A DNA stretch of 50,643 nt, from NCBI GenBank assembly GCA_026386845.1, contig JAPLMW010000096.1, forward strand, positions 1 through 50,643, written 5' to 3'. Positions 1 to 50,643 of this stretch are shown here, in pieces. Position 1 is the first letter of the stretch, and every line of letters starts with the position of its first letter. This DNA comes from Phycisphaerae bacterium. GTDB taxonomy: Bacteria > Planctomycetota > Phycisphaerae > Sedimentisphaerales > UBA12454. A program made the position numbers and the translations under genes. The notes under the pieces are model-generated. The model was not told the DNA's origin. It did no database searches and saw only the letters and a list, made by a program, of their open reading frames with translations.

Positions 1-491
1 TATACCGGTAGCACGGACTTCTATTGCAGTAATGCGGGCAATTTGTTCAACAAGCTTAGGGTCTCTTGTGCAGCCCAGACCTATGTTGTGAGGAAATATT
101 ACCGCACCAAACACATTATTATGTCCGTGAACTGCATCTATGCCATAGAGAAGCGGAATGCCGAGCCGAGTTTTCAACGTATGCTTTTGGTAATTATCGT
201 AGAGGTCCGTCCAGGCCTGAAGACTGTTACCGTTTTCGGGGTCGGAACTGCCGCCGCTGAGAATGGAACCAAGATAATATTTCTCTATATCTGTTATATC
301 CTTGAGCCCCCCGTGTTCGGCCTGCGTCATCTGTCCGATTTTTTCTTCTAAAGTCATCTTTGAAAGCAACTCTTTGACCTGCAGGTCATAAGAAGATAAA
401 CGCCTGTTTGTACCGGATTCTGACATAGATTTGTTTGGTATAGCACATAACAGAATTACGATATAGCAAAAAACAGAAAAACATTTTTTCA
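1..491 (-). CDS. Glycoside hydrolase family 3 (beta-glucosidase-like), N-terminal part
   Basis: The gene starts at 491 and runs off the left edge, so only about 163 N-terminal residues are visible. The start follows a strong SD (GGAGGTGTTAA-ATG). Residues 1 to about 23 form a signal peptide (MKK, hydrophobic core, then NKSMS), so the enzyme should be exported. The mature part carries GH3 N-terminal barrel signatures: [14 protein letters not shown] near residue 45, [16 protein letters not shown] near 112 and FPHNIGLG near 132. In this family these belong to exo-acting beta-glucosidases and xylosidases that release sugars from oligosaccharides. The catalytic Asp lies beyond the window. It follows rsmH by 21 nt on the same strand. 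Confidence 0.9.
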
Positions 492-512
492 TTTAACACC
501 TCCATTCTGAAA

Positions 513-1521
513 TTATTTTCCCCTGATTATAAGTTTTTCACCATTACCTTTTACCGCCCAGCGGAATTTAGCCGATGCGCTGCGCGGATTCGAGACAATC
601 TCCCTGAATCGCGGCACGATTGCATCTTTGGTCGCCGACTGGTATATGCCGGCTTGAACACCATCACGAAACGACTGCTTAACAAGGCGGTCTTCGCCGC
701 TATGAAAACTAATTATGCCGATTCGGCCGCCCGGACGCAGGCAGTACGGGGCAAGTCTTAAAAGCTCTTTCAAAGAACCGAGTTCATCATTGACCAGTAT
801 GCGCAAGGCCTGGAATGTGCGGGCGGCACTGCACGGCACGCTGTGCAACAATCAGGCGGGCAATTTTTTGATAATCCGGCTCATCGGACAGCTCCCAAAA
901 GGCTTTGGCCAGTTCCTCTTCGGAAAGATTATTGAGCAAATCCGCACCGGTTCGTTTCAACCGATCATCCATCCGCATATCGAGCGGGCCTTCGTGTTTA
1001 TAGCTTATGCCGCGGTCGGGATTGTCTATCTGCATACTTGAAACACCGAGGTCGGCAAAGATTATGTCATAGCCGTCAAGATTTTCTTTTTTCATAACAT
1101 TGGCAATGCCGGCAAAATTGCTGTGATAGAAACTGACAGGCACGGTCTCTTTGCTCAGCCGATAACGGGTGCGTTCAAGTTCGGCGTTATCGACATCGAA
1201 GGCAATTAACTTTCCGGCAGGTCCTATGCGTTTGATAAACTCTAATGCGTGGCCGCCGTAGCCGACGGTGCAGTCGGCAATAACCTGGCCAGGCCCGGGC
1301 TTAAGGCAACCTAAAACCTCCTCTATCAGGACAGGAACATGGGTGCCGGCCGGTGTTTTTCCTTTTGCACGCAAATGCGCCTTTAAATCCGGATGGGCTG
1401 CAATGTTGTGTTCCTTATATTTCTGCTGGAAGCTCTTTGGATGAGTACCGCTGTATCTGGGTCGTCGGCGGTGAACAGGCGGCGGTTGGTCGTTATTGCC
1501 GGGTTGGTCAAATGTATTCAT
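513..1521 (-). pseudogene. rsmH: 16S rRNA m4C1402 methyltransferase RsmH, broken by a deletion and frameshift
   Basis: RsmH methylates N4 of C1402 in 16S rRNA using S-adenosylmethionine (SAM). The N-terminal piece (1521 down to 787) has a basic tail (RRRPRYSGTHP), then HVPVLIEEVL, the SAM loop DCTVGYGGHALEF and FADLGVSSMQID. It reads in frame to IARLIVAQ near 841. The C-terminal piece resumes in another frame near 822 with ARTFQALRILVNDEL, then GGRIGIISFHSGEDRLVKQSF, and ends at 513. Family members have about 25-29 residues between these motifs. Here only about 19 nt remain, so roughly 70 nt are missing and the frame is lost. This is either a real disruption or an assembly deletion. Apart from this gap both halves look intact. 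Confidence 0.85.
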
Positions 1522-1530
1522 TTTAGATGA

Positions 1531-1559
1531 CTTATATAAAATCCCTGCTGCATTGTCAA
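1531..1559 (-). promoter_or_regulatory. Consensus promoter immediately before rsmH
   Basis: On the minus strand, TTGACA (1559-1554), a 17-nt spacer and TATAAG (1536-1531) form a near-perfect sigma-70-type promoter. Transcription would begin near 1524, only a few bases before the rsmH ATG at 1521, so the mRNA would be nearly leaderless. Confidence 0.75.
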
Positions 1560-1604
1560 AAACTAAAATCTCCTGTCAAAAAACTCTTTACAAATCGGCG
1601 CATC

Positions 1605-1634
1605 AAAAAAGCCAGCCATAAGTATTTGACTGGC
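1605..1634 (-). terminator. Terminator after initiator tRNA
   Basis: On the minus strand GCCAG (1634-1630) pairs with CTGGC (1615-1611), followed by six T. It lies 15 nt past the tRNA 3' end and probably ends the transcript coming from rplQ, the HIT gene and the tRNA. Confidence 0.6.
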
Positions 1635-1648
1635 CTAATGTTACAAAA

Positions 1649-1722
<74 letters not shown>

Positions 1723-1768
1723 ATCAGGTTAACTTATAGAATCTACCAAACTGCAACTGATAAATCAA

Positions 1769-2203
1769 TTATAGTTTGGCGCGAATCGCCTCGGCGATTT
1801 TTTCAGCCTTGCCCTGCGGATATTTAAACGCCGGCCAATGATTGAAAACTCCATCGCCGGTTTTTCGCGGTATTATATGAAAATGTAAGTGTTCAACAAG
1901 CTGTCCTGCCGCTCTGCCGTTATTGCACAGAACATTATAACCGTCTGCTCCTGTAGCAGCCGCAACCGCCGCAGTAATCTTCGGCAAAACAGCTGCAACC
2001 GCCGACAACACTTCGGGCTTGCTATCCTCCACCTTCGTATAATGTTCCTTTGGCACAATCAGCGTATGCCCGTCGCTTACAGGACCGATATCGAGAAACG
2101 CCAGTATATTTTTGTCCTCGTAAATTTTGATACAAGGTATCTGGCCGGCAGCAATTTTGCAGAATATACAATCCTTCTGTGCCAATTTTGAATCCCTTGG
2201 CAT
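1769..2203 (-). CDS. HIT-family protein (Hint-like nucleotide hydrolase)
   Basis: This 144-residue protein has a full histidine triad motif, HLHFHII (His105, His107, His109), which forms a covalent nucleotidyl intermediate in HIT hydrolases. The N-terminal CIFC (Cys12, Cys15) with a histidine in the middle of the fold suggests the zinc-binding HIT branch. The family splits phosphoramidates or dinucleotide polyphosphates, and the exact substrate cannot be read from sequence. It lies 14 nt downstream of rplQ and probably shares that transcript. Confidence 0.9.
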   Translation of the reverse strand: MPRDSKLAQKDCIFCKIAAGQIPCIKIYEDKNILAFLDIGPVSDGHTLIVPKEHYTKVEDSKPEVLSAVAAVLPKITAAVAAATGADGYNVLCNNGRAAGQLVEHLHFHIIPRKTGDGVFNHWPAFKYPQGKAEKIAEAIRAKL

Positions 2204-2217
2204 TAATCTAAATTAAT

Positions 2218-2709
2218 TTATTCGCCTTCTTCTGCCTGCTGCTCTTTTTTCGCAGCTTTCTTTTTAGAGGCTTTCTTTTTGCCCTTTTTTGTGGTTTCAG
2301 CCTGCTTCTCCTGGCCGACAAGCTGGAGCAGAACAAGTTGGCCGTTATCCCCCAGTCGCCTTTTGGCAAGCTTAATAATTCTCGTATAGCCGCCGGCTCT
2401 GTCGAGATAACGGGGAGCTATCTCGCTGAAAAGTTTGCCGATAATCGTTCCTTTTTTCTCGATTTTGCCGTCCACTTCTTCGACAATATCGCGGTTTCCC
2501 AATATCGCAATAGCTCTTCGTCTTGCAGCAAGATTGCCCTTCTTGGCAATAGTTATCAGTTTTTCAGCAAAGCTTTTTACGTGTTTAGCCTTCGGGAGAG
2601 TAGTGCTTATAGTCTCGTGCTCAAAGAGAGCGGCAGCAAGATTTCTTCTCAACGCTATTCTGTGAGCACTGGTTCTGTTAAGTTGTCCGCCTGCGATTCT
2701 ATGACGCAT
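2218..2709 (-). CDS. rplQ: 50S ribosomal protein L17
   Basis: L17 sits near the polypeptide exit tunnel. The start MRHRIAGGQLNRTSAHR and the block LFEHETISTTLPKAKHVKSF are diagnostic. The protein has 163 residues, longer than the usual 120-130. The excess is a lysine-rich C-terminal tail from about residue 135, ending in acidic residues, which probably contacts rRNA. It is last of the ribosomal genes, directly after rpoA as in the standard alpha operon. Confidence 0.96.
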   Translation of the reverse strand: MRHRIAGGQLNRTSAHRIALRRNLAAALFEHETISTTLPKAKHVKSFAEKLITIAKKGNLAARRRAIAILGNRDIVEEVDGKIEKKGTIIGKLFSEIAPRYLDRAGGYTRIIKLAKRRLGDNGQLVLLQLVGQEKQAETTKKGKKKASKKKAAKKEQQAEEGE

Positions 2710-2734
2710 ATTTTTTCATACCTCAAAAAATTAT

Positions 2735-3736
2735 TTATTCCGGTAAATCAGTCATACCTAATTTAAGTCCCAAATCCTCAAGTTTCCTGACAATCTCACG
2801 AAGGGACGTTTTCCCGAAGCTCCTGAGTTTCAGCAATTGGGCTTCAGTCATCTTTACCAGTTGTCCTACGGTTTCAATATGGCTCGCCTCCAGACAGTTG
2901 CTTGCTCTTACGCTGAGTTCAAGCTCCTGTATCGGCATCTTTAACTTCTCAATAAGCTGCTCATCGACTTCCGTTCCCTGTTCGACTTCAGCCAGTTCAG
3001 CTCCTTCTACCGTCTCTTCGCCGATTTCAAAATACTGCACAAACGGATTTATATGTTTTCTCAGGATTTTCCCTGCTTCTACCAGCGCCATTTCAGGCGT
3101 AATTGAGCCGTTTGTCCATATTTCGAGAATCAGCCTGTCATAGTTGGTCTTTTGTCCGACTCGTGTATCTTCTGTTTTATAACGAACGCGAACTACCGGC
3201 GAATAGATTGCATCGACTTCTATTCTTCCCGCTTCCTGCTCGAATCTGTCGGCCTGCGCCAGTCTCTCAGCGGCGGGAGAATAACCCCTTCCTGTTCCCA
3301 CGGCCATTTCCATCGAAAATTTCGCGTCACGAGTCAGGGTCGCAATCACATGGTCTTTATTTACAATCTCAACAGTCGCATCGCTTTGAATCTGACCGGC
3401 CGTTACCGTTCCCTTTTGTGCCGATACGGTGATGACTTTGGGTTCCGGTACTGTCTTTCTAATAATAATATTTTTAACGTTGAGAATAATCCCAGTTACA
3501 TCTTCCTTGACGCCGGGCAGCGAGGTAAATTCGTGGTCTGCACCGGCAATCTTGATGTTCGTTATCGCGGCGCCTTCAAGAGAAGAAAGCAATACGCGTC
3601 TCAAGCTGTTTCCTATAGTCGTCCCAAATCCATGTTCAAAAGGTTCAATGCGAAACAGACCATATTTGTCGGTTGAAATCTGCTTGTCTATCTCAACACG
3701 AGTAGGAAGTTCCAGACCTCTCCAGGTAATTCTCAT
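2735..3736 (-). CDS. rpoA: RNA polymerase alpha subunit
   Basis: Alpha dimerises to nucleate RNA polymerase, and its C-terminal domain contacts upstream promoter DNA and activators. The N-terminal domain shows FEHGFGTTIGNSLRRVLLSS. After an acidic linker the C-terminal domain shows ELELSVRASNCLE and LRSFGKTSLREI (helix-hairpin-helix). An upstream in-frame ATG at 3751 has no ribosome site. The ATG at 3736 sits 8 nt after GGAGG, so the 333-residue form is chosen. The gene sits between rpsD and rplQ in the usual alpha-operon order. Confidence 0.95.
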   Translation of the reverse strand: MRITWRGLELPTRVEIDKQISTDKYGLFRIEPFEHGFGTTIGNSLRRVLLSSLEGAAITNIKIAGADHEFTSLPGVKEDVTGIILNVKNIIIRKTVPEPKVITVSAQKGTVTAGQIQSDATVEIVNKDHVIATLTRDAKFSMEMAVGTGRGYSPAAERLAQADRFEQEAGRIEVDAIYSPVVRVRYKTEDTRVGQKTNYDRLILEIWTNGSITPEMALVEAGKILRKHINPFVQYFEIGEETVEGAELAEVEQGTEVDEQLIEKLKMPIQELELSVRASNCLEASHIETVGQLVKMTEAQLLKLRSFGKTSLREIVRKLEDLGLKLGMTDLPE

Positions 3737-3880
3737 TTTTTCGGCCTCCATACTGTGGGCAATTGTTCTCAGCGATTTCTTCAGGGGCCTTTGCCTTTTA
3801 TAATCGCTATCTGTTAATTGCCCGGTTAATTTATTTTATCATTCGCCTATCAGCGAGTTTACTTATATTTCAAAACAAAA

Positions 3881-4513
3881 CTATCTCGAACAGAACTCAA
3901 CTACAAGCTGCTCTTCTATAGGAAGCTGCACGTCCTGTCTCGAAGGCATCGCCACAACGGTGGCCGCCGGAGTATTGGGGTCGAGCTGCAGCCAGGACTG
4001 TGCCGTAAAATTCGGATTAGTGTCAAGCTGCGTTTTGATTCTCTTTTTGCTCTTCTCCGAAGGTTTAACTGATATTTTATCGCCGATACTTACGGTAAAA
4101 TCCGGCACATCAACTTTTTTATTGTTGATATAAATATGACCGTGTGAGATTAACTGTCTCGCCGTTTTTCTCGAAGGAGCGAAATTAAGCTTGTAAACGA
4201 CATTATCCAGTCTTCTTTCCAGCAGACACAGCAGCACTTCTCCGGTATTTCCCTTTGTTTTTTCGGCTTTATGGAAATACCGTATAAACTGTCTTTCCGC
4301 CAATCCGTAGTATCGTTTTACTTTTTGCTTTTCGCGCAGCCGCACGCCGTAATCAGTGCCTCTGCTGCGTCTCCAGCCATGCATACCCGGTGCAATATTT
4401 TTCTGACGCTTTTCAATCGGGCACTTGCTGGTCTCGCAGCGGATACCTTTTAGCATCAGTTTCATACCTTCCCGTCTGCACAACTTACACGATGAATTAA
4501 GATAACGTCCCAT
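3881..4513 (-). CDS. rpsD: 30S ribosomal protein S4
   Basis: S4 is a primary 16S rRNA binder and nucleates assembly of the 30S body. The 210-residue protein keeps the zinc-knuckle cysteines (Cys9, Cys12, Cys26, Cys31), so it is the zinc-containing C+ form. The S4 RNA-binding domain follows (RLDNVVYKLNFAPSRKTARQLISHGHIYINNKKV). In many bacteria S4 represses its own operon by binding the leader mRNA. No such site was recognised here. It is followed by rpoA after a 144-nt gap. Confidence 0.96.
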   Translation of the reverse strand: MGRYLNSSCKLCRREGMKLMLKGIRCETSKCPIEKRQKNIAPGMHGWRRSRGTDYGVRLREKQKVKRYYGLAERQFIRYFHKAEKTKGNTGEVLLCLLERRLDNVVYKLNFAPSRKTARQLISHGHIYINNKKVDVPDFTVSIGDKISVKPSEKSKKRIKTQLDTNPNFTAQSWLQLDPNTPAATVVAMPSRQDVQLPIEEQLVVEFCSR

Positions 4514-4555
4514 TATTTTTTACCTTTTGCTTTTCACTTTTTACTTTTTACTTTT

Positions 4556-4927
4556 TTACACTCTTCTTCTTTTCGGCGGCCGGCAGCCGTTATGCGGAAT
4601 AGGGGTAACATCTTCTATGGAAGAAATTCTCAATCCTGTCGCCTGTAATGCTGATATTGCCGATTCCCTGCCGGAACCGGGTCCCTTGACCCTTACCTCA
4701 ACTTCACGGACACCGAAGCGTTTGGCGGCATTTGCACACTTTTCCGCAGCTCTCTGGGCCGCAAAAGGAGTGCTTTTCCTTGAGCCTTTAAAGCCAACCG
4801 TGCCTGCCGAATCCCAGCAAATAGTATCGCCGTCGATATCGGTTATCACAATCTGAGTATTATTGAAGGTGGACTTGATGTGTACCACAGCCTTCGTAAC
4901 GTTCTTTCTTATTTTTCCCTTAGCCAT
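4556..4927 (-). CDS. rpsK: 30S ribosomal protein S11
   Basis: S11 lies on the 30S platform next to the E site. The 123-residue sequence is typical: [15 protein letters not shown], then [18 protein letters not shown], then [11 protein letters not shown] and the end [13 protein letters not shown]. It lies between rpsM (25-nt gap) and rpsD (42-nt gap), the normal alpha-operon order. Confidence 0.97.
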
Positions 4928-4952
4928 TTATTAAAAATACCTCAAAAATATA

Positions 4953-5339
4953 TTATCCACGCAGTTCCTTTACGCCTTTCTTGCCGGCGACTGTCTTTCT
5001 CTTTCCTTTTCTTGTGCGGGCGTTGCTCTGAGTCTTTTGACCTCTGACAGGCAGCCCTTTACGATGCCGGATTCCCCGATAACAGCCGATATCCTTTAGC
5101 CGTGCGATATTCTGTGAAACTTCTCTTCTGAGCTGGCCTTCGACGGTATAATCGCGGTCGATTATCTGCGCGATTTTAGCCACATGGTCTTCAGAGAGCT
5201 TGCCGGCATGTGTATTCGGGTCAACGCCGACTTCTTTTAGAATTTTAGCCGCGGTAAACCTGCCGATACCGTGTATATAGGTAAGAGCAATCACTGCCGC
5301 CTTTTCATTAGGAATATCAACACCAACTATACGAGGCAT
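4953..5339 (-). CDS. rpsM: 30S ribosomal protein S13
   Basis: S13 is a head protein that bridges to the 50S subunit and touches P-site tRNA. The start [20 protein letters not shown], the helix-turn-helix region and the basic tail [20 protein letters not shown] are diagnostic over 128 residues. It is preceded by rpmJ with 23 nt between. Confidence 0.97.
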
Positions 5340-5362
5340 AATTTACCTTTCCTGTTAATCTA

Positions 5363-5479
5363 TCAGCCTTGTCTTTGTTTGTGGCGGGGGTCAACCGAAC
5401 AGATTATGCGCACCACGCCTTTGCGCCGCACTACCTTGCAGCTTTCACATATTCTTTTTACCGAACTTCTAACTTTCAT
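5363..5479 (-). CDS. rpmJ: 50S ribosomal protein L36
   Basis: This short gene encodes 38 residues, starting [15 protein letters not shown] and ending [10 protein letters not shown]36 stabilises 23S rRNA near the base of the L7/L12 stalk. The zinc ligands Cys11, Cys14, Cys27 and His33 are all present, so this is the zinc-binding form. It lies between infA and rpsM, its usual place. Confidence 0.95.
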
Positions 5480-5495
5480 AATACACCTGTATCTG

Positions 5496-5711
5496 CTAAT
5501 GTCGCATAACTATTCTTCCCTTGCTCAAATCATAAGGCGACATTTCAATAGTTACCGTGTCGCCGGCAAGGATTCTTATAAAATGCATTCTCATTTTTCC
5601 GGACACGTGTGCTATAATCACATGGCCGCCGGCAAGTTCAATCCTGAACATAGCATTCGGCAAAGTTTCAAGCACTTTGCCTTCAACTTTTATCGCGTCT
5701 TTTTTTGACAT
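5496..5711 (-). CDS. infA: Translation initiation factor IF-1
   Basis: IF-1 is a single OB-fold protein that occupies the A site during initiation. The 71-residue sequence is canonical ([52 protein letters not shown]). It lies 8 nt downstream of map, the usual spc/alpha junction order (map, infA, rpmJ, rpsM). Confidence 0.97.
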
Positions 5712-5719
5712 ACAAAAAA

Positions 5720-6499
5720 TTACTTTATAGTAAGCACTTCACAGCCGTTTTCGGTAATGGCTATTGTGTGCTCAAAATGAGCCGACGGTTTTCCATCTTT
5801 TGTCACAACCGTCCAGCCGTCGTTTAACGTAACTACCTTGCTTGTGCCCATATTAACCATCGGCTCAACAGCAAGTATCATCCCTTCCTGCAGCAGGATG
5901 TCATTCTTCAAAAGCTCATCGTTAACAAAATTCTGAACTCTAGGTTCTTCATGCATTTCGGTGCCTATTCCATGTCCGACAAATTCTGTAACCACCGAAA
6001 AACCTGCCGACTCGGCACATTTCTGCATCATACCGGCAATACTGCTCCACTTTACGCCGGCTTTGCTGTGCTGTATTGCAATATCAAGCATTTTTTTTGT
6101 TACATCCATCAGTCGCTGCTTGTCGCTGCTGATTTTGCCTATCGGCAGCGTAACAGCAGCATCACCGCAATAGCCGTCGAGCTTGGCGCCGAAATCAACG
6201 CTGAGTATGTCGCCTTCCTGCAATCTTACTCTTTCCGAAGGTATCCCGTGTACAACCTGCTGGTTAATCGAAGTACATAAAGCCGCAGGAAACGCCCTTT
6301 TCCCGTAAGGATTTTTTACGCCCTTGAAAAGAGCCGTCGCCCCAAGCTGCCTTGTCGTATCTTCAGCTATCTGATTCAATTCAGCAGTACTGATTTGCGG
6401 AACAGCATAATCCTTTAATTTTAAAAGAACCTCGGCAACAACGCTGCCGGCCTTTTTTAAAAGCTCTATTTCTCTGCGACTTCGTAAAGTAATCGCCAT
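5720..6499 (-). CDS. map: Methionine aminopeptidase, type I
   Basis: This enzyme removes the initiator methionine from new proteins and is a dinuclear metal hydrolase. The 259-residue protein starts directly with the catalytic fold, as in E. coli, without an SH3 or zinc-finger extension. Metal-ligand motifs are visible: [22 protein letters not shown] (two Asp), [12 protein letters not shown] (His, Glu) and the C-terminal HFEHTIAIT (Glu). The gene lies 6 nt after adk and 8 nt before infA. Confidence 0.96.
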
Positions 6500-6505
6500 T
6501 TTTAC

Positions 6506-7165
6506 TTATCTGGCCGTTACAAGACTGTCGAGTTTTTCAAATATTTCAGCCGTTATATCATCAATTGGCCCGTCAGCCTCGATATCAAGTATTTCCTGGC
6601 CGCTGTCGGAATAGTAACCAACCACTGCGGCAGTTTGTTCGTGATAAGTTTTCAGCCTTTGTTTTACAACTTCGGGCTTGTCGTCCGGCCTTTGCACAAG
6701 TTTCTGGCCCTTACACTTATCACAGAAACCTTTAATTTTCGGTTTCAGTGTATCAATATGATAAACAGCGCCGCATACCGGACAGCTCCTTCTGCCTGAT
6801 AAGCGTTTTTCTACAACTTCGTCGTCAATAACGAGGTTTACGACGGCACTAATTTTTTTCGCCTTTAGTGCCAGTTCTTTATCTAATTCGGCTCCCTGCA
6901 CAACTGTGCGGGGAAAGCCGTCCAAAACACAATTTCCATTTGCAGCGGCTATTGCCTTAACCATCATTTCTATTATTAACTGGTCCGGCACAAGTTTGCC
7001 GCTGTCCATATATTCCTGAGCTTTTTTACCAAGCTCTGTTCCCGCGGCTCTTTCGCTTCTCAATATATCTCCGCTAGACAGATGAACCAGCCGGTATTTT
7101 TCTATAATTCTTTTACACTGTGTGCCTTTTCCTGCTCCCGGCGGCCCAAGCAGTACGATTACCAT
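6506..7165 (-). CDS. adk: Adenylate kinase
   Basis: Adenylate kinase interconverts ATP+AMP and 2 ADP. The P-loop GPPGAGKGT is at residues 7-15, the AMP-site motif LDGFPRTVVQ near 81, and the long lid follows. The lid has four cysteines (128, 131, 148, 151), so it is the zinc-structured long-lid form. It has 219 residues. The start overlaps the end of secY by 7 nt, which implies translational coupling. Confidence 0.96.
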   Translation of the reverse strand: MVIVLLGPPGAGKGTQCKRIIEKYRLVHLSSGDILRSERAAGTELGKKAQEYMDSGKLVPDQLIIEMMVKAIAAANGNCVLDGFPRTVVQGAELDKELALKAKKISAVVNLVIDDEVVEKRLSGRRSCPVCGAVYHIDTLKPKIKGFCDKCKGQKLVQRPDDKPEVVKQRLKTYHEQTAAVVGYYSDSGQEILDIEADGPIDDITAEIFEKLDSLVTAR

Positions 7166-8529
7166 CCGCGGGCTCCCTTTATTCGGCCGGTCGAGCTGAA
7201 GCCTTCATAGTTTCGCATTAGCAAATTAGCTTCGATTCTCTGCACAAGGTCCAGCGAGACGCTGACAACAATCAGCAGACCTGTTCCGCCGAAAAACGAT
7301 GCGACCTGCCAGTCGATATCCAGTCCCGGCATCTGAGCTATAACAGTAGGCACAACCGCTATAACCGCCAGGAAGGCGGCACCGTAAAAAGTAATTCTGA
7401 TCATAACAGTTTCCAGGTATTCAGCAGTCCTGTGTCCCGGCCTAAGACCCGGTATGAAGCTTCCGGAGTTGCGCAGATTCTTGGCCATTTCTTTTGGCTG
7501 AAATTGAACTGTCGTCCAGAAATAAGAAAACACAATTATCAGAATAATATATAGCAGATTATATGTATATGCCCCGGGATTCAGTGCAGCGTAAATATTT
7601 GCCAGAATTGCCGACCTGCTGAATGCTTCTATGCTTAACAATTGTCCGAAAACTATCGGCGGAAACTGCATCAGGCTGGATGCGAAGATAAGCGGCATAA
7701 CGCCGCCGTGATTAATTCTCAGCGGCAGATAATGCCTCTGACCGCCGTAAACACGCATACCTCGCATTTGTTTTGCCTGTTGAATTGGTATTCTTCTTTG
7801 TCCCTGTGTTATGAGTATTGCTCCGGCGACAACAAACACAAATGCTATTATCAGAAACAGTATTTTTGCAGGTCCGTAAGTACCGCTTGCCGTGCCGGCG
7901 CCAACTGTAAATGAAGTATTTTCCACAACTCTCGTAATCGTGCCCGGCATCCTTGCCAGAATACCAGCCATAATTAGCAGACTTATACCGTTTCCTATAC
8001 CGTATTCATCTATTTGTTCGCCGAGCCACATCAGAAAGATTGTGCCTGCCGTCATTCCCAAAGTACCCATAATAACGGCCGCTGCCTCCAGTCCCGGATA
8101 GGTATAAGCACGCAGCACTTTCATATACAGCATTGACTGCACTATGCATATAGGCACTGTAAGATACCGCGTATATTCCTGTATCTTTTTGTATCCTGTC
8201 TGGCCTTCCTCCTTTAGCTTTTTAAGTGAAGGCATCACCTCGCCCAGCAGCATCAGTATAATAGAGGCTGTGATATAAGGCATAATTCCCAGTCCGAAGA
8301 GACTGCTTTTTCTTAATTCTCCGCCGCTGAGCATCTGTAAATGTTCCAGTGCCCTGCCGATAGGACTGCTATCGTCCCGCTGCGCAGCGGCTCCTATCAT
8401 CAACTGCTGGTTGATAGCCGGCAGCGATATATGAAACCCGATTCTGTAAATAATCAAAAGTGCCATGGTAAAAAGCACCTTATTCCGCAGGTCGGGAATC
8501 TTGAAAATATTTACAGCAGCATCAAACAT
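7159..8529 (-). CDS. secY: Protein translocase subunit SecY
   Basis: SecY is the ten-helix membrane channel for protein export, working with SecE (also in this window) and SecG. The 456-residue sequence shows GIMPYITASIIL (helix 2), the hydrophobic helices, QGQRRIPIQQAK in the cytosolic loop and LRINHGGVMPLIFASS. The C-terminal loops include SGSFIPGLRPGHRTAEYL. It lies between rplO and adk, as in the standard spc operon. The start follows AGGGAA. Confidence 0.97.
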   Translation of the reverse strand: MFDAAVNIFKIPDLRNKVLFTMALLIIYRIGFHISLPAINQQLMIGAAAQRDDSSPIGRALEHLQMLSGGELRKSSLFGLGIMPYITASIILMLLGEVMPSLKKLKEEGQTGYKKIQEYTRYLTVPICIVQSMLYMKVLRAYTYPGLEAAAVIMGTLGMTAGTIFLMWLGEQIDEYGIGNGISLLIMAGILARMPGTITRVVENTSFTVGAGTASGTYGPAKILFLIIAFVFVVAGAILITQGQRRIPIQQAKQMRGMRVYGGQRHYLPLRINHGGVMPLIFASSLMQFPPIVFGQLLSIEAFSRSAILANIYAALNPGAYTYNLLYIILIIVFSYFWTTVQFQPKEMAKNLRNSGSFIPGLRPGHRTAEYLETVMIRITFYGAAFLAVIAVVPTVIAQMPGLDIDWQVASFFGGTGLLIVVSVSLDLVQRIEANLLMRNYEGFSSTGRIKGARGW

Positions 8530-8546
8530 TTATTTTCCCTGTCAAT

Positions 8547-8993
8547 TTATGCAACCACTTTCACTACACCGCCGCAGCTTAAAATCTTGTCGTGTGCGGC
8601 CTTGCTGAATTTATGAACGTTTACGTCGAGCTTTTTCGTCAACTCTCCGTCTCCGAGGACTTTGACTTTGCTGCCGGCGCTGTTGACAAGTCCTGCGATG
8701 AACAGACTCTTTGCATCTACAACGGAACCGTCTTCAAATTTGTCGAGTTGTGAAACGTTTACTATCTCATATCTGCGGACAAATCGGTAGTTGCTGAATC
8801 CTCGTTTTGGCAGTCTTCTGAACAATGGCATCTGTCCGCCTTCATATCCAACTTTGCCGCCGGAACCGGCCCGGCTCAAACTGCCTTTAGTTCCTCTTCC
8901 GCAGGTCTTGCCGTGTCCGCTGCCCGGACCTCTGCCAACCCTTTTCTGTTGTTTGTGCCTGCCTGCTATTGAAGTTATTTCATGACTTAACAT
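8547..8993 (-). CDS. rplO: 50S ribosomal protein L15
   Basis: L15 is a late-assembly 50S protein. The 148-residue sequence shows KQQKRVGRGPGSGHGKTCGRG, then GGQMPLFRRLPKRGF, with the usual glycine- and arginine-rich N-terminal extension. It begins only 7 nt after rpsE, leaving no room for rpmD (L30), which many bacteria carry at this spot. SD is GGTGGTGAG. Confidence 0.96.
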   Translation of the reverse strand: MLSHEITSIAGRHKQQKRVGRGPGSGHGKTCGRGTKGSLSRAGSGGKVGYEGGQMPLFRRLPKRGFSNYRFVRRYEIVNVSQLDKFEDGSVVDAKSLFIAGLVNSAGSKVKVLGDGELTKKLDVNVHKFSKAAHDKILSCGGVVKVVA

Positions 8994-9000
8994 TACTGTC

Positions 9001-9519
9001 TCACCACCTTTTTACTGGTTGGACTGCTACTCCGCGAAGCTGTTCGATTGTTTCTGCATTACGAAGCTTTAACAGACCATCCATCGTAGCCTTAACAACA
9101 TTCTTTGTTGATGTGCTGCCGTAAACTTTTGTCAGCACATCATGCACACCGGCCAGTTCCAGTACGGCTCGTGCACTGGCGCCTGCGATAACGCCTGTTC
9201 CCGGACTTGCCGGCAGCATCGTTATTTTTGTCGCACCGAATTTGCCGATAATCTGATGAGGTATAGTCTGTCCCTCGATGGCCACTTTCTTAAGACTCTT
9301 CTTGGCGTCTTTAATGGCCTTATCGACCGCCATCGGCACTTCTTTTGCCTTTCCGTAACCGATTCCAACTGTGCCGGCCCTATTGCCTACGGCGACCATA
9401 GCGCTGAAGCTGAATCTTCTTCCGCCTTTGACCACCTTTGCGCAGCGAAAAACTTTTATCACATTTTCCTCAATGGGATGACTATCCTGACCAACCATTA
9501 TTCTCGACTCTTCAGCCAA
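9001..9519 (-). CDS. rpsE: 30S ribosomal protein S5
   Basis: S5 contributes to decoding accuracy and mRNA unwinding at the 30S entry. The sequence shows FRCAKVVKGGRRFSFSAMVAVGN, GIGYGKAKEVPMAVDKA and PASPGTGVIAGASARAVLELAGV. It has 172 residues. The start codon is TTG at 9519, supported by GGAGA seven bases upstream. Downstream is rplO with a 7-nt gap. Confidence 0.96.
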   Translation of the reverse strand: MAEESRIMVGQDSHPIEENVIKVFRCAKVVKGGRRFSFSAMVAVGNRAGTVGIGYGKAKEVPMAVDKAIKDAKKSLKKVAIEGQTIPHQIIGKFGATKITMLPASPGTGVIAGASARAVLELAGVHDVLTKVYGSTSTKNVVKATMDGLLKLRNAETIEQLRGVAVQPVKRW

Positions 9520-9569
9520 TTTGTTATCTCCAAAATTCGGCTATCCGTTAAATTATTAAATCAAGCCTG

Positions 9570-9935
9570 TCAAAAAACCAGACCGGCCTGTCTTGCCGCT
9601 TCGGCAAGCGCCTTTACTCTTCCGTGATACTTGTATCTGTTCCTGTCAAATTTTACTGTCTTGATTCCAACCTGTATTGCCTGTTTTGCAATTTCACTTC
9701 CGACAATCTTTGCCGCTTCGATATTTCCCGTCTTTTTCAGACCGTCCTGCACCGATTTAATCCGGGTATTTGCCGAAGCAAGCGTAACGCCTGCGACATC
9801 ATCGATAATCTGTGCGTACATATGACGATTCGAGCGGAAAACACTCAAACGGGGTCTGTCCGGCGTACCAAGCACCTTCTTGTGTACCCGCTGTTTTCTT
9901 CGTAGTCTGGCTTTTTTTATTCTATCAATCTGCAT
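9570..9935 (-). CDS. rplR: 50S ribosomal protein L18
   Basis: L18 binds 5S rRNA together with L5. Typical blocks are [35 protein letters not shown] and the C-terminal [26 protein letters not shown]. The ATG at 9935 gives 121 residues. An in-frame TTG two codons upstream is also possible. It stands between rplF and rpsE as in most spc operons. Confidence 0.96.
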
Positions 9936-9966
9936 GAGCAAATCTCAAAAAATATCACTATTATTT

Positions 9967-10545
9967 TTAAGCCGCGGTGGTGCCGGCAAGCGCCTTGCCG
10001 ACTTTCCTGCGAACGTGTTCATCAGCAAATCGGATGCCTTTGCCCTGATAAGGCTCTGGCGGTCTTATTTTTCTCACATTGGCCGCAAACTGTCCGAGTT
10101 CGTGTTTGTCATATCCCATCAGGGTAAACTTGGCCGGTGTATCATTGCCTTTGGTTGCCGGCACTTCGACCTTGACTTTTACGCTCTTCGGCACTTTTAT
10201 CTCGACCGGATGACTGAAGCCGACCTGGACAGTCAGCGTTCCGCCCTGTTCTTTCACGCTGTAACCGGTGCCGTAAATCTCCAGTTTCTTTTCATATCCA
10301 TTGGTAACACCGATTACCATATTATTAATCAAAGCTCTTGTTGTTCCGTGCATCGCTTTGCCGATCCGGCTTTGAGCATCCAGACTCTCAACAATAACCT
10401 TTTGGCCATCGAGTTTAACTTTTACCTCCGGCCTGCAGTTTATCTCAAGAGAACCTTTGGAACCGCTCACCTTGACTATCTGACCGGAAATCTCGACCTT
10501 TACGCCGGCCGGTATGCTAACTGGTTTTTTGCCTATTCTGCTCAT
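9967..10545 (-). CDS. rplF: 50S ribosomal protein L6
   Basis: L6 binds the sarcin-ricin region of 23S rRNA near the factor-binding site. It starts MSRIGKKPVSIPAGV and contains the C-terminal signature IRPPEPYQGKGIRFADEHVR. The ATG at 10545 shares one base with the TGA of rpsH (TGATG), indicating coupled translation. A longer in-frame reading upstream lacks homology and is not used. The length is 192 residues, near 178-180 in relatives. Confidence 0.95.
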   Translation of the reverse strand: MSRIGKKPVSIPAGVKVEISGQIVKVSGSKGSLEINCRPEVKVKLDGQKVIVESLDAQSRIGKAMHGTTRALINNMVIGVTNGYEKKLEIYGTGYSVKEQGGTLTVQVGFSHPVEIKVPKSVKVKVEVPATKGNDTPAKFTLMGYDKHELGQFAANVRKIRPPEPYQGKGIRFADEHVRRKVGKALAGTTAA

Positions 10546-10952
10546 CAGCTCACCGTACAAATTACTTCGCCGCCGAGGTTTTCGGTTCGGCACTGCTTAT
10601 CCGTCATTACGCCTTTGCTGGTTGTAACAATAACAATTCCCATTCCGTTCATAACATAAGGCAGGTCTCCGACAGAACTGTAAATTCTTCTTCCGGTCTT
10701 GCTTACTCTTTTAATCTCGGTTATCGCCGGCGTCCCGTCAGGAGTGTATTTAAGCGTTATTTTGATTATCCCTTGCCCCGTAGCATCATCAATCTTGTCG
10801 AAATCGCTGATATAGCCTTCGCTTTTTAATACTCCGGCTATGTCTTGACAGATTCCCGAAGCCCTGACCGTAACAGTCGCATGACCGCTTCGTTCGGCAT
10901 TTCTTATTCTTGTAAGCATATCAGCTATCGGGTCACTATGCATTTTGACCAA
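10545..10952 (-). CDS. rpsH: 30S ribosomal protein S8
   Basis: S8 binds helix 21 of 16S rRNA and in E. coli represses the spc operon. The 135-residue protein starts MVKMHSDPIADMLTRIRNA and ends with GIVIVTTSKGVMTDKQCRTENLGGEVICTVS, which is diagnostic. Its stop overlaps the rplF start. Confidence 0.97.
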   Translation of the reverse strand: MVKMHSDPIADMLTRIRNAERSGHATVTVRASGICQDIAGVLKSEGYISDFDKIDDATGQGIIKITLKYTPDGTPAITEIKRVSKTGRRIYSSVGDLPYVMNGMGIVIVTTSKGVMTDKQCRTENLGGEVICTVS

Positions 10953-10984
10953 TCCTGTAAAAAAAATTCATTTTATTTCTCTAT

Positions 10985-11170
10985 TTACCAGCTCGCCTTT
11001 TTCAGTCCAGGGATTTTGCCTTCGCCGGCAAGTTTTTTCAGGCAGAGTCGGCAAATTTTAAACTTCCTGTAAACTGCATGGCTTCTGCCGCAGATTCCGC
11101 ATCGAGTATAAGCCCTTGTCCTGAATTTAGGCTTTTTGTTGCATTTATTTACGAGAGCTTTTGTAGTCAT
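10985..11170 (-). CDS. rpsN: 30S ribosomal protein S14, zinc type (type Z)
   Basis: S14 sits in the 30S head. This 61-residue protein is the short zinc form, with two CxxC pairs at Cys24/Cys27 and Cys40/Cys43 and the core [20 protein letters not shown]. It starts 3 nt after rplE ends, and rpsH follows after 32 nt. Confidence 0.97.
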
Positions 11171-11173
11171 CAG

Positions 11174-11713
11174 CTACTCCCTGAACGGCATACCAAACAT
11201 CTTCAGCAGGTCTTTTGCCTCATTGGCTGTCTTGGCAGTCGTAACAAAAGTTATATTCATACCCTGCGTATTTTCCACTTTCGCAGAGTCTATTTCCGGA
11301 AAAACAGTTTGTTCGCTCATACCGAACGAATAATTCCCCTTCTTGTCAAAGCTGTTGGGATTCAGACCTCTGAAGTCTTTTACTCGCGGTATCGCAAGAT
11401 TGATGAGCCTGTCCATAAACTCATACATCCTCTGGCCTCGAAGCGTTACTTTCAAACCCGTCTTGTCTCCCTGTCTTACTTTGAAGTTAGATACGCTCTT
11501 TTTGGCTCCAATGACAAGCGGCTTTTGGCCGGTAATCATCATCAAATCCTGCTGAGCGGTTTCGATAAATTTCTTGTCCTGCACGGCCTTGCCGACGCCC
11601 ATTGATACAACTATCTTCTGCATCTTTGGCACCGCCATTATGCTCTTGTAGCTGTATTTTTCCTGCAGAGCAGGAGCTACTTTCGATTTATATAGGTCTT
11701 TTAACCTTGCCAT
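11174..11713 (-). CDS. rplE: 50S ribosomal protein L5
   Basis: L5 binds 5S rRNA and contacts P-site tRNA. The 179-residue sequence shows MQKIVVSMGVGKAVQDKK, TGQKPLVIGAKKSVSNFKVR, RDFRGLNPNSFD-like residues and NYSFGMSEQTVFPEID. All fit the family closely. It lies 9 nt after rplX. Confidence 0.97.
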   Translation of the reverse strand: MARLKDLYKSKVAPALQEKYSYKSIMAVPKMQKIVVSMGVGKAVQDKKFIETAQQDLMMITGQKPLVIGAKKSVSNFKVRQGDKTGLKVTLRGQRMYEFMDRLINLAIPRVKDFRGLNPNSFDKKGNYSFGMSEQTVFPEIDSAKVENTQGMNITFVTTAKTANEAKDLLKMFGMPFRE

Positions 11714-11722
11714 ACTTAACTT

Positions 11723-12055
11723 CTATTCAGTCTTTCTAACTATTCCGATTTCTGTTCCATCGACGCCAACGCGCTTTTTCTCGCCTTTTTTGCCGATGAC
11801 AAATCTTACTCTTGTCCCTTTTGAAGTTTTCGGGTTCACCGGCAGAATATTACTTATATGCACAGGTTCCTCAGCCTGTATTCTGCCGCCCTGAGGATAT
11901 TTCCGGCTCGGTTTTACGTGCTTGTAGTGCCTGTTTACGCCTTCAATAATAATTCTGTCTTTCGAAGTAATAACACGCATTACCTTGCCGACTGTTCCTT
12001 TGTCATCGCCGGTAATAATTTCAACCATATCGCCTTTTTTAATATGTCTTGCCAT
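11723..12055 (-). CDS. rplX: 50S ribosomal protein L24
   Basis: L24 is one of the first proteins to bind 23S rRNA. The KOW motif is visible at residues 5-35 (KKGDMVEIITGDDKGTVGKV), followed by VEGVNRHYKHVKPS-type residues. The length is 110 residues. It starts 2 nt after rplN ends, so the two are likely translated together. Confidence 0.96.
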   Translation of the reverse strand: MARHIKKGDMVEIITGDDKGTVGKVMRVITSKDRIIIEGVNRHYKHVKPSRKYPQGGRIQAEEPVHISNILPVNPKTSKGTRVRFVIGKKGEKKRVGVDGTEIGIVRKTE

Positions 12056-12057
12056 AT

Positions 12058-12447
12058 TTATACAACCTCGCTCGCGAGGGAAATAATCTTCATAAAATTC
12101 TTTTCTCGCAATTCTCTTGCGACCGCTCCGAAAACTCTGGTGCCGACAGGGTTGCCTTCTGCGTCGATTAATACCGCGGCGTTACTGTCAAATCTGACAT
12201 AGCTGCCGTCGGCTCTTCTGACAGGTTTTTTCGTCCTGATTATGACGCATTTGTAAACTTTCTTCCTGTCGAGCTGACAGGTCGGCAAAACTTTTTTTAT
12301 CGCTATGCATATAATATCGCCTACCCCGGCGGTTACACGCGTATATTTGCCTCTCCTGGAAGTGCTTCTTCCGGGAACAAGGATACATTGTGCCAGCTTG
12401 ACGCCGGAATTATCGGCAATATCCAAATATGTTTCCTGTTGAATCAA
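12058..12447 (-). CDS. rplN: 50S ribosomal protein L14
   Basis: L14 forms an intersubunit bridge. The sequence starts MIQQETYLDIADNSGVKLAQCI and contains the signature GDIICIAIKKVLP. It has 129 residues, about seven more than usual. The start codon is TTG at 12447. The only SD-like stretch upstream is the GGGGGT at the end of the inverted-repeat element at 12453-12557, so this element probably supplies the ribosome site. Confidence 0.95.
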   Translation of the reverse strand: MIQQETYLDIADNSGVKLAQCILVPGRSTSRRGKYTRVTAGVGDIICIAIKKVLPTCQLDRKKVYKCVIIRTKKPVRRADGSYVRFDSNAAVLIDAEGNPVGTRVFGAVARELREKNFMKIISLASEVV

Positions 12448-12452
12448 CGTTT

Positions 12453-12557
12453 ACCCCCACACCAATGTAAATTGTCTTTTAGATACAAACTTCATTTTCT
12501 ATTTTCACCTTTTACCAATTCATTTTTACCCTTCCACCAATACATTGGTGTGGGGGT
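12453..12557. repeat. Intercistronic inverted-repeat element, copy A (rpsQ/rplN)
   Basis: This 105-bp element is bounded by a perfect 17-bp inverted repeat (ACCCCCACACCAATGTA at 12453-12469, its complement at 12541-12557) around a T-rich centre on the plus strand. It occupies nearly the entire gap between the rpsQ stop and the rplN start. The ends could pair in mRNA and cover the SD-like GGGGGT of rplN. A second palindrome, CACCAAT-AC-ATTGGTG, overlaps the rpsQ-side end. Copies B and C lie at 16207 and 21433. Confidence 0.9.
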
Positions 12558-12563
12558 GTACTG

Positions 12564-12833
12564 TTAATCGTTTTCAACTGCTTTTTGAACAACTTTAAGC
12601 AGACGCCAGCTTTTGGTTTTGCTTATAGGCCTGCACTCGACAACTTCAACAACATCGCCGACACCGGCGACATTCTTCTCGTCATGAATGCAAAGCTTTG
12701 TGCGCCTGTTTATATATTTCCCGTAAACAGGATGTTTTACTTTGTAATTAAGCACAATCCTGATACTTTTGTCGCCGCTGCGGCTGATTACTTCGCCGCA
12801 AATCGCCTTTTTTTGTTTTCTCTGTTCTTCCAT
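12564..12833 (-). CDS. rpsQ: 30S ribosomal protein S17
   Basis: S17 is an OB-fold primary 16S rRNA binder. The 89-residue protein contains CGEVISRSGDKSIRIVLNYKVKHPVYGKYI and ends in the family pattern VGDVVEVVECRPISKTKSWRLL. It directly abuts rpmC (stop and start adjacent). The stop is 7 nt from the inverted-repeat element. Confidence 0.96.
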   Translation of the reverse strand: MEEQRKQKKAICGEVISRSGDKSIRIVLNYKVKHPVYGKYINRRTKLCIHDEKNVAGVGDVVEVVECRPISKTKSWRLLKVVQKAVEND

Positions 12834-13058
12834 TTATTTTTTGCCCTTTAACCTGTCCTGAGCCTGTCGAACGGACTGGCTTTCCCTGATAACCGTCTTG
12901 AGTCTCGCGATATCCCGTTTTATGTTTCGCAGCAGGTGCGTATTCTCAAGCTTTTCCGTCACAGCCCTTGTTCGAAGGTCGAACAACTGCCGCTCGAAAT
13001 TTTCAAGCTCGCCCTGCCATTCATCAGGTCTCATTTCTCGTATTTCTGTAGCTTTCAT
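12834..13058 (-). CDS. rpmC: 50S ribosomal protein L29 with a repeat-derived C-terminus
   Basis: L29 lies beside the exit tunnel and helps dock SRP and trigger factor. The body is typical (MKATEIREMRPDEWQGELEN, LRNIKRDIARLKTVIRE). The last residues, SVRQAQDRLKGKK, are encoded by a copy of the dispersed TTCGAC/GCTCAGGACAGG repeat (12852-12875), so the repeat has become part of the gene's 3' end. The ATG at 13058 is preferred over an upstream TTG at 13064. The length is 74 residues, close to normal. Confidence 0.93.
   Translation of the reverse strand: MKATEIREMRPDEWQGELENFERQLFDLRTRAVTEKLENTHLLRNIKRDIARLKTVIRESQSVRQAQDRLKGKK
12852..12875 (-). repeat. Dispersed 24-bp repeat, copy 1 (inside rpmC)
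   Basis: The minus-strand core TTCGACAGGCTCAGGACAGG matches copies at 32125, 36066, 40662 and 41938. It codes for the C-terminal residues of L29. Confidence 0.85.
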
Positions 13059-13070
13059 CAGCAAACCGCC

Positions 13071-13493
13071 TTATCCAATTGTATGACCTCTGGTAACAAG
13101 TCTGCACCTTACCGGCATCTTGTGAGAGACTCTTGCTAAAGCTCTTTTGGCAACATCTTCGCTAACGCCGCCGATTTCAAACATAACCATACCCGGCTTT
13201 ACGCAGGCGACCCATTGCTCGACTTCCGCTTTTCCTTTTCCCATTCTTGTCTCAAGCGGCTTTTTGGTTATGGACTTATGCGGGAAAATTCTAATATATA
13301 CCTTTCCCACTCTTTCCAGGAAATGGCTGGCCGCGACTCTGCCGGCCTCGATCTGCTTGCCGGTGACCCAGCTCATCTCCAAAGACTGCAGGCCGTATTC
13401 GCCAAAGGCGACATAATTCATCCGGCAGGCATTGCCTTTCATTTTGCCTCTTTGGCTTTTCCGGTATTTAACTCTTTTTGGCATAAGTGCCAT
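13071..13493 (-). CDS. rplP: 50S ribosomal protein L16
   Basis: L16 helps position A-site tRNA on the 50S subunit. The 140-residue sequence starts [20 protein letters not shown] and has [46 protein letters not shown] and the conserved tail. Two extra residues precede the common LMPKR start. It lies 3 nt after rpsC and 12 nt before rpmC. Confidence 0.97.
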
Positions 13494-13496
13494 AGG

Positions 13497-14312
13497 TTAC
13501 ACCTTTCCGCCTGGGGCGGTATTTTTCTGGTCTGTCGCAGCGCCGCTGCCCGCTTCGCTGCTTTTCTTGGTTTCGCCGGCAACTTCAGCAGGCGGCGCCT
13601 CGGCTCTTGACTGACGTTTAAAAGACCTCGGTCTTCGAAGGGTTTTTCTGCCGCCGGTTTGTTCTTCCGGCTGCTGGCCGTATTTACCTTTATAAATCCA
13701 AACCTTAATACCTATAATTCCATAAGTTGTTCTTGTGCCAATAGATGCGTAATCAACGTCAGCGTCAATGGTATGCAGCGGAATGCTGCCTATCATCTGG
13801 GTTTCTTTTCTTGCCATCTCAGCTCCGCCGAGTCTTCCGGAGCAAATGACTTTAACTCCCTTTGCACCGGCCTGCATTGCCAACTCGCACTGCTGCTTCA
13901 TAGTCTTTCGGAATGCAACGCGTTTCTTTAACTGCTCGCCGACAGCTTCGGCGGCAAGTCTCGCATCCAGAGCAGGCTCTTTGATTTCGATAACATTTAT
14001 AGCAACCTGTCTGTTGATAATGACCTCAAGGTCCTGTCTGAGTTTGTCAACTTCCGCGCCGCGAGGGCCGATTACGATGCCCGGTCTTGCGGTGTGAAGA
14101 GTAATTTTTACTTCGTTTCTTGTTCTCGCTATTTCAATCTTTGAAACCGCAGCGAACGGCGGCTGCTTGTTATATTTATTATCTATATATGTGCGAATCT
14201 TCTGGTCCTCAACCAGCATCTGACCGTAATTGGCCTTCGGAGCAAACCATGTGCTCTGCCACGGCAGTCTTATGCCGGTTCTGAAACCTATCGGTTGAAC
14301 CTTCTGACCCAT
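13497..14312 (-). CDS. rpsC: 30S ribosomal protein S3 with long C-terminal tail
   Basis: S3 forms part of the mRNA entry channel. The sequence starts MGQKVQPIGFRTGIRLPWQSTW and has the KH domain (RPGIVIGPRGAEVDKLR). The C-terminal domain shows GVKVICSGRLGGAEMARKE and TTYGIIGIKVWIYKG. From about residue 213 there is a low-complexity tail (basic, then A/E/S/P-rich), making 271 residues against 210-240 in most bacteria. Length variation at this end is common in the family. Confidence 0.96.
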   Translation of the reverse strand: MGQKVQPIGFRTGIRLPWQSTWFAPKANYGQMLVEDQKIRTYIDNKYNKQPPFAAVSKIEIARTRNEVKITLHTARPGIVIGPRGAEVDKLRQDLEVIINRQVAINVIEIKEPALDARLAAEAVGEQLKKRVAFRKTMKQQCELAMQAGAKGVKVICSGRLGGAEMARKETQMIGSIPLHTIDADVDYASIGTRTTYGIIGIKVWIYKGKYGQQPEEQTGGRKTLRRPRSFKRQSRAEAPPAEVAGETKKSSEAGSGAATDQKNTAPGGKV

Positions 14313-14375
14313 ATTAAATCCTTAAACACCTTTCAAATTCATCCGCTTTTAGCGGTTCTTTTCGTCGAATATTAT

Positions 14376-14924
14376 TTACATTTCAGTCACAGCAATATGG
14401 ATATGACTGGCCATTTTCCTGATTGAATAAGCTTTTCCTCTGTCTTTGGCTCTGAATCTTTTTGTGCCGATTCTGACGCCCGCGCCGTCAACCCTGGCCT
14501 GGCATACATAAAGTTTTTCAACATCCGCAGATGCCTCATCAGCATTTGCAATGGCGCTTTTAAGTGCCTTTTGAACCATTTCAGCGGCTCTTTTTCTCGT
14601 AAATTTAAGCACATCGAGCGCTTCCTGTGCGCTTCTTCCCGAAATAAGCTGTGTAACAAGTCCTGCTTTTCTCGGCGAAGTCGGGGCGTATCTTACCGAG
14701 CATCTCCATTCCGAGATACCGGTAGCCTCTACTCCTAAAGCGGAAGCAATCGCCTCGATATCGCTGCTTCTCGGCAGAGGCTTATATAATCCTTTTCGCC
14801 AGTTCCTTATGGCGCTCGCCGCCTGCTGTTCGCTGAATCCCGCACGCTTCATTGCTGCAGCCAATTCAGAAACGCTTTTTTTCTGTCGTTTAATCAGATT
14901 ATCAAGTTTACTTCCACTTAACAT
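14376..14924 (-). CDS. rplV: 50S ribosomal protein L22 with N-terminal helix-turn-helix-like extension
   Basis: L22 lines the exit tunnel. The normal protein spans about residues 72-182 (SVRYAPTSPRKAGLVTQLISG, KSAIANADEAS, IGTKRFRAKDRGKAYSI). The first 70 residues are extra: a lysine-rich start, then SVSELAAAMKRAGFSEQQAA, an IRNWRKGLYKP-type segment and DIEAIASALGVE. This layout recalls a Cro/XRE-type helix-turn-helix. The start is secure because its ATG follows the rpsS stop by one base. In a ribosomal protein the extension more likely binds rRNA than DNA, but that is inference. Confidence 0.93.
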   Translation of the reverse strand: MLSGSKLDNLIKRQKKSVSELAAAMKRAGFSEQQAASAIRNWRKGLYKPLPRSSDIEAIASALGVEATGISEWRCSVRYAPTSPRKAGLVTQLISGRSAQEALDVLKFTRKRAAEMVQKALKSAIANADEASADVEKLYVCQARVDGAGVRIGTKRFRAKDRGKAYSIRKMASHIHIAVTEM

Positions 14925-14925
14925 T

Positions 14926-15312
14926 TTATTTCCCGCCTGCTGGTTTCGCTGGTGCTTTTCCCGCCGCTGGTGCTGCCGGTGCCCTTGAAGGTGCCGCTGC
15001 TCCTGCCGGCGCCGCCGGACCTGATGGGCCTCCCGCTGCCGCCGCTTCTGTTTTAATTCCTGAATGTCCCCTGAATATGCGAGTCATCGAAAATTCGCCC
15101 AGCTTATGACCTACCATTTCCTCAGACACGAAAAGCTTATTGAAAACTTTTCCGTTATGTATGAGGAAGGTATATCCGACAAATTCAGGAACAATCGTAC
15201 TTCGCCTGGACCATGTTTTAATAGGGTCTTTAATGCCAATCTGGTGCTGCTTCAAAACCTTTTGTAAAAGTTTTGTATCAACAAACGGCCCTTTTTTAAG
15301 CGATCTCGACAT
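14926..15312 (-). CDS. rpsS: 30S ribosomal protein S19 with Ala/Pro-rich tail
   Basis: S19 lies in the 30S head with S13. The family core is at residues 1-86 ([56 protein letters not shown]). About 40 added residues follow, made almost only of Ala, Pro, Gly and a few Lys. S19 is normally 85-95 residues, here 128. The tail is probably disordered. Confidence 0.95.
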
Positions 15313-15337
15313 TATTACCTCAAATTACTCTTTCAGT

Positions 15338-16189
15338 TTACAGAACTAATTGTTCGCCTCGATTGGATTTTCTTCTGCGTATAATCCGTTTATTACTGAG
15401 TTTTCTCGGATTTCTTGTCTTTCCGCCTTTAGCGAGCACGCCCGTCGGCGAACAGGGATGTCTTCCGCCATTGGCCCTGCCTTCGCCGCCGCCCATCGGA
15501 TGCGATACCGGGTTCTGGGCTTTTCCGCGAACGTGCGGCCTGATTCCCAGATGTCTCATTCTGCCGGCCGTGCCGATTTTTATATTCTGATAATCAGGAT
15601 TACTGAGCGTTCCGATAGTCGCTCTGCACTCGATACGAACCGTTCTCATTTCGCCGCTCGGCAGGATAACTGTTGCCCAGTCGCCTTCCTTCGCCATTAG
15701 TCTTGCGCAAAGTCCCGCGCCTCGAACAAGTTTTCCACCCTGTCCTGCGATCATTTCAATATTGTGAACCTCGATACCTACAGGGATAGCCGCCAGCGGC
15801 ATTGCGTTTCCGACTTTCGGCTCGACTTCCGGGCCGCTCTGTATCTTCTGGCCAACCGTTAATCCCTGCGGAGCGAGGATATATCTTTTTTCGCCGTCGT
15901 CATAGCGAACGAGGCAAATAAAACAATTCCTGTTCGGGTCATATTCAACTGTTTCTACGGTCGCGGCAATTGCGTCCTTGTTTCGTTTGAAGTCGATGAT
16001 TCTGTAGATTCTTCTTGCGCCGCCGCCTCTGAACCGGCAGGTGGTTTTTCCTTCATTGTTTCTTCCACCGGCCCTGCCTATCCTGACGCAGAGAGTCTTC
16101 TGCGGTTTATCTGTCGTCAGTTCCGCATAATCATTGACCGACGTATTTCGCCGTCCGTTTGATGTTGGTCTGTAAATTTTTATACCCAT
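15338..16189 (-). CDS. rplB: 50S ribosomal protein L2
   Basis: L2 is needed for subunit association and peptidyl-transferase assembly. The 283-residue sequence contains GRNNEGKTTCRFRGGGARR, LAAIPVGIEVHNIE, GQGGKLVRGAGLCARL and the strongly conserved HPMGGGEGRANGGRHP, including the histidine near the peptidyl transferase centre. SD is AGGCAGAAAAGAT before the ATG. Inverted-repeat element copy B lies just upstream. Confidence 0.97.
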   Translation of the reverse strand: MGIKIYRPTSNGRRNTSVNDYAELTTDKPQKTLCVRIGRAGGRNNEGKTTCRFRGGGARRIYRIIDFKRNKDAIAATVETVEYDPNRNCFICLVRYDDGEKRYILAPQGLTVGQKIQSGPEVEPKVGNAMPLAAIPVGIEVHNIEMIAGQGGKLVRGAGLCARLMAKEGDWATVILPSGEMRTVRIECRATIGTLSNPDYQNIKIGTAGRMRHLGIRPHVRGKAQNPVSHPMGGGEGRANGGRHPCSPTGVLAKGGKTRNPRKLSNKRIIRRRKSNRGEQLVL

Positions 16190-16206
16190 ATCTTTTCTGC
16201 CTGTTT

Positions 16207-16311
16207 ACCCCTACACCAATGTAAACTGTTTCTTTGGCGTAGATTCCGTTTTAATATTTTTCCTTTTACTCATACATTTTCACCCTTACACCAATACATT
16301 GGTGTGGGGGT
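16207..16311. repeat. Intercistronic inverted-repeat element, copy B (rplW/rplB)
   Basis: This 105-bp copy has the same length as copy A. Its ends are ACCCCTACACCAATGTA (16207-16223) and TACATTGGTGTGGGGGT (16295-16311), complementary except at one position. It starts 1 nt from the rplW stop and ends 17 nt before the rplB ATG. The inner sequence is clearly related to copy A but diverged. The palindrome ACACCAAT-AC-ATTGGTGT is kept. Confidence 0.9.
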
Positions 16312-16312
16312 T

Positions 16313-16600
16313 TTAGAACAAATCTATATGATATTGCTCATCGAGCACGACAACCGCTTTTTTCCAGTCGCTTTTTTGTCCCATAAATCTGCCGTGCCTT
16401 CGGGGCTTTCCCTTGCGGTTGGCAGTTCTTACATCCGTTACCTTTACGCTATACAGTCTCTCAACAGCGCCTTTTATCTGATGCTTGTTGGCCTTTTTGT
16501 TCACTTCGAACGAGTACGCCTTCCTGACGTTGGCAAGATGCGTGCTCTGCTCCGTTATCAACGGCCTTATAACAATTTCATGGTCATCCATTTTCTTCAT
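16313..16600 (-). CDS. rplW: 50S ribosomal protein L23
   Basis: L23 forms the docking site for trigger factor and SRP at the tunnel exit. The 95-residue protein shows IVIRPLITEQSTHLANVRKAYSFEVNKKANKHQIKGAVE and the family loop KVTDVRTANRKGKPRRHGR. Its ATG overlaps the rplD stop (ATGA), indicating coupled translation. Confidence 0.96.
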   Translation of the reverse strand: MKKMDDHEIVIRPLITEQSTHLANVRKAYSFEVNKKANKHQIKGAVERLYSVKVTDVRTANRKGKPRRHGRFMGQKSDWKKAVVVLDEQYHIDLF

Positions 16601-17250
16601 TTTTTATCGTCCGCCGGCAAATCAGCCGTTTTTGTTTTATTAATCACCGTAAGAAAAGCGTCTTTTGTAAAAAGCATCTTCTGCGTATTGCAGATATCGC
16701 CCGCGTTAAGGTCTGATACTTTTATTACGGATATTTTTGGAATATTTCTGGCGGATTTATAAAGATTCTGGTCGGGCTCATTGATTGTAACCAAGCAGCT
16801 CCTGTCAATTTTAAGATTTCCAAGAATCTTTACGAAATCTTTTGTCCTTGGCTGCTCGAATTTTATTTCATCTACTACAACGACGTTTCCAACCTGAAGT
16901 TTGGCCAATATCGCCGAATCTCTTGCCAGTTTCTTTTGTTTTTTCGGCATATCTTTCCCGAAATCTCGCGCAACTTTCGCAAACGCCACGCCGCCGCCTC
17001 TTCGGATATTGGTTCTTACCGTACCCATACGGGCGTTGCCGGTGCCTTTTTGCTTGTATATTTTTCTTGTCGAGCCTTCAACCATACCTCTGCTTTTCGT
17101 CGCAGCGGTTCCGACACGTTTATTCGCGTGATACATCACGATGGCCTGTTTGAGCAGAGCGATTCTGACATGTCCGCCGAGTACAGCTTCATCAACTTTG
17201 AGGCTGTCTATTTCTTTTCCATCTCTGTTATGTACTGCAACTGTAATCAT
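16597..17250 (-). CDS. rplD: 50S ribosomal protein L4
   Basis: L4 reaches into the exit tunnel and in E. coli represses the S10 operon. The 217-residue sequence shows VGTAATKSRGMVEGSTRKIYKQKGTGNARMG, the tunnel loop RRGGGVAFAKVARDFGKDMPKK, and VVVDEIKF. It lies 5 nt after rplC and overlaps rplW. No L4-type attenuator leader was recognised before rpsJ. Confidence 0.96.
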   Translation of the reverse strand: MITVAVHNRDGKEIDSLKVDEAVLGGHVRIALLKQAIVMYHANKRVGTAATKSRGMVEGSTRKIYKQKGTGNARMGTVRTNIRRGGGVAFAKVARDFGKDMPKKQKKLARDSAILAKLQVGNVVVVDEIKFEQPRTKDFVKILGNLKIDRSCLVTINEPDQNLYKSARNIPKISVIKVSDLNAGDICNTQKMLFTKDAFLTVINKTKTADLPADDKK

Positions 17251-17255
17251 AGATT

Positions 17256-17900
17256 CTACTTGCTGCCTTTGCTTTGTTTAACTATTACATAACCGCCTGC
17301 AGCTCCCGGCACGGAACCTTTCACTACAAGCAGATTCTTTTCGACATCAATGCTTACCAACTTATGATTTTTGCTCGTAATTCTAACATCCCCCATATGA
17401 CCGGCCATTCGTTTTCCTTTTTTCGGATGTCCGCAATGACCTCTGTTTGTTGCATGACTTGCGATTGAGCCGGGCGATCGGTGTTTTCTTTCAGTGCCGT
17501 GGCTTGCCGGCATACCGCCGAAGCCGTGTCTTTTCATAACGCCCTGAAAGCCTTTGCCCTTGCTCGTTCCGACGATATCGACCCGTTTTGCCTCGGCAAG
17601 AACCTCTACCGTAATCTTATCGCCCTGCTTGTAATCGGCAGATTGTCCTTTGAGGCGGAATTCTCTTATGAATCTCTTGGGAATATCGTTAGCTTTCTTC
17701 GCATGACCGATTTGCGGCTTGTTCTGACGGGACTTTTTCACATCATCGAATCCCATCTGAATCGCTGTGTATCCGTCGGTCTGCTCCGTCTTGACCTGCG
17801 TAATCGTACAGGGACCTGCCTGTATAACCGTAACCGGCACGATTTTGCCGGCATCGTCATATATCTGTGTCATTCCAACTTTTTTGCCGAGAAGCATCAT
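17256..17900 (-). CDS. rplC: 50S ribosomal protein L3
   Basis: L3 binds early to the 3' domain of 23S rRNA. The 214-residue sequence starts MMLLGKKVGMTQIYDDAGKIVPVTV and has the signature KGKGFQGVMKRHGFGGMPASHGTERKHRSPGSI, followed by KGKRMAGHMG. The glutamine in FQGVMKRHGFGG is the methylation site in other bacteria. It is preceded by rpsJ with an 82-nt gap. Confidence 0.97.
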   Translation of the reverse strand: MMLLGKKVGMTQIYDDAGKIVPVTVIQAGPCTITQVKTEQTDGYTAIQMGFDDVKKSRQNKPQIGHAKKANDIPKRFIREFRLKGQSADYKQGDKITVEVLAEAKRVDIVGTSKGKGFQGVMKRHGFGGMPASHGTERKHRSPGSIASHATNRGHCGHPKKGKRMAGHMGDVRITSKNHKLVSIDVEKNLLVVKGSVPGAAGGYVIVKQSKGSK

Positions 17901-17982
17901 ATTTTACAAAAACCTTTGCGCTTTAATTCCAAAACAAAAACGTAAAGCACTGTTTTGCACTTTACGTTTTCTTCATTACAAT

Positions 17983-18297
17983 TTATGCCTTTATCTTCAC
18001 AAATACACCGGCCGGTACTACGAGTCGATTCAGAGCTTCAACTGTCCTGGCGTTTGCTTCGTAGATGTCTATCAGCCGCTTGTGTGTGCGCATCTCGAAC
18101 TGGTCCCTGCTCTTTTTATCGACGTGCGGACTGCGAAGAACGGTATATCTTTCAATCCGCGTAGGCAGCGGAATAGGTCCGCTGACCCTTGCGTTGGTCC
18201 TTCGTGCCTGCTCTACTATTTCTTTGGCCGAAGTATCCAGTGCGCGGGGGTCATAAGCCTCCATCCTGATGCGAATTCGTTCCGTTTCTGCTGCCAT
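17983..18297 (-). CDS. rpsJ: 30S ribosomal protein S10
   Basis: S10 works in the 30S head and, as NusE, in transcription antitermination with NusB and NusG. The 104-residue protein has [29 protein letters not shown], then [39 protein letters not shown], diagnostic of the family. It is first in the S10 cluster, behind its own promoter. Confidence 0.97.
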
Positions 18298-18679
18298 ATA
18301 AAGTCTCTAAAAAAACCTTTAAACTAATCTTCTATACAATTACTCAATCTTCTTAACAACCGCCTCGCACGCCTTTGCAAAGACGAAAACACAAGAGAGT
18401 AACTGTTTCAAGATAAAAAATCAACAATAATAATACTGAAAAAAGCCTTTTTTACACAAAATTGCCTTTTCAGCATCTTAAACACAAAAAACAAGATACG
18501 GTATATCGCCTGTTTGCCCTGCGATTAAACACCATTACACTGGGACAAACTTATATATTGCCATAGTAGTTTCTACTACAGATATGTAAATCAGCCCAAC
18601 TCGGAACGCCCCCTCTCTTAGAAGAGGAGGCTCGCTACGGCTGAGGAAGCAAGATTTATATCAGATATATCGGAACAGG
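18298..18679. other. Intergenic region fusA/rpsJ
   Basis: No coding signal is seen in these 382 bases. The region holds the rpsJ promoter (18331-18359), AT-rich leader-like sequence, and near 18610-18630 an imperfect palindrome of CCCCTCTC and AAGAGGAGG without a T tract. fusA ends at its right border. Confidence 0.6.
18331..18359 (-). promoter_or_regulatory. Promoter of the S10-spc-alpha cluster
   Basis: On the minus strand TTGTTA (18359-18354), a 17-nt spacer and TATAGA (18336-18331) lie 34 nt before the rpsJ ATG. With the terminator after rpsG, this makes the S10 cluster a separate transcription unit from rpoBC-rpsLG. Confidence 0.6.
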
Positions 18680-20761
18680 TCAATAGTCAGATAGAATTTT
18701 TTCAGCGATTTGTTGCGGCACCGGTTCGTAGGTAGCCGGCTCCATAACAAAAGTGCCTCTGCCGCTGGTTATACCCCTTAATTCGCTGGAATAACCAAAC
18801 ATCTCAGCAAGCGGAACTTTGGCGTCAATAACCCTCATAGTGCCGTGCAATTTTGTATCCGTAATCATTCCTCGCCTGCTGATTATATTTCCCTGAACCG
18901 CACCGTAATCAGAATCCGGAATATTTACCTCAAACTTCATAATCGGCTCAAGCAAAATAGCTCCCGCTTTTTTAAGCCCTTCCCGAACAGCAATTCCGGC
19001 TGCCTGCTCAAAAGCCAGAGCAGAAGAATCAACCTCGTGGTAAGAGCCATCAATTAACGTAACTCTAGCGCCGACAACAGGATAACCTGCAAGCTCTCCG
19101 CAACCCAAAGCATCTTTTACGCCGCTTTCCACAGCGGGTATATATTCTCTGGGTATTACGCCTCCGATTATCTTGTTTACAAATTCTGTCTCTTTACTAT
19201 AATGCCCAGTTTCGTCCATCAAAGGCTCAATAGTAATAACAACATGACCATACTGGCCGTGGCCGCCGGTTTGGCGAATAAATTTCCCCTCCGCCTCGGC
19301 CTTGAAAGTAATCGCTTCCCTGTAGGCAACTTTAGGTTTTCCAACCCTGACGTTAACCTTCAGGTCTCTTACAAGTTTGTGCTGAAGAATCTCGAGATGC
19401 AGTTCTCCCATTCCGCTGATAATGGTCTGTCCTGTTTCAACATCGAATTTGCATTTGAATGTCGGGTCTTCTCTTCTCAACGTGGCAAGAGCCTGTGAGA
19501 GTTTATCCCTGTCGGCCGTGCTGTGCGGTTCTATCGACATGCTCATAACGGTCTCGGGAAAAGTGATACTTTCAAGTATTATCGGACTTTTGGTATCACA
19601 AAGTGTATCTCCGGTGAGGGTGTCTCTCAGACCAACACAGGCAATGATGTCGCCTGCACGGGCAGATTGAACAATCTCCCTGCTGTTGGCGTGCATTTTG
19701 AATAATCTGGTAATATTTTCTTTGCAGTTCCTGTTAGGATTGAGAACTCTGGTGCTGCTTTTGAGAATGCCCTGATAAATTCTGAGGAAATAGAGGTCGC
19801 CGTGCTTGTCGCCGATGATTTTGAAGGCAAGAGCAACAAGACTTTTGCGTGTATCGCATTTGACAGTTATCTTTTTTTGATTATCCGTCGGCAGATGCGC
19901 TATTATCTCCGGCTTATCCAACGGCGAAGGGAAATATCTGCCGACGCCGTCAAGTATCCTTTGAATGCCGATGTATCGCAGGGCCGAGCCGACAAAAACG
20001 GGATGAATCTTTCCTGCGCAGGTTCCTTTTCTAATCGCTTTATGAATTAAATCTTCTTCAACGGGTTTATCGTGGACGTATTTGTCCATTAACTGCTCGT
20101 CAAATTCAGCGAGGCTTTCGAGCATATCGTGTCGATATTTTTTTGCCTGTCCGAGAAGATTTTCCGGTATGTCGAGTTCCTCAAAATTTGCTCCAAGCTT
20201 TTCAGCTTTATAGTAAACAGCCTTCATTTCGACAAGGTCGATAAGCCCTTCGAAAGTCATATCAGCGCCGATAGGAATCTGGACGCAGACAGGATGAGCA
20301 ATAAGTTTTTCTTTTATACTGGCAATAGACATTTCAAAGTCTGCGCCGGTTTTGTCCATTTTGTTGATGAAGCAGAATGCCGGCAGATGATATTTTTGGC
20401 CCTGCCGCCAAACAGTTTCGCTTTGGGCCTGGACGCCTTCGGAAGCATCAAAGACGGCAATCGCGGCATCGAGAACGCGCAGTGACCTTTCTACTTCAGC
20501 GGTAAAATCGACGTGGCCGGGGGTGTCGATAAGGTTGATTGTCCACTCTTGCCAGTGACAGGTAGTGGCGGCGGATGTGATGGTAATACCTCGCTCTTGT
20601 TCCTCTTCGAGGTAGTCCATAACGGCGGTTCCATCGTGCACTTCGCCCATTTTATACGTTTTTCCGGCGTAATAAAGGATACGTTCCGAGACGGTGGTTT
20701 TACCGGCGTCGATATGAGCCATGATGCCTATGTTACGGATTTTATTTAGTTTTTCCGGCAT
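18680..20761 (-). CDS. fusA: Translation elongation factor G
   Basis: EF-G is the GTPase that drives tRNA-mRNA translocation. The 693-residue protein has G1 AHIDAGKTT (15-23), the switch region RGITITSAATT, G3 DTPGHVDFT and G4 NKMDK. Domain II, domain III with SGMGELHLEI and domain IV with GGHGQYGHV follow, and it ends in domain V with GRGTFVMEPATYEPVP. All domains are complete. It sits between rpsG and rpsJ as in classical str/S10 order, but a terminator after rpsG suggests its own promoter in the 20762-20895 gap. Confidence 0.96.
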   Translation of the reverse strand: MPEKLNKIRNIGIMAHIDAGKTTVSERILYYAGKTYKMGEVHDGTAVMDYLEEEQERGITITSAATTCHWQEWTINLIDTPGHVDFTAEVERSLRVLDAAIAVFDASEGVQAQSETVWRQGQKYHLPAFCFINKMDKTGADFEMSIASIKEKLIAHPVCVQIPIGADMTFEGLIDLVEMKAVYYKAEKLGANFEELDIPENLLGQAKKYRHDMLESLAEFDEQLMDKYVHDKPVEEDLIHKAIRKGTCAGKIHPVFVGSALRYIGIQRILDGVGRYFPSPLDKPEIIAHLPTDNQKKITVKCDTRKSLVALAFKIIGDKHGDLYFLRIYQGILKSSTRVLNPNRNCKENITRLFKMHANSREIVQSARAGDIIACVGLRDTLTGDTLCDTKSPIILESITFPETVMSMSIEPHSTADRDKLSQALATLRREDPTFKCKFDVETGQTIISGMGELHLEILQHKLVRDLKVNVRVGKPKVAYREAITFKAEAEGKFIRQTGGHGQYGHVVITIEPLMDETGHYSKETEFVNKIIGGVIPREYIPAVESGVKDALGCGELAGYPVVGARVTLIDGSYHEVDSSALAFEQAAGIAVREGLKKAGAILLEPIMKFEVNIPDSDYGAVQGNIISRRGMITDTKLHGTMRVIDAKVPLAEMFGYSSELRGITSGRGTFVMEPATYEPVPQQIAEKILSDY

Positions 20762-20895
20762 AAATTTAATAATTGAAGAATGAAGATTGAAAAATGAAGA
20801 CTTACGGAACCACCTTCGGCGATTATTTTTATTATTTTAATTCTTCAATCTACAATCTTCAATTTTCAATTCCTTCGTGTCTTGATGATTATGTT
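20762..20895. repeat. AT-rich GAAGATTGAAAAT-type repeat, inverted
   Basis: Between rpsG and fusA, TTGAAGAATGAAGATTGAAA (20771 onward) faces a near-complement with TTCTTCAATCTACAATCTTC around 20840-20875, around a short spacer (CGGAACCACCTTCGGCG). Similar tracts occur at 31990, 36232, 40470 and 41231. The function is unknown. Confidence 0.6.
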
Positions 20896-20937
20896 ATAAA
20901 AAAAACTGCCACAGCATCTTGAAAAGCTATGGCAGTT
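20896..20937 (-). terminator. Strong intrinsic terminator after rpsG
   Basis: On the minus strand AACTGCCATAGC pairs with GCTGTGGCAGTT around a 10-nt loop and is followed by a run of T. It lies 16 nt past the rpsG stop and should end the rpoB-rpoC-rpsL-rpsG transcript before fusA. Confidence 0.85.
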
Positions 20938-20953
20938 AAGATAGCTATTTAGA

Positions 20954-21427
20954 TTACCAGGCGAAGTGAGCGAAAGCTTTGTTTGCCTCAGCCATTTTAT
21001 GGATGTTTTCGCGTGTTGTTACAGCGCCGCCCTGTTTGTTGTAGGCATCGATAAGTTCAGAGGCAAGTCTTGCCGACATTGGTTTTCCTTTTTTGCCTCT
21101 TGCCGATGCGATAATCCATCTGAAAGCAAGCGATTGCTGTCTTTTTGAATTTACAGGCATAGGAACCTGATAGCTTGCGCCTCCGACTCGTTTTGAGCGG
21201 ACTTCAATATAAGGTTTTACATTATTGACAGCGGCTTCGAAGACTTCCAGCGGCTTGACATCCTTGACCTGTCTTTCGACTATCGACATAGCATCGTAGA
21301 AAATCTTTTGCGCGACGCTTTTTTTGCCTTTCCAGAGGAGCGTGTTGATAAACTTCTGCACCAGTTTGCTGTTGAACTTCGCATCCGGTTTTAACTGTTT
21401 TATGGAAGCTGTCCACTTTTTTGCCAT
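20954..21427 (-). CDS. rpsG: 30S ribosomal protein S7
   Basis: S7 organises the 30S head and touches E-site tRNA. The 157-residue sequence shows [42 protein letters not shown] and the [22 protein letters not shown] region. The ATG is preceded by AGGGGT about 7 nt upstream, and that stretch is the outer end of inverted-repeat element copy C, so the element appears to provide the ribosome-binding site. Confidence 0.96.
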
Positions 21428-21432
21428 TATTT

Positions 21433-21544
21433 ACCCCTACACCAATGTAAATTATTTTTTAATAAAGATTTCATTTTATTTTTTCCCTTACTTTAATCTA
21501 TTTTTCCCTTACACCAACTCGCCAGGATACATTGGTGTGGGGGT
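21433..21544. repeat. Intercistronic inverted-repeat element, copy C (rpsL/rpsG)
   Basis: This 112-bp copy has ends ACCCCTACACCAATGTA (21433-21449) and TACATTGGTGTGGGGGT (21528-21544). It fills the gap from the rpsL stop, which it overlaps by one base, to 5 nt before the rpsG ATG. Compared with copies A and B, seven extra bases (CTCGCCAGGA region) are inserted into the loop of the small ACACCAA/TTGGTGT palindrome, so its stem is still possible. Confidence 0.9.
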
Positions 21545-21909
21545 TAACTTTTCTTCGCGCCGTATTTACTTCGGCTCCGTTTGCGGTTAGCCACGCCTGC
21601 GCTATCGAGAACGCCGCGGACAATATGATAACGGACGCCCGGCAGGTCTCTTACTCTTCCGCCTCTGACAAGGACGGTGCTGTGTTCCTGCAGGTTGTGG
21701 TCGATGCCCGGGATATAGGCCGTCACTTCTTTGCCGTTTGTAAGTCTTACACGGGCAATTTTACGCAATGCGGAATTCGGTTTCTTTGGTGTTTGAGTCC
21801 TGACTATCAGACAGACACCCTTTTTTTGGGGCGAGCCTGATATGTCAGAGATACGCTTTTTACCTTTGTGTCTTCTGCCATTCTTTACTAACTGGTTTAT
21901 CGTCGGCAT
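21544..21909 (-). CDS. rpsL: 30S ribosomal protein S12
   Basis: S12 controls decoding accuracy. The 121-residue sequence shows [62 protein letters not shown] and the tail [10 protein letters not shown]. The lysines associated with streptomycin sensitivity (in TPKKPNS and near the GGRVRDLPG loop) look like the sensitive form. A small difference is GIDHNLQ where GEGHNLQ is usual. Confidence 0.97.
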
Positions 21910-22011
21910 TCTTTACCTTTCGTATTTCGTTTATCGGTTACGCTGCTCGTTTCGTCTTACGTCCTACGTTTAACGTAACTGATACGAGCTTCGCAACCCG
22001 TTTGACTTTTT

Positions 22012-25000
22012 CTATTCAAGTCCCAACGCTGCTCTTGTAGCGGCCTCGGCCAAAGCCTCGGCATCGTGAGTCTCCTTAAGTTCCGCAAGTTCTTTCGGCA
22101 GCGGTGCTTTCGCAAGATGTTTAACGGTCATTTCAAGGTGAGGCTTGAAAGCTGTGCCTGCAGGAATCAGATGGCCGAGTATTACATTTTCCTTCAATCC
22201 GACCAATCTGTCCACTTTACCAATTAAAGCCGCTTCAGTCAATACCTTGGTTGTTTCCTGGAAGCTGGCGGCTGAGATGAAGCTTTCTGACTGCAGCGAA
22301 GCCTTTGTAATACCCATAAGTATCGTTTTTGCCGTTGCCGGCCGCGGCTTTTTCCCTTTAGCGCTTTGTCCGCCCAGTTTTTCTACCTTTTCGTTGGCCT
22401 GTTCAATTTCCGCTTTGGTAGATACTTCTCCAACAACAAGGTCGGTTTCGCCGGCATCGGAAATCTTGAGACTGCCGGCAAGCTCTTCACTCGATTTTTT
22501 GAAGGCATATTTCGACACAATATCGCCCGGCAGAAAGCTGCTGTCGCCGACCGTTTCAATCTCAACCTTCTGCATCATCTGTGAAAGAATAATCTCTATG
22601 TGCTTGTCATTGATGGTTACATTCTGCGAACGATAGACATTCTGAACCTCGGCAAGCAGATACTTCTGCAGAGCCTCTTCGCCTTTGATTCTCAGAATAT
22701 CATGCGGCACAAGAGGACCATCGGTCAACGGGTCTCCCGCTTCAACCGTATCGCCGGCGTGCACGTTCAGGTGTCTGTCTCGCGGAACGTGGTGCTCTTT
22801 TTCCATCTTTTCACTTCTTATAATAATAGTCATTTTACCGCGGCGTTTATCGCTTTTTAGTTCGACCTTGCCGCTGATTTCAGCCATAGCAGCGGGCTCT
22901 TTCGGCTTTCTTGCCTCGAATATTTCCGTCACTCTCGGCAGACCGCCTGTAATATCCTGCGTGCCGCCCGCTCCGCGAGGCTGCCTTGCAAGGAGCTGAC
23001 CTGCCTGTATTTTTTGTCCTTCATTGACCTCTATTCTTGCCTTTGAGGGCAGATAGTGGACGTCGAGAATTTTGCCGCTTTCATCTTCAATGATAACCTG
23101 AGGATGTTTGTCTCCTTTGTGTTCGATGACGACAGGTCTGCCCTTCTGGCCTTTTCGTTCTTCTTCTACTCGCATCGTTTCGCCGTCTATCACGTCAACA
23201 AAGCGAATAATTCCGCCGACTTCCGCCAAAATCGGCACCATATGCGCGTCCCAGCTGAATAGTTTCGTTCCGGCCTTGACCTGCTGATCGTCTTTCACAA
23301 GAACTATGGAACCGTACGGCACTTTGAATTTTTCGTATTCTCTGCCCTTATCGTCAATGATAGCCATTTCGCCGCTTCTCTTGAGAGCGATAAGTTGTTC
23401 CGTGCCGTCTTCCTGTTTCACCAGCACGGCGTTGATGTCGCGGTATTGAACAACGCCGTCTCTTGGCGATTTCTGGTCGCTTTCGAGAATCGTGTGTGAG
23501 GCGATGCCGCCGGTATGGAAAGTACGCATTGTAAGCTGTGTTCCAGGCTCACCGATGGATTGAGCCGCGATGATACCGACTGCCATTCCTTCTTCGACGA
23601 GCATACCGGTGCCTAAATCCCAGCCGTAACACTTGGCGCAGATGCCCAGCGGGCTGTCGCAGGTAAGCGAGCTTCTGACGCGGATTGATTCAAGTCCGAG
23701 CGCTCCAATCTTTTCAGCCGCATCGGGCGTGATAACCTCATTTTCACGCACAATCATTTCATCGGTTATCGGGTTTCTGACATTGTCTCGCGCTGTTCTT
23801 CCGACGATAAGCTCACTCAATGGCACATCGACCTGTTCGCCTTTGTAAAGCGTGGTCTTGGTTATACCCTGCAGCGCCCCGCAGTCGATTTCGTTGATGA
23901 TAATATTCTGTGCCACATCCGCAAGTTTTCTCGTCAGGTAGCCCGAATCGGCCGTCTTCAAAGCGGTATCGGCAAGACCTTTTCGTGCACCGTGAGTGGA
24001 ACTGAAATATTCCAGCACGCTGAGGCCTTCGCGGAAGTTCGCCTTGATTGGCGTCTCGATAATCTCGCCGCTCGGTTTTGCCATCAGCGCTCGCATACCT
24101 GCAAGCTGCTGTATCTGGTCAACGCTGCCTCTCGCGCCGGAATCGCTCATAAGGTATATCGGGTTAAGATATGGCTTGCCGTCTCGTGTATCGTTTTTCA
24201 TTCCCTGTATCATCGCGTTTGTTACCGCGACACGTGCGTGTGTCCAGGCATCGATAACCTGGTTGTATCTTTCGCCCTCGGTCAGAACGCCGTCGTTGTA
24301 GTTTTTCTGAATACGGTCGACAATCTTCTGTGTCCGGTCGATGATACCCTGTTTTTCCGGCGGTATCCTCAAGTCGATCAGGCCGAAGCTCAACCCTGCC
24401 AGCGTGGCGTATTTAAATCCGAGGTCTTTCATATCATCAAGCAGCTTCAGGCTTGTTTTGCCGTCCGACAATTCAAAACAGTTATTGATAACCGTCTTAA
24501 GCGTCTTCTGGTTCATTGTGCAATTATAAAACGGCAGTTCTTTCGGCAGCATCTCGTTGAAAATGCATCTTCCCGGTGTTGCTTCTACTATGCCGCTGTG
24601 TTCTGTTATGCCTTCTAATGTGGCAAGTTTTTTGTCTTTCGGCAATTTGACCTTTACCTTTGCGTGTATGGAAACCTTTCCCATTTCATAAGCTGTAATT
24701 GCCTCAGCGGTATCCCTGAAAATCATACCTTCGCCTTTTTTGCCGGTCCGTTCAACGGTGAGATAGTAATTGCCGAGCACTATATCCTGCGAAGGTCCGA
24801 CTATTGGCGCACCGTTAGACGGCGAGAAAATGCTGTTCGTTGACATTATCAGTGTATGTGCTTCGACCTGCGCCTCGATGCTCAGCGGCAGATGCACCGC
24901 CATCTGGTCGCCGTCGAAATCTGCGTTAAAGCCTTTGCATACCAGCGGATGAAGCATAATAGCGTTTCCTTCAACCAGCACCGGCTCGAAAGCCTGTATG

Positions 25001-26283
25001 CCCATTCTGTGCAGCGTCGGAGCTCGGTTCAGCATTACGGGGTGCTGATGAATAACTTTTTCGAGAATATCCCATACCTGTTCTTCTTTTCTTTCGAGCA
25101 TTCTCTTTGCGCTCTTGATGGTATCTGCAAGTCCTCTTTCCTTTAGCTCGCGAATAATAAACGGCTGGAAAAGTTCAAGTGCGATTTTTTTCGGCAGACC
25201 GCATTGATGCAGTTTCAGGTACGGCCCAACTACGATTACGGAACGCGCTGAATAATCGACGCGCTTTCCGAGCAGGTTCTCTCTGAATCTTCCCTGCTTG
25301 CCTTTTATCATATCGGTAAGGCTCTTCAGCGGCCTGTTATTGCTTCCAAGCACCGGTCTTCTGCATCTGCCGTTGTCGAACAATGCATCTACAGCCTGCT
25401 GGAGCATTCTTTTTTCATTGCGTATGATGACCTCAGGCGCGTTGAGGTCCATAAGTTTTTTGAGCCTGTTGTTTCTGTTGATGATTCTCCTGTACAGGTC
25501 ATTCAGGTCGCTTGTCGCGAAGTTTCCGCTTTCGAGCATAACTAACGGCCGCAAATCCGGCGGAATCACCGGCACTACATCAAGCACCATCCATTCGGGT
25601 TTGTTGGGGCTGGCCTTGATAGCGTTGACTATTTTAAGTCTTTTTGTCAGGTCTTTTATCTTTTGTTTGCTGCTGGTTTTGATCATAGCGACCTTAAGGT
25701 CGCCGCCCAATTGTTCCAGATTGAGCGAGCTTAGCAGGTCGCGAATGGCTTCGGCGCCCATGACGGCCTTGAACGAGCTTCCATACTTGGCCACAGCATC
25801 ACGATACTCTTCTTCATTGAGAAGCTGTTTGATTTTCAGAGGGCTTTGCCCGGGGTCTGTAACGATATAATCCTGGAAATAAATGACTTTTTCGAGGTCA
25901 ACGGTTTTTATCGCAAGCAGCGCGCCGAGCCGCGACGGCATTGCCTTAAAGAACCATATATGCACCGCAGGCGCCGCAAGGTTGATATGTCCCATTCGTT
26001 TTCTTCGCACCCTGCTGTGCGTTACTTTTACTCCGCACCGGTCGCAGATGATGCCTTTGAATTTTGTTCCCTTGTATTTTCCGCAGGAGCACTCCCAATC
26101 GCGTTCGGGACCGAAGATTCGTTCGCAGAAAAGCCCGTCTTTTTCCGGCCTGTAGGTACGATAGTTTATCGTCTCAGGTTTTCTGACCTCGCCGAACGAC
26201 CAACTGCGGATGTCATTCGGACCGGCAAGGCTTATCTTTACCGAACCGTAATCATTTATCTTATCGTAAATACTTTCGTTCAT
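22012..26283 (-). CDS. rpoC: RNA polymerase beta' subunit
   Basis: Beta' carries the catalytic magnesium site. The 1,423-residue protein has the N-terminal zinc site (Cys65, Cys67, Cys80, Cys83), then the rudder/lid region and [22 protein letters not shown]. The catalytic [16 protein letters not shown] is near residue 460. The bridge helix and trigger-loop region ([16 protein letters not shown]) and the second zinc ribbon ([15 protein letters not shown]) follow. The family-specific C-terminus is complete. A 50-nt gap separates it from rpoB. Confidence 0.97.
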
Positions 26284-26333
26284 TTAAGCTCACTCCTGAG
26301 TTTCAGGTTTATAAAGCTTTTTCATCGATTCTT

Positions 26334-29300
26334 TTAAAACGTCTTTACGCCTACTTTTTTCTTTTCGAGCTGGATATTTAATCCGAGCCCGCGTATTTCG
26401 CTGCACAGCACATCGAATGAAATTGGTGTGCCTGCTTCGAGTGTATTTTTACCCTTGACCATCGACTCATAGATTTTGGTCCTTCCCTCGATGTCATCGC
26501 TTTTGACCGTAAGAAGTTCCTGCAGCGTATAAGCGGCTCCGTAAGCCTCAAGTGCCCAGACTTCCATTTCGCCGAATCTTTGTCCGCCGGTCCTTGCCTT
26601 TCCGCCCAATGGCTGCTGGGTAATAAGACTGTAAGGGCCTGTGGAACGGGCATGAATCTTGTCGTCCACAAGGTGATGCAGTTTCATCATATATATATAG
26701 CCGATGGTAACTGTCTGCTCGAATGGTTCACCGGTTCTTCCGTCATACAGTGTCGTCTTCATATACGGGCCGATTTGAGCGAAAATCTCATCCACAGGCG
26801 GAACAGTATTATTTTGCGCCAGTTCTTTGCCGCGCTTGAGCACGTGCTCATTTGATTCGACCAGCAGTTGTTTAATCTCTTCTTCTTTTGCGCCGGCAAA
26901 AACGGGGGTAAGTGCATCGAAGCCGAGTACTTTCGCGGCCCATCCGAGATGGGTTTCGAGGATTTGACCGACGTTCATTCTGCTCGGCACACCGAGCGGG
27001 TTAAGGCATATATCCACCGGCGTCCCGTCTTCGAGATACGGCATATCTTCAACAGGCATAATTCTCGCGATAACGCCCTTGTTTCCGTGACGTCCCGCCA
27101 TTTTATCGCCGACGGATAGCGTGCGCTTCGTGGCAACATAAATCTTAACCATTTCCAGAACGCCGCTCGGCAGTTCGTCGCCGTGTTTCATTCTTTCCTG
27201 TTTTGCCTTCGACTCCTGACCAATTTCTACAATCTTCGGCATATATTTATCAGCGATGGCCTGCGCCTGCGGACGCATATTTGCCGGCTTTATCCACGAA
27301 ATATCGAAATTTTCAATCTGCTCTGAAATCACTTCTATTTCATCGCTTACGCCGACTTTTTGTCGGGTTGACGAGTCCACGATGGAAATCTCCGATTTTT
27401 TGGATATTTCATCTATCATCTGTTTGAAGAGGGTGCTCTGCCGATGCTTCATCTCAGTCTCATAATCCTTCATTTTTTGCTTGCGGGCCTTTTTCTGTTC
27501 TTCACTGTCGGCCCCTTTTCTGGTGAATCGGCTTGTCTTGATGACGATGCCGTTATATCCGCTGGGCAGTTCGAGCGAGTCATTTTTGACATCTTCGCCG
27601 GCTCTGCCGAAAATCGCATGCAGCAACTTTTCTTCCGGCGTCAGTTCCGTCTTGCTCTTCGGCGAAACCTTGCCGACAAGTATATCACCTGCGTCAACAC
27701 GTGTGCCTTCACGCACTATTCCGCTTTCATCAAGATTCCTGAGCGCCTTTTCGCCGACATTAGGAATATCTCGCGTGAATTCCTCTCGGCCGAGTTTGGT
27801 CTCGCGGACCTCGATGCTGCATTCATCAATATGAATGCTGGTAAATGTATCGTTTCTTACAAGTTTTTCGCTTATGAGAATAGCGTCCTCGAAATTGAAT
27901 CCGTCGAACGGTATAAAGGCCACAAGCACGTTTTTCCCCAGCGACAGCACGCCCTGTTCGCTTCCGCCGCCGTCCGCGATAATCTCGTTCTTCTTGACCT
28001 TTTGGCCGACGGAAACTATCGGCACCTGGTTAAGGCAGGTTCTTTCATTTAGTCCCACAAATTTCTCAAGTTCGTAAATGTCCGTATCGTCGATGACGAT
28101 TTTCATCGCATCGACGGCGGTTATAACGCCTGCGTCTCCGGCACGAACAACCATACTCGAATTTTTCGCAACATGCTCTTCCATTCCCGTCAGCACAAGC
28201 GGCGGTTCCGTCGCCAGCAGCGGCACTGCCTGTCGCATCATATTCGAGCCCATCAACGCCCTGTTGGCATCGTCATGCTCAAGAAAAGGAATTAACGCTG
28301 CAGAGACACCGACTGTCTGCTCGCTTGATATATCTACATAGTCCACTTCTTTGCTGTCAACCTGGCTCAGTTCGCCCTGCTTTCTGGCCAGCACTATACC
28401 TTCATGCAGTTTATCGGTCCCGCTTTTTATCGCTCCAGGCGGCGCAAACGTCAGTTCCATTTCCTCGTCCGCCCTTAAATAAACTACTTCGCCGGTTATT
28501 TTACCCTTTTCTGCTTTTCGATAAGGCGTCAGCAGAAAGCCGTATGCGTCGATTTTTGAAAAGATTGCCAGCGATGCTATAAGCCCGATATTTGTGCCTT
28601 CCGGCGTTTCAATCGGACATATTCTGCCGTAATGACTGATATGAACGTCTCGAACTTCAAATCCCGCTCTTTTCCTGTTAAGGCCTCCGGGACCCAGAGC
28701 TGACAGCCTGCGCTCATGAGTAAGCTGGCTCAGCGCATTGGTCTGGTCAACAACCTGGCTCAGTTCGCCTCTTCCGAAGAAATACTCTATGCTGCTGGAC
28801 ACGCTTTTCGAATTGACAAGGTCGGCTATCCGGATAACCTGCTGCGGGTCTTTCATACTCATCCGTTCCTGAACGGTTCGGCGGAGCTTCAGCAGCCCTT
28901 TTCTGATTTCATCGGACGCAAGTTCATCGATAGTTCTCAGTCTTCTGTTGCCCAGATGGTCGATGTCGTCAATAACGCCCTGATTATTGCGCAGCCCGAC
29001 GATATACTTCATTGTATTGAGTAAATCCTCCGGCCGAAGTGTCATTTCATTTTCATCGATTTGTTGTTTGAATTTCCTGTTCAGTCTGAATCTGCCGACC
29101 CTGCCGAGCCGATACCTGTTGGTGTCGAAAAACTTTTCATTGAAGAGCGTTTTGGCCTTTTCGATGTTCGGCGGATTGCCCGGACGCAGTCTTGCGTAAA
29201 GTTTCAGCAACGCCTCCTGACTGCTTTCGCAGTCGTCTTCGGCAAGAGTATTTAATATCAAAGGGTCAACCACTTTTGTTATGACTTCCAGCTTTTTAAT

Positions 29301-29900
29301 GGAGCCTCTCTGTATCTGTCCGACCCTGTCGCCAATTTGAGTGCCTGCCTCGACAATAATCTCACCTGACTCCGTATCGACAACAGGCCCGACCGACCAC
29401 ATCAGCGGGTCGAGTTTATCGACCGAGATGGTTTTTGTCTCGAAAAACAGTCTTATAATCGCCTCGCTGCTGCCGTATTCTTCGCCCATTGCCCGCAGGA
29501 ACATCGTGGCGGGTATCTTGCTCGACTGGTCGATTCTGACAATAAGAACGTCTTTTCTCGTAACCGAAATTTCTATCCAGCTTCCGCGCTCAGGTATGAT
29601 TCTTCCGCCGTGCAGAACTCTGTCGCCTTCCTTGCTTTCGATAAGAAAATCCACGCCAGGCGAGCGGTGAAGCTGATTGACGATGACGCGTTCGGCCCCG
29701 TTTATGACGAACTCGCCGCCGCCTATCATTATTGGCATTTCCCCGATATAAACGACCTGTTCGGAAATATCCGCTGTATCGTTCCGTTTAAGCCTGCATG
29801 ATATCTTTAGCGGATACCCGTAAGTCAGTCTCAGCTCCCTGCACTCATTCGGCGAATACCTCGCCCTGTCGAACTCATAGCCGAGGTACTCAAGAATCAT
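26334..29900 (-). CDS. rpoB: RNA polymerase beta subunit (first standard start codon)
   Basis: From the ATG at 29900 the frame gives 1,188 residues. Visible parts are [20 protein letters not shown], the rifampicin region ([30 protein letters not shown], with the usual His and Ser), and [18 protein letters not shown]. Further on are [14 protein letters not shown] and the C-terminal [24 protein letters not shown]. However, clear beta homology continues in frame upstream of 29900 to about 30037 with no ATG, GTG or TTG, so 29900 is unlikely to be the true start (see the next entry). The gene follows rplL as usual. Confidence 0.93.
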
Positions 29901-30074
29901 TGTCTTGTCGTAGCTCTCGATGGGAAAAATTTCCCTGAAGATCGCTTCCAGTCCGATATTTTTCCTTTTCTGCGGTGAGATTTCGGCCTGCAGAAATCTT
30001 CCATAGCTGTCCAGCCTGAAAAATGTGTTAAATTTTTCGACCCGCTGGTTAGCCCCGCCATCACTATGGCGGGG
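29901..30074 (-). other. rpoB: In-frame N-terminal coding extension of rpoB without a usual start codon
   Basis: In the rpoB frame this stretch encodes a beta-subunit N-terminus: [20 protein letters not shown], a [19 protein letters not shown]-type block, then ESYDKT joining MILEY. The frame is closed by TGA at 30077-30075. No ATG, GTG or TTG lies between that stop and 29900. The nearest ATG (30061) is in the +1-related frame. It would fuse into rpoB only after a -1 shift, and a heptamer A-AAT-TTA lies in the right phase at 30035-30029. The usual IPNLIEIQ-like residues before SYxRFLQ are missing, which suggests lost sequence next to the hairpin repeats. Confidence 0.7.
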
Positions 30075-30100
30075 TCATTTAGCCCCCGGTTTCACCGGGG
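30045..30100. repeat. GC-rich hairpin pair between rplL and rpoB
   Basis: Two hairpins lie side by side: CCCCGCCATC/ATGGCGGGG around 30054-30076 and CCCCCGG/CCGGGGG around 30083-30101. Each is flanked by the minus-strand trinucleotide CTAA context seen at other GC-rich repeats (31182, 40651, 46441). In mRNA they could act as a weak attenuator or processing site. Neither is followed by a U tract in the rpoB direction. Confidence 0.7.
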
Positions 30101-30110
30101 GTTTTTCTTT

Positions 30111-30524
30111 TTATTTTATTTCAACAGTAGCGCCGGCCGCTTCAAGCTGCTTCTTGGCTGCTTCTGCTTCGTCTTTGCTGACACCCTGTTTCACAGGCTT
30201 TGGCGCCCCGTCCACGAGGTCTTTGGCCTCTTTCAGTCCAAGGGCTGTAAGCGCTCTTACTTCCTTTATAACCTGGATTTTCTTCTCTCCGACCGATTTG
30301 AGTATAACGTCGAAGGTGGTCTGTTCTTCTGCCGCGGCTGCTCCGGCTCCTGCCGCGCCCGCTGCAGGGCCTGCCATCATAACGCCGCCGCCCGCAGGTT
30401 CGATACCATGAACTTCTTTCAGGTAGTCGCCGAGCTCCTTTGCCTGCATAAGTGTCAACTTGACAATCTTGTCTCCTAATTCTTTTGCTTCTGCACTAAA
30501 CTGCTTTGCTGTTTCATCTGCCAT
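30111..30524 (-). CDS. rplL: 50S ribosomal protein L7/L12
   Basis: L7/L12 forms the flexible GTPase-activating stalk. The N-terminal dimerisation part (residues 1-45) is followed by an Ala/Gly-rich hinge (about 48-67). The C-terminal domain has [42 protein letters not shown] and ends [14 protein letters not shown]. The length is 137 residues, slightly long because of the N-terminus. It follows rplJ after a 105-nt gap. Confidence 0.96.
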
Positions 30525-30629
30525 TTTATTACTCCTGTTATCTATTGCCCTGCGCCAGCCGGAACTACACCGTCCCGTTTAACCCTTTCAGGACTCTCGC
30601 CAAAGCATGTTATTTAATTTTCAATTTTT

Positions 30630-31160
30630 TTACGCTGCTGCTTTTTCAGCCTTTTCTGCAATCGCTTTTATGCAGCCTGCGATAATACCGGCAGGTGCTG
30701 CGATAGCGCCGGCCAGCCGTCTGCCCGGCGAATTTGCAAGCATAACAACTTCGCCCTGAAGCTCCGCTCTGCTTTTCATATTTACAAGTTGCGAAGCCCC
30801 GGCTGCATCGAGAGCCGCTCCATCAACATAAGCGCCTCTGAACTTTATCCCTGTCTTTCCGATATTAAGAGCCTTGAGTTCTTTTGCCAGGTCAACAACG
30901 CTGTCGCCGCCATAAACAACGGTGCAGGAACCCGTTTCAAAAAGTCCTGCCGCGCCGTCTTTGCCCATTGCCGACATCGCCCGCCGCATCGTAGCGTTCT
31001 TTACCATTGTCAGCTTGATTCCTTTATCGCCCAGTTTCCCGCGAATCTGGTTGTTTGTTATGCCGTCGATGCCCATCATATCGACAATGACAAATTCGCT
31101 GACGTCTGTGAATTTCTTTTGCAGTTCATTTGCAAGAGCCTGTTTTACGTATTTACTCAT
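30630..31160 (-). CDS. rplJ: 50S ribosomal protein L10
   Basis: L10 anchors L7/L12 dimers to 23S rRNA. The 176-residue sequence has FVIVDMMGIDGITNNQIRGKLGDKGIKLTMVKNATMRRAM and the C-terminal helix that carries L7/L12. In E. coli L10 represses translation by binding the leader mRNA. Here the leader contains GC-rich hairpin repeats (31182-31220) instead of a recognisable L10 site. Confidence 0.95.
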   Translation of the reverse strand: MSKYVKQALANELQKKFTDVSEFVIVDMMGIDGITNNQIRGKLGDKGIKLTMVKNATMRRAMSAMGKDGAAGLFETGSCTVVYGGDSVVDLAKELKALNIGKTGIKFRGAYVDGAALDAAGASQLVNMKSRAELQGEVVMLANSPGRRLAGAIAAPAGIIAGCIKAIAEKAEKAAA

Positions 31161-31181
31161 ATCTTCACCTTTCGTAATATT

Positions 31182-31222
31182 TAGCCCCCGCCGCTTGAGG
31201 CGGGGATTAGCCCCTTAGGGGC
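31182..31222. repeat. GC-rich hairpin repeat in the rplA/rplJ gap
   Basis: TAGCCCCCGCCGCTTGAGGCGGGGATTA is followed by AGCCCCTTAGGGGC, two adjacent palindromes. The CGCTTGAGGCGG core recurs at 46447. It lies 20 nt before the rplJ start on the transcript. Confidence 0.7.
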
Positions 31223-31240
31223 GCTGAATACATTGAATCT

Positions 31241-31927
31241 TTATTTTTCCGTCGTATCTATTTGAACACCCGGGCTCATTGTCGCGGAAATCGTCAGTTT
31301 CTTGATATACGTTCCTTTTGAGCTTACAGGTTTCATCTTTTTTATCAGAGCAACAAACGCCTGAATATTTTCTACAAGTTTATTTTCATCGAAGCTTAGT
31401 TTCCCGACGACAGCATGGACATTTCCGCCGGCATCGTTCTTGAATTCTATTTTCCCTGCTGCGAATTCCTTGATTGCCGTAAAAATGTCCTGAGTAACCG
31501 TTCCGTTTTTCGGCGAGGGCATCTTGCCCTGTGGTCCGAGCACCTTGCCGAGTCTGCCGACCTTGCCCATTACCTTGGGCGAAGCGATTGCGACATCGAA
31601 GTCTGCCCAGCCGCCGGTAATTTTCTTAACCAGCTCATCGATTCCTGCCTCAATTGCGCCGGCCTGTTTTGCGGCCTCGACATCGGAATCTTCGCAGAAA
31701 GCGACGACTTTTTTGCTTTTTCCGACGCCATTCGGCAGTGAAACAGAGCCTCTTATAATCTGGTCGGACTGCTTGGGGTCTATCCCGAGCCATACGACAC
31801 AATTAACTGTCTGGTCGAACTTGATCGGCGGAAAAGATTTTACCTTCTTCACTGCCTCAGAAAGGCTCACCGGTCCGCTTGGCAAATCCTTTGCCGCTGC
31901 TATATATCTCTTGCCTCTTTTTCTCAT
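31241..31927 (-). CDS. rplA: 50S ribosomal protein L1
   Basis: L1 forms the mobile stalk that helps release E-site tRNA. The 228-residue sequence contains FDQTVNCVVWLGIDPKQSDQIIRGSVSLPNGVGKSKKV, KVMGKVGRLGKVLGPQGKMPSPKNGTV and EFKNDAGGNVHAVVGK. It follows rplK in the normal order, but with an unusually long 228-nt gap filled with AT-rich repeats. Confidence 0.97.
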   Translation of the reverse strand: MRKRGKRYIAAAKDLPSGPVSLSEAVKKVKSFPPIKFDQTVNCVVWLGIDPKQSDQIIRGSVSLPNGVGKSKKVVAFCEDSDVEAAKQAGAIEAGIDELVKKITGGWADFDVAIASPKVMGKVGRLGKVLGPQGKMPSPKNGTVTQDIFTAIKEFAAGKIEFKNDAGGNVHAVVGKLSFDENKLVENIQAFVALIKKMKPVSSKGTYIKKLTISATMSPGVQIDTTEK

Positions 31928-31939
31928 AACTTTACTCCG

Positions 31940-32155
31940 CGAAATTTAATTAATGTTTCGCTCCCACTCTCACAGCCGTGGTAAGCTTTTAAAAATTTAA
32001 CATTTAAAATTGAAGATTTAATATTTCGTTATCTGAAATTTGAAATCTCAAATCTTCTATTTTATTTCCTTACTTCCTTATTTTTTACAAGAACTGATAA
32101 TTTAAAAATATTAAATTTTAAATACCTGTCCTGAGCGAAGTCGAAGGATTAAATC
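31940..32155. repeat. AT-rich repeat-filled gap between rplK and rplA
   Basis: This gap holds AT-rich tracts (AAAATTGAAGATTTAATATT and a partner around 32045-32060) and CCTTACTTCC repeats also found at 33828, 43930 and 46397. At 32125-32148 there is a copy of the dispersed 24-bp repeat (minus strand TCCTTCGACTTCGCTCAGGA). No gene is seen. Confidence 0.6.
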
Positions 32156-32581
32156 TTAAATTATCTCGATTCCCATACTTCTTGCCGTGCCTTCGACGAT
32201 TTTGCACGCCTGCTCGACACTAAAGGCGTTAAGGTCTTTCATCTTTCTTTCTGCTATCTTCTTTACTTGTTCTTTGGTAACTTTTCCGACCTTTTCTTTG
32301 TTCGGCGAACCGCTTCCCTTGGCAACCTGTGCTTCCTGTTTCAGCAGCACCGCTGCGGGAGGACTTTTTACGATAAACTCGAATGTCTTGTCTTTATATA
32401 CAGTTATCTCTACCGGCACTGTCGTGCCGTTAAGCTCCTTTGTTCGTTCATTGAACTGCTGAACAAACTGTCCGATATTGACGCCGTGCTGTCCCAGTGC
32501 AGGGCCGATTGGCGGGGCCGGCGTCGCCTGGCCGCCGGGCGCCTGTAACTTTATTTTCGTCGCTATTTGTTTCTTCGCCAT
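32156..32581 (-). CDS. rplK: 50S ribosomal protein L11
   Basis: L11 shapes the factor-binding GTPase centre with L10. The N-terminal domain shows [28 protein letters not shown] with the proline pair of the thiostrepton region. The C-terminal rRNA-binding domain shows [20 protein letters not shown] and ends [10 protein letters not shown]. The ATG at 32581 has GAAGG upstream and gives 141 residues, the family norm. The in-frame ATG 45 nt earlier is not favoured. Confidence 0.97.
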
Positions 32582-32710
32582 CTTTTTTACCTTCTGTGCA
32601 AATCCGAATTCAAAACTTAAAAACACAATTAAAAATTAAAACATCTTATCCGCCGAGCTTATAGCGAAGGCGGATACCATAATTTTTATTTTTTATTTTT
32701 GATTTTCTTC

Positions 32711-33259
32711 TTATATCTTTTCTATCTGCCAATACTCTATATCCAGCGGCGTACTTCTTCCGAAAATTGTAACGATTACCCTGACTACGCCGCGTTCGTT
32801 GTCGATTGAGTCAACGGTTCCTTCGAAATTCTCGAAAGCGCCTTCTCTGATTTTTACGACATCGCCTTTTGCGAAATCGACTTTTATATTTGCCGTTGCC
32901 TGTTCCGTTGCCTTTTCGACTTCGACCAGTATTTTTGCGACATCGGTATCGCTCATGGGAACGGGCAGGCCTTCCGTGCCGACGAAATCGCCGACCCCGA
33001 TGGTTTCTTTTATCAAAAACCACGCCTTTTCGCTGATTTTCTTGTCCGGGTCCGGTTCAATCTCCATAAAAACGTAACCCGGATAGAGTTTTCGCTTCAG
33101 AACTCTTTGTTTTCCGCCGCGGATACGCTTGACCTGTTCGACAGGAACAACGACTCTGCCGACAACATCGCTAAGGCCTTCGAGCGTTATCTTTCTCGTA
33201 AGGGCTTCTTTAACCTGTTCCTCCCTGTTGGAGGCTACTCTTAAAACATACCACCGCAT
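32711..33259 (-). CDS. nusG: Transcription elongation/antitermination factor NusG
   Basis: NusG links RNA polymerase to Rho or to the leading ribosome. The NGN domain (residues 1-110) starts MRWYVLRVASNREEQVKEAL and has RKLYPGYVFMEIE. The KOW domain (about 128-182) has FAKGDVVKIREGAFENFEGTVDSID. The 182 residues match the family. secE is directly upstream and rplK downstream, the usual order. Confidence 0.96.
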   Translation of the reverse strand: MRWYVLRVASNREEQVKEALTRKITLEGLSDVVGRVVVPVEQVKRIRGGKQRVLKRKLYPGYVFMEIEPDPDKKISEKAWFLIKETIGVGDFVGTEGLPVPMSDTDVAKILVEVEKATEQATANIKVDFAKGDVVKIREGAFENFEGTVDSIDNERGVVRVIVTIFGRSTPLDIEYWQIEKI

Positions 33260-33296
33260 AAAAGTTCATTTATTCCGTTTAACAATTTTACCCGCT

Positions 33297-33352
33297 GAAG
33301 CTTGCCCGCCGTAGGCGGGCCTTGGCGAAGGCGGGTCCTCCTGCCGCAGGCA
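33297..33352. repeat. GC-rich hairpin repeat between secE and nusG
   Basis: Two palindromes, GCCCGCC-GTA-GGCGGGC and CTGCCGCAGGCAG, are separated by CTTGGCGAAGGCGGGTCC. It is similar in style to other GC-rich elements in this window and is placed in the transcribed spacer. Confidence 0.65.
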
Positions 33353-33356
33353 GAGT

Positions 33357-33758
33357 TTATATCCCTAAGACATCCGTGAAAAACAGATTGAAGCAGAAAT
33401 CCGCTGCTCCCAGCATTAACGCTGTCAGGAAAACGACTACGATAACGACAAAGGTGGATACCATTATTTCACGTTTTGAGCTGAAGCTGACTTTTTTTAG
33501 TTCGCCTTCTGCCGCAATCAGGAAATCTGCTGCCGTCGGTCTGTTCGAAAGCCAGTACAGCAGCAATGAAATCAGGACGAAGATTCCCAGCGGAACTGTA
33601 ACGGTCAGCCACAATCCTATCGGCGTGGTAACATCCATTGAAGCCGACAGTTTTTGATAGACTCTCCAGCACCCGATTGCCGCCAGAGCTGCTACCGTCA
33701 TGGCTGTATACATCCGTGTAGTTTTCCCTTGGCCCCATTTATATTTTTCTATCAGCAT
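33357..33758 (-). CDS. secE: Protein translocase subunit SecE
   Basis: SecE clamps SecY in the membrane. The 133-residue protein has three hydrophobic segments, at about 17-35, 47-70 and 100-125. The conserved amphipathic stretch AEGELKKVSFSSKREIMVST comes before the last one. The three-helix form is like E. coli, where most bacteria have one helix. It lies between tRNA-Trp and nusG. Confidence 0.93.
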   Translation of the reverse strand: MLIEKYKWGQGKTTRMYTAMTVAALAAIGCWRVYQKLSASMDVTTPIGLWLTVTVPLGIFVLISLLLYWLSNRPTAADFLIAAEGELKKVSFSSKREIMVSTFVVIVVVFLTALMLGAADFCFNLFFTDVLGI

Positions 33759-33868
33759 TCAATACCTTGTCAGACAACAATTAAATATTCAACCGAAATC
33801 CCGACTTGTCGGGGTCTATCTCAACTTGCTTCCTTATTCTTATTACCTTGCTTCCTTTTCAAGAACAG

Positions 33869-33941
33869 CAGGCCAGGGAGGGATCGAACCCCCAACCTGC
33901 GGTTTTGGAGACCGCCGCTCTGCCAATTGAGCTACTGGCCT
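33869..33941 (-). tRNA. tRNA-Trp (CCA)
   Basis: A 73-nt cloverleaf with anticodon CCA in the loop CTCCAAA, acceptor AGGCCAG/CTGGCCT and discriminator G, as expected for tryptophan. It sits between rpmG and secE, a common bacterial arrangement. Confidence 0.94.
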
Positions 33942-33997
33942 GTTTTTATATTTCATCTGTGTTTCCAGGTACATTTTTGTTCGGTCAGAACAGCCGG

Positions 33998-34165
33998 TTA
34001 TTTACGCCTTACCTTGTGAACAGTGCGTTTCCGCTCATATTTGCAGAATTTTTTGAGCTCTATCTTCGGAGTTCCCTGCGCAACATTAATCTGTGTGCGG
34101 TAATTTCTCTGCCCGCACTCGGAACATTCGAGCCACGCATATTCTCTCTTTTTCGCCTTAGCCAT
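33998..34165 (-). CDS. rpmG: 50S ribosomal protein L33 (partly degenerate zinc ribbon)
   Basis: This 55-residue protein (MAKAKKREYAWLECSECGQR, KIELKKFCKYERKRTVHK) matches L33. Zinc-binding L33 has two CxxC pairs. Here the first is intact (Cys14, Cys17), but the second keeps only Cys41, with Glu44 in place of the fourth Cys. Zinc binding may be weakened or lost. It lies 33 nt downstream of tuf and before tRNA-Trp. Confidence 0.92.
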   Translation of the reverse strand: MAKAKKREYAWLECSECGQRNYRTQINVAQGTPKIELKKFCKYERKRTVHKVRRK

Positions 34166-34198
34166 ATTAGTCCTATGCTAAAATTCGGTCTGAGGTTG

Positions 34199-35425
34199 CT
34201 ATTTTAGAATCTTCGTAACAACGCCTGCACCAACAGTTCTTCCGCCTTCACGGATAGCAAACCTAAGGCCTTCTTCCATAGCGATAGGGTTGATGATTTC
34301 AACTTCCATACCGATGTTATCGCCGGGCATACACATTTCAGCAGGCTTGCCTTCACGACTCTTGATGGCCAAAACGGCGCCGGTAACGTCGGTAGTCCTG
34401 AAATAAAACTGCGGTTTATAGCCGGCAAAAAACGGCGAATGCCTTCCGCCTTCATCCTTTGTAAGTACGTAAACCTCAGCTTCAAACTTGGTATGAGGAG
34501 TAATCGAACCGGGAGCAGCAATAACCTGTCCGCGCTGCAGTTCGTCTTTCTCAACGCCTCGGAGCAATATACCGATATTATCGCCGGCCTGTCCTTCATT
34601 GAGCGTTTTGTTGAACATTTCGACGCCGGTAACAATCGATTTGCGGGTTTCTTTGTTAAGGCCGATGATTGCGATTTCGTCGCCCACATGGACTTTACCG
34701 CGGTCAACTCTTCCTGTGCCTACTATTCCTCGTCCCTTAATACTGAACACATCTTCGACCGGCATAAGGAAAGGCTTATCAACCTCTCTAACGGGAATAG
34801 GAATATATTCGTCCATTGCCTTGAGCAGCTCTTCAATGGGCTTGCAGGCGGGGTCGTCAAGTTTTGTAGCATTCATTGCCTTAATTGCGCAGCCGCGAAT
34901 AACCGGCGTGTCATCTCCGGAAAATTTATACTTCTCCAGCAGCTCACGAATTTCCATTTCTACCAGTTCCAGAAGTTCCGGGTCATCAACGAGGTCAACT
35001 TTGTTCAGGAACACTACAATTTTGGGTACGTTAACCTGTCTTGCCAAGAGGATGTGCTCCCTCGTTTGCGGCATAGGGCCGTCGGCAGCGGAAACCACCA
35101 GGACTGCTCCATCCATCTGAGCGGCGCCGGTAATCATATTCTTAACATAGTCAGCGTGTCCGGGGCAATCAACGTGCGCATAGTGCCGCTTTTCGGTTTC
35201 ATATTCCACGTGTGCCGTGGATATTGTAAGAATTTTGGTTGGATCGCGGCGTCCCTGCGATTCAGAAGCCTTTGCGATGTCATCGTAGCTTTTAAACTTC
35301 GACAGACCTTTAAATTCCATTACCTTTGTCATTGCTGCCGTTAAGGTTGTCTTGCCATGGTCAACGTGTCCAATGGTTCCAACGTTAACGTGCGGTTTCG
35401 TCCTTTCAAATACTGCCTTAGCCAT
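34199..35425 (-). CDS. tuf: Translation elongation factor Tu
   Basis: EF-Tu delivers aminoacyl-tRNA to the ribosome. The 408-residue protein has G1 GHVDHGKTT (19-27), G3 DCPGHADY, G4 NKVD, and domain II/III motifs ([44 protein letters not shown]). The G domain carries a small insertion, [20 protein letters not shown] followed by [13 protein letters not shown], as in other bacteria. Antibiotic-site residues look ordinary. It is the first protein gene after tRNA-Thr. Confidence 0.98.
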
Positions 35426-35550
35426 TTTTTGCTAACCTCCAATTTGTCTCTGGATATTTTTCAAATACCTTTATTTTTATTTTAACAAATCCCAATTGGG
35501 ACTATTGACCAAATCAAGCCTGCAAATCAGCAGGTCATATATGTCAACTT

Positions 35551-35623
<73 letters not shown>

Positions 35624-35643
35624 GACACTCCGACACTGACAAA

Positions 35644-35673
35644 CATATATTGCCTTTGCCGAAATATAGTCAA
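35644..35673 (-). promoter_or_regulatory. Promoter of tRNA-Thr-tuf unit
   Basis: On the minus strand TTGACT (35673-35668) and TATATG (35649-35644) are 18 nt apart. Transcription would start about 12 nt before the tRNA-Thr 5' end. The -35 is near consensus. Confidence 0.65.
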
Positions 35674-36112
35674 AATTCCGTTTAGAAAAATATATATTTA
35701 AACGCTGATAACAGCACTGAAAACGCTTAAAATCCCCGCCTTCGCGAGGACAAGCTTATCTGCCTTTGCCGGAAAATGCAAAGGGATTCCCTGTAAGGAT
35801 TTCGCCAAAAACGAATCAATGAGTATATTCAAAGAGCTATAGAAAGCAATTGGTAAAATAAAATTTTTTAAAAATTTTTTATTTTCGATAAAAATCTTAC
35901 CTATTTTATACAGGAATTAAGGAGTCTTTTTTGCTTGTTTTGTAAATTCCTATAATATAAATGATATCAGTTTAAAAAAGAGGTTATCGGTTATCCGTAA
36001 ATAAAAGTTTACGGTTAACAGTAAACAGTTCGCAGAAACAGAAAGAAGCCGAAAACATCGCCGTGCCCTTCGACCCTGCTCAGGACAGGCCGGCGACGGC
36101 TAAACGAGAAAT
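35674..36112. other. Intergenic region upstream of the tuf unit
   Basis: No gene is seen here. The stretch 35840-35960 is very AT-rich. At 36005-36030 there is a small palindrome of TTTACGGTTAACAGTAAAC type. At 36066-36089 there is a plus-strand copy of the dispersed 24-bp repeat (CCTTCGACCCTGCTCAGGAC). Confidence 0.55.
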
Positions 36113-36186
36113 TGGGCCCGCAAGGATTCGAACCTTGGACCAATGGATTATGAGTCCACTGCTCTACCGGACTGAGCTACGAGCCC
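36113..36186 (-). tRNA. tRNA with CAU anticodon (probably Ile2, or elongator Met)
   Basis: A 74-nt cloverleaf with acceptor GGGCTCG/CGGGCCC, discriminator A, anticodon stem GTGGA/TCCAT and loop CTCATAA. The stem and the following TGGTC resemble tRNA-Ile2, in which TilS converts C34 to lysidine. Elongator tRNA-Met cannot be excluded. The paired first acceptor position rules out an initiator. Confidence 0.85.
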
Positions 36187-36456
36187 GAAAGGCTAAATTT
36201 ACCCTGCATCGAGGAGAAATTCAAGGTTTATTGAAGAATGAAGATTTGAGGAGTCCGCCGGGGACGGAAGTGATTTTTATTGACCCTGCCAAGGTGTTGG
36301 CAGGGCTAACCACGGATTTTTCACTACCGAGGACACAGAGAAAATAAAATATAATCCTCCTTCGCTAAAGCTATGGAGGACGCTGACGCGAAATTATTTA
36401 GCAGGAAACGGTGTCTGACCTTTAATTTTTTCTGAACATCGAACATTCAACGTCCA

Positions 36457-37566
36457 CTATTTAATTTCGTGGCTTTGCAACAAGGAATAGATGTCAAACA
36501 TGTCTGACCCTACGCATCCGTCCTGCTTGATCCAGCGTTCATAATCCTGTTTTATGACACGGAACAAACCACCAGCACATTCAAGAACATTCCAAAACGA
36601 TATATTTACGGCCATTATTACCTTTTCTCTACCATACTGACGCACAAGTCCAGATAGTCTATTTCTGTTTTCTAGATTTCTATCACATGGTGAATGAACC
36701 ATTCCCGTTCCATATAAGAAAGCCTCAAATAGCTGCTTTACGGTACATCCCTGTAGTAAATGGAAGAAACCCGGCTCGCTATCTATAATCTGCTTAAAAT
36801 TGTTTAGACAATGATCAATCCAACTTTTTTTAGTAATGTTGCTGGAGTGCTCCTTGTATACTTCACAAGCTTTCTCCATTAGTTTATCAGATGCATATAG
36901 TTGCCTAAAAAGAATCAGGATTGCAGACATATTTTCTACTGTTGGAAAATCGCAATCAAGTGCCTCTGTTTTGTCTTTACGGTAGGTTGTTATTGAGGAT
37001 TTCTTTTGTGCCCAACTACTGCCCAAAATTAGCCTTACGACTTGTATAAAGTTGAAAAGCGTATTTGCTTTATCAATAGTCCACGTTTCTCTCGCAGATA
37101 TTGTACATGAACCAAGCTGAACGATACCCTCAACATCGAAAGTTATATAATTGCTGCCATGTGTAATTTGTATTATTTCTCGCATAGATATTTCGCGGCC
37201 TGTTTCATCCTCATAATACTCGCGATTGAGATTAACATTTTCGAACACGCTATGACGTTTTCCAACACTGTTTGCCTTCTTACTTATTTCCTCGACAGGC
37301 TTTTCTACAAACATACGACGGAATCGAAGCATCCTTTCATCTGGCTTAGTAGCACCTACACTGAAAGTTTCGCTCTTTGTCCACATTTCATTAGATTTTT
37401 GTTTTGGTGGAGCACTGGAAATTCCTAGTATATTCATTATCTCTATTTGCTCATTTTCTGAAGCTTTTGTCCAATCAAGTATATAATGGCGTGCCGAAAG
37501 CTGTCCTTTTAACTGACGATCGAAAGTTGAGATTGTCCAATGTACACATATGTCATCTACGTTCAT
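36457..37566 (-). CDS. Hypothetical protein, 369 residues, unknown
   Basis: I do not recognise a family. The protein is soluble in appearance, with no signal peptide or membrane helix. Residues about 100-200 look beta-rich (EDETGREISMREIIQITHG, GIVQLGSCTISARETWTI). The second half looks helical (MSAILILFRQLYASDKLMEKACEVY, GCTVKQLFEAFLYGTG, KVIMAVNISFWNVLECAGG). It is downstream of the restriction-modification genes on the same strand, so a defence or passenger role is possible but unproven. The base composition is more even than in the ribosomal genes. Confidence 0.7.
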   Translation of the reverse strand: MNVDDICVHWTISTFDRQLKGQLSARHYILDWTKASENEQIEIMNILGISSAPPKQKSNEMWTKSETFSVGATKPDERMLRFRRMFVEKPVEEISKKANSVGKRHSVFENVNLNREYYEDETGREISMREIIQITHGSNYITFDVEGIVQLGSCTISARETWTIDKANTLFNFIQVVRLILGSSWAQKKSSITTYRKDKTEALDCDFPTVENMSAILILFRQLYASDKLMEKACEVYKEHSSNITKKSWIDHCLNNFKQIIDSEPGFFHLLQGCTVKQLFEAFLYGTGMVHSPCDRNLENRNRLSGLVRQYGREKVIMAVNISFWNVLECAGGLFRVIKQDYERWIKQDGCVGSDMFDIYSLLQSHEIK

Positions 37567-37773
37567 GAAATCTCCTATATCGCTATTATATTATTTGCTT
37601 AGATTGAAGAAGTTTCATATTGGCACCTGAATAATAGATAGCTATCTATTTACAGACTACCACGCAATGAAACTACTCCGCAAAATATTTCTTTAAACTT
37701 GTGTCCCGAAAATTTAAGTCTATTATTAATAAGGTATTACAAACCTAAGAAATCTTAGATTAGTGATTTGATT

Positions 37774-38098
37774 TTATGCTAACTTGTAGGCGATTTGTTC
37801 TTCCAAAATATCTTTGACGGTAAGTGCAATAATGCTCTTGCCGGTCTTTTTGAAAAACGCCTGTATCTCGCTCATCGCATCAGATGAAAAATCGAACGAA
37901 ACAAAAAAGCCTTTTGTGCGGTCGTTGCGCATCATAGCCGCCTCAAAAGAATCTATGTCCGGTCTGCCAACCTTGTCCTTCTGCTTGACCTGAATAGGAC
38001 CTGCGCTTTATTGGGTCTGCCGCCAAGTGCAATAACGGCCCAGTTTTCAAATTCAAAGGGCGGGATTTTCTTTAAACTGTTTTTCACGTCCAAGTCAA
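37774..38098 (-). pseudogene. C-terminal remnant of a methylase-Mrr type restriction gene
   Basis: Two frames together give the end of the old gene. The first reads KKIPPFEFENWAVIALGGRP up to NKAQV near 38000. After an apparent internal deletion the other frame reads PIQVKQKDKVGRPDIDSFEA, a middle with FFVSFDFSSDA, and the end ILEEQIAYKLA with TAA at 37774-37776. In intact relatives this region is an Mrr-like nuclease domain with an Asp and a QxK motif. Here QVK is kept but the segment expected to hold the Asp is gone. It begins at the very 3' end of the EcoRI-like gene (38084). Confidence 0.8.
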
Positions 38099-38896
38099 TT
38101 CTTCAGACAAAACGGACAAAGAGGTTTCTGCAATTGCCACCATGATGCCCACCATCTCCTCACGTGTCCACTCCTCACTCCGAGCGTATATTGACGCAGC
38201 CTGAAGCATTATCTCCTTGTCGTCTACCTCTACAATGATGTTCTTACAGTGATTCTCGTTTATCTTCATGCAATAATTCGCCGCCGTAACTCGATCAATG
38301 CGATTCATATTACCCTTATCGTGGCCGATCGTCACCGCCCGCCCATCGGGCCGCAACACCTCGAATGTACTCGTTGCAAAATTGGAACCTTGAAGAAATA
38401 CAACGTATGGGAAATGAAACTCCCCAATCATCGCATTCCTTATTTCGTTGATATTCTTATGTACTCTTTCAATCGCATTTCCCGCAACCATCAAATCCTG
38501 ATCTTTATCTTTTCCCACCAGTATTCCGGCCTTTACATTCTCAACGTCCTTTCCTTGGTGCTTGGCTTCAGAAACAAGGATGATTCTCCAATTGCCCGAT
38601 TTATCCAAAACCGCTATCAATCCCCCATCCGGCTTGATGCTTGCCTCTTTCACAAAAAGGATCTCGCCAAGTCGCGCATCGATTGACTTCAACCTGCTAT
38701 TGATCTCGCTCTTTGCAATGAAATCCCGCATCTGAAACTTGAGTTCTGTATATGTCTTGACCAAAAGACTAAATGTGAGCGCACTTGCGTCCGCAACTGC
38801 ATCGTCATGTAATCTCGCCACTTCCCCGAAAATTTCTTTAGGACCGCCTCCGCGAATTTGTTGTTCCGTCAGTCGATTTGCTTGCCTCTTGCTCAT
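38084..38896 (-). CDS. EcoRI/RsrI-type restriction endonuclease
   Basis: The 270-residue protein follows EcoRI nearly end to end: SKRQANRLTEQ, FVKEASIKPDGG, VSEAKHQGKDVENV, DQDLMVAGNAIERVHKN, HFPYVVFLQGSNF and LTAANY-like residues. Catalytic Asp90, Glu110 and Lys112 match EcoRI Asp91, Glu111 and Lys113. Recognition residues corresponding to EcoRI Asn141, Glu144, Arg145, Arg200 and Arg203 are also kept. Val137 replaces EcoRI Ala138, a base-contact position. The expected target is GAATTC, cut by a homodimer. The start overlaps the end of the methyltransferase by 4 nt. No controller gene is seen. Confidence 0.93.
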   Translation of the reverse strand: MSKRQANRLTEQQIRGGGPKEIFGEVARLHDDAVADASALTFSLLVKTYTELKFQMRDFIAKSEINSRLKSIDARLGEILFVKEASIKPDGGLIAVLDKSGNWRIILVSEAKHQGKDVENVKAGILVGKDKDQDLMVAGNAIERVHKNINEIRNAMIGEFHFPYVVFLQGSNFATSTFEVLRPDGRAVTIGHDKGNMNRIDRVTAANYCMKINENHCKNIIVEVDDKEIMLQAASIYARSEEWTREEMVGIMVAIAETSLSVLSEELTWT

Positions 38897-39888
38897 ATGG
38901 ATAGCCTCGCTGTAGACATAGAAGGTACATGATCAGCAGATAGTGCAACACATCGCGCGTCACTTACCAGCTCTACAAATTTATTCACGTCGAGATCTTT
39001 GACGATTTCGTATGGCCGGTTAAAAAACGAAGGCGCCGAATTTTCCAAATGCAGCTTGAAATAGTCCACCGTACCTGCGGAAGAATCCACCAAGATGGAA
39101 TGGCGGCCTTCTTCAATGCAGACCCTCCCTGTAGTTCCTGATCCAGCGAAGAAATCGAGCACTAACGATCCTTCGTACGACAATGCCTTCACAAATCTCC
39201 TGACTATTTCTAGCGGTTTCTGTGTCGGATGGCCGACCCGTTCTTTTGAATTGGCATTCAGCCGGCTGATTTCCCATACATTTGTAGGATTCTTGCCCTT
39301 TTCGATACTAGCCGGGTTTAGTCGTTTGTCTCTTCTGTATAACCGTTTCGTCTCCTCGTCGAATGGTACGCGAACTGAATCCAAGTCGAAAAAGTATTGT
39401 TTTGTTTTCGCGAGCCATACTGCTTCCTCGTGTCGGTTTGCAAAGAATCGGTGTGCGCTCATTCCATTCTTGTAATGCCAGATGATAAGATTGACGAAGA
39501 GCAGGTCTGTATTGTGCCTTATGTGATGCATAAGTTCTAATAGATCTCCGTGTTTTAGATCTTGGTATTGAAATCCACCAAATATGACACAATTCCCAGT
39601 GTCAGAAAGAACCCGATATATTTGGTCAAGCCATGCTCTAGCCCAATCCAGATAATTGGTGAAACTGTCCCACACATCCATATCCAAATTGTATGGTGGG
39701 TCCACAATAATCAGTTGAATTGAGGAATCCGGAACTCTCTTAAGAAACGATACCGCATCTTCAATATAAACAGTGTGAAATGTTTTCTCGATGTGTTGTA
39801 TAGGTGCGGTACCGTTCGGCTTCTTGCCCATCCGATTGAGTCTATTAAGAGTCATGTGCCCGCTATTGAAATGTGACCTATTTGGCAT
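38893..39888 (-). CDS. DNA adenine methyltransferase, M.RsrI-like
   Basis: This protein should methylate an adenine in GAATTC to protect DNA from the downstream nuclease. Motif IV (DPPYNL, about 63-68) precedes motif I (DFFAGSGTTG, about 245-254), the beta-class order. ANRHEEAVWLAKTKQYFFDLDSVRVP and EKGKNPTNVW match M.RsrI closely. The ATG at 39888 (331 residues) is chosen because AAGGA lies 9 nt before it and MPNRSHFNSGH aligns with the M.RsrI start. An ATG at 39921 lacks a ribosome site. M.EcoRI belongs to a different class, so the system is RsrI-like. Confidence 0.93.
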   Translation of the reverse strand: MPNRSHFNSGHMTLNRLNRMGKKPNGTAPIQHIEKTFHTVYIEDAVSFLKRVPDSSIQLIIVDPPYNLDMDVWDSFTNYLDWARAWLDQIYRVLSDTGNCVIFGGFQYQDLKHGDLLELMHHIRHNTDLLFVNLIIWHYKNGMSAHRFFANRHEEAVWLAKTKQYFFDLDSVRVPFDEETKRLYRRDKRLNPASIEKGKNPTNVWEISRLNANSKERVGHPTQKPLEIVRRFVKALSYEGSLVLDFFAGSGTTGRVCIEEGRHSILVDSSAGTVDYFKLHLENSAPSFFNRPYEIVKDLDVNKFVELVSDARCVALSADHVPSMSTARLSI

Positions 39889-40045
39889 TTTAGGCATTCC
39901 TTTCAAATCTGGGGACACCATACTTATTTCTTTTCATTTTTAACCTCGTTTTGTGTATTAACTGACATTTTCCATATTTATCCTTTAGGGATTAAATGCT
40001 TGGATGCGCAACCAAGCTTTCCTTTTCAACATAATACCACAATCT

Positions 40046-40420
40046 TCATCTGATTAAAACAATCGTAAGCATTTTTTGCAAAATAATATCAGAACAGTCA
40101 AAATGGTAATAAAATGAGCCGGTTTTTTTCAGGACACGGTGGAGTTCGACGCAGCGGGGGCGCATAAATTCGATATAAGCCTGTGTTGAGGCGTGGCGGT
40201 CTTCGAATGCGCGTTTTTCCTTTGTCTCGCCCCAGAAGACCTCATAGTTGCGGTTGGAGTTAAAAGGCGGGTCGATATAAATAAGGTCAATGCTGTTTTC
40301 GGGCAGTTTTTTTAATTGTTCGAGGTTGTCGCCGCAGTAGATTACCCGTGTATCGAGCAGTGATGACGGCTTGCCTGCCTGCGATTGTTTCTTAGAATTC
40401 GATTCCTTCTTTTTTCTCAT
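40046..40420 (-). pseudogene. N-terminal remnant of an older DNA methylase (methylase-Mrr type)
   Basis: The 124 residues read as the front of an adenine/cytosine amino-methyltransferase: DTRVIYCGDNLEQLKKLPEN, then DLIYIDPPFNSNRNYEVFWG (motif IV DPPF), ending at RVLKKTGSFYYHFD. After that the sequence diverges and stops at 40046. Complete relatives run several hundred residues further and end in an Mrr-like nuclease domain, whose remains lie at 37774-38098. The RsrI-like pair fills the space between, so it most likely replaced the middle of this gene. Confidence 0.82.
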
Positions 40421-40950
40421 ATCAGGATAAATTATAGCCTTAAAATGGTGGGAAGGGAATACGATTTAAAAATGAAAATTGAAAATTTAAGACGAACCCA
40501 CTCGGCAGGCCGAGGGGCTAAATACTTTTGGATGAACCCTGCTAAATACCCCCTCCATAATCCGCCGTCGCAGAGCTATGGCGGGACAGGCTGTCGGGGC
40601 TCTGTTGCGTTGTGAATGATTGGGGCGGCATAAAGATAACACCAAAAAGAGAACCCCCAGTATCCTTCGACTGCGCTCAGGACGGGCAACTGGGGGCTAA
40701 ACAAACTATACTAATCTTGTCCACATAGACAAAAATGCGCAACAAAAAAGTTGCGCGCTTTGAAAAAATAAAAAAATTTATCTCCTTCTTTAACAGGCAC
40801 TTACAAAATCGACCCTCCAAAAATTTGCTCAAATTTCGACAAAAACGCCCCGATGAGATAAGTCTCGCCTGCGGGCGGACATCTCACGGGGTAAACTCCA
40901 CTTTTAAACTAAAATAAATAAAGAAATATTCCAAAAAAATCTTTTTTTGT
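40421..40950. other. Repeat-rich intergenic region
   Basis: No gene is supported here. It holds a GAAAATTGAAAATTT tract (40470-40490) and GC-rich repeat fragments with GGGGCTAAATAC (40510-40610). A CCCCCAGT/ACTGGGGG stem at 40653-40697 encloses a dispersed-repeat copy (TCCTTCGACTGCGCTCAGGA, 40662-40685). A GCGCAAC-AAAAAA-GTTGCGC hairpin (40737-40756) has a T run on the minus-strand side. A long stem CCCCG...TGAGAT / ATCTCA..CGGGG spans about 40848-40891. Confidence 0.6.
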
Positions 40951-40978
40951 TTGACTTTTATTAAAAATATGGTAAAAT
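40951..40978 (+). promoter_or_regulatory. Promoter of the small ORF / HNH region
   Basis: TTGACT (40951-40956) and TAAAAT (40973-40978) are separated by 16 nt in AT-rich DNA, giving a good sigma-70-like promoter. It would start a transcript about 125 nt before the ORF at 41109. Confidence 0.65.
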
Positions 40979-41019
40979 ACCCACATAGTTAGACAAAAAG
41001 TTAATATTTCACGTAACCC

Positions 41020-41065
41020 CTTATTCTTACGTAGAATAAGCGAATAATCGCACTCCTGATTATTC
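41020..41065 (+). ncRNA. Structured leader: two adjacent hairpins (unassigned)
   Basis: CTTATTCT-TACGT-AGAATAAG (41020-41040) is a perfect 8-bp hairpin, directly followed by GAATAATC-GCACTCCT-GATTATTC (41042-41065), another perfect 8-bp hairpin. Both lie in the leader between the promoter at 40951 and the ORF at 41109. No known riboswitch or intron motif was recognised. Confidence 0.5.
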
Positions 41066-41108
41066 CATTCCTTAATTCAAATCTGCAATTTTAAGAAGGA
41101 GAATTATT

Positions 41109-41228
41109 ATGTCCAAAATTAAAATCACTTTCCAAATCCCGTATCCGACATTCATCGAATCCATAATCGTTTATTTTGTTTTGCGATATAGAAAAAAACG
41201 TTACGGATATCCGTTAAGAAATATTTAA
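41109..41228 (+). CDS. 39-residue ORF similar to the N-terminus of the downstream HNH protein
   Basis: The ORF starts at ATG 41109 after a very good SD (AAGAAGGAGAATTATT). It encodes MSKIKITFQIPYP, a hydrophobic middle, and LRYRKKRYGYPLRNI. The next gene has the same plan in its first 38 residues: VRIYVP, a hydrophobic stretch, then WLRKKIYGYSFRRI. It may be a truncated duplicate or a short leader protein, and function is unknown. An intrinsic terminator follows at 41260. Confidence 0.6.
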   Translation: MSKIKITFQIPYPTFIESIIVYFVLRYRKKRYGYPLRNI

Positions 41229-41259
41229 AAATGAAAATTGAAGATTGAAAATTTGAGGA

Positions 41260-41289
41260 ATCCGCTATGAGCGGATGGATTTTTTTATT
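41260..41289 (+). terminator. Intrinsic terminator between the small ORF and the HNH gene
   Basis: ATCCGCT (41260-41266), loop ATG, AGCGGAT (41270-41276), then GGATTTTTTTATT. It lies directly before the SD region of the HNH gene. Confidence 0.65.
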
Positions 41290-41306
41290 CCATAGGAGTT
41301 AAGTCA

Positions 41307-41876
41307 ATGTATTACAATGTTAATGTCAGAATTTATGTGCCTAACCTATTAAACAAATTGGGAATTATAATTTTACTTTGGCTGAGAAAAAAGATTTACG
41401 GTTATTCTTTCCGCAGAATCAAACTTACACAAAACAAGTTCGCAATCGTTGACCCGGAAGACTATGGGAAATTAAACAGGCACAAATGGTTTGCCAAAAA
41501 TGATAAAAACACCTACTACGCGGCAAGAATAGAGGGCGAAAGAAAAATATATATGCATCGACAAATCAAGCCGCCATTACCGGGCTTCGTCGTTGACCAT
41601 ATAAACCATAAAGGATTCGATAACCGAAAAGATAATCTTCAAGTCGTTACCATCGCGGAAAATAACTATAACAGCAGAAAGACAAGGAAAGAGACAAGCT
41701 CAAAATACAAGGGAGTAAGCAGATGCAAAAGGACCAATAAATGGCGAGCGGTTATATGCGTAAACGGATTAGATATGCACTTGGGCTACTACGACGAAGA
41801 AAACGAGGCGGCAAAGGCTTATGATGAGGCGGCGAAAAAATACAGGGGGGAATTCGCGTTTCTGAATTTTAATTAG
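41307..41876 (+). CDS. HNH endonuclease with AP2 DNA-binding domain (homing-type)
   Basis: The 189-residue protein has a basic, partly hydrophobic N-terminus (about 1-38) and an HNH core: KLTQNKFAIVDPEDYGKLNR, MHRQI, then VVDHINHKGFDNRKDNLQVV with His98, Asn100 and Asn106. A C-terminal AP2 domain follows (about 132-187, SSKYKGVSRCKRTNKWRAVI, then GYYDEENEAAKAYDEAAKKY). This HNH-AP2 pairing is typical of phage and mobile homing endonucleases. It stands free in an intergenic region. GGAGTTAAGTCA precedes the ATG. Confidence 0.88.
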   Translation: MYYNVNVRIYVPNLLNKLGIIILLWLRKKIYGYSFRRIKLTQNKFAIVDPEDYGKLNRHKWFAKNDKNTYYAARIEGERKIYMHRQIKPPLPGFVVDHINHKGFDNRKDNLQVVTIAENNYNSRKTRKETSSKYKGVSRCKRTNKWRAVICVNGLDMHLGYYDEENEAAKAYDEAAKKYRGEFAFLNFN

Positions 41877-42092
41877 CCACTAAGACATCCGCCATTGGCG
41901 AGGTCTCGCTCGGCGGACGAAACTTTTTATCGCTGATTCCTTCGGCAAAGCTCAGGACAGGTACGCTGATTCAAATGATTTTTAATTAACCACGAATGAA
42001 CCCACCTCCGCTAAAGCTACGGAGGAACCAGGCTATGGCGGGACAAGCCAAGATACGAAGAAAACATGAGATAAGGAAACAAAAAACCCTCC
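41877..42092. repeat. Repeat-filled gap before tRNA-Val
   Basis: It contains a CGCCATTGGCG/CGGCGGAC GC-rich repeat (about 41888-41920) and a diverged dispersed-repeat copy (TTCGGCAAAGCTCAGGACAG, 41941-41960). ACCTCCGCTAAAGCTACGGAGG (42003-42024) is a palindrome related to 36357. No coding signal is seen. Confidence 0.55.
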
Positions 42093-42124
42093 TTGACAAG
42101 AGGCTGCTGTAAACGTTCTAATAT
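42093..42124 (+). promoter_or_regulatory. Promoter of tRNA-Val
   Basis: TTGACA at 42093-42098 is a perfect -35. TCTAAT (42117-42122, spacer 18) or TAATAT (42119-42124, spacer 20) would be the -10. The tRNA begins at 42141. Confidence 0.55.
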
Positions 42125-42140
42125 AAAGGCGTTAGACAAA

Positions 42141-42214
42141 GGGCGATTAGCTCAGCTGGTTAGAGCGCACGGATCACACCCGTGAGGTCACAGGTTCGAA
42201 TCCTGTACCGCCCA
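42141..42214 (+). tRNA. tRNA-Val (CAC)
   Basis: A 74-nt cloverleaf starting GGGCGATTAGCTCAGCTGGT, with stem CACGG/CCGTG and loop ATCACAC giving anticodon CAC. One A/C mismatch is seen in the acceptor stem (position 6). The discriminator is A. CCA is not encoded. Confidence 0.92.
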
Positions 42215-42751
42215 GTAAGCACCAAGAAACAAAGATGTTTATAGTTTCGTATTTTGAACTCTTTTATCCTTTGCGGCCATATCTTCTATGCGAAAAACAC
42301 AAGGCCAAAGTGCTTACCGATACAGCCAAGGCAATCCTTGTAGAGGAGATTTAACCACTTATCTGTGAGCAACCTCGGAACCGAACGAGCAGTAAAATTT
42401 ACGTCCGAAAGTCTTAGGCAGCCTCTAAAAATTCAATTTGGCTTCGAATTGCCGCGATTTTTTCTGACTTTGTTGTCACAGGCAAAATCGTCCTCAAAGT
42501 CGGTTTAACAGCTACACTTTAGGCGATTTTGGGTCTGCATCCTCTCTGACAAAAATTTCGTTCATTCTCGCGGCGAAAGTAATTTCGAGAAAGCGCCTTA
42601 AAAGCAAAAATTTAAAAAATTTTTCACAAAATTACTTATAAAAACTTTACCACACTGCCGATACCTCTTATATTATTGTCGTGTTCACCATCAAACGAAC
42701 GTTCCAGTCGATGGCGGAAGGATTCAGGAACATATTTAACGGATTACACAG
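42215..42751. other. Intergenic region between tRNA-Val and the amidase-like gene
   Basis: No convincing gene is seen here. A 39-codon ORF at 42234-42353 lacks an SD. Around 42483-42532 AAAATCG...AAAGT faces ACTTT...CGATTTT, an imperfect inverted repeat. The end of the region is AT-rich (42600-42650) and may hold the promoter for the gene at 42752. No match to tmRNA, 6S RNA or RNase P was recognised. Confidence 0.5.
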
Positions 42752-43300
42752 ATGACCAGTCAGCCGAGAGCAGCAAGGATTTTGATTTGCCTGGTAGTTG
42801 CTATGACCTTTGTCGCCGCTGTTCTTATGGCTCTCGACCACCAATCAATCTCAGCCGGGGCTTTCAGCCTCGCAAGTTACTCATCATTAGGGCCAATCTC
42901 TGATATTATCGCCACAAGAGAGGCGGCAAAAAGCGACAGGTGGAATAAAATCGAGGTTTTCTACAGCAATACCAAGGGCGGAAACCTTAATCAGCTCGCC
43001 TCCCTGAACGGTCTGGCCAGCGCAGAGGACCTTAACTTCCACTTTTTAGTCTGTAACAGCCTCGGCGGAATCGACGGCCAGATTCAAACAGCTGAAAAAT
43101 GGCTCAATCAATGGTCTGCTATTCCCGGCGGCATCTGGTATGGAAGCAGCGATACTATAAGAATATGTGTCATCGGGGAAGGTAAAAAAGCAGCTTCTGA
43201 CTACCAGATAAGCAGAACAGAAGAGCTAATCCAGGCACTAAGCAGAAAATTCAATATCAGCACATCAAATATCGCCTACCCTAAAGGCTGGCAACTGTAA
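42752..43300 (+). CDS. Membrane-anchored protein with degenerate amidase/PGRP-like fold
   Basis: Residues about 9-30 form one membrane helix or uncleaved signal (ILICLVVAMTFVAAVLMALD). The rest follows the outline of N-acetylmuramoyl-L-alanine amidase type 2 / PGRP domains. WNKIEVFYSNTKGG stands where W..IVIHHSAT is usual, then LNFHFLVCNSLGGIDGQIQT, IRICVIGEGKKAAS, and SRTEELIQALSRKFNIS. The first zinc histidines are replaced (FYS) and no late His is obvious, so hydrolysis is unlikely. It may bind peptidoglycan. The assignment rests on pattern likeness only. Confidence 0.55.
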   Translation: MTSQPRAARILICLVVAMTFVAAVLMALDHQSISAGAFSLASYSSLGPISDIIATREAAKSDRWNKIEVFYSNTKGGNLNQLASLNGLASAEDLNFHFLVCNSLGGIDGQIQTAEKWLNQWSAIPGGIWYGSSDTIRICVIGEGKKAASDYQISRTEELIQALSRKFNISTSNIAYPKGWQL

Positions 43301-43326
43301 GAAAACAAAAATTCTTAAAGCAAATC

Positions 43327-43349
43327 ACCGCTGACTTAGCGGTTTTTTT
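43327..43349 (+). terminator. Intrinsic terminator after the amidase-like gene
   Basis: ACCGCT (43327-43332), loop GACTT, AGCGGT (43338-43343), then a run of seven T. It lies 27 nt past the stop codon. Confidence 0.85.
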
Positions 43350-43571
43350 ATGTCAATTTAAAAAGGGGACTTATCGCGTCCTTTAATTTTTATAAAAATT
43401 TTTCTTATAAACATCCGATAAAAACATTTTTATTTTTCAGACATGCACTTAATCCAAGAAATATTACCCATTTTTGGTAATTTTGCTATTTTTGCTATTT
43501 TATCTAAATTAACATTGCCGATAAAACTTCATATATAAGGAAGACAGTTCTTTGTTAATGGAGTACGAATT

Positions 43572-43910
43572 ATGGCACAAGTAATGGAACAAACAGTAGA
43601 AACCGCAGTAGAAAACCGCAGGGCAATGCGAACAATGCTTTCCTGGCCGGTGAGCATCTGGCTGCCGGAAGCAAACAGATTCTTTAACGGCAAAACCATC
43701 AACGTGGCAAAAGGCGGAGTGCTCCTGTCTATGCCGATGACGACACCAATACGGCCGGGACACGTCGTTGAGATAAACTTTCCGCGGACAATGAACCTTG
43801 CCAAAAAGAAAGGACAGTTTGCCCGCATAAAGGCTGGAAAGGTAATCCGCGTCGAGCGCGACACAATAACAGCCGATGCCACTATCGGTGTTGCCGTTCA
43901 GTTCGCATAA
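43572..43910 (+). CDS. PilZ-domain protein
   Basis: The 112-residue protein has the order expected of a single PilZ domain: NRRAMR (the RxxxR c-di-GMP arm, about 15-20), LSWPVSIWLPE, then INVAKGGVLLSMP (NxAxxG in place of D/NxSxxG), PGHVVEINFP and the closing ATIGVAVQF. It probably binds c-di-GMP and relays the signal to an unknown partner. SD is GGAG 12 nt before the ATG. It stands alone, with a terminator upstream. Confidence 0.8.
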   Translation: MAQVMEQTVETAVENRRAMRTMLSWPVSIWLPEANRFFNGKTINVAKGGVLLSMPMTTPIRPGHVVEINFPRTMNLAKKKGQFARIKAGKVIRVERDTITADATIGVAVQFA

Positions 43911-43924
43911 TTGGCTGCTAAGAC

Positions 43925-44060
43925 ACAAAGTTAAGAGAAGTAAGGATGTAAAGAGGTAAGGAAGTAAGGAAAAACTGCCGAAAGCGTTCCTTACATCCCT
44001 GCTTCTGCCGTAAGGCATCCCTAAGCGGACTTATTTCCTTACTTCTTTTTCTATTTTCCA
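43925..44060. repeat. GTAAGGAAG-type repeat cluster, inverted
   Basis: Repeats of (A)AGTAAGGA (43938-43972) face complementary TTCCTTAC and TTCTT units (43987-44045), so a long imperfect hairpin is possible. The same words occur at 32065, 33828 and 46397. It lies just before the smpB promoter. Confidence 0.6.
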
Positions 44061-44067
44061 CATCAGC

Positions 44068-44096
44068 TTGAAAAACGCAACAACTCCGATTATCAT
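44068..44096 (+). promoter_or_regulatory. Promoter of smpB, predicts a leaderless mRNA
   Basis: TTGAAA (44068-44073), a 17-nt spacer and TATCAT (44091-44096) are followed after 6 nt by the smpB ATG. The expected start of transcription coincides with the A of the start codon. There is no SD. Confidence 0.65.
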
Positions 44097-44102
44097 ACGG
44101 CA

Positions 44103-44588
44103 ATGAGCAAGGACGGGAAAAAAAGCGGTGCAGCACGCGTTCCAAAGATGGAGAACAAGCGGGCTTTTTTCGATTATGAAATCATCGAAAAAATAGAAGC
44201 CGGGATGGCACTTTTCGGCAGCGAAGTAAAATCACTCAGAGACGGCGGAGCCGACCTGTCAGGCGCTTACGCAAGGATTGACGATAATGAATGCTGGCTC
44301 GTCGGCTGTAATATCTCGCCATATAAACAGGCAGGCGTTCGAAATCACGAGCCGCTGCGAAAAAGAAAATTGCTGCTGCACAAAAGACAAATCAAAAAAA
44401 TATACGGCAAACTGCAGCAGAAAGGTTTTACACTTGTGCCGCTGCGGATATATTTTAGCGATAAAGGATTGGCAAAAATAGAACTGGCAATAGCGAGAGG
44501 AAAACGGCAATATGATAAACGCGACAAAATTACAAAGAGACAGCAAAAAAGCGATATCGACAAGAGTATGAGAAAATACAGGAAATAG
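44103..44588 (+). CDS. smpB: SsrA-binding protein SmpB
   Basis: SmpB brings tmRNA to stalled ribosomes for trans-translation. The 161-residue sequence has NKRAFFDYEIIEKIEAGMALFGSEVKSLRDGGADLSGAYA, the family RKRKLLLHKRQIKKIYGK and the basic tail KRDKITKRQQKSDIDKSMRKY that acts in the decoding centre. An N-terminal lysine-rich stretch of about 18 residues is extra. The matching tmRNA gene is not in this window. Confidence 0.95.
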   Translation: MSKDGKKSGAARVPKMENKRAFFDYEIIEKIEAGMALFGSEVKSLRDGGADLSGAYARIDDNECWLVGCNISPYKQAGVRNHEPLRKRKLLLHKRQIKKIYGKLQQKGFTLVPLRIYFSDKGLAKIELAIARGKRQYDKRDKITKRQQKSDIDKSMRKYRK

Positions 44589-44678
44589 TCATTAGTTGAT
44601 AGTTGTTAGTCGCCAGTAAAAAATGTCAAAAATCAAGGTGCAAAAATAAAAATGATATATCAAAAAAGAGATAAAAAA

Positions 44679-45572
44679 ATGAAAAAGATTTTTGCAATTT
44701 CGATAATTTTTTTGATTTGTACAATCGGGAAAACGGTAACAGATTCTAATAATACAATAGTGCCGGACTTCAATAACACAGCAGTGCCGGACACTAACAC
44801 CACAGCCGATTGTCTGGAAAAGATTAAACAATTAGAACGAGTTATAGAATCGCAGGAAAAAAGACTTGCGAAAACCACAGACGCTTTTAACAATCTCAAA
44901 AAACAATTAGACGAGCAAATTAAAGAAAATGAAAAATTGAAAGCCTTGCTACCAAAAGACAAAATAAACTCTGTTGTGCCTGCAGCAAGTTTTGACTCAA
45001 ATGATGGCATAGTTTATCACGGCAAAAAACGAGACCGATTATGGTTTTATAGAATGTATAAAGAATTTCAAAATAAAATAGCTTTCGTGGACGGCAAATA
45101 TATATACATCAAGAATAAGGCAATAGATTCTATTCCCAAAGAGCTTGTCCCAGAAGGTACTTTAATCAAGAATCCATCGGGCAAGGTGCTTCAGGTTCTT
45201 CGCCCAGGCGAAGCTATAATTTGGCAAAAAGGAACTAGCATCTCTTTTTCGCCAATAGGTGGCGGCGCAGCTCCAGATGATTTATGGCACAGAATAGCAA
45301 CCTCAGTTGCATCTACACCTGACATATTTTATCACGTAAAAGGATATAAAGACAAACTGGTTGATGACCAATCATTTTCGTATAATGGTTGTCTTGTTAG
45401 TGCTGGAACTTTTGAATATACTGATATATCAGGAGCGAAAAGAACTATACAAAGTTTCGCAGTCTACGAACCGCTAACAAGAGAACAATTTGCAGATGCA
45501 ATAAATAGCGGATTCATACTGACTAAACAAAGCAAGGTGGGAGATAAGACAATTGAGCAACCTATACTATAG
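44679..45572 (+). CDS. Hypothetical exported protein with coiled coil
   Basis: From the ATG at 44679 the protein begins MKKIFAISIIFLICTIGKTV, a signal peptide. A repeated NNT-type linker follows, then a coiled coil at about 45-95 (CLEKIKQLERVIESQEKRLA, NNLKKQLDEQIKENEKLKAL). The remaining about 190 residues form an unknown globular part (VDGKYIYIKNKAIDSIPKEL, PGEAIIWQKGTSISF). An in-frame ATG 27 nt earlier has no ribosome site. No family was recognised. It probably acts in the periplasm. Confidence 0.7.
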   Translation: MKKIFAISIIFLICTIGKTVTDSNNTIVPDFNNTAVPDTNTTADCLEKIKQLERVIESQEKRLAKTTDAFNNLKKQLDEQIKENEKLKALLPKDKINSVVPAASFDSNDGIVYHGKKRDRLWFYRMYKEFQNKIAFVDGKYIYIKNKAIDSIPKELVPEGTLIKNPSGKVLQVLRPGEAIIWQKGTSISFSPIGGGAAPDDLWHRIATSVASTPDIFYHVKGYKDKLVDDQSFSYNGCLVSAGTFEYTDISGAKRTIQSFAVYEPLTREQFADAINSGFILTKQSKVGDKTIEQPIL

Positions 45573-45626
45573 TTTATTCATAGATTTTTTCACCTTCTTC
45601 GTTTTAAAAGAAAAGGCAGGTGATTT

Positions 45627-45680
45627 ATGAGTTTGTTCAGGGCAGAATATAAGTATCGAAAAACAAATAAAAATTGTTGA
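45627..45680 (+). CDS. Possible 17-residue ORF
   Basis: ATG at 45627 follows AGGCAGGTG at good spacing and encodes MSLFRAEYKYRKTNKNC before TGA. It is too short for homology. It may be a small protein, a leader, or chance. Confidence 0.25.
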   Translation: MSLFRAEYKYRKTNKNC

Positions 45681-45723
45681 GGAACCCAAAGATGCCTAAT
45701 AATTCAGACGGTGGGCAAAATGT

Positions 45724-45948
45724 ATGCGTAATACTACTTTAATAATGACTGTAATAGCAGGTCTAATAGTAGGTTTCATATTATGGTTGATACTCCCAGA
45801 GCAGAAACCTAAAACATATTTGTTTCTGCAGAAGATGTGGCGATGGATTAAACTTCATCTACGTCATAAAGAAACTCCGGAGGAAGCTGCTGAACGGCAC
45901 CGTCACGAAAGGCTTGAGAGCGATGACCCTGATGTGTGGAAATCATAA
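45724..45948 (+). CDS. Small single-helix membrane protein
   Basis: The 74-residue protein has one membrane helix at about 7-25 (IMTVIAGLIVGFILWLIL) followed by a basic segment (KMWRWIKLHLRHKE) and an acidic end (EDDP-type, ESDDPDVWKS). No family was recognised. It lies between the exported hypothetical protein and the DUF1844 gene on the same strand and may share their transcript. Confidence 0.6.
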   Translation: MRNTTLIMTVIAGLIVGFILWLILPEQKPKTYLFLQKMWRWIKLHLRHKETPEEAAERHRHERLESDDPDVWKS

Positions 45949-46006
45949 TAAGGCTAAAGAAAAAAGGTGTTAAGAATATTGAAATAAGGTTAATTTGGTG
46001 GTCATT

Positions 46007-46393
46007 ATGGCAGAAGAAAAAAAACAGGAAAAGAAAATCATAATTGATGAAGACTGGAAGACAAAGGCGCAAAAAGAAAAAGAGGTCCTTAAGACAGAGG
46101 GAAAAACCGGAAAGGAGAATAAGGACTCCGAACAGCAGCAGTATCAACTGCCGCCGGGCGATTTCGGCGCCCTTGTCAGCCTGCTTGCAACACAGGCAAT
46201 GTTCGCGATGGGCATAATTACAACTGAAAAAGACAAAGAGCCGAAAAAAGACCTGCGGCTGGCAAAATTTCATATAGATATGCTCGAAGCACTCGAAGAA
46301 AAAACCAAGGGAAACCTGACGGAGCAGGAACAAAAATTTCTTTCAGACACATTGAGCCAGCTTCGTATGGGATTTGTCAATATGGCAGGATAA
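46007..46393 (+). CDS. DUF1844 family protein
   Basis: A charged N-terminus (about 1-50) precedes the DUF1844 core: LPPGDFGALVSLLATQAMFA, a lysine-rich break, LRLAKFHIDMLEALEEKTKG, then LTEQEQKFLSDTLSQLRMGF. The family is short, helical, frequent in planctomycetes and of unknown function. The ATG at 46007 is chosen, with GGTGGTC a few bases upstream. A TTG 12 nt earlier is less likely. The length is 128 residues. Confidence 0.88.
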   Translation: MAEEKKQEKKIIIDEDWKTKAQKEKEVLKTEGKTGKENKDSEQQQYQLPPGDFGALVSLLATQAMFAMGIITTEKDKEPKKDLRLAKFHIDMLEALEEKTKGNLTEQEQKFLSDTLSQLRMGFVNMAG

Positions 46394-46395
46394 AG

Positions 46396-46490
46396 ATAAG
46401 GAAGTAAGGAAGCAAAGAAGTAAGGATGTAAGGAATTCGTTTAGCGGCCGCCGCTTGAGGCGGCCAACCCCCGGCAAAGCCGGGGGCTAA
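46396..46490. repeat. Repeat cluster before trpC
   Basis: GATAAGGAAGTAAGGAAGCA-type repeats (46396-46432) are followed by GCGGCCGCCGCTTGAGGCGG (46443-46462) and the hairpin ACCCCCGGC-AAA-GCCGGGGGCTAA (46468-46490). The CGCTTGAGGCGG core also occurs at 31190. Confidence 0.65.
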
Positions 46491-46514
46491 TTGTCCAATC
46501 AACGAAAGACGCAT

Positions 46515-47324
46515 ATGTCCGATATCCTAAAACAAATACTGGCAGATAAACGAATCGAAGTCGAACGGCAGAAAAAGCTGGTTTCGCTCGAACAGCTCAA
46601 AGAGCAGATAAAAAATCTGCCTAAATGCCGAAATTTTCATAAGGCTGTAACAAAGCCGAACAAACGCGGCATAAATGTTATCGCTGAAGTCAAAAAGGCT
46701 TCGCCTTCAGCGGGCATTATCCGAAAAGATTTTCAGCCGATAGAGATTGCAAAAATTTATGAACAATGCGGCGCAGACGCCATAAGCGTTCTGACGGATG
46801 AAAAGTATTTTCAAGGCAAACTTGAATATCTAACGGCGGTTAAAAAAGCTGTAAGTGTGCCTGTGCTGCGCAAGGATTTTATCATTGATGAATATCAGAT
46901 ATATGAAGCACGCGCGGCCGGGGCCGATGCGATACTGCTCATTGCCGAGGCGTTTGAGCCGAATGAGGGAAAAATTATCGATTTGATGATTCTGGCGGCG
47001 GAACTATCGCTGACGACTCTGCTTGAAGTTCATAGCGCAGAAGAACTTCTGCGGGTAAGAGGCCTGATTGATTTTCCAAAGGCACATTACAGCGTTCTGG
47101 GCATAAACAACCGCGATTTAACGACAATGAAAGTGGATTTGAATACGACAATCCGACTTGCGGAACTTGCCGGTTTGATAAACGGCCTGGTCGCTGAAAG
47201 TGGAATAAAAACAAAAGCCGATGTTGAAAAGATAAAAAAAGCCGGTGTAACGGCTGTGCTTGTCGGCGAAACTCTCTGTAAGACTGGCGATATCGCCGAA
47301 AAGTTCAAGGAACTTTTTGAATAG
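46515..47324 (+). CDS. trpC: Indole-3-glycerol-phosphate synthase
   Basis: TrpC closes the indole ring in tryptophan biosynthesis (CdRP to indole-3-glycerol phosphate). From the ATG at 46515 it has 269 residues. The barrel motifs are VIAEVKKASPSAGII (catalytic Lys region), VLTDEKYFQGKLEYL, VLRKDFIIDEYQIYEARAAGADAILLI, TLLEVHS, LGINNRDL, and AESGI followed by LVGETL (phosphate site). No other trp gene is adjacent, so it is separate from an operon here. Confidence 0.95.
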   Translation: MSDILKQILADKRIEVERQKKLVSLEQLKEQIKNLPKCRNFHKAVTKPNKRGINVIAEVKKASPSAGIIRKDFQPIEIAKIYEQCGADAISVLTDEKYFQGKLEYLTAVKKAVSVPVLRKDFIIDEYQIYEARAAGADAILLIAEAFEPNEGKIIDLMILAAELSLTTLLEVHSAEELLRVRGLIDFPKAHYSVLGINNRDLTTMKVDLNTTIRLAELAGLINGLVAESGIKTKADVEKIKKAGVTAVLVGETLCKTGDIAEKFKELFE

Positions 47325-47354
47325 CCGGAAATAATAAAAAACAAAGGAGTCAAG

Positions 47355-47714
47355 ATGACAAATATTCTTCTTTATATTCTGGTGGGTCTTGCCGCAGGGA
47401 TATTAAGCGGGCTAATCGGTATCGGCGGCGGCATAATTGTTGTCCCCGCACTTGTTCTTTTGTTCGGCATGACTCAACATACGGCACAAGGCACAACTCT
47501 TGCTATGATGCTTCCGCCGATAGGGGCATTAGCCGTCTGGGCATATTACCAGAAGGGTCATATAGATTTTAAAGTTGCCGGTCTTTTGTGCATCGGTTTT
47601 CTCATCGGCGGTTTTTTCGGCGCAAACTTTGCGATGAAGATTGGCGAACAGATGCTAAGAAGAATTTTCGGAATAGTTTTCCTGGTAGTTTCGCTGAAGA
47701 TGATTTTCAAATAG
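47355..47714 (+). CDS. TauE/SafE family transporter, half-size
   Basis: The 119-residue membrane protein has the family signature GLAAGILSGLIGIGGGIIVVP near residue 12, TAQGTTLAMMLPPIGALAVW, and four hydrophobic helices. The ending IFGIVFLVVSLKMIF fits the second repeat border. Full members have two such halves (about 240-270 residues), so this is a single-repeat form that may dimerise. The substrate is probably an anion such as sulfite or a sulfonate, but it is not determinable here. SD is AAAGGAGT. The end overlaps the permease gene by 8 nt on the opposite strand. Confidence 0.88.
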   Translation: MTNILLYILVGLAAGILSGLIGIGGGIIVVPALVLLFGMTQHTAQGTTLAMMLPPIGALAVWAYYQKGHIDFKVAGLLCIGFLIGGFFGANFAMKIGEQMLRRIFGIVFLVVSLKMIFK

Positions 47715-48588
47715 CCTGGATGATTATCCCCGCCAAAACGCTTATGGCCACCAGAAGGCCGATGACAAAAAGCGTATTTTTGAAACTTTTGTTTTCCCTG
47801 ACAAGCACTAATAACCCCAGTCCCGCACTTGCAGACAATCCCGCAACCAATGAGCCGAAACTGATTGCACCGTCAGCGAACAGTTTAGCCAAAAGAACAG
47901 AGGCGAAACAATTGGGTATAAGTCCAATCAGCGACGCCAAAAACGGCTGAAATACTGTTCCGCCAAGGAGTATTTGTGCGATTCTTTTTTCGCCGATTTT
48001 TTCAACAATCAGATTCAATATGACCGAGAGAACTAACAAATAGATAAAAATTTTGATTGTATGCAGCAGCGGATGATAGACAAGAGCCTCAAATTTCGAA
48101 TGCTTTTCGTCTAAATGGTGAGAACAACAGCCTGAATGCCCCTTGGCATCATCACTGTGATTATCCGCATCAATCGGCTTGGCCGGTTTTGATGTCGGCA
48201 GACGCCGCAGGAGCAAATCAACGCCGATACCAGCGACTGTCGCGATACCTACTTTGATTGCGATAAGTGTCCAGACCATATGCGCTTTGCCCGGCATAGA
48301 CAAAAGCACCGGCACGGCCTCATCCGATGTTGAAATAAAAACAGCAAGTAATGTCCCGATGGATATCAGCCGTTTGACGTATAACGCCGAGCCTACCACT
48401 GAAAAACCGCATTGCGGTATGCATCCGAATAACGCGCCAATGACGGGATTAAATATACCGAATCTCGTCAGAACAGACCCCATCCGCTCACCGTAGCGGT
48501 ATTCGAGAAACGAAACCAGAAAATAAATAACCACCAGCAGCGGCAGCAGCTTTAACGTATCAACCAAGGCTTCTGTCAGAAAATTCAC
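47707..48588 (-). CDS. Putative heavy-metal/arsenic-type permease (ArsP_2-like)
   Basis: The 293-residue protein has about eight to ten membrane helices in two halves. Each half has a related motif: FGCIPQCGFSVVGSALYVKR (first, with CxxQC) and GLIPNCFASVLLAKLFADG (second). These fit the putative heavy-metal exporter family (also annotated as putative manganese transporter). The central loop (about 136-166) is rich in His, Asp and Cys (DADNHSDD, HSGCCSHHLDEKHS), which would suit metal binding. It lies 45 nt downstream of glnS. The substrate is unknown. Confidence 0.8.
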   Translation of the reverse strand: MNFLTEALVDTLKLLPLLVVIYFLVSFLEYRYGERMGSVLTRFGIFNPVIGALFGCIPQCGFSVVGSALYVKRLISIGTLLAVFISTSDEAVPVLLSMPGKAHMVWTLIAIKVGIATVAGIGVDLLLRRLPTSKPAKPIDADNHSDDAKGHSGCCSHHLDEKHSKFEALVYHPLLHTIKIFIYLLVLSVILNLIVEKIGEKRIAQILLGGTVFQPFLASLIGLIPNCFASVLLAKLFADGAISFGSLVAGLSASAGLGLLVLVRENKSFKNTLFVIGLLVAISVLAGIIIQAI

Positions 48589-48633
48589 TTTTTACCTTTT
48601 CAGTATCTATCTGTAGTTTACTTTATACACCGG

Positions 48634-50325
48634 TTATATACCGGCGTTTTTAATTTTTGCCCATTCATCGCGGAGGGTCGCAGTGCGATTGAAAATCAGT
48701 TTGCCGTCTTTACTGTCGGAATCGAGACAGAAATAGCCTAATCTTTCAAACTGCCATCTGCTCAAAGGCTTTGCGTCTTTTAAATAAGGCTCAATCTTGC
48801 AGCCGTTAAGGACTTTGAGTGAATTGGGGTTTATAAAAGCAGTGAAATCCTGACCTTCTCCGGTTTCGTCGGGGTTTTCCTTTGTAAAAAGATGTTCGTA
48901 GATTCTTGCCTCGGCGTCAATAGCGTTTTTGGCGCAGACCCAGTGCAGCGTTGATTTTACTTTTCTGCCGTCGGGCGCATCGCCGCCGCGGGTGGCGGGG
49001 TCGTAAGTGCATCGCAACTCAGTTATATTTCCCGCTGAATCTTTTATTACGTTTGTGCAGGTTATAAAATAAGCGTAGCGGAGGCGGACTTCCCTGCCGG
49101 GGGCGAGGCGATAAAACTTTTTCGGCGCTTCTTCCATAAAATCGTCGCGCTCAATATAAATTTCCCGTGAGAACGGGATTTGTCTTGTGCCTGCCGACGG
49201 GTCTTCGGGATTATTTATCGCATCAAGATATTCAACTTTCCCTTCCGGATAATTTTCTACTATTACCTTTAAAGGATTTAGAATTGCCATTACGCGAGGA
49301 CTTGATTTATTTAATTCTTCGCGCAGGCAGTGCTGAAGAAGAGCAAAATCGACCGTGCTGTTGAATTTATTTACACTTATTTTATCGCAGAAGTTTCTAA
49401 CGGCCTGCGGTGAATATCCTCTTCGCCTCATACCGCAGATTGTCGGCATTCTTGGGTCGTCCCAGCCCCAAACGCGGCCATCCTGCACAAGTTTGAGCAA
49501 TTTGCGTTTGCTCATAACGGTATATGTAAGGTTTAGCCTTGCAAATTCGATTTGCTGCGGATGATAAATTTCAAGTGCATCGAGAAACCAGTCGTAAAGC
49601 GGGCGGTGATTTTCAAATTCGAGTGTGCAGATTGAGTGCGTAATTTTTTCGATTGAATCCTCAATGCCGTGCGCCCAGTCATACATCGGGTATATGCACC
49701 ATTTATCGGCCGTGCGGTGATGTGATGCGTGGACAATCCTATACATCACGGGGTCGCGCATATTAAAGTTTGGATGAGCCATATCTATTTTCGCGCGGAG
49801 CGTTTTTGAACCGTCTGGAAATTCGCCTTTTCGCATTCTCTCAAACAGGTCGAGATTTTCCTCAACACTGCGATTGCGGTATGGACTATCCTTGCCGTTC
49901 TGCGTCGGCGTCCCCCGGCTCTGACGAATCTGTTCCGCGTTAAGGTCGCAGACATAGGCCTTGCCTTTTTTTATCAGGTTAATCGCCCGGTCGAACATCT
50001 GCTGAAAATAATCCGAGCCGAAGAAAAGATTTTTGCCCCAGTCCCAGCCGAGCCATTTGACATCTTCGATAATCGAATCGACATATTCCTGCTCTTCTTT
50101 TTCAGGATTGGTATCGTCGAAACGCAGATGGCATTTTCCGCCGAACTCGGCGGCTATTCCGAAATTCAGGCAGATGCTCTTTGCGTGGCCGATATGCAGA
50201 TAGCCGTTGGGTTCGGGCGGAAAGCGTGTAACGACCCTGCCGTCCCATTTGCCGCTCTTGCGGTCATCGGCGACAATTTGTCTTACAAAATCAAGTTTCT
50301 GCTGATTTTCATTTACCGAGGCCAT
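48634..50325 (-). CDS. glnS: Glutamine--tRNA ligase
   Basis: GlnRS charges tRNA-Gln directly. The 563-residue class I enzyme has [23 protein letters not shown] (HIGH), [50 protein letters not shown], and [11 protein letters not shown] (KMSKS-like). The C-terminal anticodon-binding beta barrels follow. It keeps the GlnRS-specific residues rather than those of GluRS. SD is AAAGG, with a consensus promoter upstream. Confidence 0.97.
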
Positions 50326-50365
50326 ATAAACCTTTAGTCTTTAACGCCTTAGAGTTAAAAAGGAA

Positions 50366-50394
50366 ATTATAAACTCCCCTATTATTATAGTCAA
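50366..50394 (-). promoter_or_regulatory. Consensus promoter of glnS
   Basis: On the minus strand TTGACT (50394-50389), a 17-nt spacer and TATAAT (50371-50366, perfect). The start would lie about 34 nt before the glnS ATG. Confidence 0.8.
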
Positions 50395-50414
50395 GAATGT
50401 AAAATTTAGCGGAT

Positions 50415-50642
50415 TTACAGTCTTTCGTATTTTATGACAGCCCTGTAGAGGCCGTTGATTCTTGAGCCTTCGACAATCAAGGGGGCGTATTTGTCATTTC
50501 GCGGCTGGAGCCTGATATTGTCCTGCGGTTCAAAAAAGACTCTTTTGAATGTTGTTTCGTGCGGCGTTGAAAGGCGAATGAAACAATCATCGCCGCTTCG
50601 CACTTCTGCGCCCGGCGAGAAAATAACGATATCGCCTTCAAT
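50415..50642 (-). CDS. S24/LexA-like peptidase domain protein, C-terminal part
   Basis: Only the last 75 residues are inside the window, and the start is beyond the right edge. GDIVIFSPGAEVRSGDDCFI, then FKRVFFEP and IRLQPRNDKYAPLI, follow the C-terminal half of the LexA/phage-repressor S24 peptidase fold. The lysine in TFKRVFFE is the likely general base. The Ser and any DNA-binding domain are not visible. It could be a repressor-type regulator, and whether it is LexA cannot be told. Confidence 0.7.
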   Translation of the reverse strand: MEGDIVIFSPGAEVRSGDDCFIRLSTPHETTFKRVFFEPQDNIRLQPRNDKYAPLIVEGSRINGLYRAVIKYERL

Positions 50643-50643
50643 A

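Follow-up and report, generated by a model that had tools for sequence, protein, structure and literature searches.

The window analysed here, a stretch of 50,643 nt from a Phycisphaerae bacterium, carries a complete restriction-modification (RM) pair lodged between the two ends of another restriction gene. In minus-strand order, the locus comprises an N-terminal methylase remnant, an M.RsrI-like methylase, an EcoRI-family nuclease, a C-terminal Mrr remnant, and a gene for a 369-aa protein, for which a Pfam search gave no match (Table 1). The original prediction, that the front of one methylase and the end of a matching methylase-Mrr gene flank the pair and that all parts share a strand, is borne out: the flanking pieces come from opposite ends of a single 520-aa family, at 85% identity, and not from unrelated genes or families, and both the methyltransferase and the nuclease between them are complete.

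Table 1. Features of the locus, given in minus-strand order.
Feature	Position	Strand	Evidence and remarks
HNH-AP2 homing-endonuclease-like gene beside the nest	41307..41876	+	PF00847 and PF13392
N-remnant of methylase-Mrr	40094..40420	-	Residues 1-108 of 520; tblastn 85%, E=1e-57; profile positions 6-115
Spacer lacking clear homology, ahead of the methylase	39922..40093	-	Contains a 20-nt stem-loop at 39998-40017
M.RsrI-like N6-adenine DNA methyltransferase	38893..39921	-	PDB 1eg2, E=4e-105; PF01555, E=1e-54
EcoRI-family restriction endonuclease, 270 aa	38084..38896	-	PF02963, E=6.6e-112; final codons and stop in remnant DNA
Mrr-linker remnant, ending in PNKAQV	37998..38111	-	tblastn 22/26 identical; profile positions 363-400, E=5.6e-12; DNA comparison
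C-terminal Mrr remnant, residues 447-520 and stop	37774..38001	-	tblastn 63/74 identical; frame shifted by a 91-nt deletion
369-aa protein gene	36457..37566	-	Likely partner in the ancestral module; 60% identity over 366 aa to a gene of G091 (L136)

The intact gene, for which a 520-aa copy (G006:C16, locus L137) served as reference, encodes a fusion of an N6/N4-type methylase with an Mrr nuclease domain. Alignment of the remnants to intact members of the family matched residues 1-108, 391-416, and 447-520 of this copy, at 85% identity. Family homology covers the first 109 codons of the N-remnant ORF (40046-40420), with 92 of 108 residues identical to the reference, and then stops; at the DNA level, similarity to intact copies runs out at about 40092. 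This piece retains the methylase arm, including DPPFNSNRNY. The stem-loop in the adjoining spacer (GCTTGG...CCAAGC), placed after the N-remnant and ahead of the methylase start, may help to control the RM pair.

The C side had been read as a single piece spanning 37774-38098. Its identity as a methylase-Mrr end stands, but it consists of two blocks in different frames, residues 391-416 at 38075-37998 and residues 447-520 at 37998-37777 by comparison with the reference copy, because a 91-nt deletion shifts the frame between them. The deletion removes residues 417-446 and with them the GDMGID segment, presumed to contain the Mrr catalytic Asp, in agreement with the predicted loss of that segment from the old nuclease. 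With residues about 109-380 absent as well, the remnant is no longer a complete protein. The nuclease stop codon, thought to lie within the first codons of the remnant, is indeed in remnant DNA, but the boundary had been misplaced. When the DNA is aligned with intact copies, the right junction falls within the final nuclease codons, where GAATTGACTTGGACGTGAAAAACAG in the window aligns to GATTTGCCGTGGAGTGAAAAACAG in L132, so that the terminal ELTWT and the stop are themselves remnant sequence; the profile match to the C-remnant extends to 38111, into the end of the nuclease ORF. Short repeats, proposed as something to look for at the junctions, proved absent, in that none in the window pairs the two; a transposon or a target duplication was rejected for want of terminal inverted repeats or duplicated sequence. 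Nor do the junctions bear any other molecular sign of how the exchange took place, which weighs against the account of the locus given below.

The cargo itself has the features of an intact pair. The nuclease covers positions 2-254 of the 257 in PF02963 and aligns end to end with EcoRI (E=9e-87), with conservation of the KPDGG, EAK (EAKHQGKD), and GNAIER segments, which in EcoRI hold the catalytic Asp, Glu, and Lys and, in GNAIER, the recognition segment. Its length of 270 aa compares with 267, 270, and 276 in relatives; a truncated nuclease was thus rejected, and the pair looks intact. The methylase probably starts at 39888 (MPNRSHFNSGH), as judged against M.RsrI and the relatives L128 and L129, and its gene shares 4 nt (ATGA) with that of the nuclease. 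The same pairing occurs in G332 (L128) and G122 (L129) at 59-66% identity, the nuclease being 62% identical to the former and 59% to the latter. No methylase-Mrr arms surround the EcoRI-like relatives in these two loci, in seven viral contigs (L204-L210), or on two plasmids, where the sole signal in the arm search was the methylase's own weak similarity; the idea that EcoRI cargo and arms travel together was therefore discarded.

Both EcoRI and RsrI cut G/AATTC (PMC4081073). On the strength of family membership, the window pair is predicted to be a normal type II system in which the methylase would protect GAATTC by adenine methylation and the nuclease would cut unmethylated GAATTC. The window shows no clear avoidance of the site (10 occurrences against 13.2 expected), a stretch of 50 kb not being informative on avoidance; activity of the pair accordingly stays a prediction, which counts against the account of the locus favored below. 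Unlike GAATTC, two other hexamers are strongly depleted over positions 1-50643, GTCGAC (1 seen versus 13.4 expected) and CTCGAG (1 versus 10.5), perhaps as the mark of another restriction system.

The history of the site can be approached through intact relatives. In G091:C6 (L136), an uninterrupted methylase-Mrr gene is followed directly by a homolog of the 369-aa gene, and this is likely the ancestral arrangement of the window locus, judging from gene order and similarity in a relative. It supports the proposal that one defence system was replaced by another, the uninterrupted copies compared being relatives at other sites and not a same-species genome at this exact site. In G004, the orthologous site, bordered by the same tRNA-Met and amidase-like genes, holds two PEP-CTERM-type genes and neither the old nor the new system. 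It was accordingly rejected as an ancestral site with methylase-Mrr, and the old system, too, was probably acquired. In the other relatives, this stretch is broken or rearranged. In the proposed sequence of events, a single methylase-Mrr gene with its 369-aa partner would have entered between tRNA-Met and the amidase-like gene. The core of the old gene, residues about 109-380 including the target-recognition region, would then have given way to a compact, same-strand EcoRI/RsrI-type pair, leaving two conserved arms as non-functional ends, the C arm without its catalytic segment. The same event has recurred across the family with different defence cargo.

Conservation within the family sets these arms apart. 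An alignment of 54 intact copies gives conservation of mostly 80-90% for the N arm (residues about 20-120) and 60-94% for the C arm, compared with only 8-50% for a variable core at residues about 140-290, presumed to be the target-recognition region; conserved arms around such a core may make the gene easy to swap. Outside the gene, DNA conservation extends about 45 nt upstream and ceases at the stop codon. Members of the family are numerous and frequently fragmentary, and some genomes have two or three copies. Fifteen IMG/VR contigs (L211-L225) carry intact or nearly intact copies, so the family may travel with viruses. Genes directly after intact copies, at overlapping or operon-like distance, are varied: FRG (L142, 2279-3088), GIY-YIG-RAMA (L132 and L084), the 369-aa family (L136), TIR (L155), and a 480-aa gene (L062). 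They are possible partner effectors. HNH-AP2 homologs lie near intact copies in G006 (L137), G075 (L133 and L135), and G053 (L143), on the same strand and 120 nt upstream in L137 and 225 nt upstream in L133; such genes are abundant in those genomes, and the closeness may be chance.

A search with both gene ends over 161 genomes of the order, 335 genomes of the class, and GTDB contigs, followed by inspection of the loci, identified 21 split copies including the window, defined as an N-fragment and a C-fragment of the family flanking other DNA on one contig. Nineteen belong to the class; the other two come from different phyla, one from a Vicinamibacteraceae MAG (L075) and one from a Verrucomicrobiota MAG (L070). 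Family searches of the cargo genes gave a wide range of identities. Besides the EcoRI/RsrI pair of the window, the cargo includes a Tsp45I RM system (L123), a type II nuclease with a methylase (L190), MTaX1-HNH genes (L197 and L201, with a methylase confirmed in L201), and a Dam-type methylase with a gene lacking a family match, on the opposite strand (L186). Elsewhere the cargo is DarT with DarG (L117), FRG/PDC-S15 (L120), a HipA-like PDC-M03A protein with HIRAN (L121), a HARE-HTH protein (L151), an AAA ATPase of the AriA/OLD kind (L185), Mrr (L187 and L198), DUF4145 (L188), or HNH (L191 and L193). That of L189 is decayed, that of L070 is an alpha/beta hydrolase and not defence, and the family search assigned none to the cargo of L184, L192, or L075.

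Single N-fragments are followed by a range of genes: BglII with MT-A70 (L039), BglII (L086), an Eco57I-like methylase with a DpnII-like gene (L119), a methylase with an MTaX1-HNH gene (L114), an ankyrin protein (L160), and, in L116 and L118, genes without a strong family assignment. Some loci are nested. The order in L155 (G396) is N-fragment, 316-aa gene, intact methylase-Mrr, TIR gene, C-fragment, and that in L062, from a Limisphaerales MAG of another phylum, is N-fragment, intact copy, 480-aa gene (without a strong family assignment), short C-fragment. Intact copies thus lie inside older remnants, and old copies seem to have been entered more than once. L141 and L195 are partly nested, with an intact copy, a gene, and then C-fragments. 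In L194, by comparison, the arms are joined by plain internal deletion, without cargo. In a collapsed remnant of G083 (L126, 4814-5137), an N-fragment is joined to part of the Mrr end and to the end of an FRG gene; in G069, of the same genus, an N-fragment stands beside a homologous endonuclease III-like gene (L122).

With replacement repeated in this way with different defence cargo, the family acts as a recurrent nest, and we hold with considerable confidence that the window locus records the replacement of a restriction system inside the old gene. The split loci have further regularities. In 19 of the 21, the N-fragment reaches no further than profile position 125 (P about 4e-8 against uniform breakpoints, with the loci treated as independent), and in all 21 the C-fragment begins at 290 or later (P about 2e-6). 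The breakpoints nevertheless vary widely (N ends at 45 to 131, C starts at 298 to 481), on which ground site-specific integration at a fixed recombination site was rejected. Of the 20 cases that could be read, 19 have the cargo on the old gene's strand (P about 4e-5), and the last cargo stop codon falls -27 to +80 nt from the C-fragment (median 16.5 nt, 18 measured loci). All these probabilities somewhat overstate significance, because some loci share a genome (L117 with L121; L190 with L191) and because detection of the variable core is difficult.

A control search used HsdM and its relatives. In the same 161 genomes, none of about 150 PF02384 rows had the N-cargo-C split, versus 6 of about 49 for methylase-Mrr (P=2e-4, though the PF02384 profile covers only part of those proteins). 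An identical search with an HsdM subfamily found no split among about 22 loci, which is not significant (P=0.17); the row counts are our own tallies. The matched control is too small to prove methylase-Mrr special. One HsdM locus does have part of the pattern: L179 (1898-4962) carries a 70-aa HsdM N-fragment followed directly, on the same strand, by a helicase-like and an ATPase-like gene, both named from their sequence by eye, and a small gene. The pattern is therefore not exclusive to the methylase-Mrr family, a point against the recurrent-nest account as a property of this family, and defence replacement of restriction genes is probably general, only more frequent or more visible here.

Replacement and nesting are plain from the anatomy of these loci; the core may have been exchanged either by recombination in the arms or by illegitimate insertion, the latter with loss of the core and subsequent selection for a functioning cargo in the same orientation. 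Independent illegitimate insertions followed by decay, in which non-essential, defence-rich DNA is entered repeatedly and methylase-Mrr is simply a common dead gene whose ends survive by chance, have somewhat less than an even chance of being correct. Insertion with loss of the core explains the varied breakpoints, and the abundance and fragmentary state of the family, the lack of a site-specific breakpoint, the occurrence of one cargo family at different breakpoints (Mrr in L187 and L198; BglII in L039 and L086), and the HsdM N-fragment with cargo in L179 all fit. Harder to reconcile are the avoidance of the variable core by breaks (on the assumptions of uniform breaks and independent loci), the close spacing of cargo stops to the C-remnant, and the lack of split HsdM copies in either control, the smaller of which is not significant. 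The strand bias also speaks against chance insertion, but would be explained by selection for expression from the old promoter.

Homologous recombination in the N and C arms, swapping the core as a target-recognition region or a defence module, is a respectable possibility that we nevertheless rate below even and slightly behind independent insertion. It would draw on the contrast between conserved arms and hypervariable core, the restriction of breakpoints to the arms, the nested intact copies (L155 and L062), and the two or three copies present in some genomes. Moving cassettes should leave loci that share both cargo and breakpoints, however, and no two do; the EcoRI-like relatives lack flanking arms, and arm recombination does not by itself account for the strand bias. 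A stronger form of the same idea is that methylase-Mrr is a portable landing gene, its arms exchanging compact defence modules between distant bacteria at any chromosomal site without a recombinase of its own. That proposal, in which the modules would include RM pairs, DarTG, TIR, Mrr, HipA-like kinases, ATPases, and other methylase-Mrr alleles, is speculative and on present evidence rather unlikely.

Cargo caught between tandem methylase-Mrr genes, with later loss of the 3' part of the first and the 5' part of the second, is improbable: the order intact gene, cargo, C-fragment does occur in L155, L195, and L141, but no locus was seen with two intact copies around cargo, and an N-fragment upstream of the intact copy in L155 and L062 fits nesting better. 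Mis-joined contigs are a very remote prospect even in a draft genome of 96 contigs that is probably a metagenome assembly, as the nuclease frame continues into the remnant and stops there and about 20 independent loci from other assemblies share this architecture.

The window pair resembles the EcoRI and RsrI type II systems in its adjacent, co-directional EcoRI-family nuclease and M.RsrI-like methylase; it differs in lying inside the remnant of another restriction gene, where the nuclease ends in remnant sequence. Exchange of defence modules between fixed borders has precedents. In the enterobacterial immigration control region (PMC12707154, citing Sibley and Raleigh 2004), alternative defence modules likewise take each other's place within fixed borders, there the conserved genes yjiA and yjiN; that region is one chromosomal site, whereas here the borders are a restriction gene's own ends, at different sites in many genomes. 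The streptococcal Dpn locus likewise hosts three alternative GATC restriction cassettes within one genus (PMC12707154), compared with many unrelated cargo types and several phyla here. RM units are also described (PMC3031569, citing Furuta 2010 and Nobusato 2000) as inserting with long target duplication and as linked to rearrangements; in the split loci, unlike in the insertions described there, the flanks are opposite gene ends with the middle missing and no duplicated target. In the literature consulted, mainly non-subscription, no report describes a restriction gene whose own ends border cargo at many sites.

Defence genes turn over quickly, and a view of system replacement at the base-pair scale is rare. 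In this single gene family, about 21 replacements can be read, with the ends of the old gene still in place and the new cargo tightly packed between them. The remnants could serve as bait for new defence genes, candidates being those in L184, L192, L118, and L116 and the 480-aa gene in L062. If the arms drive the exchange, the family would provide an integrase-free route for shuffling immune modules.
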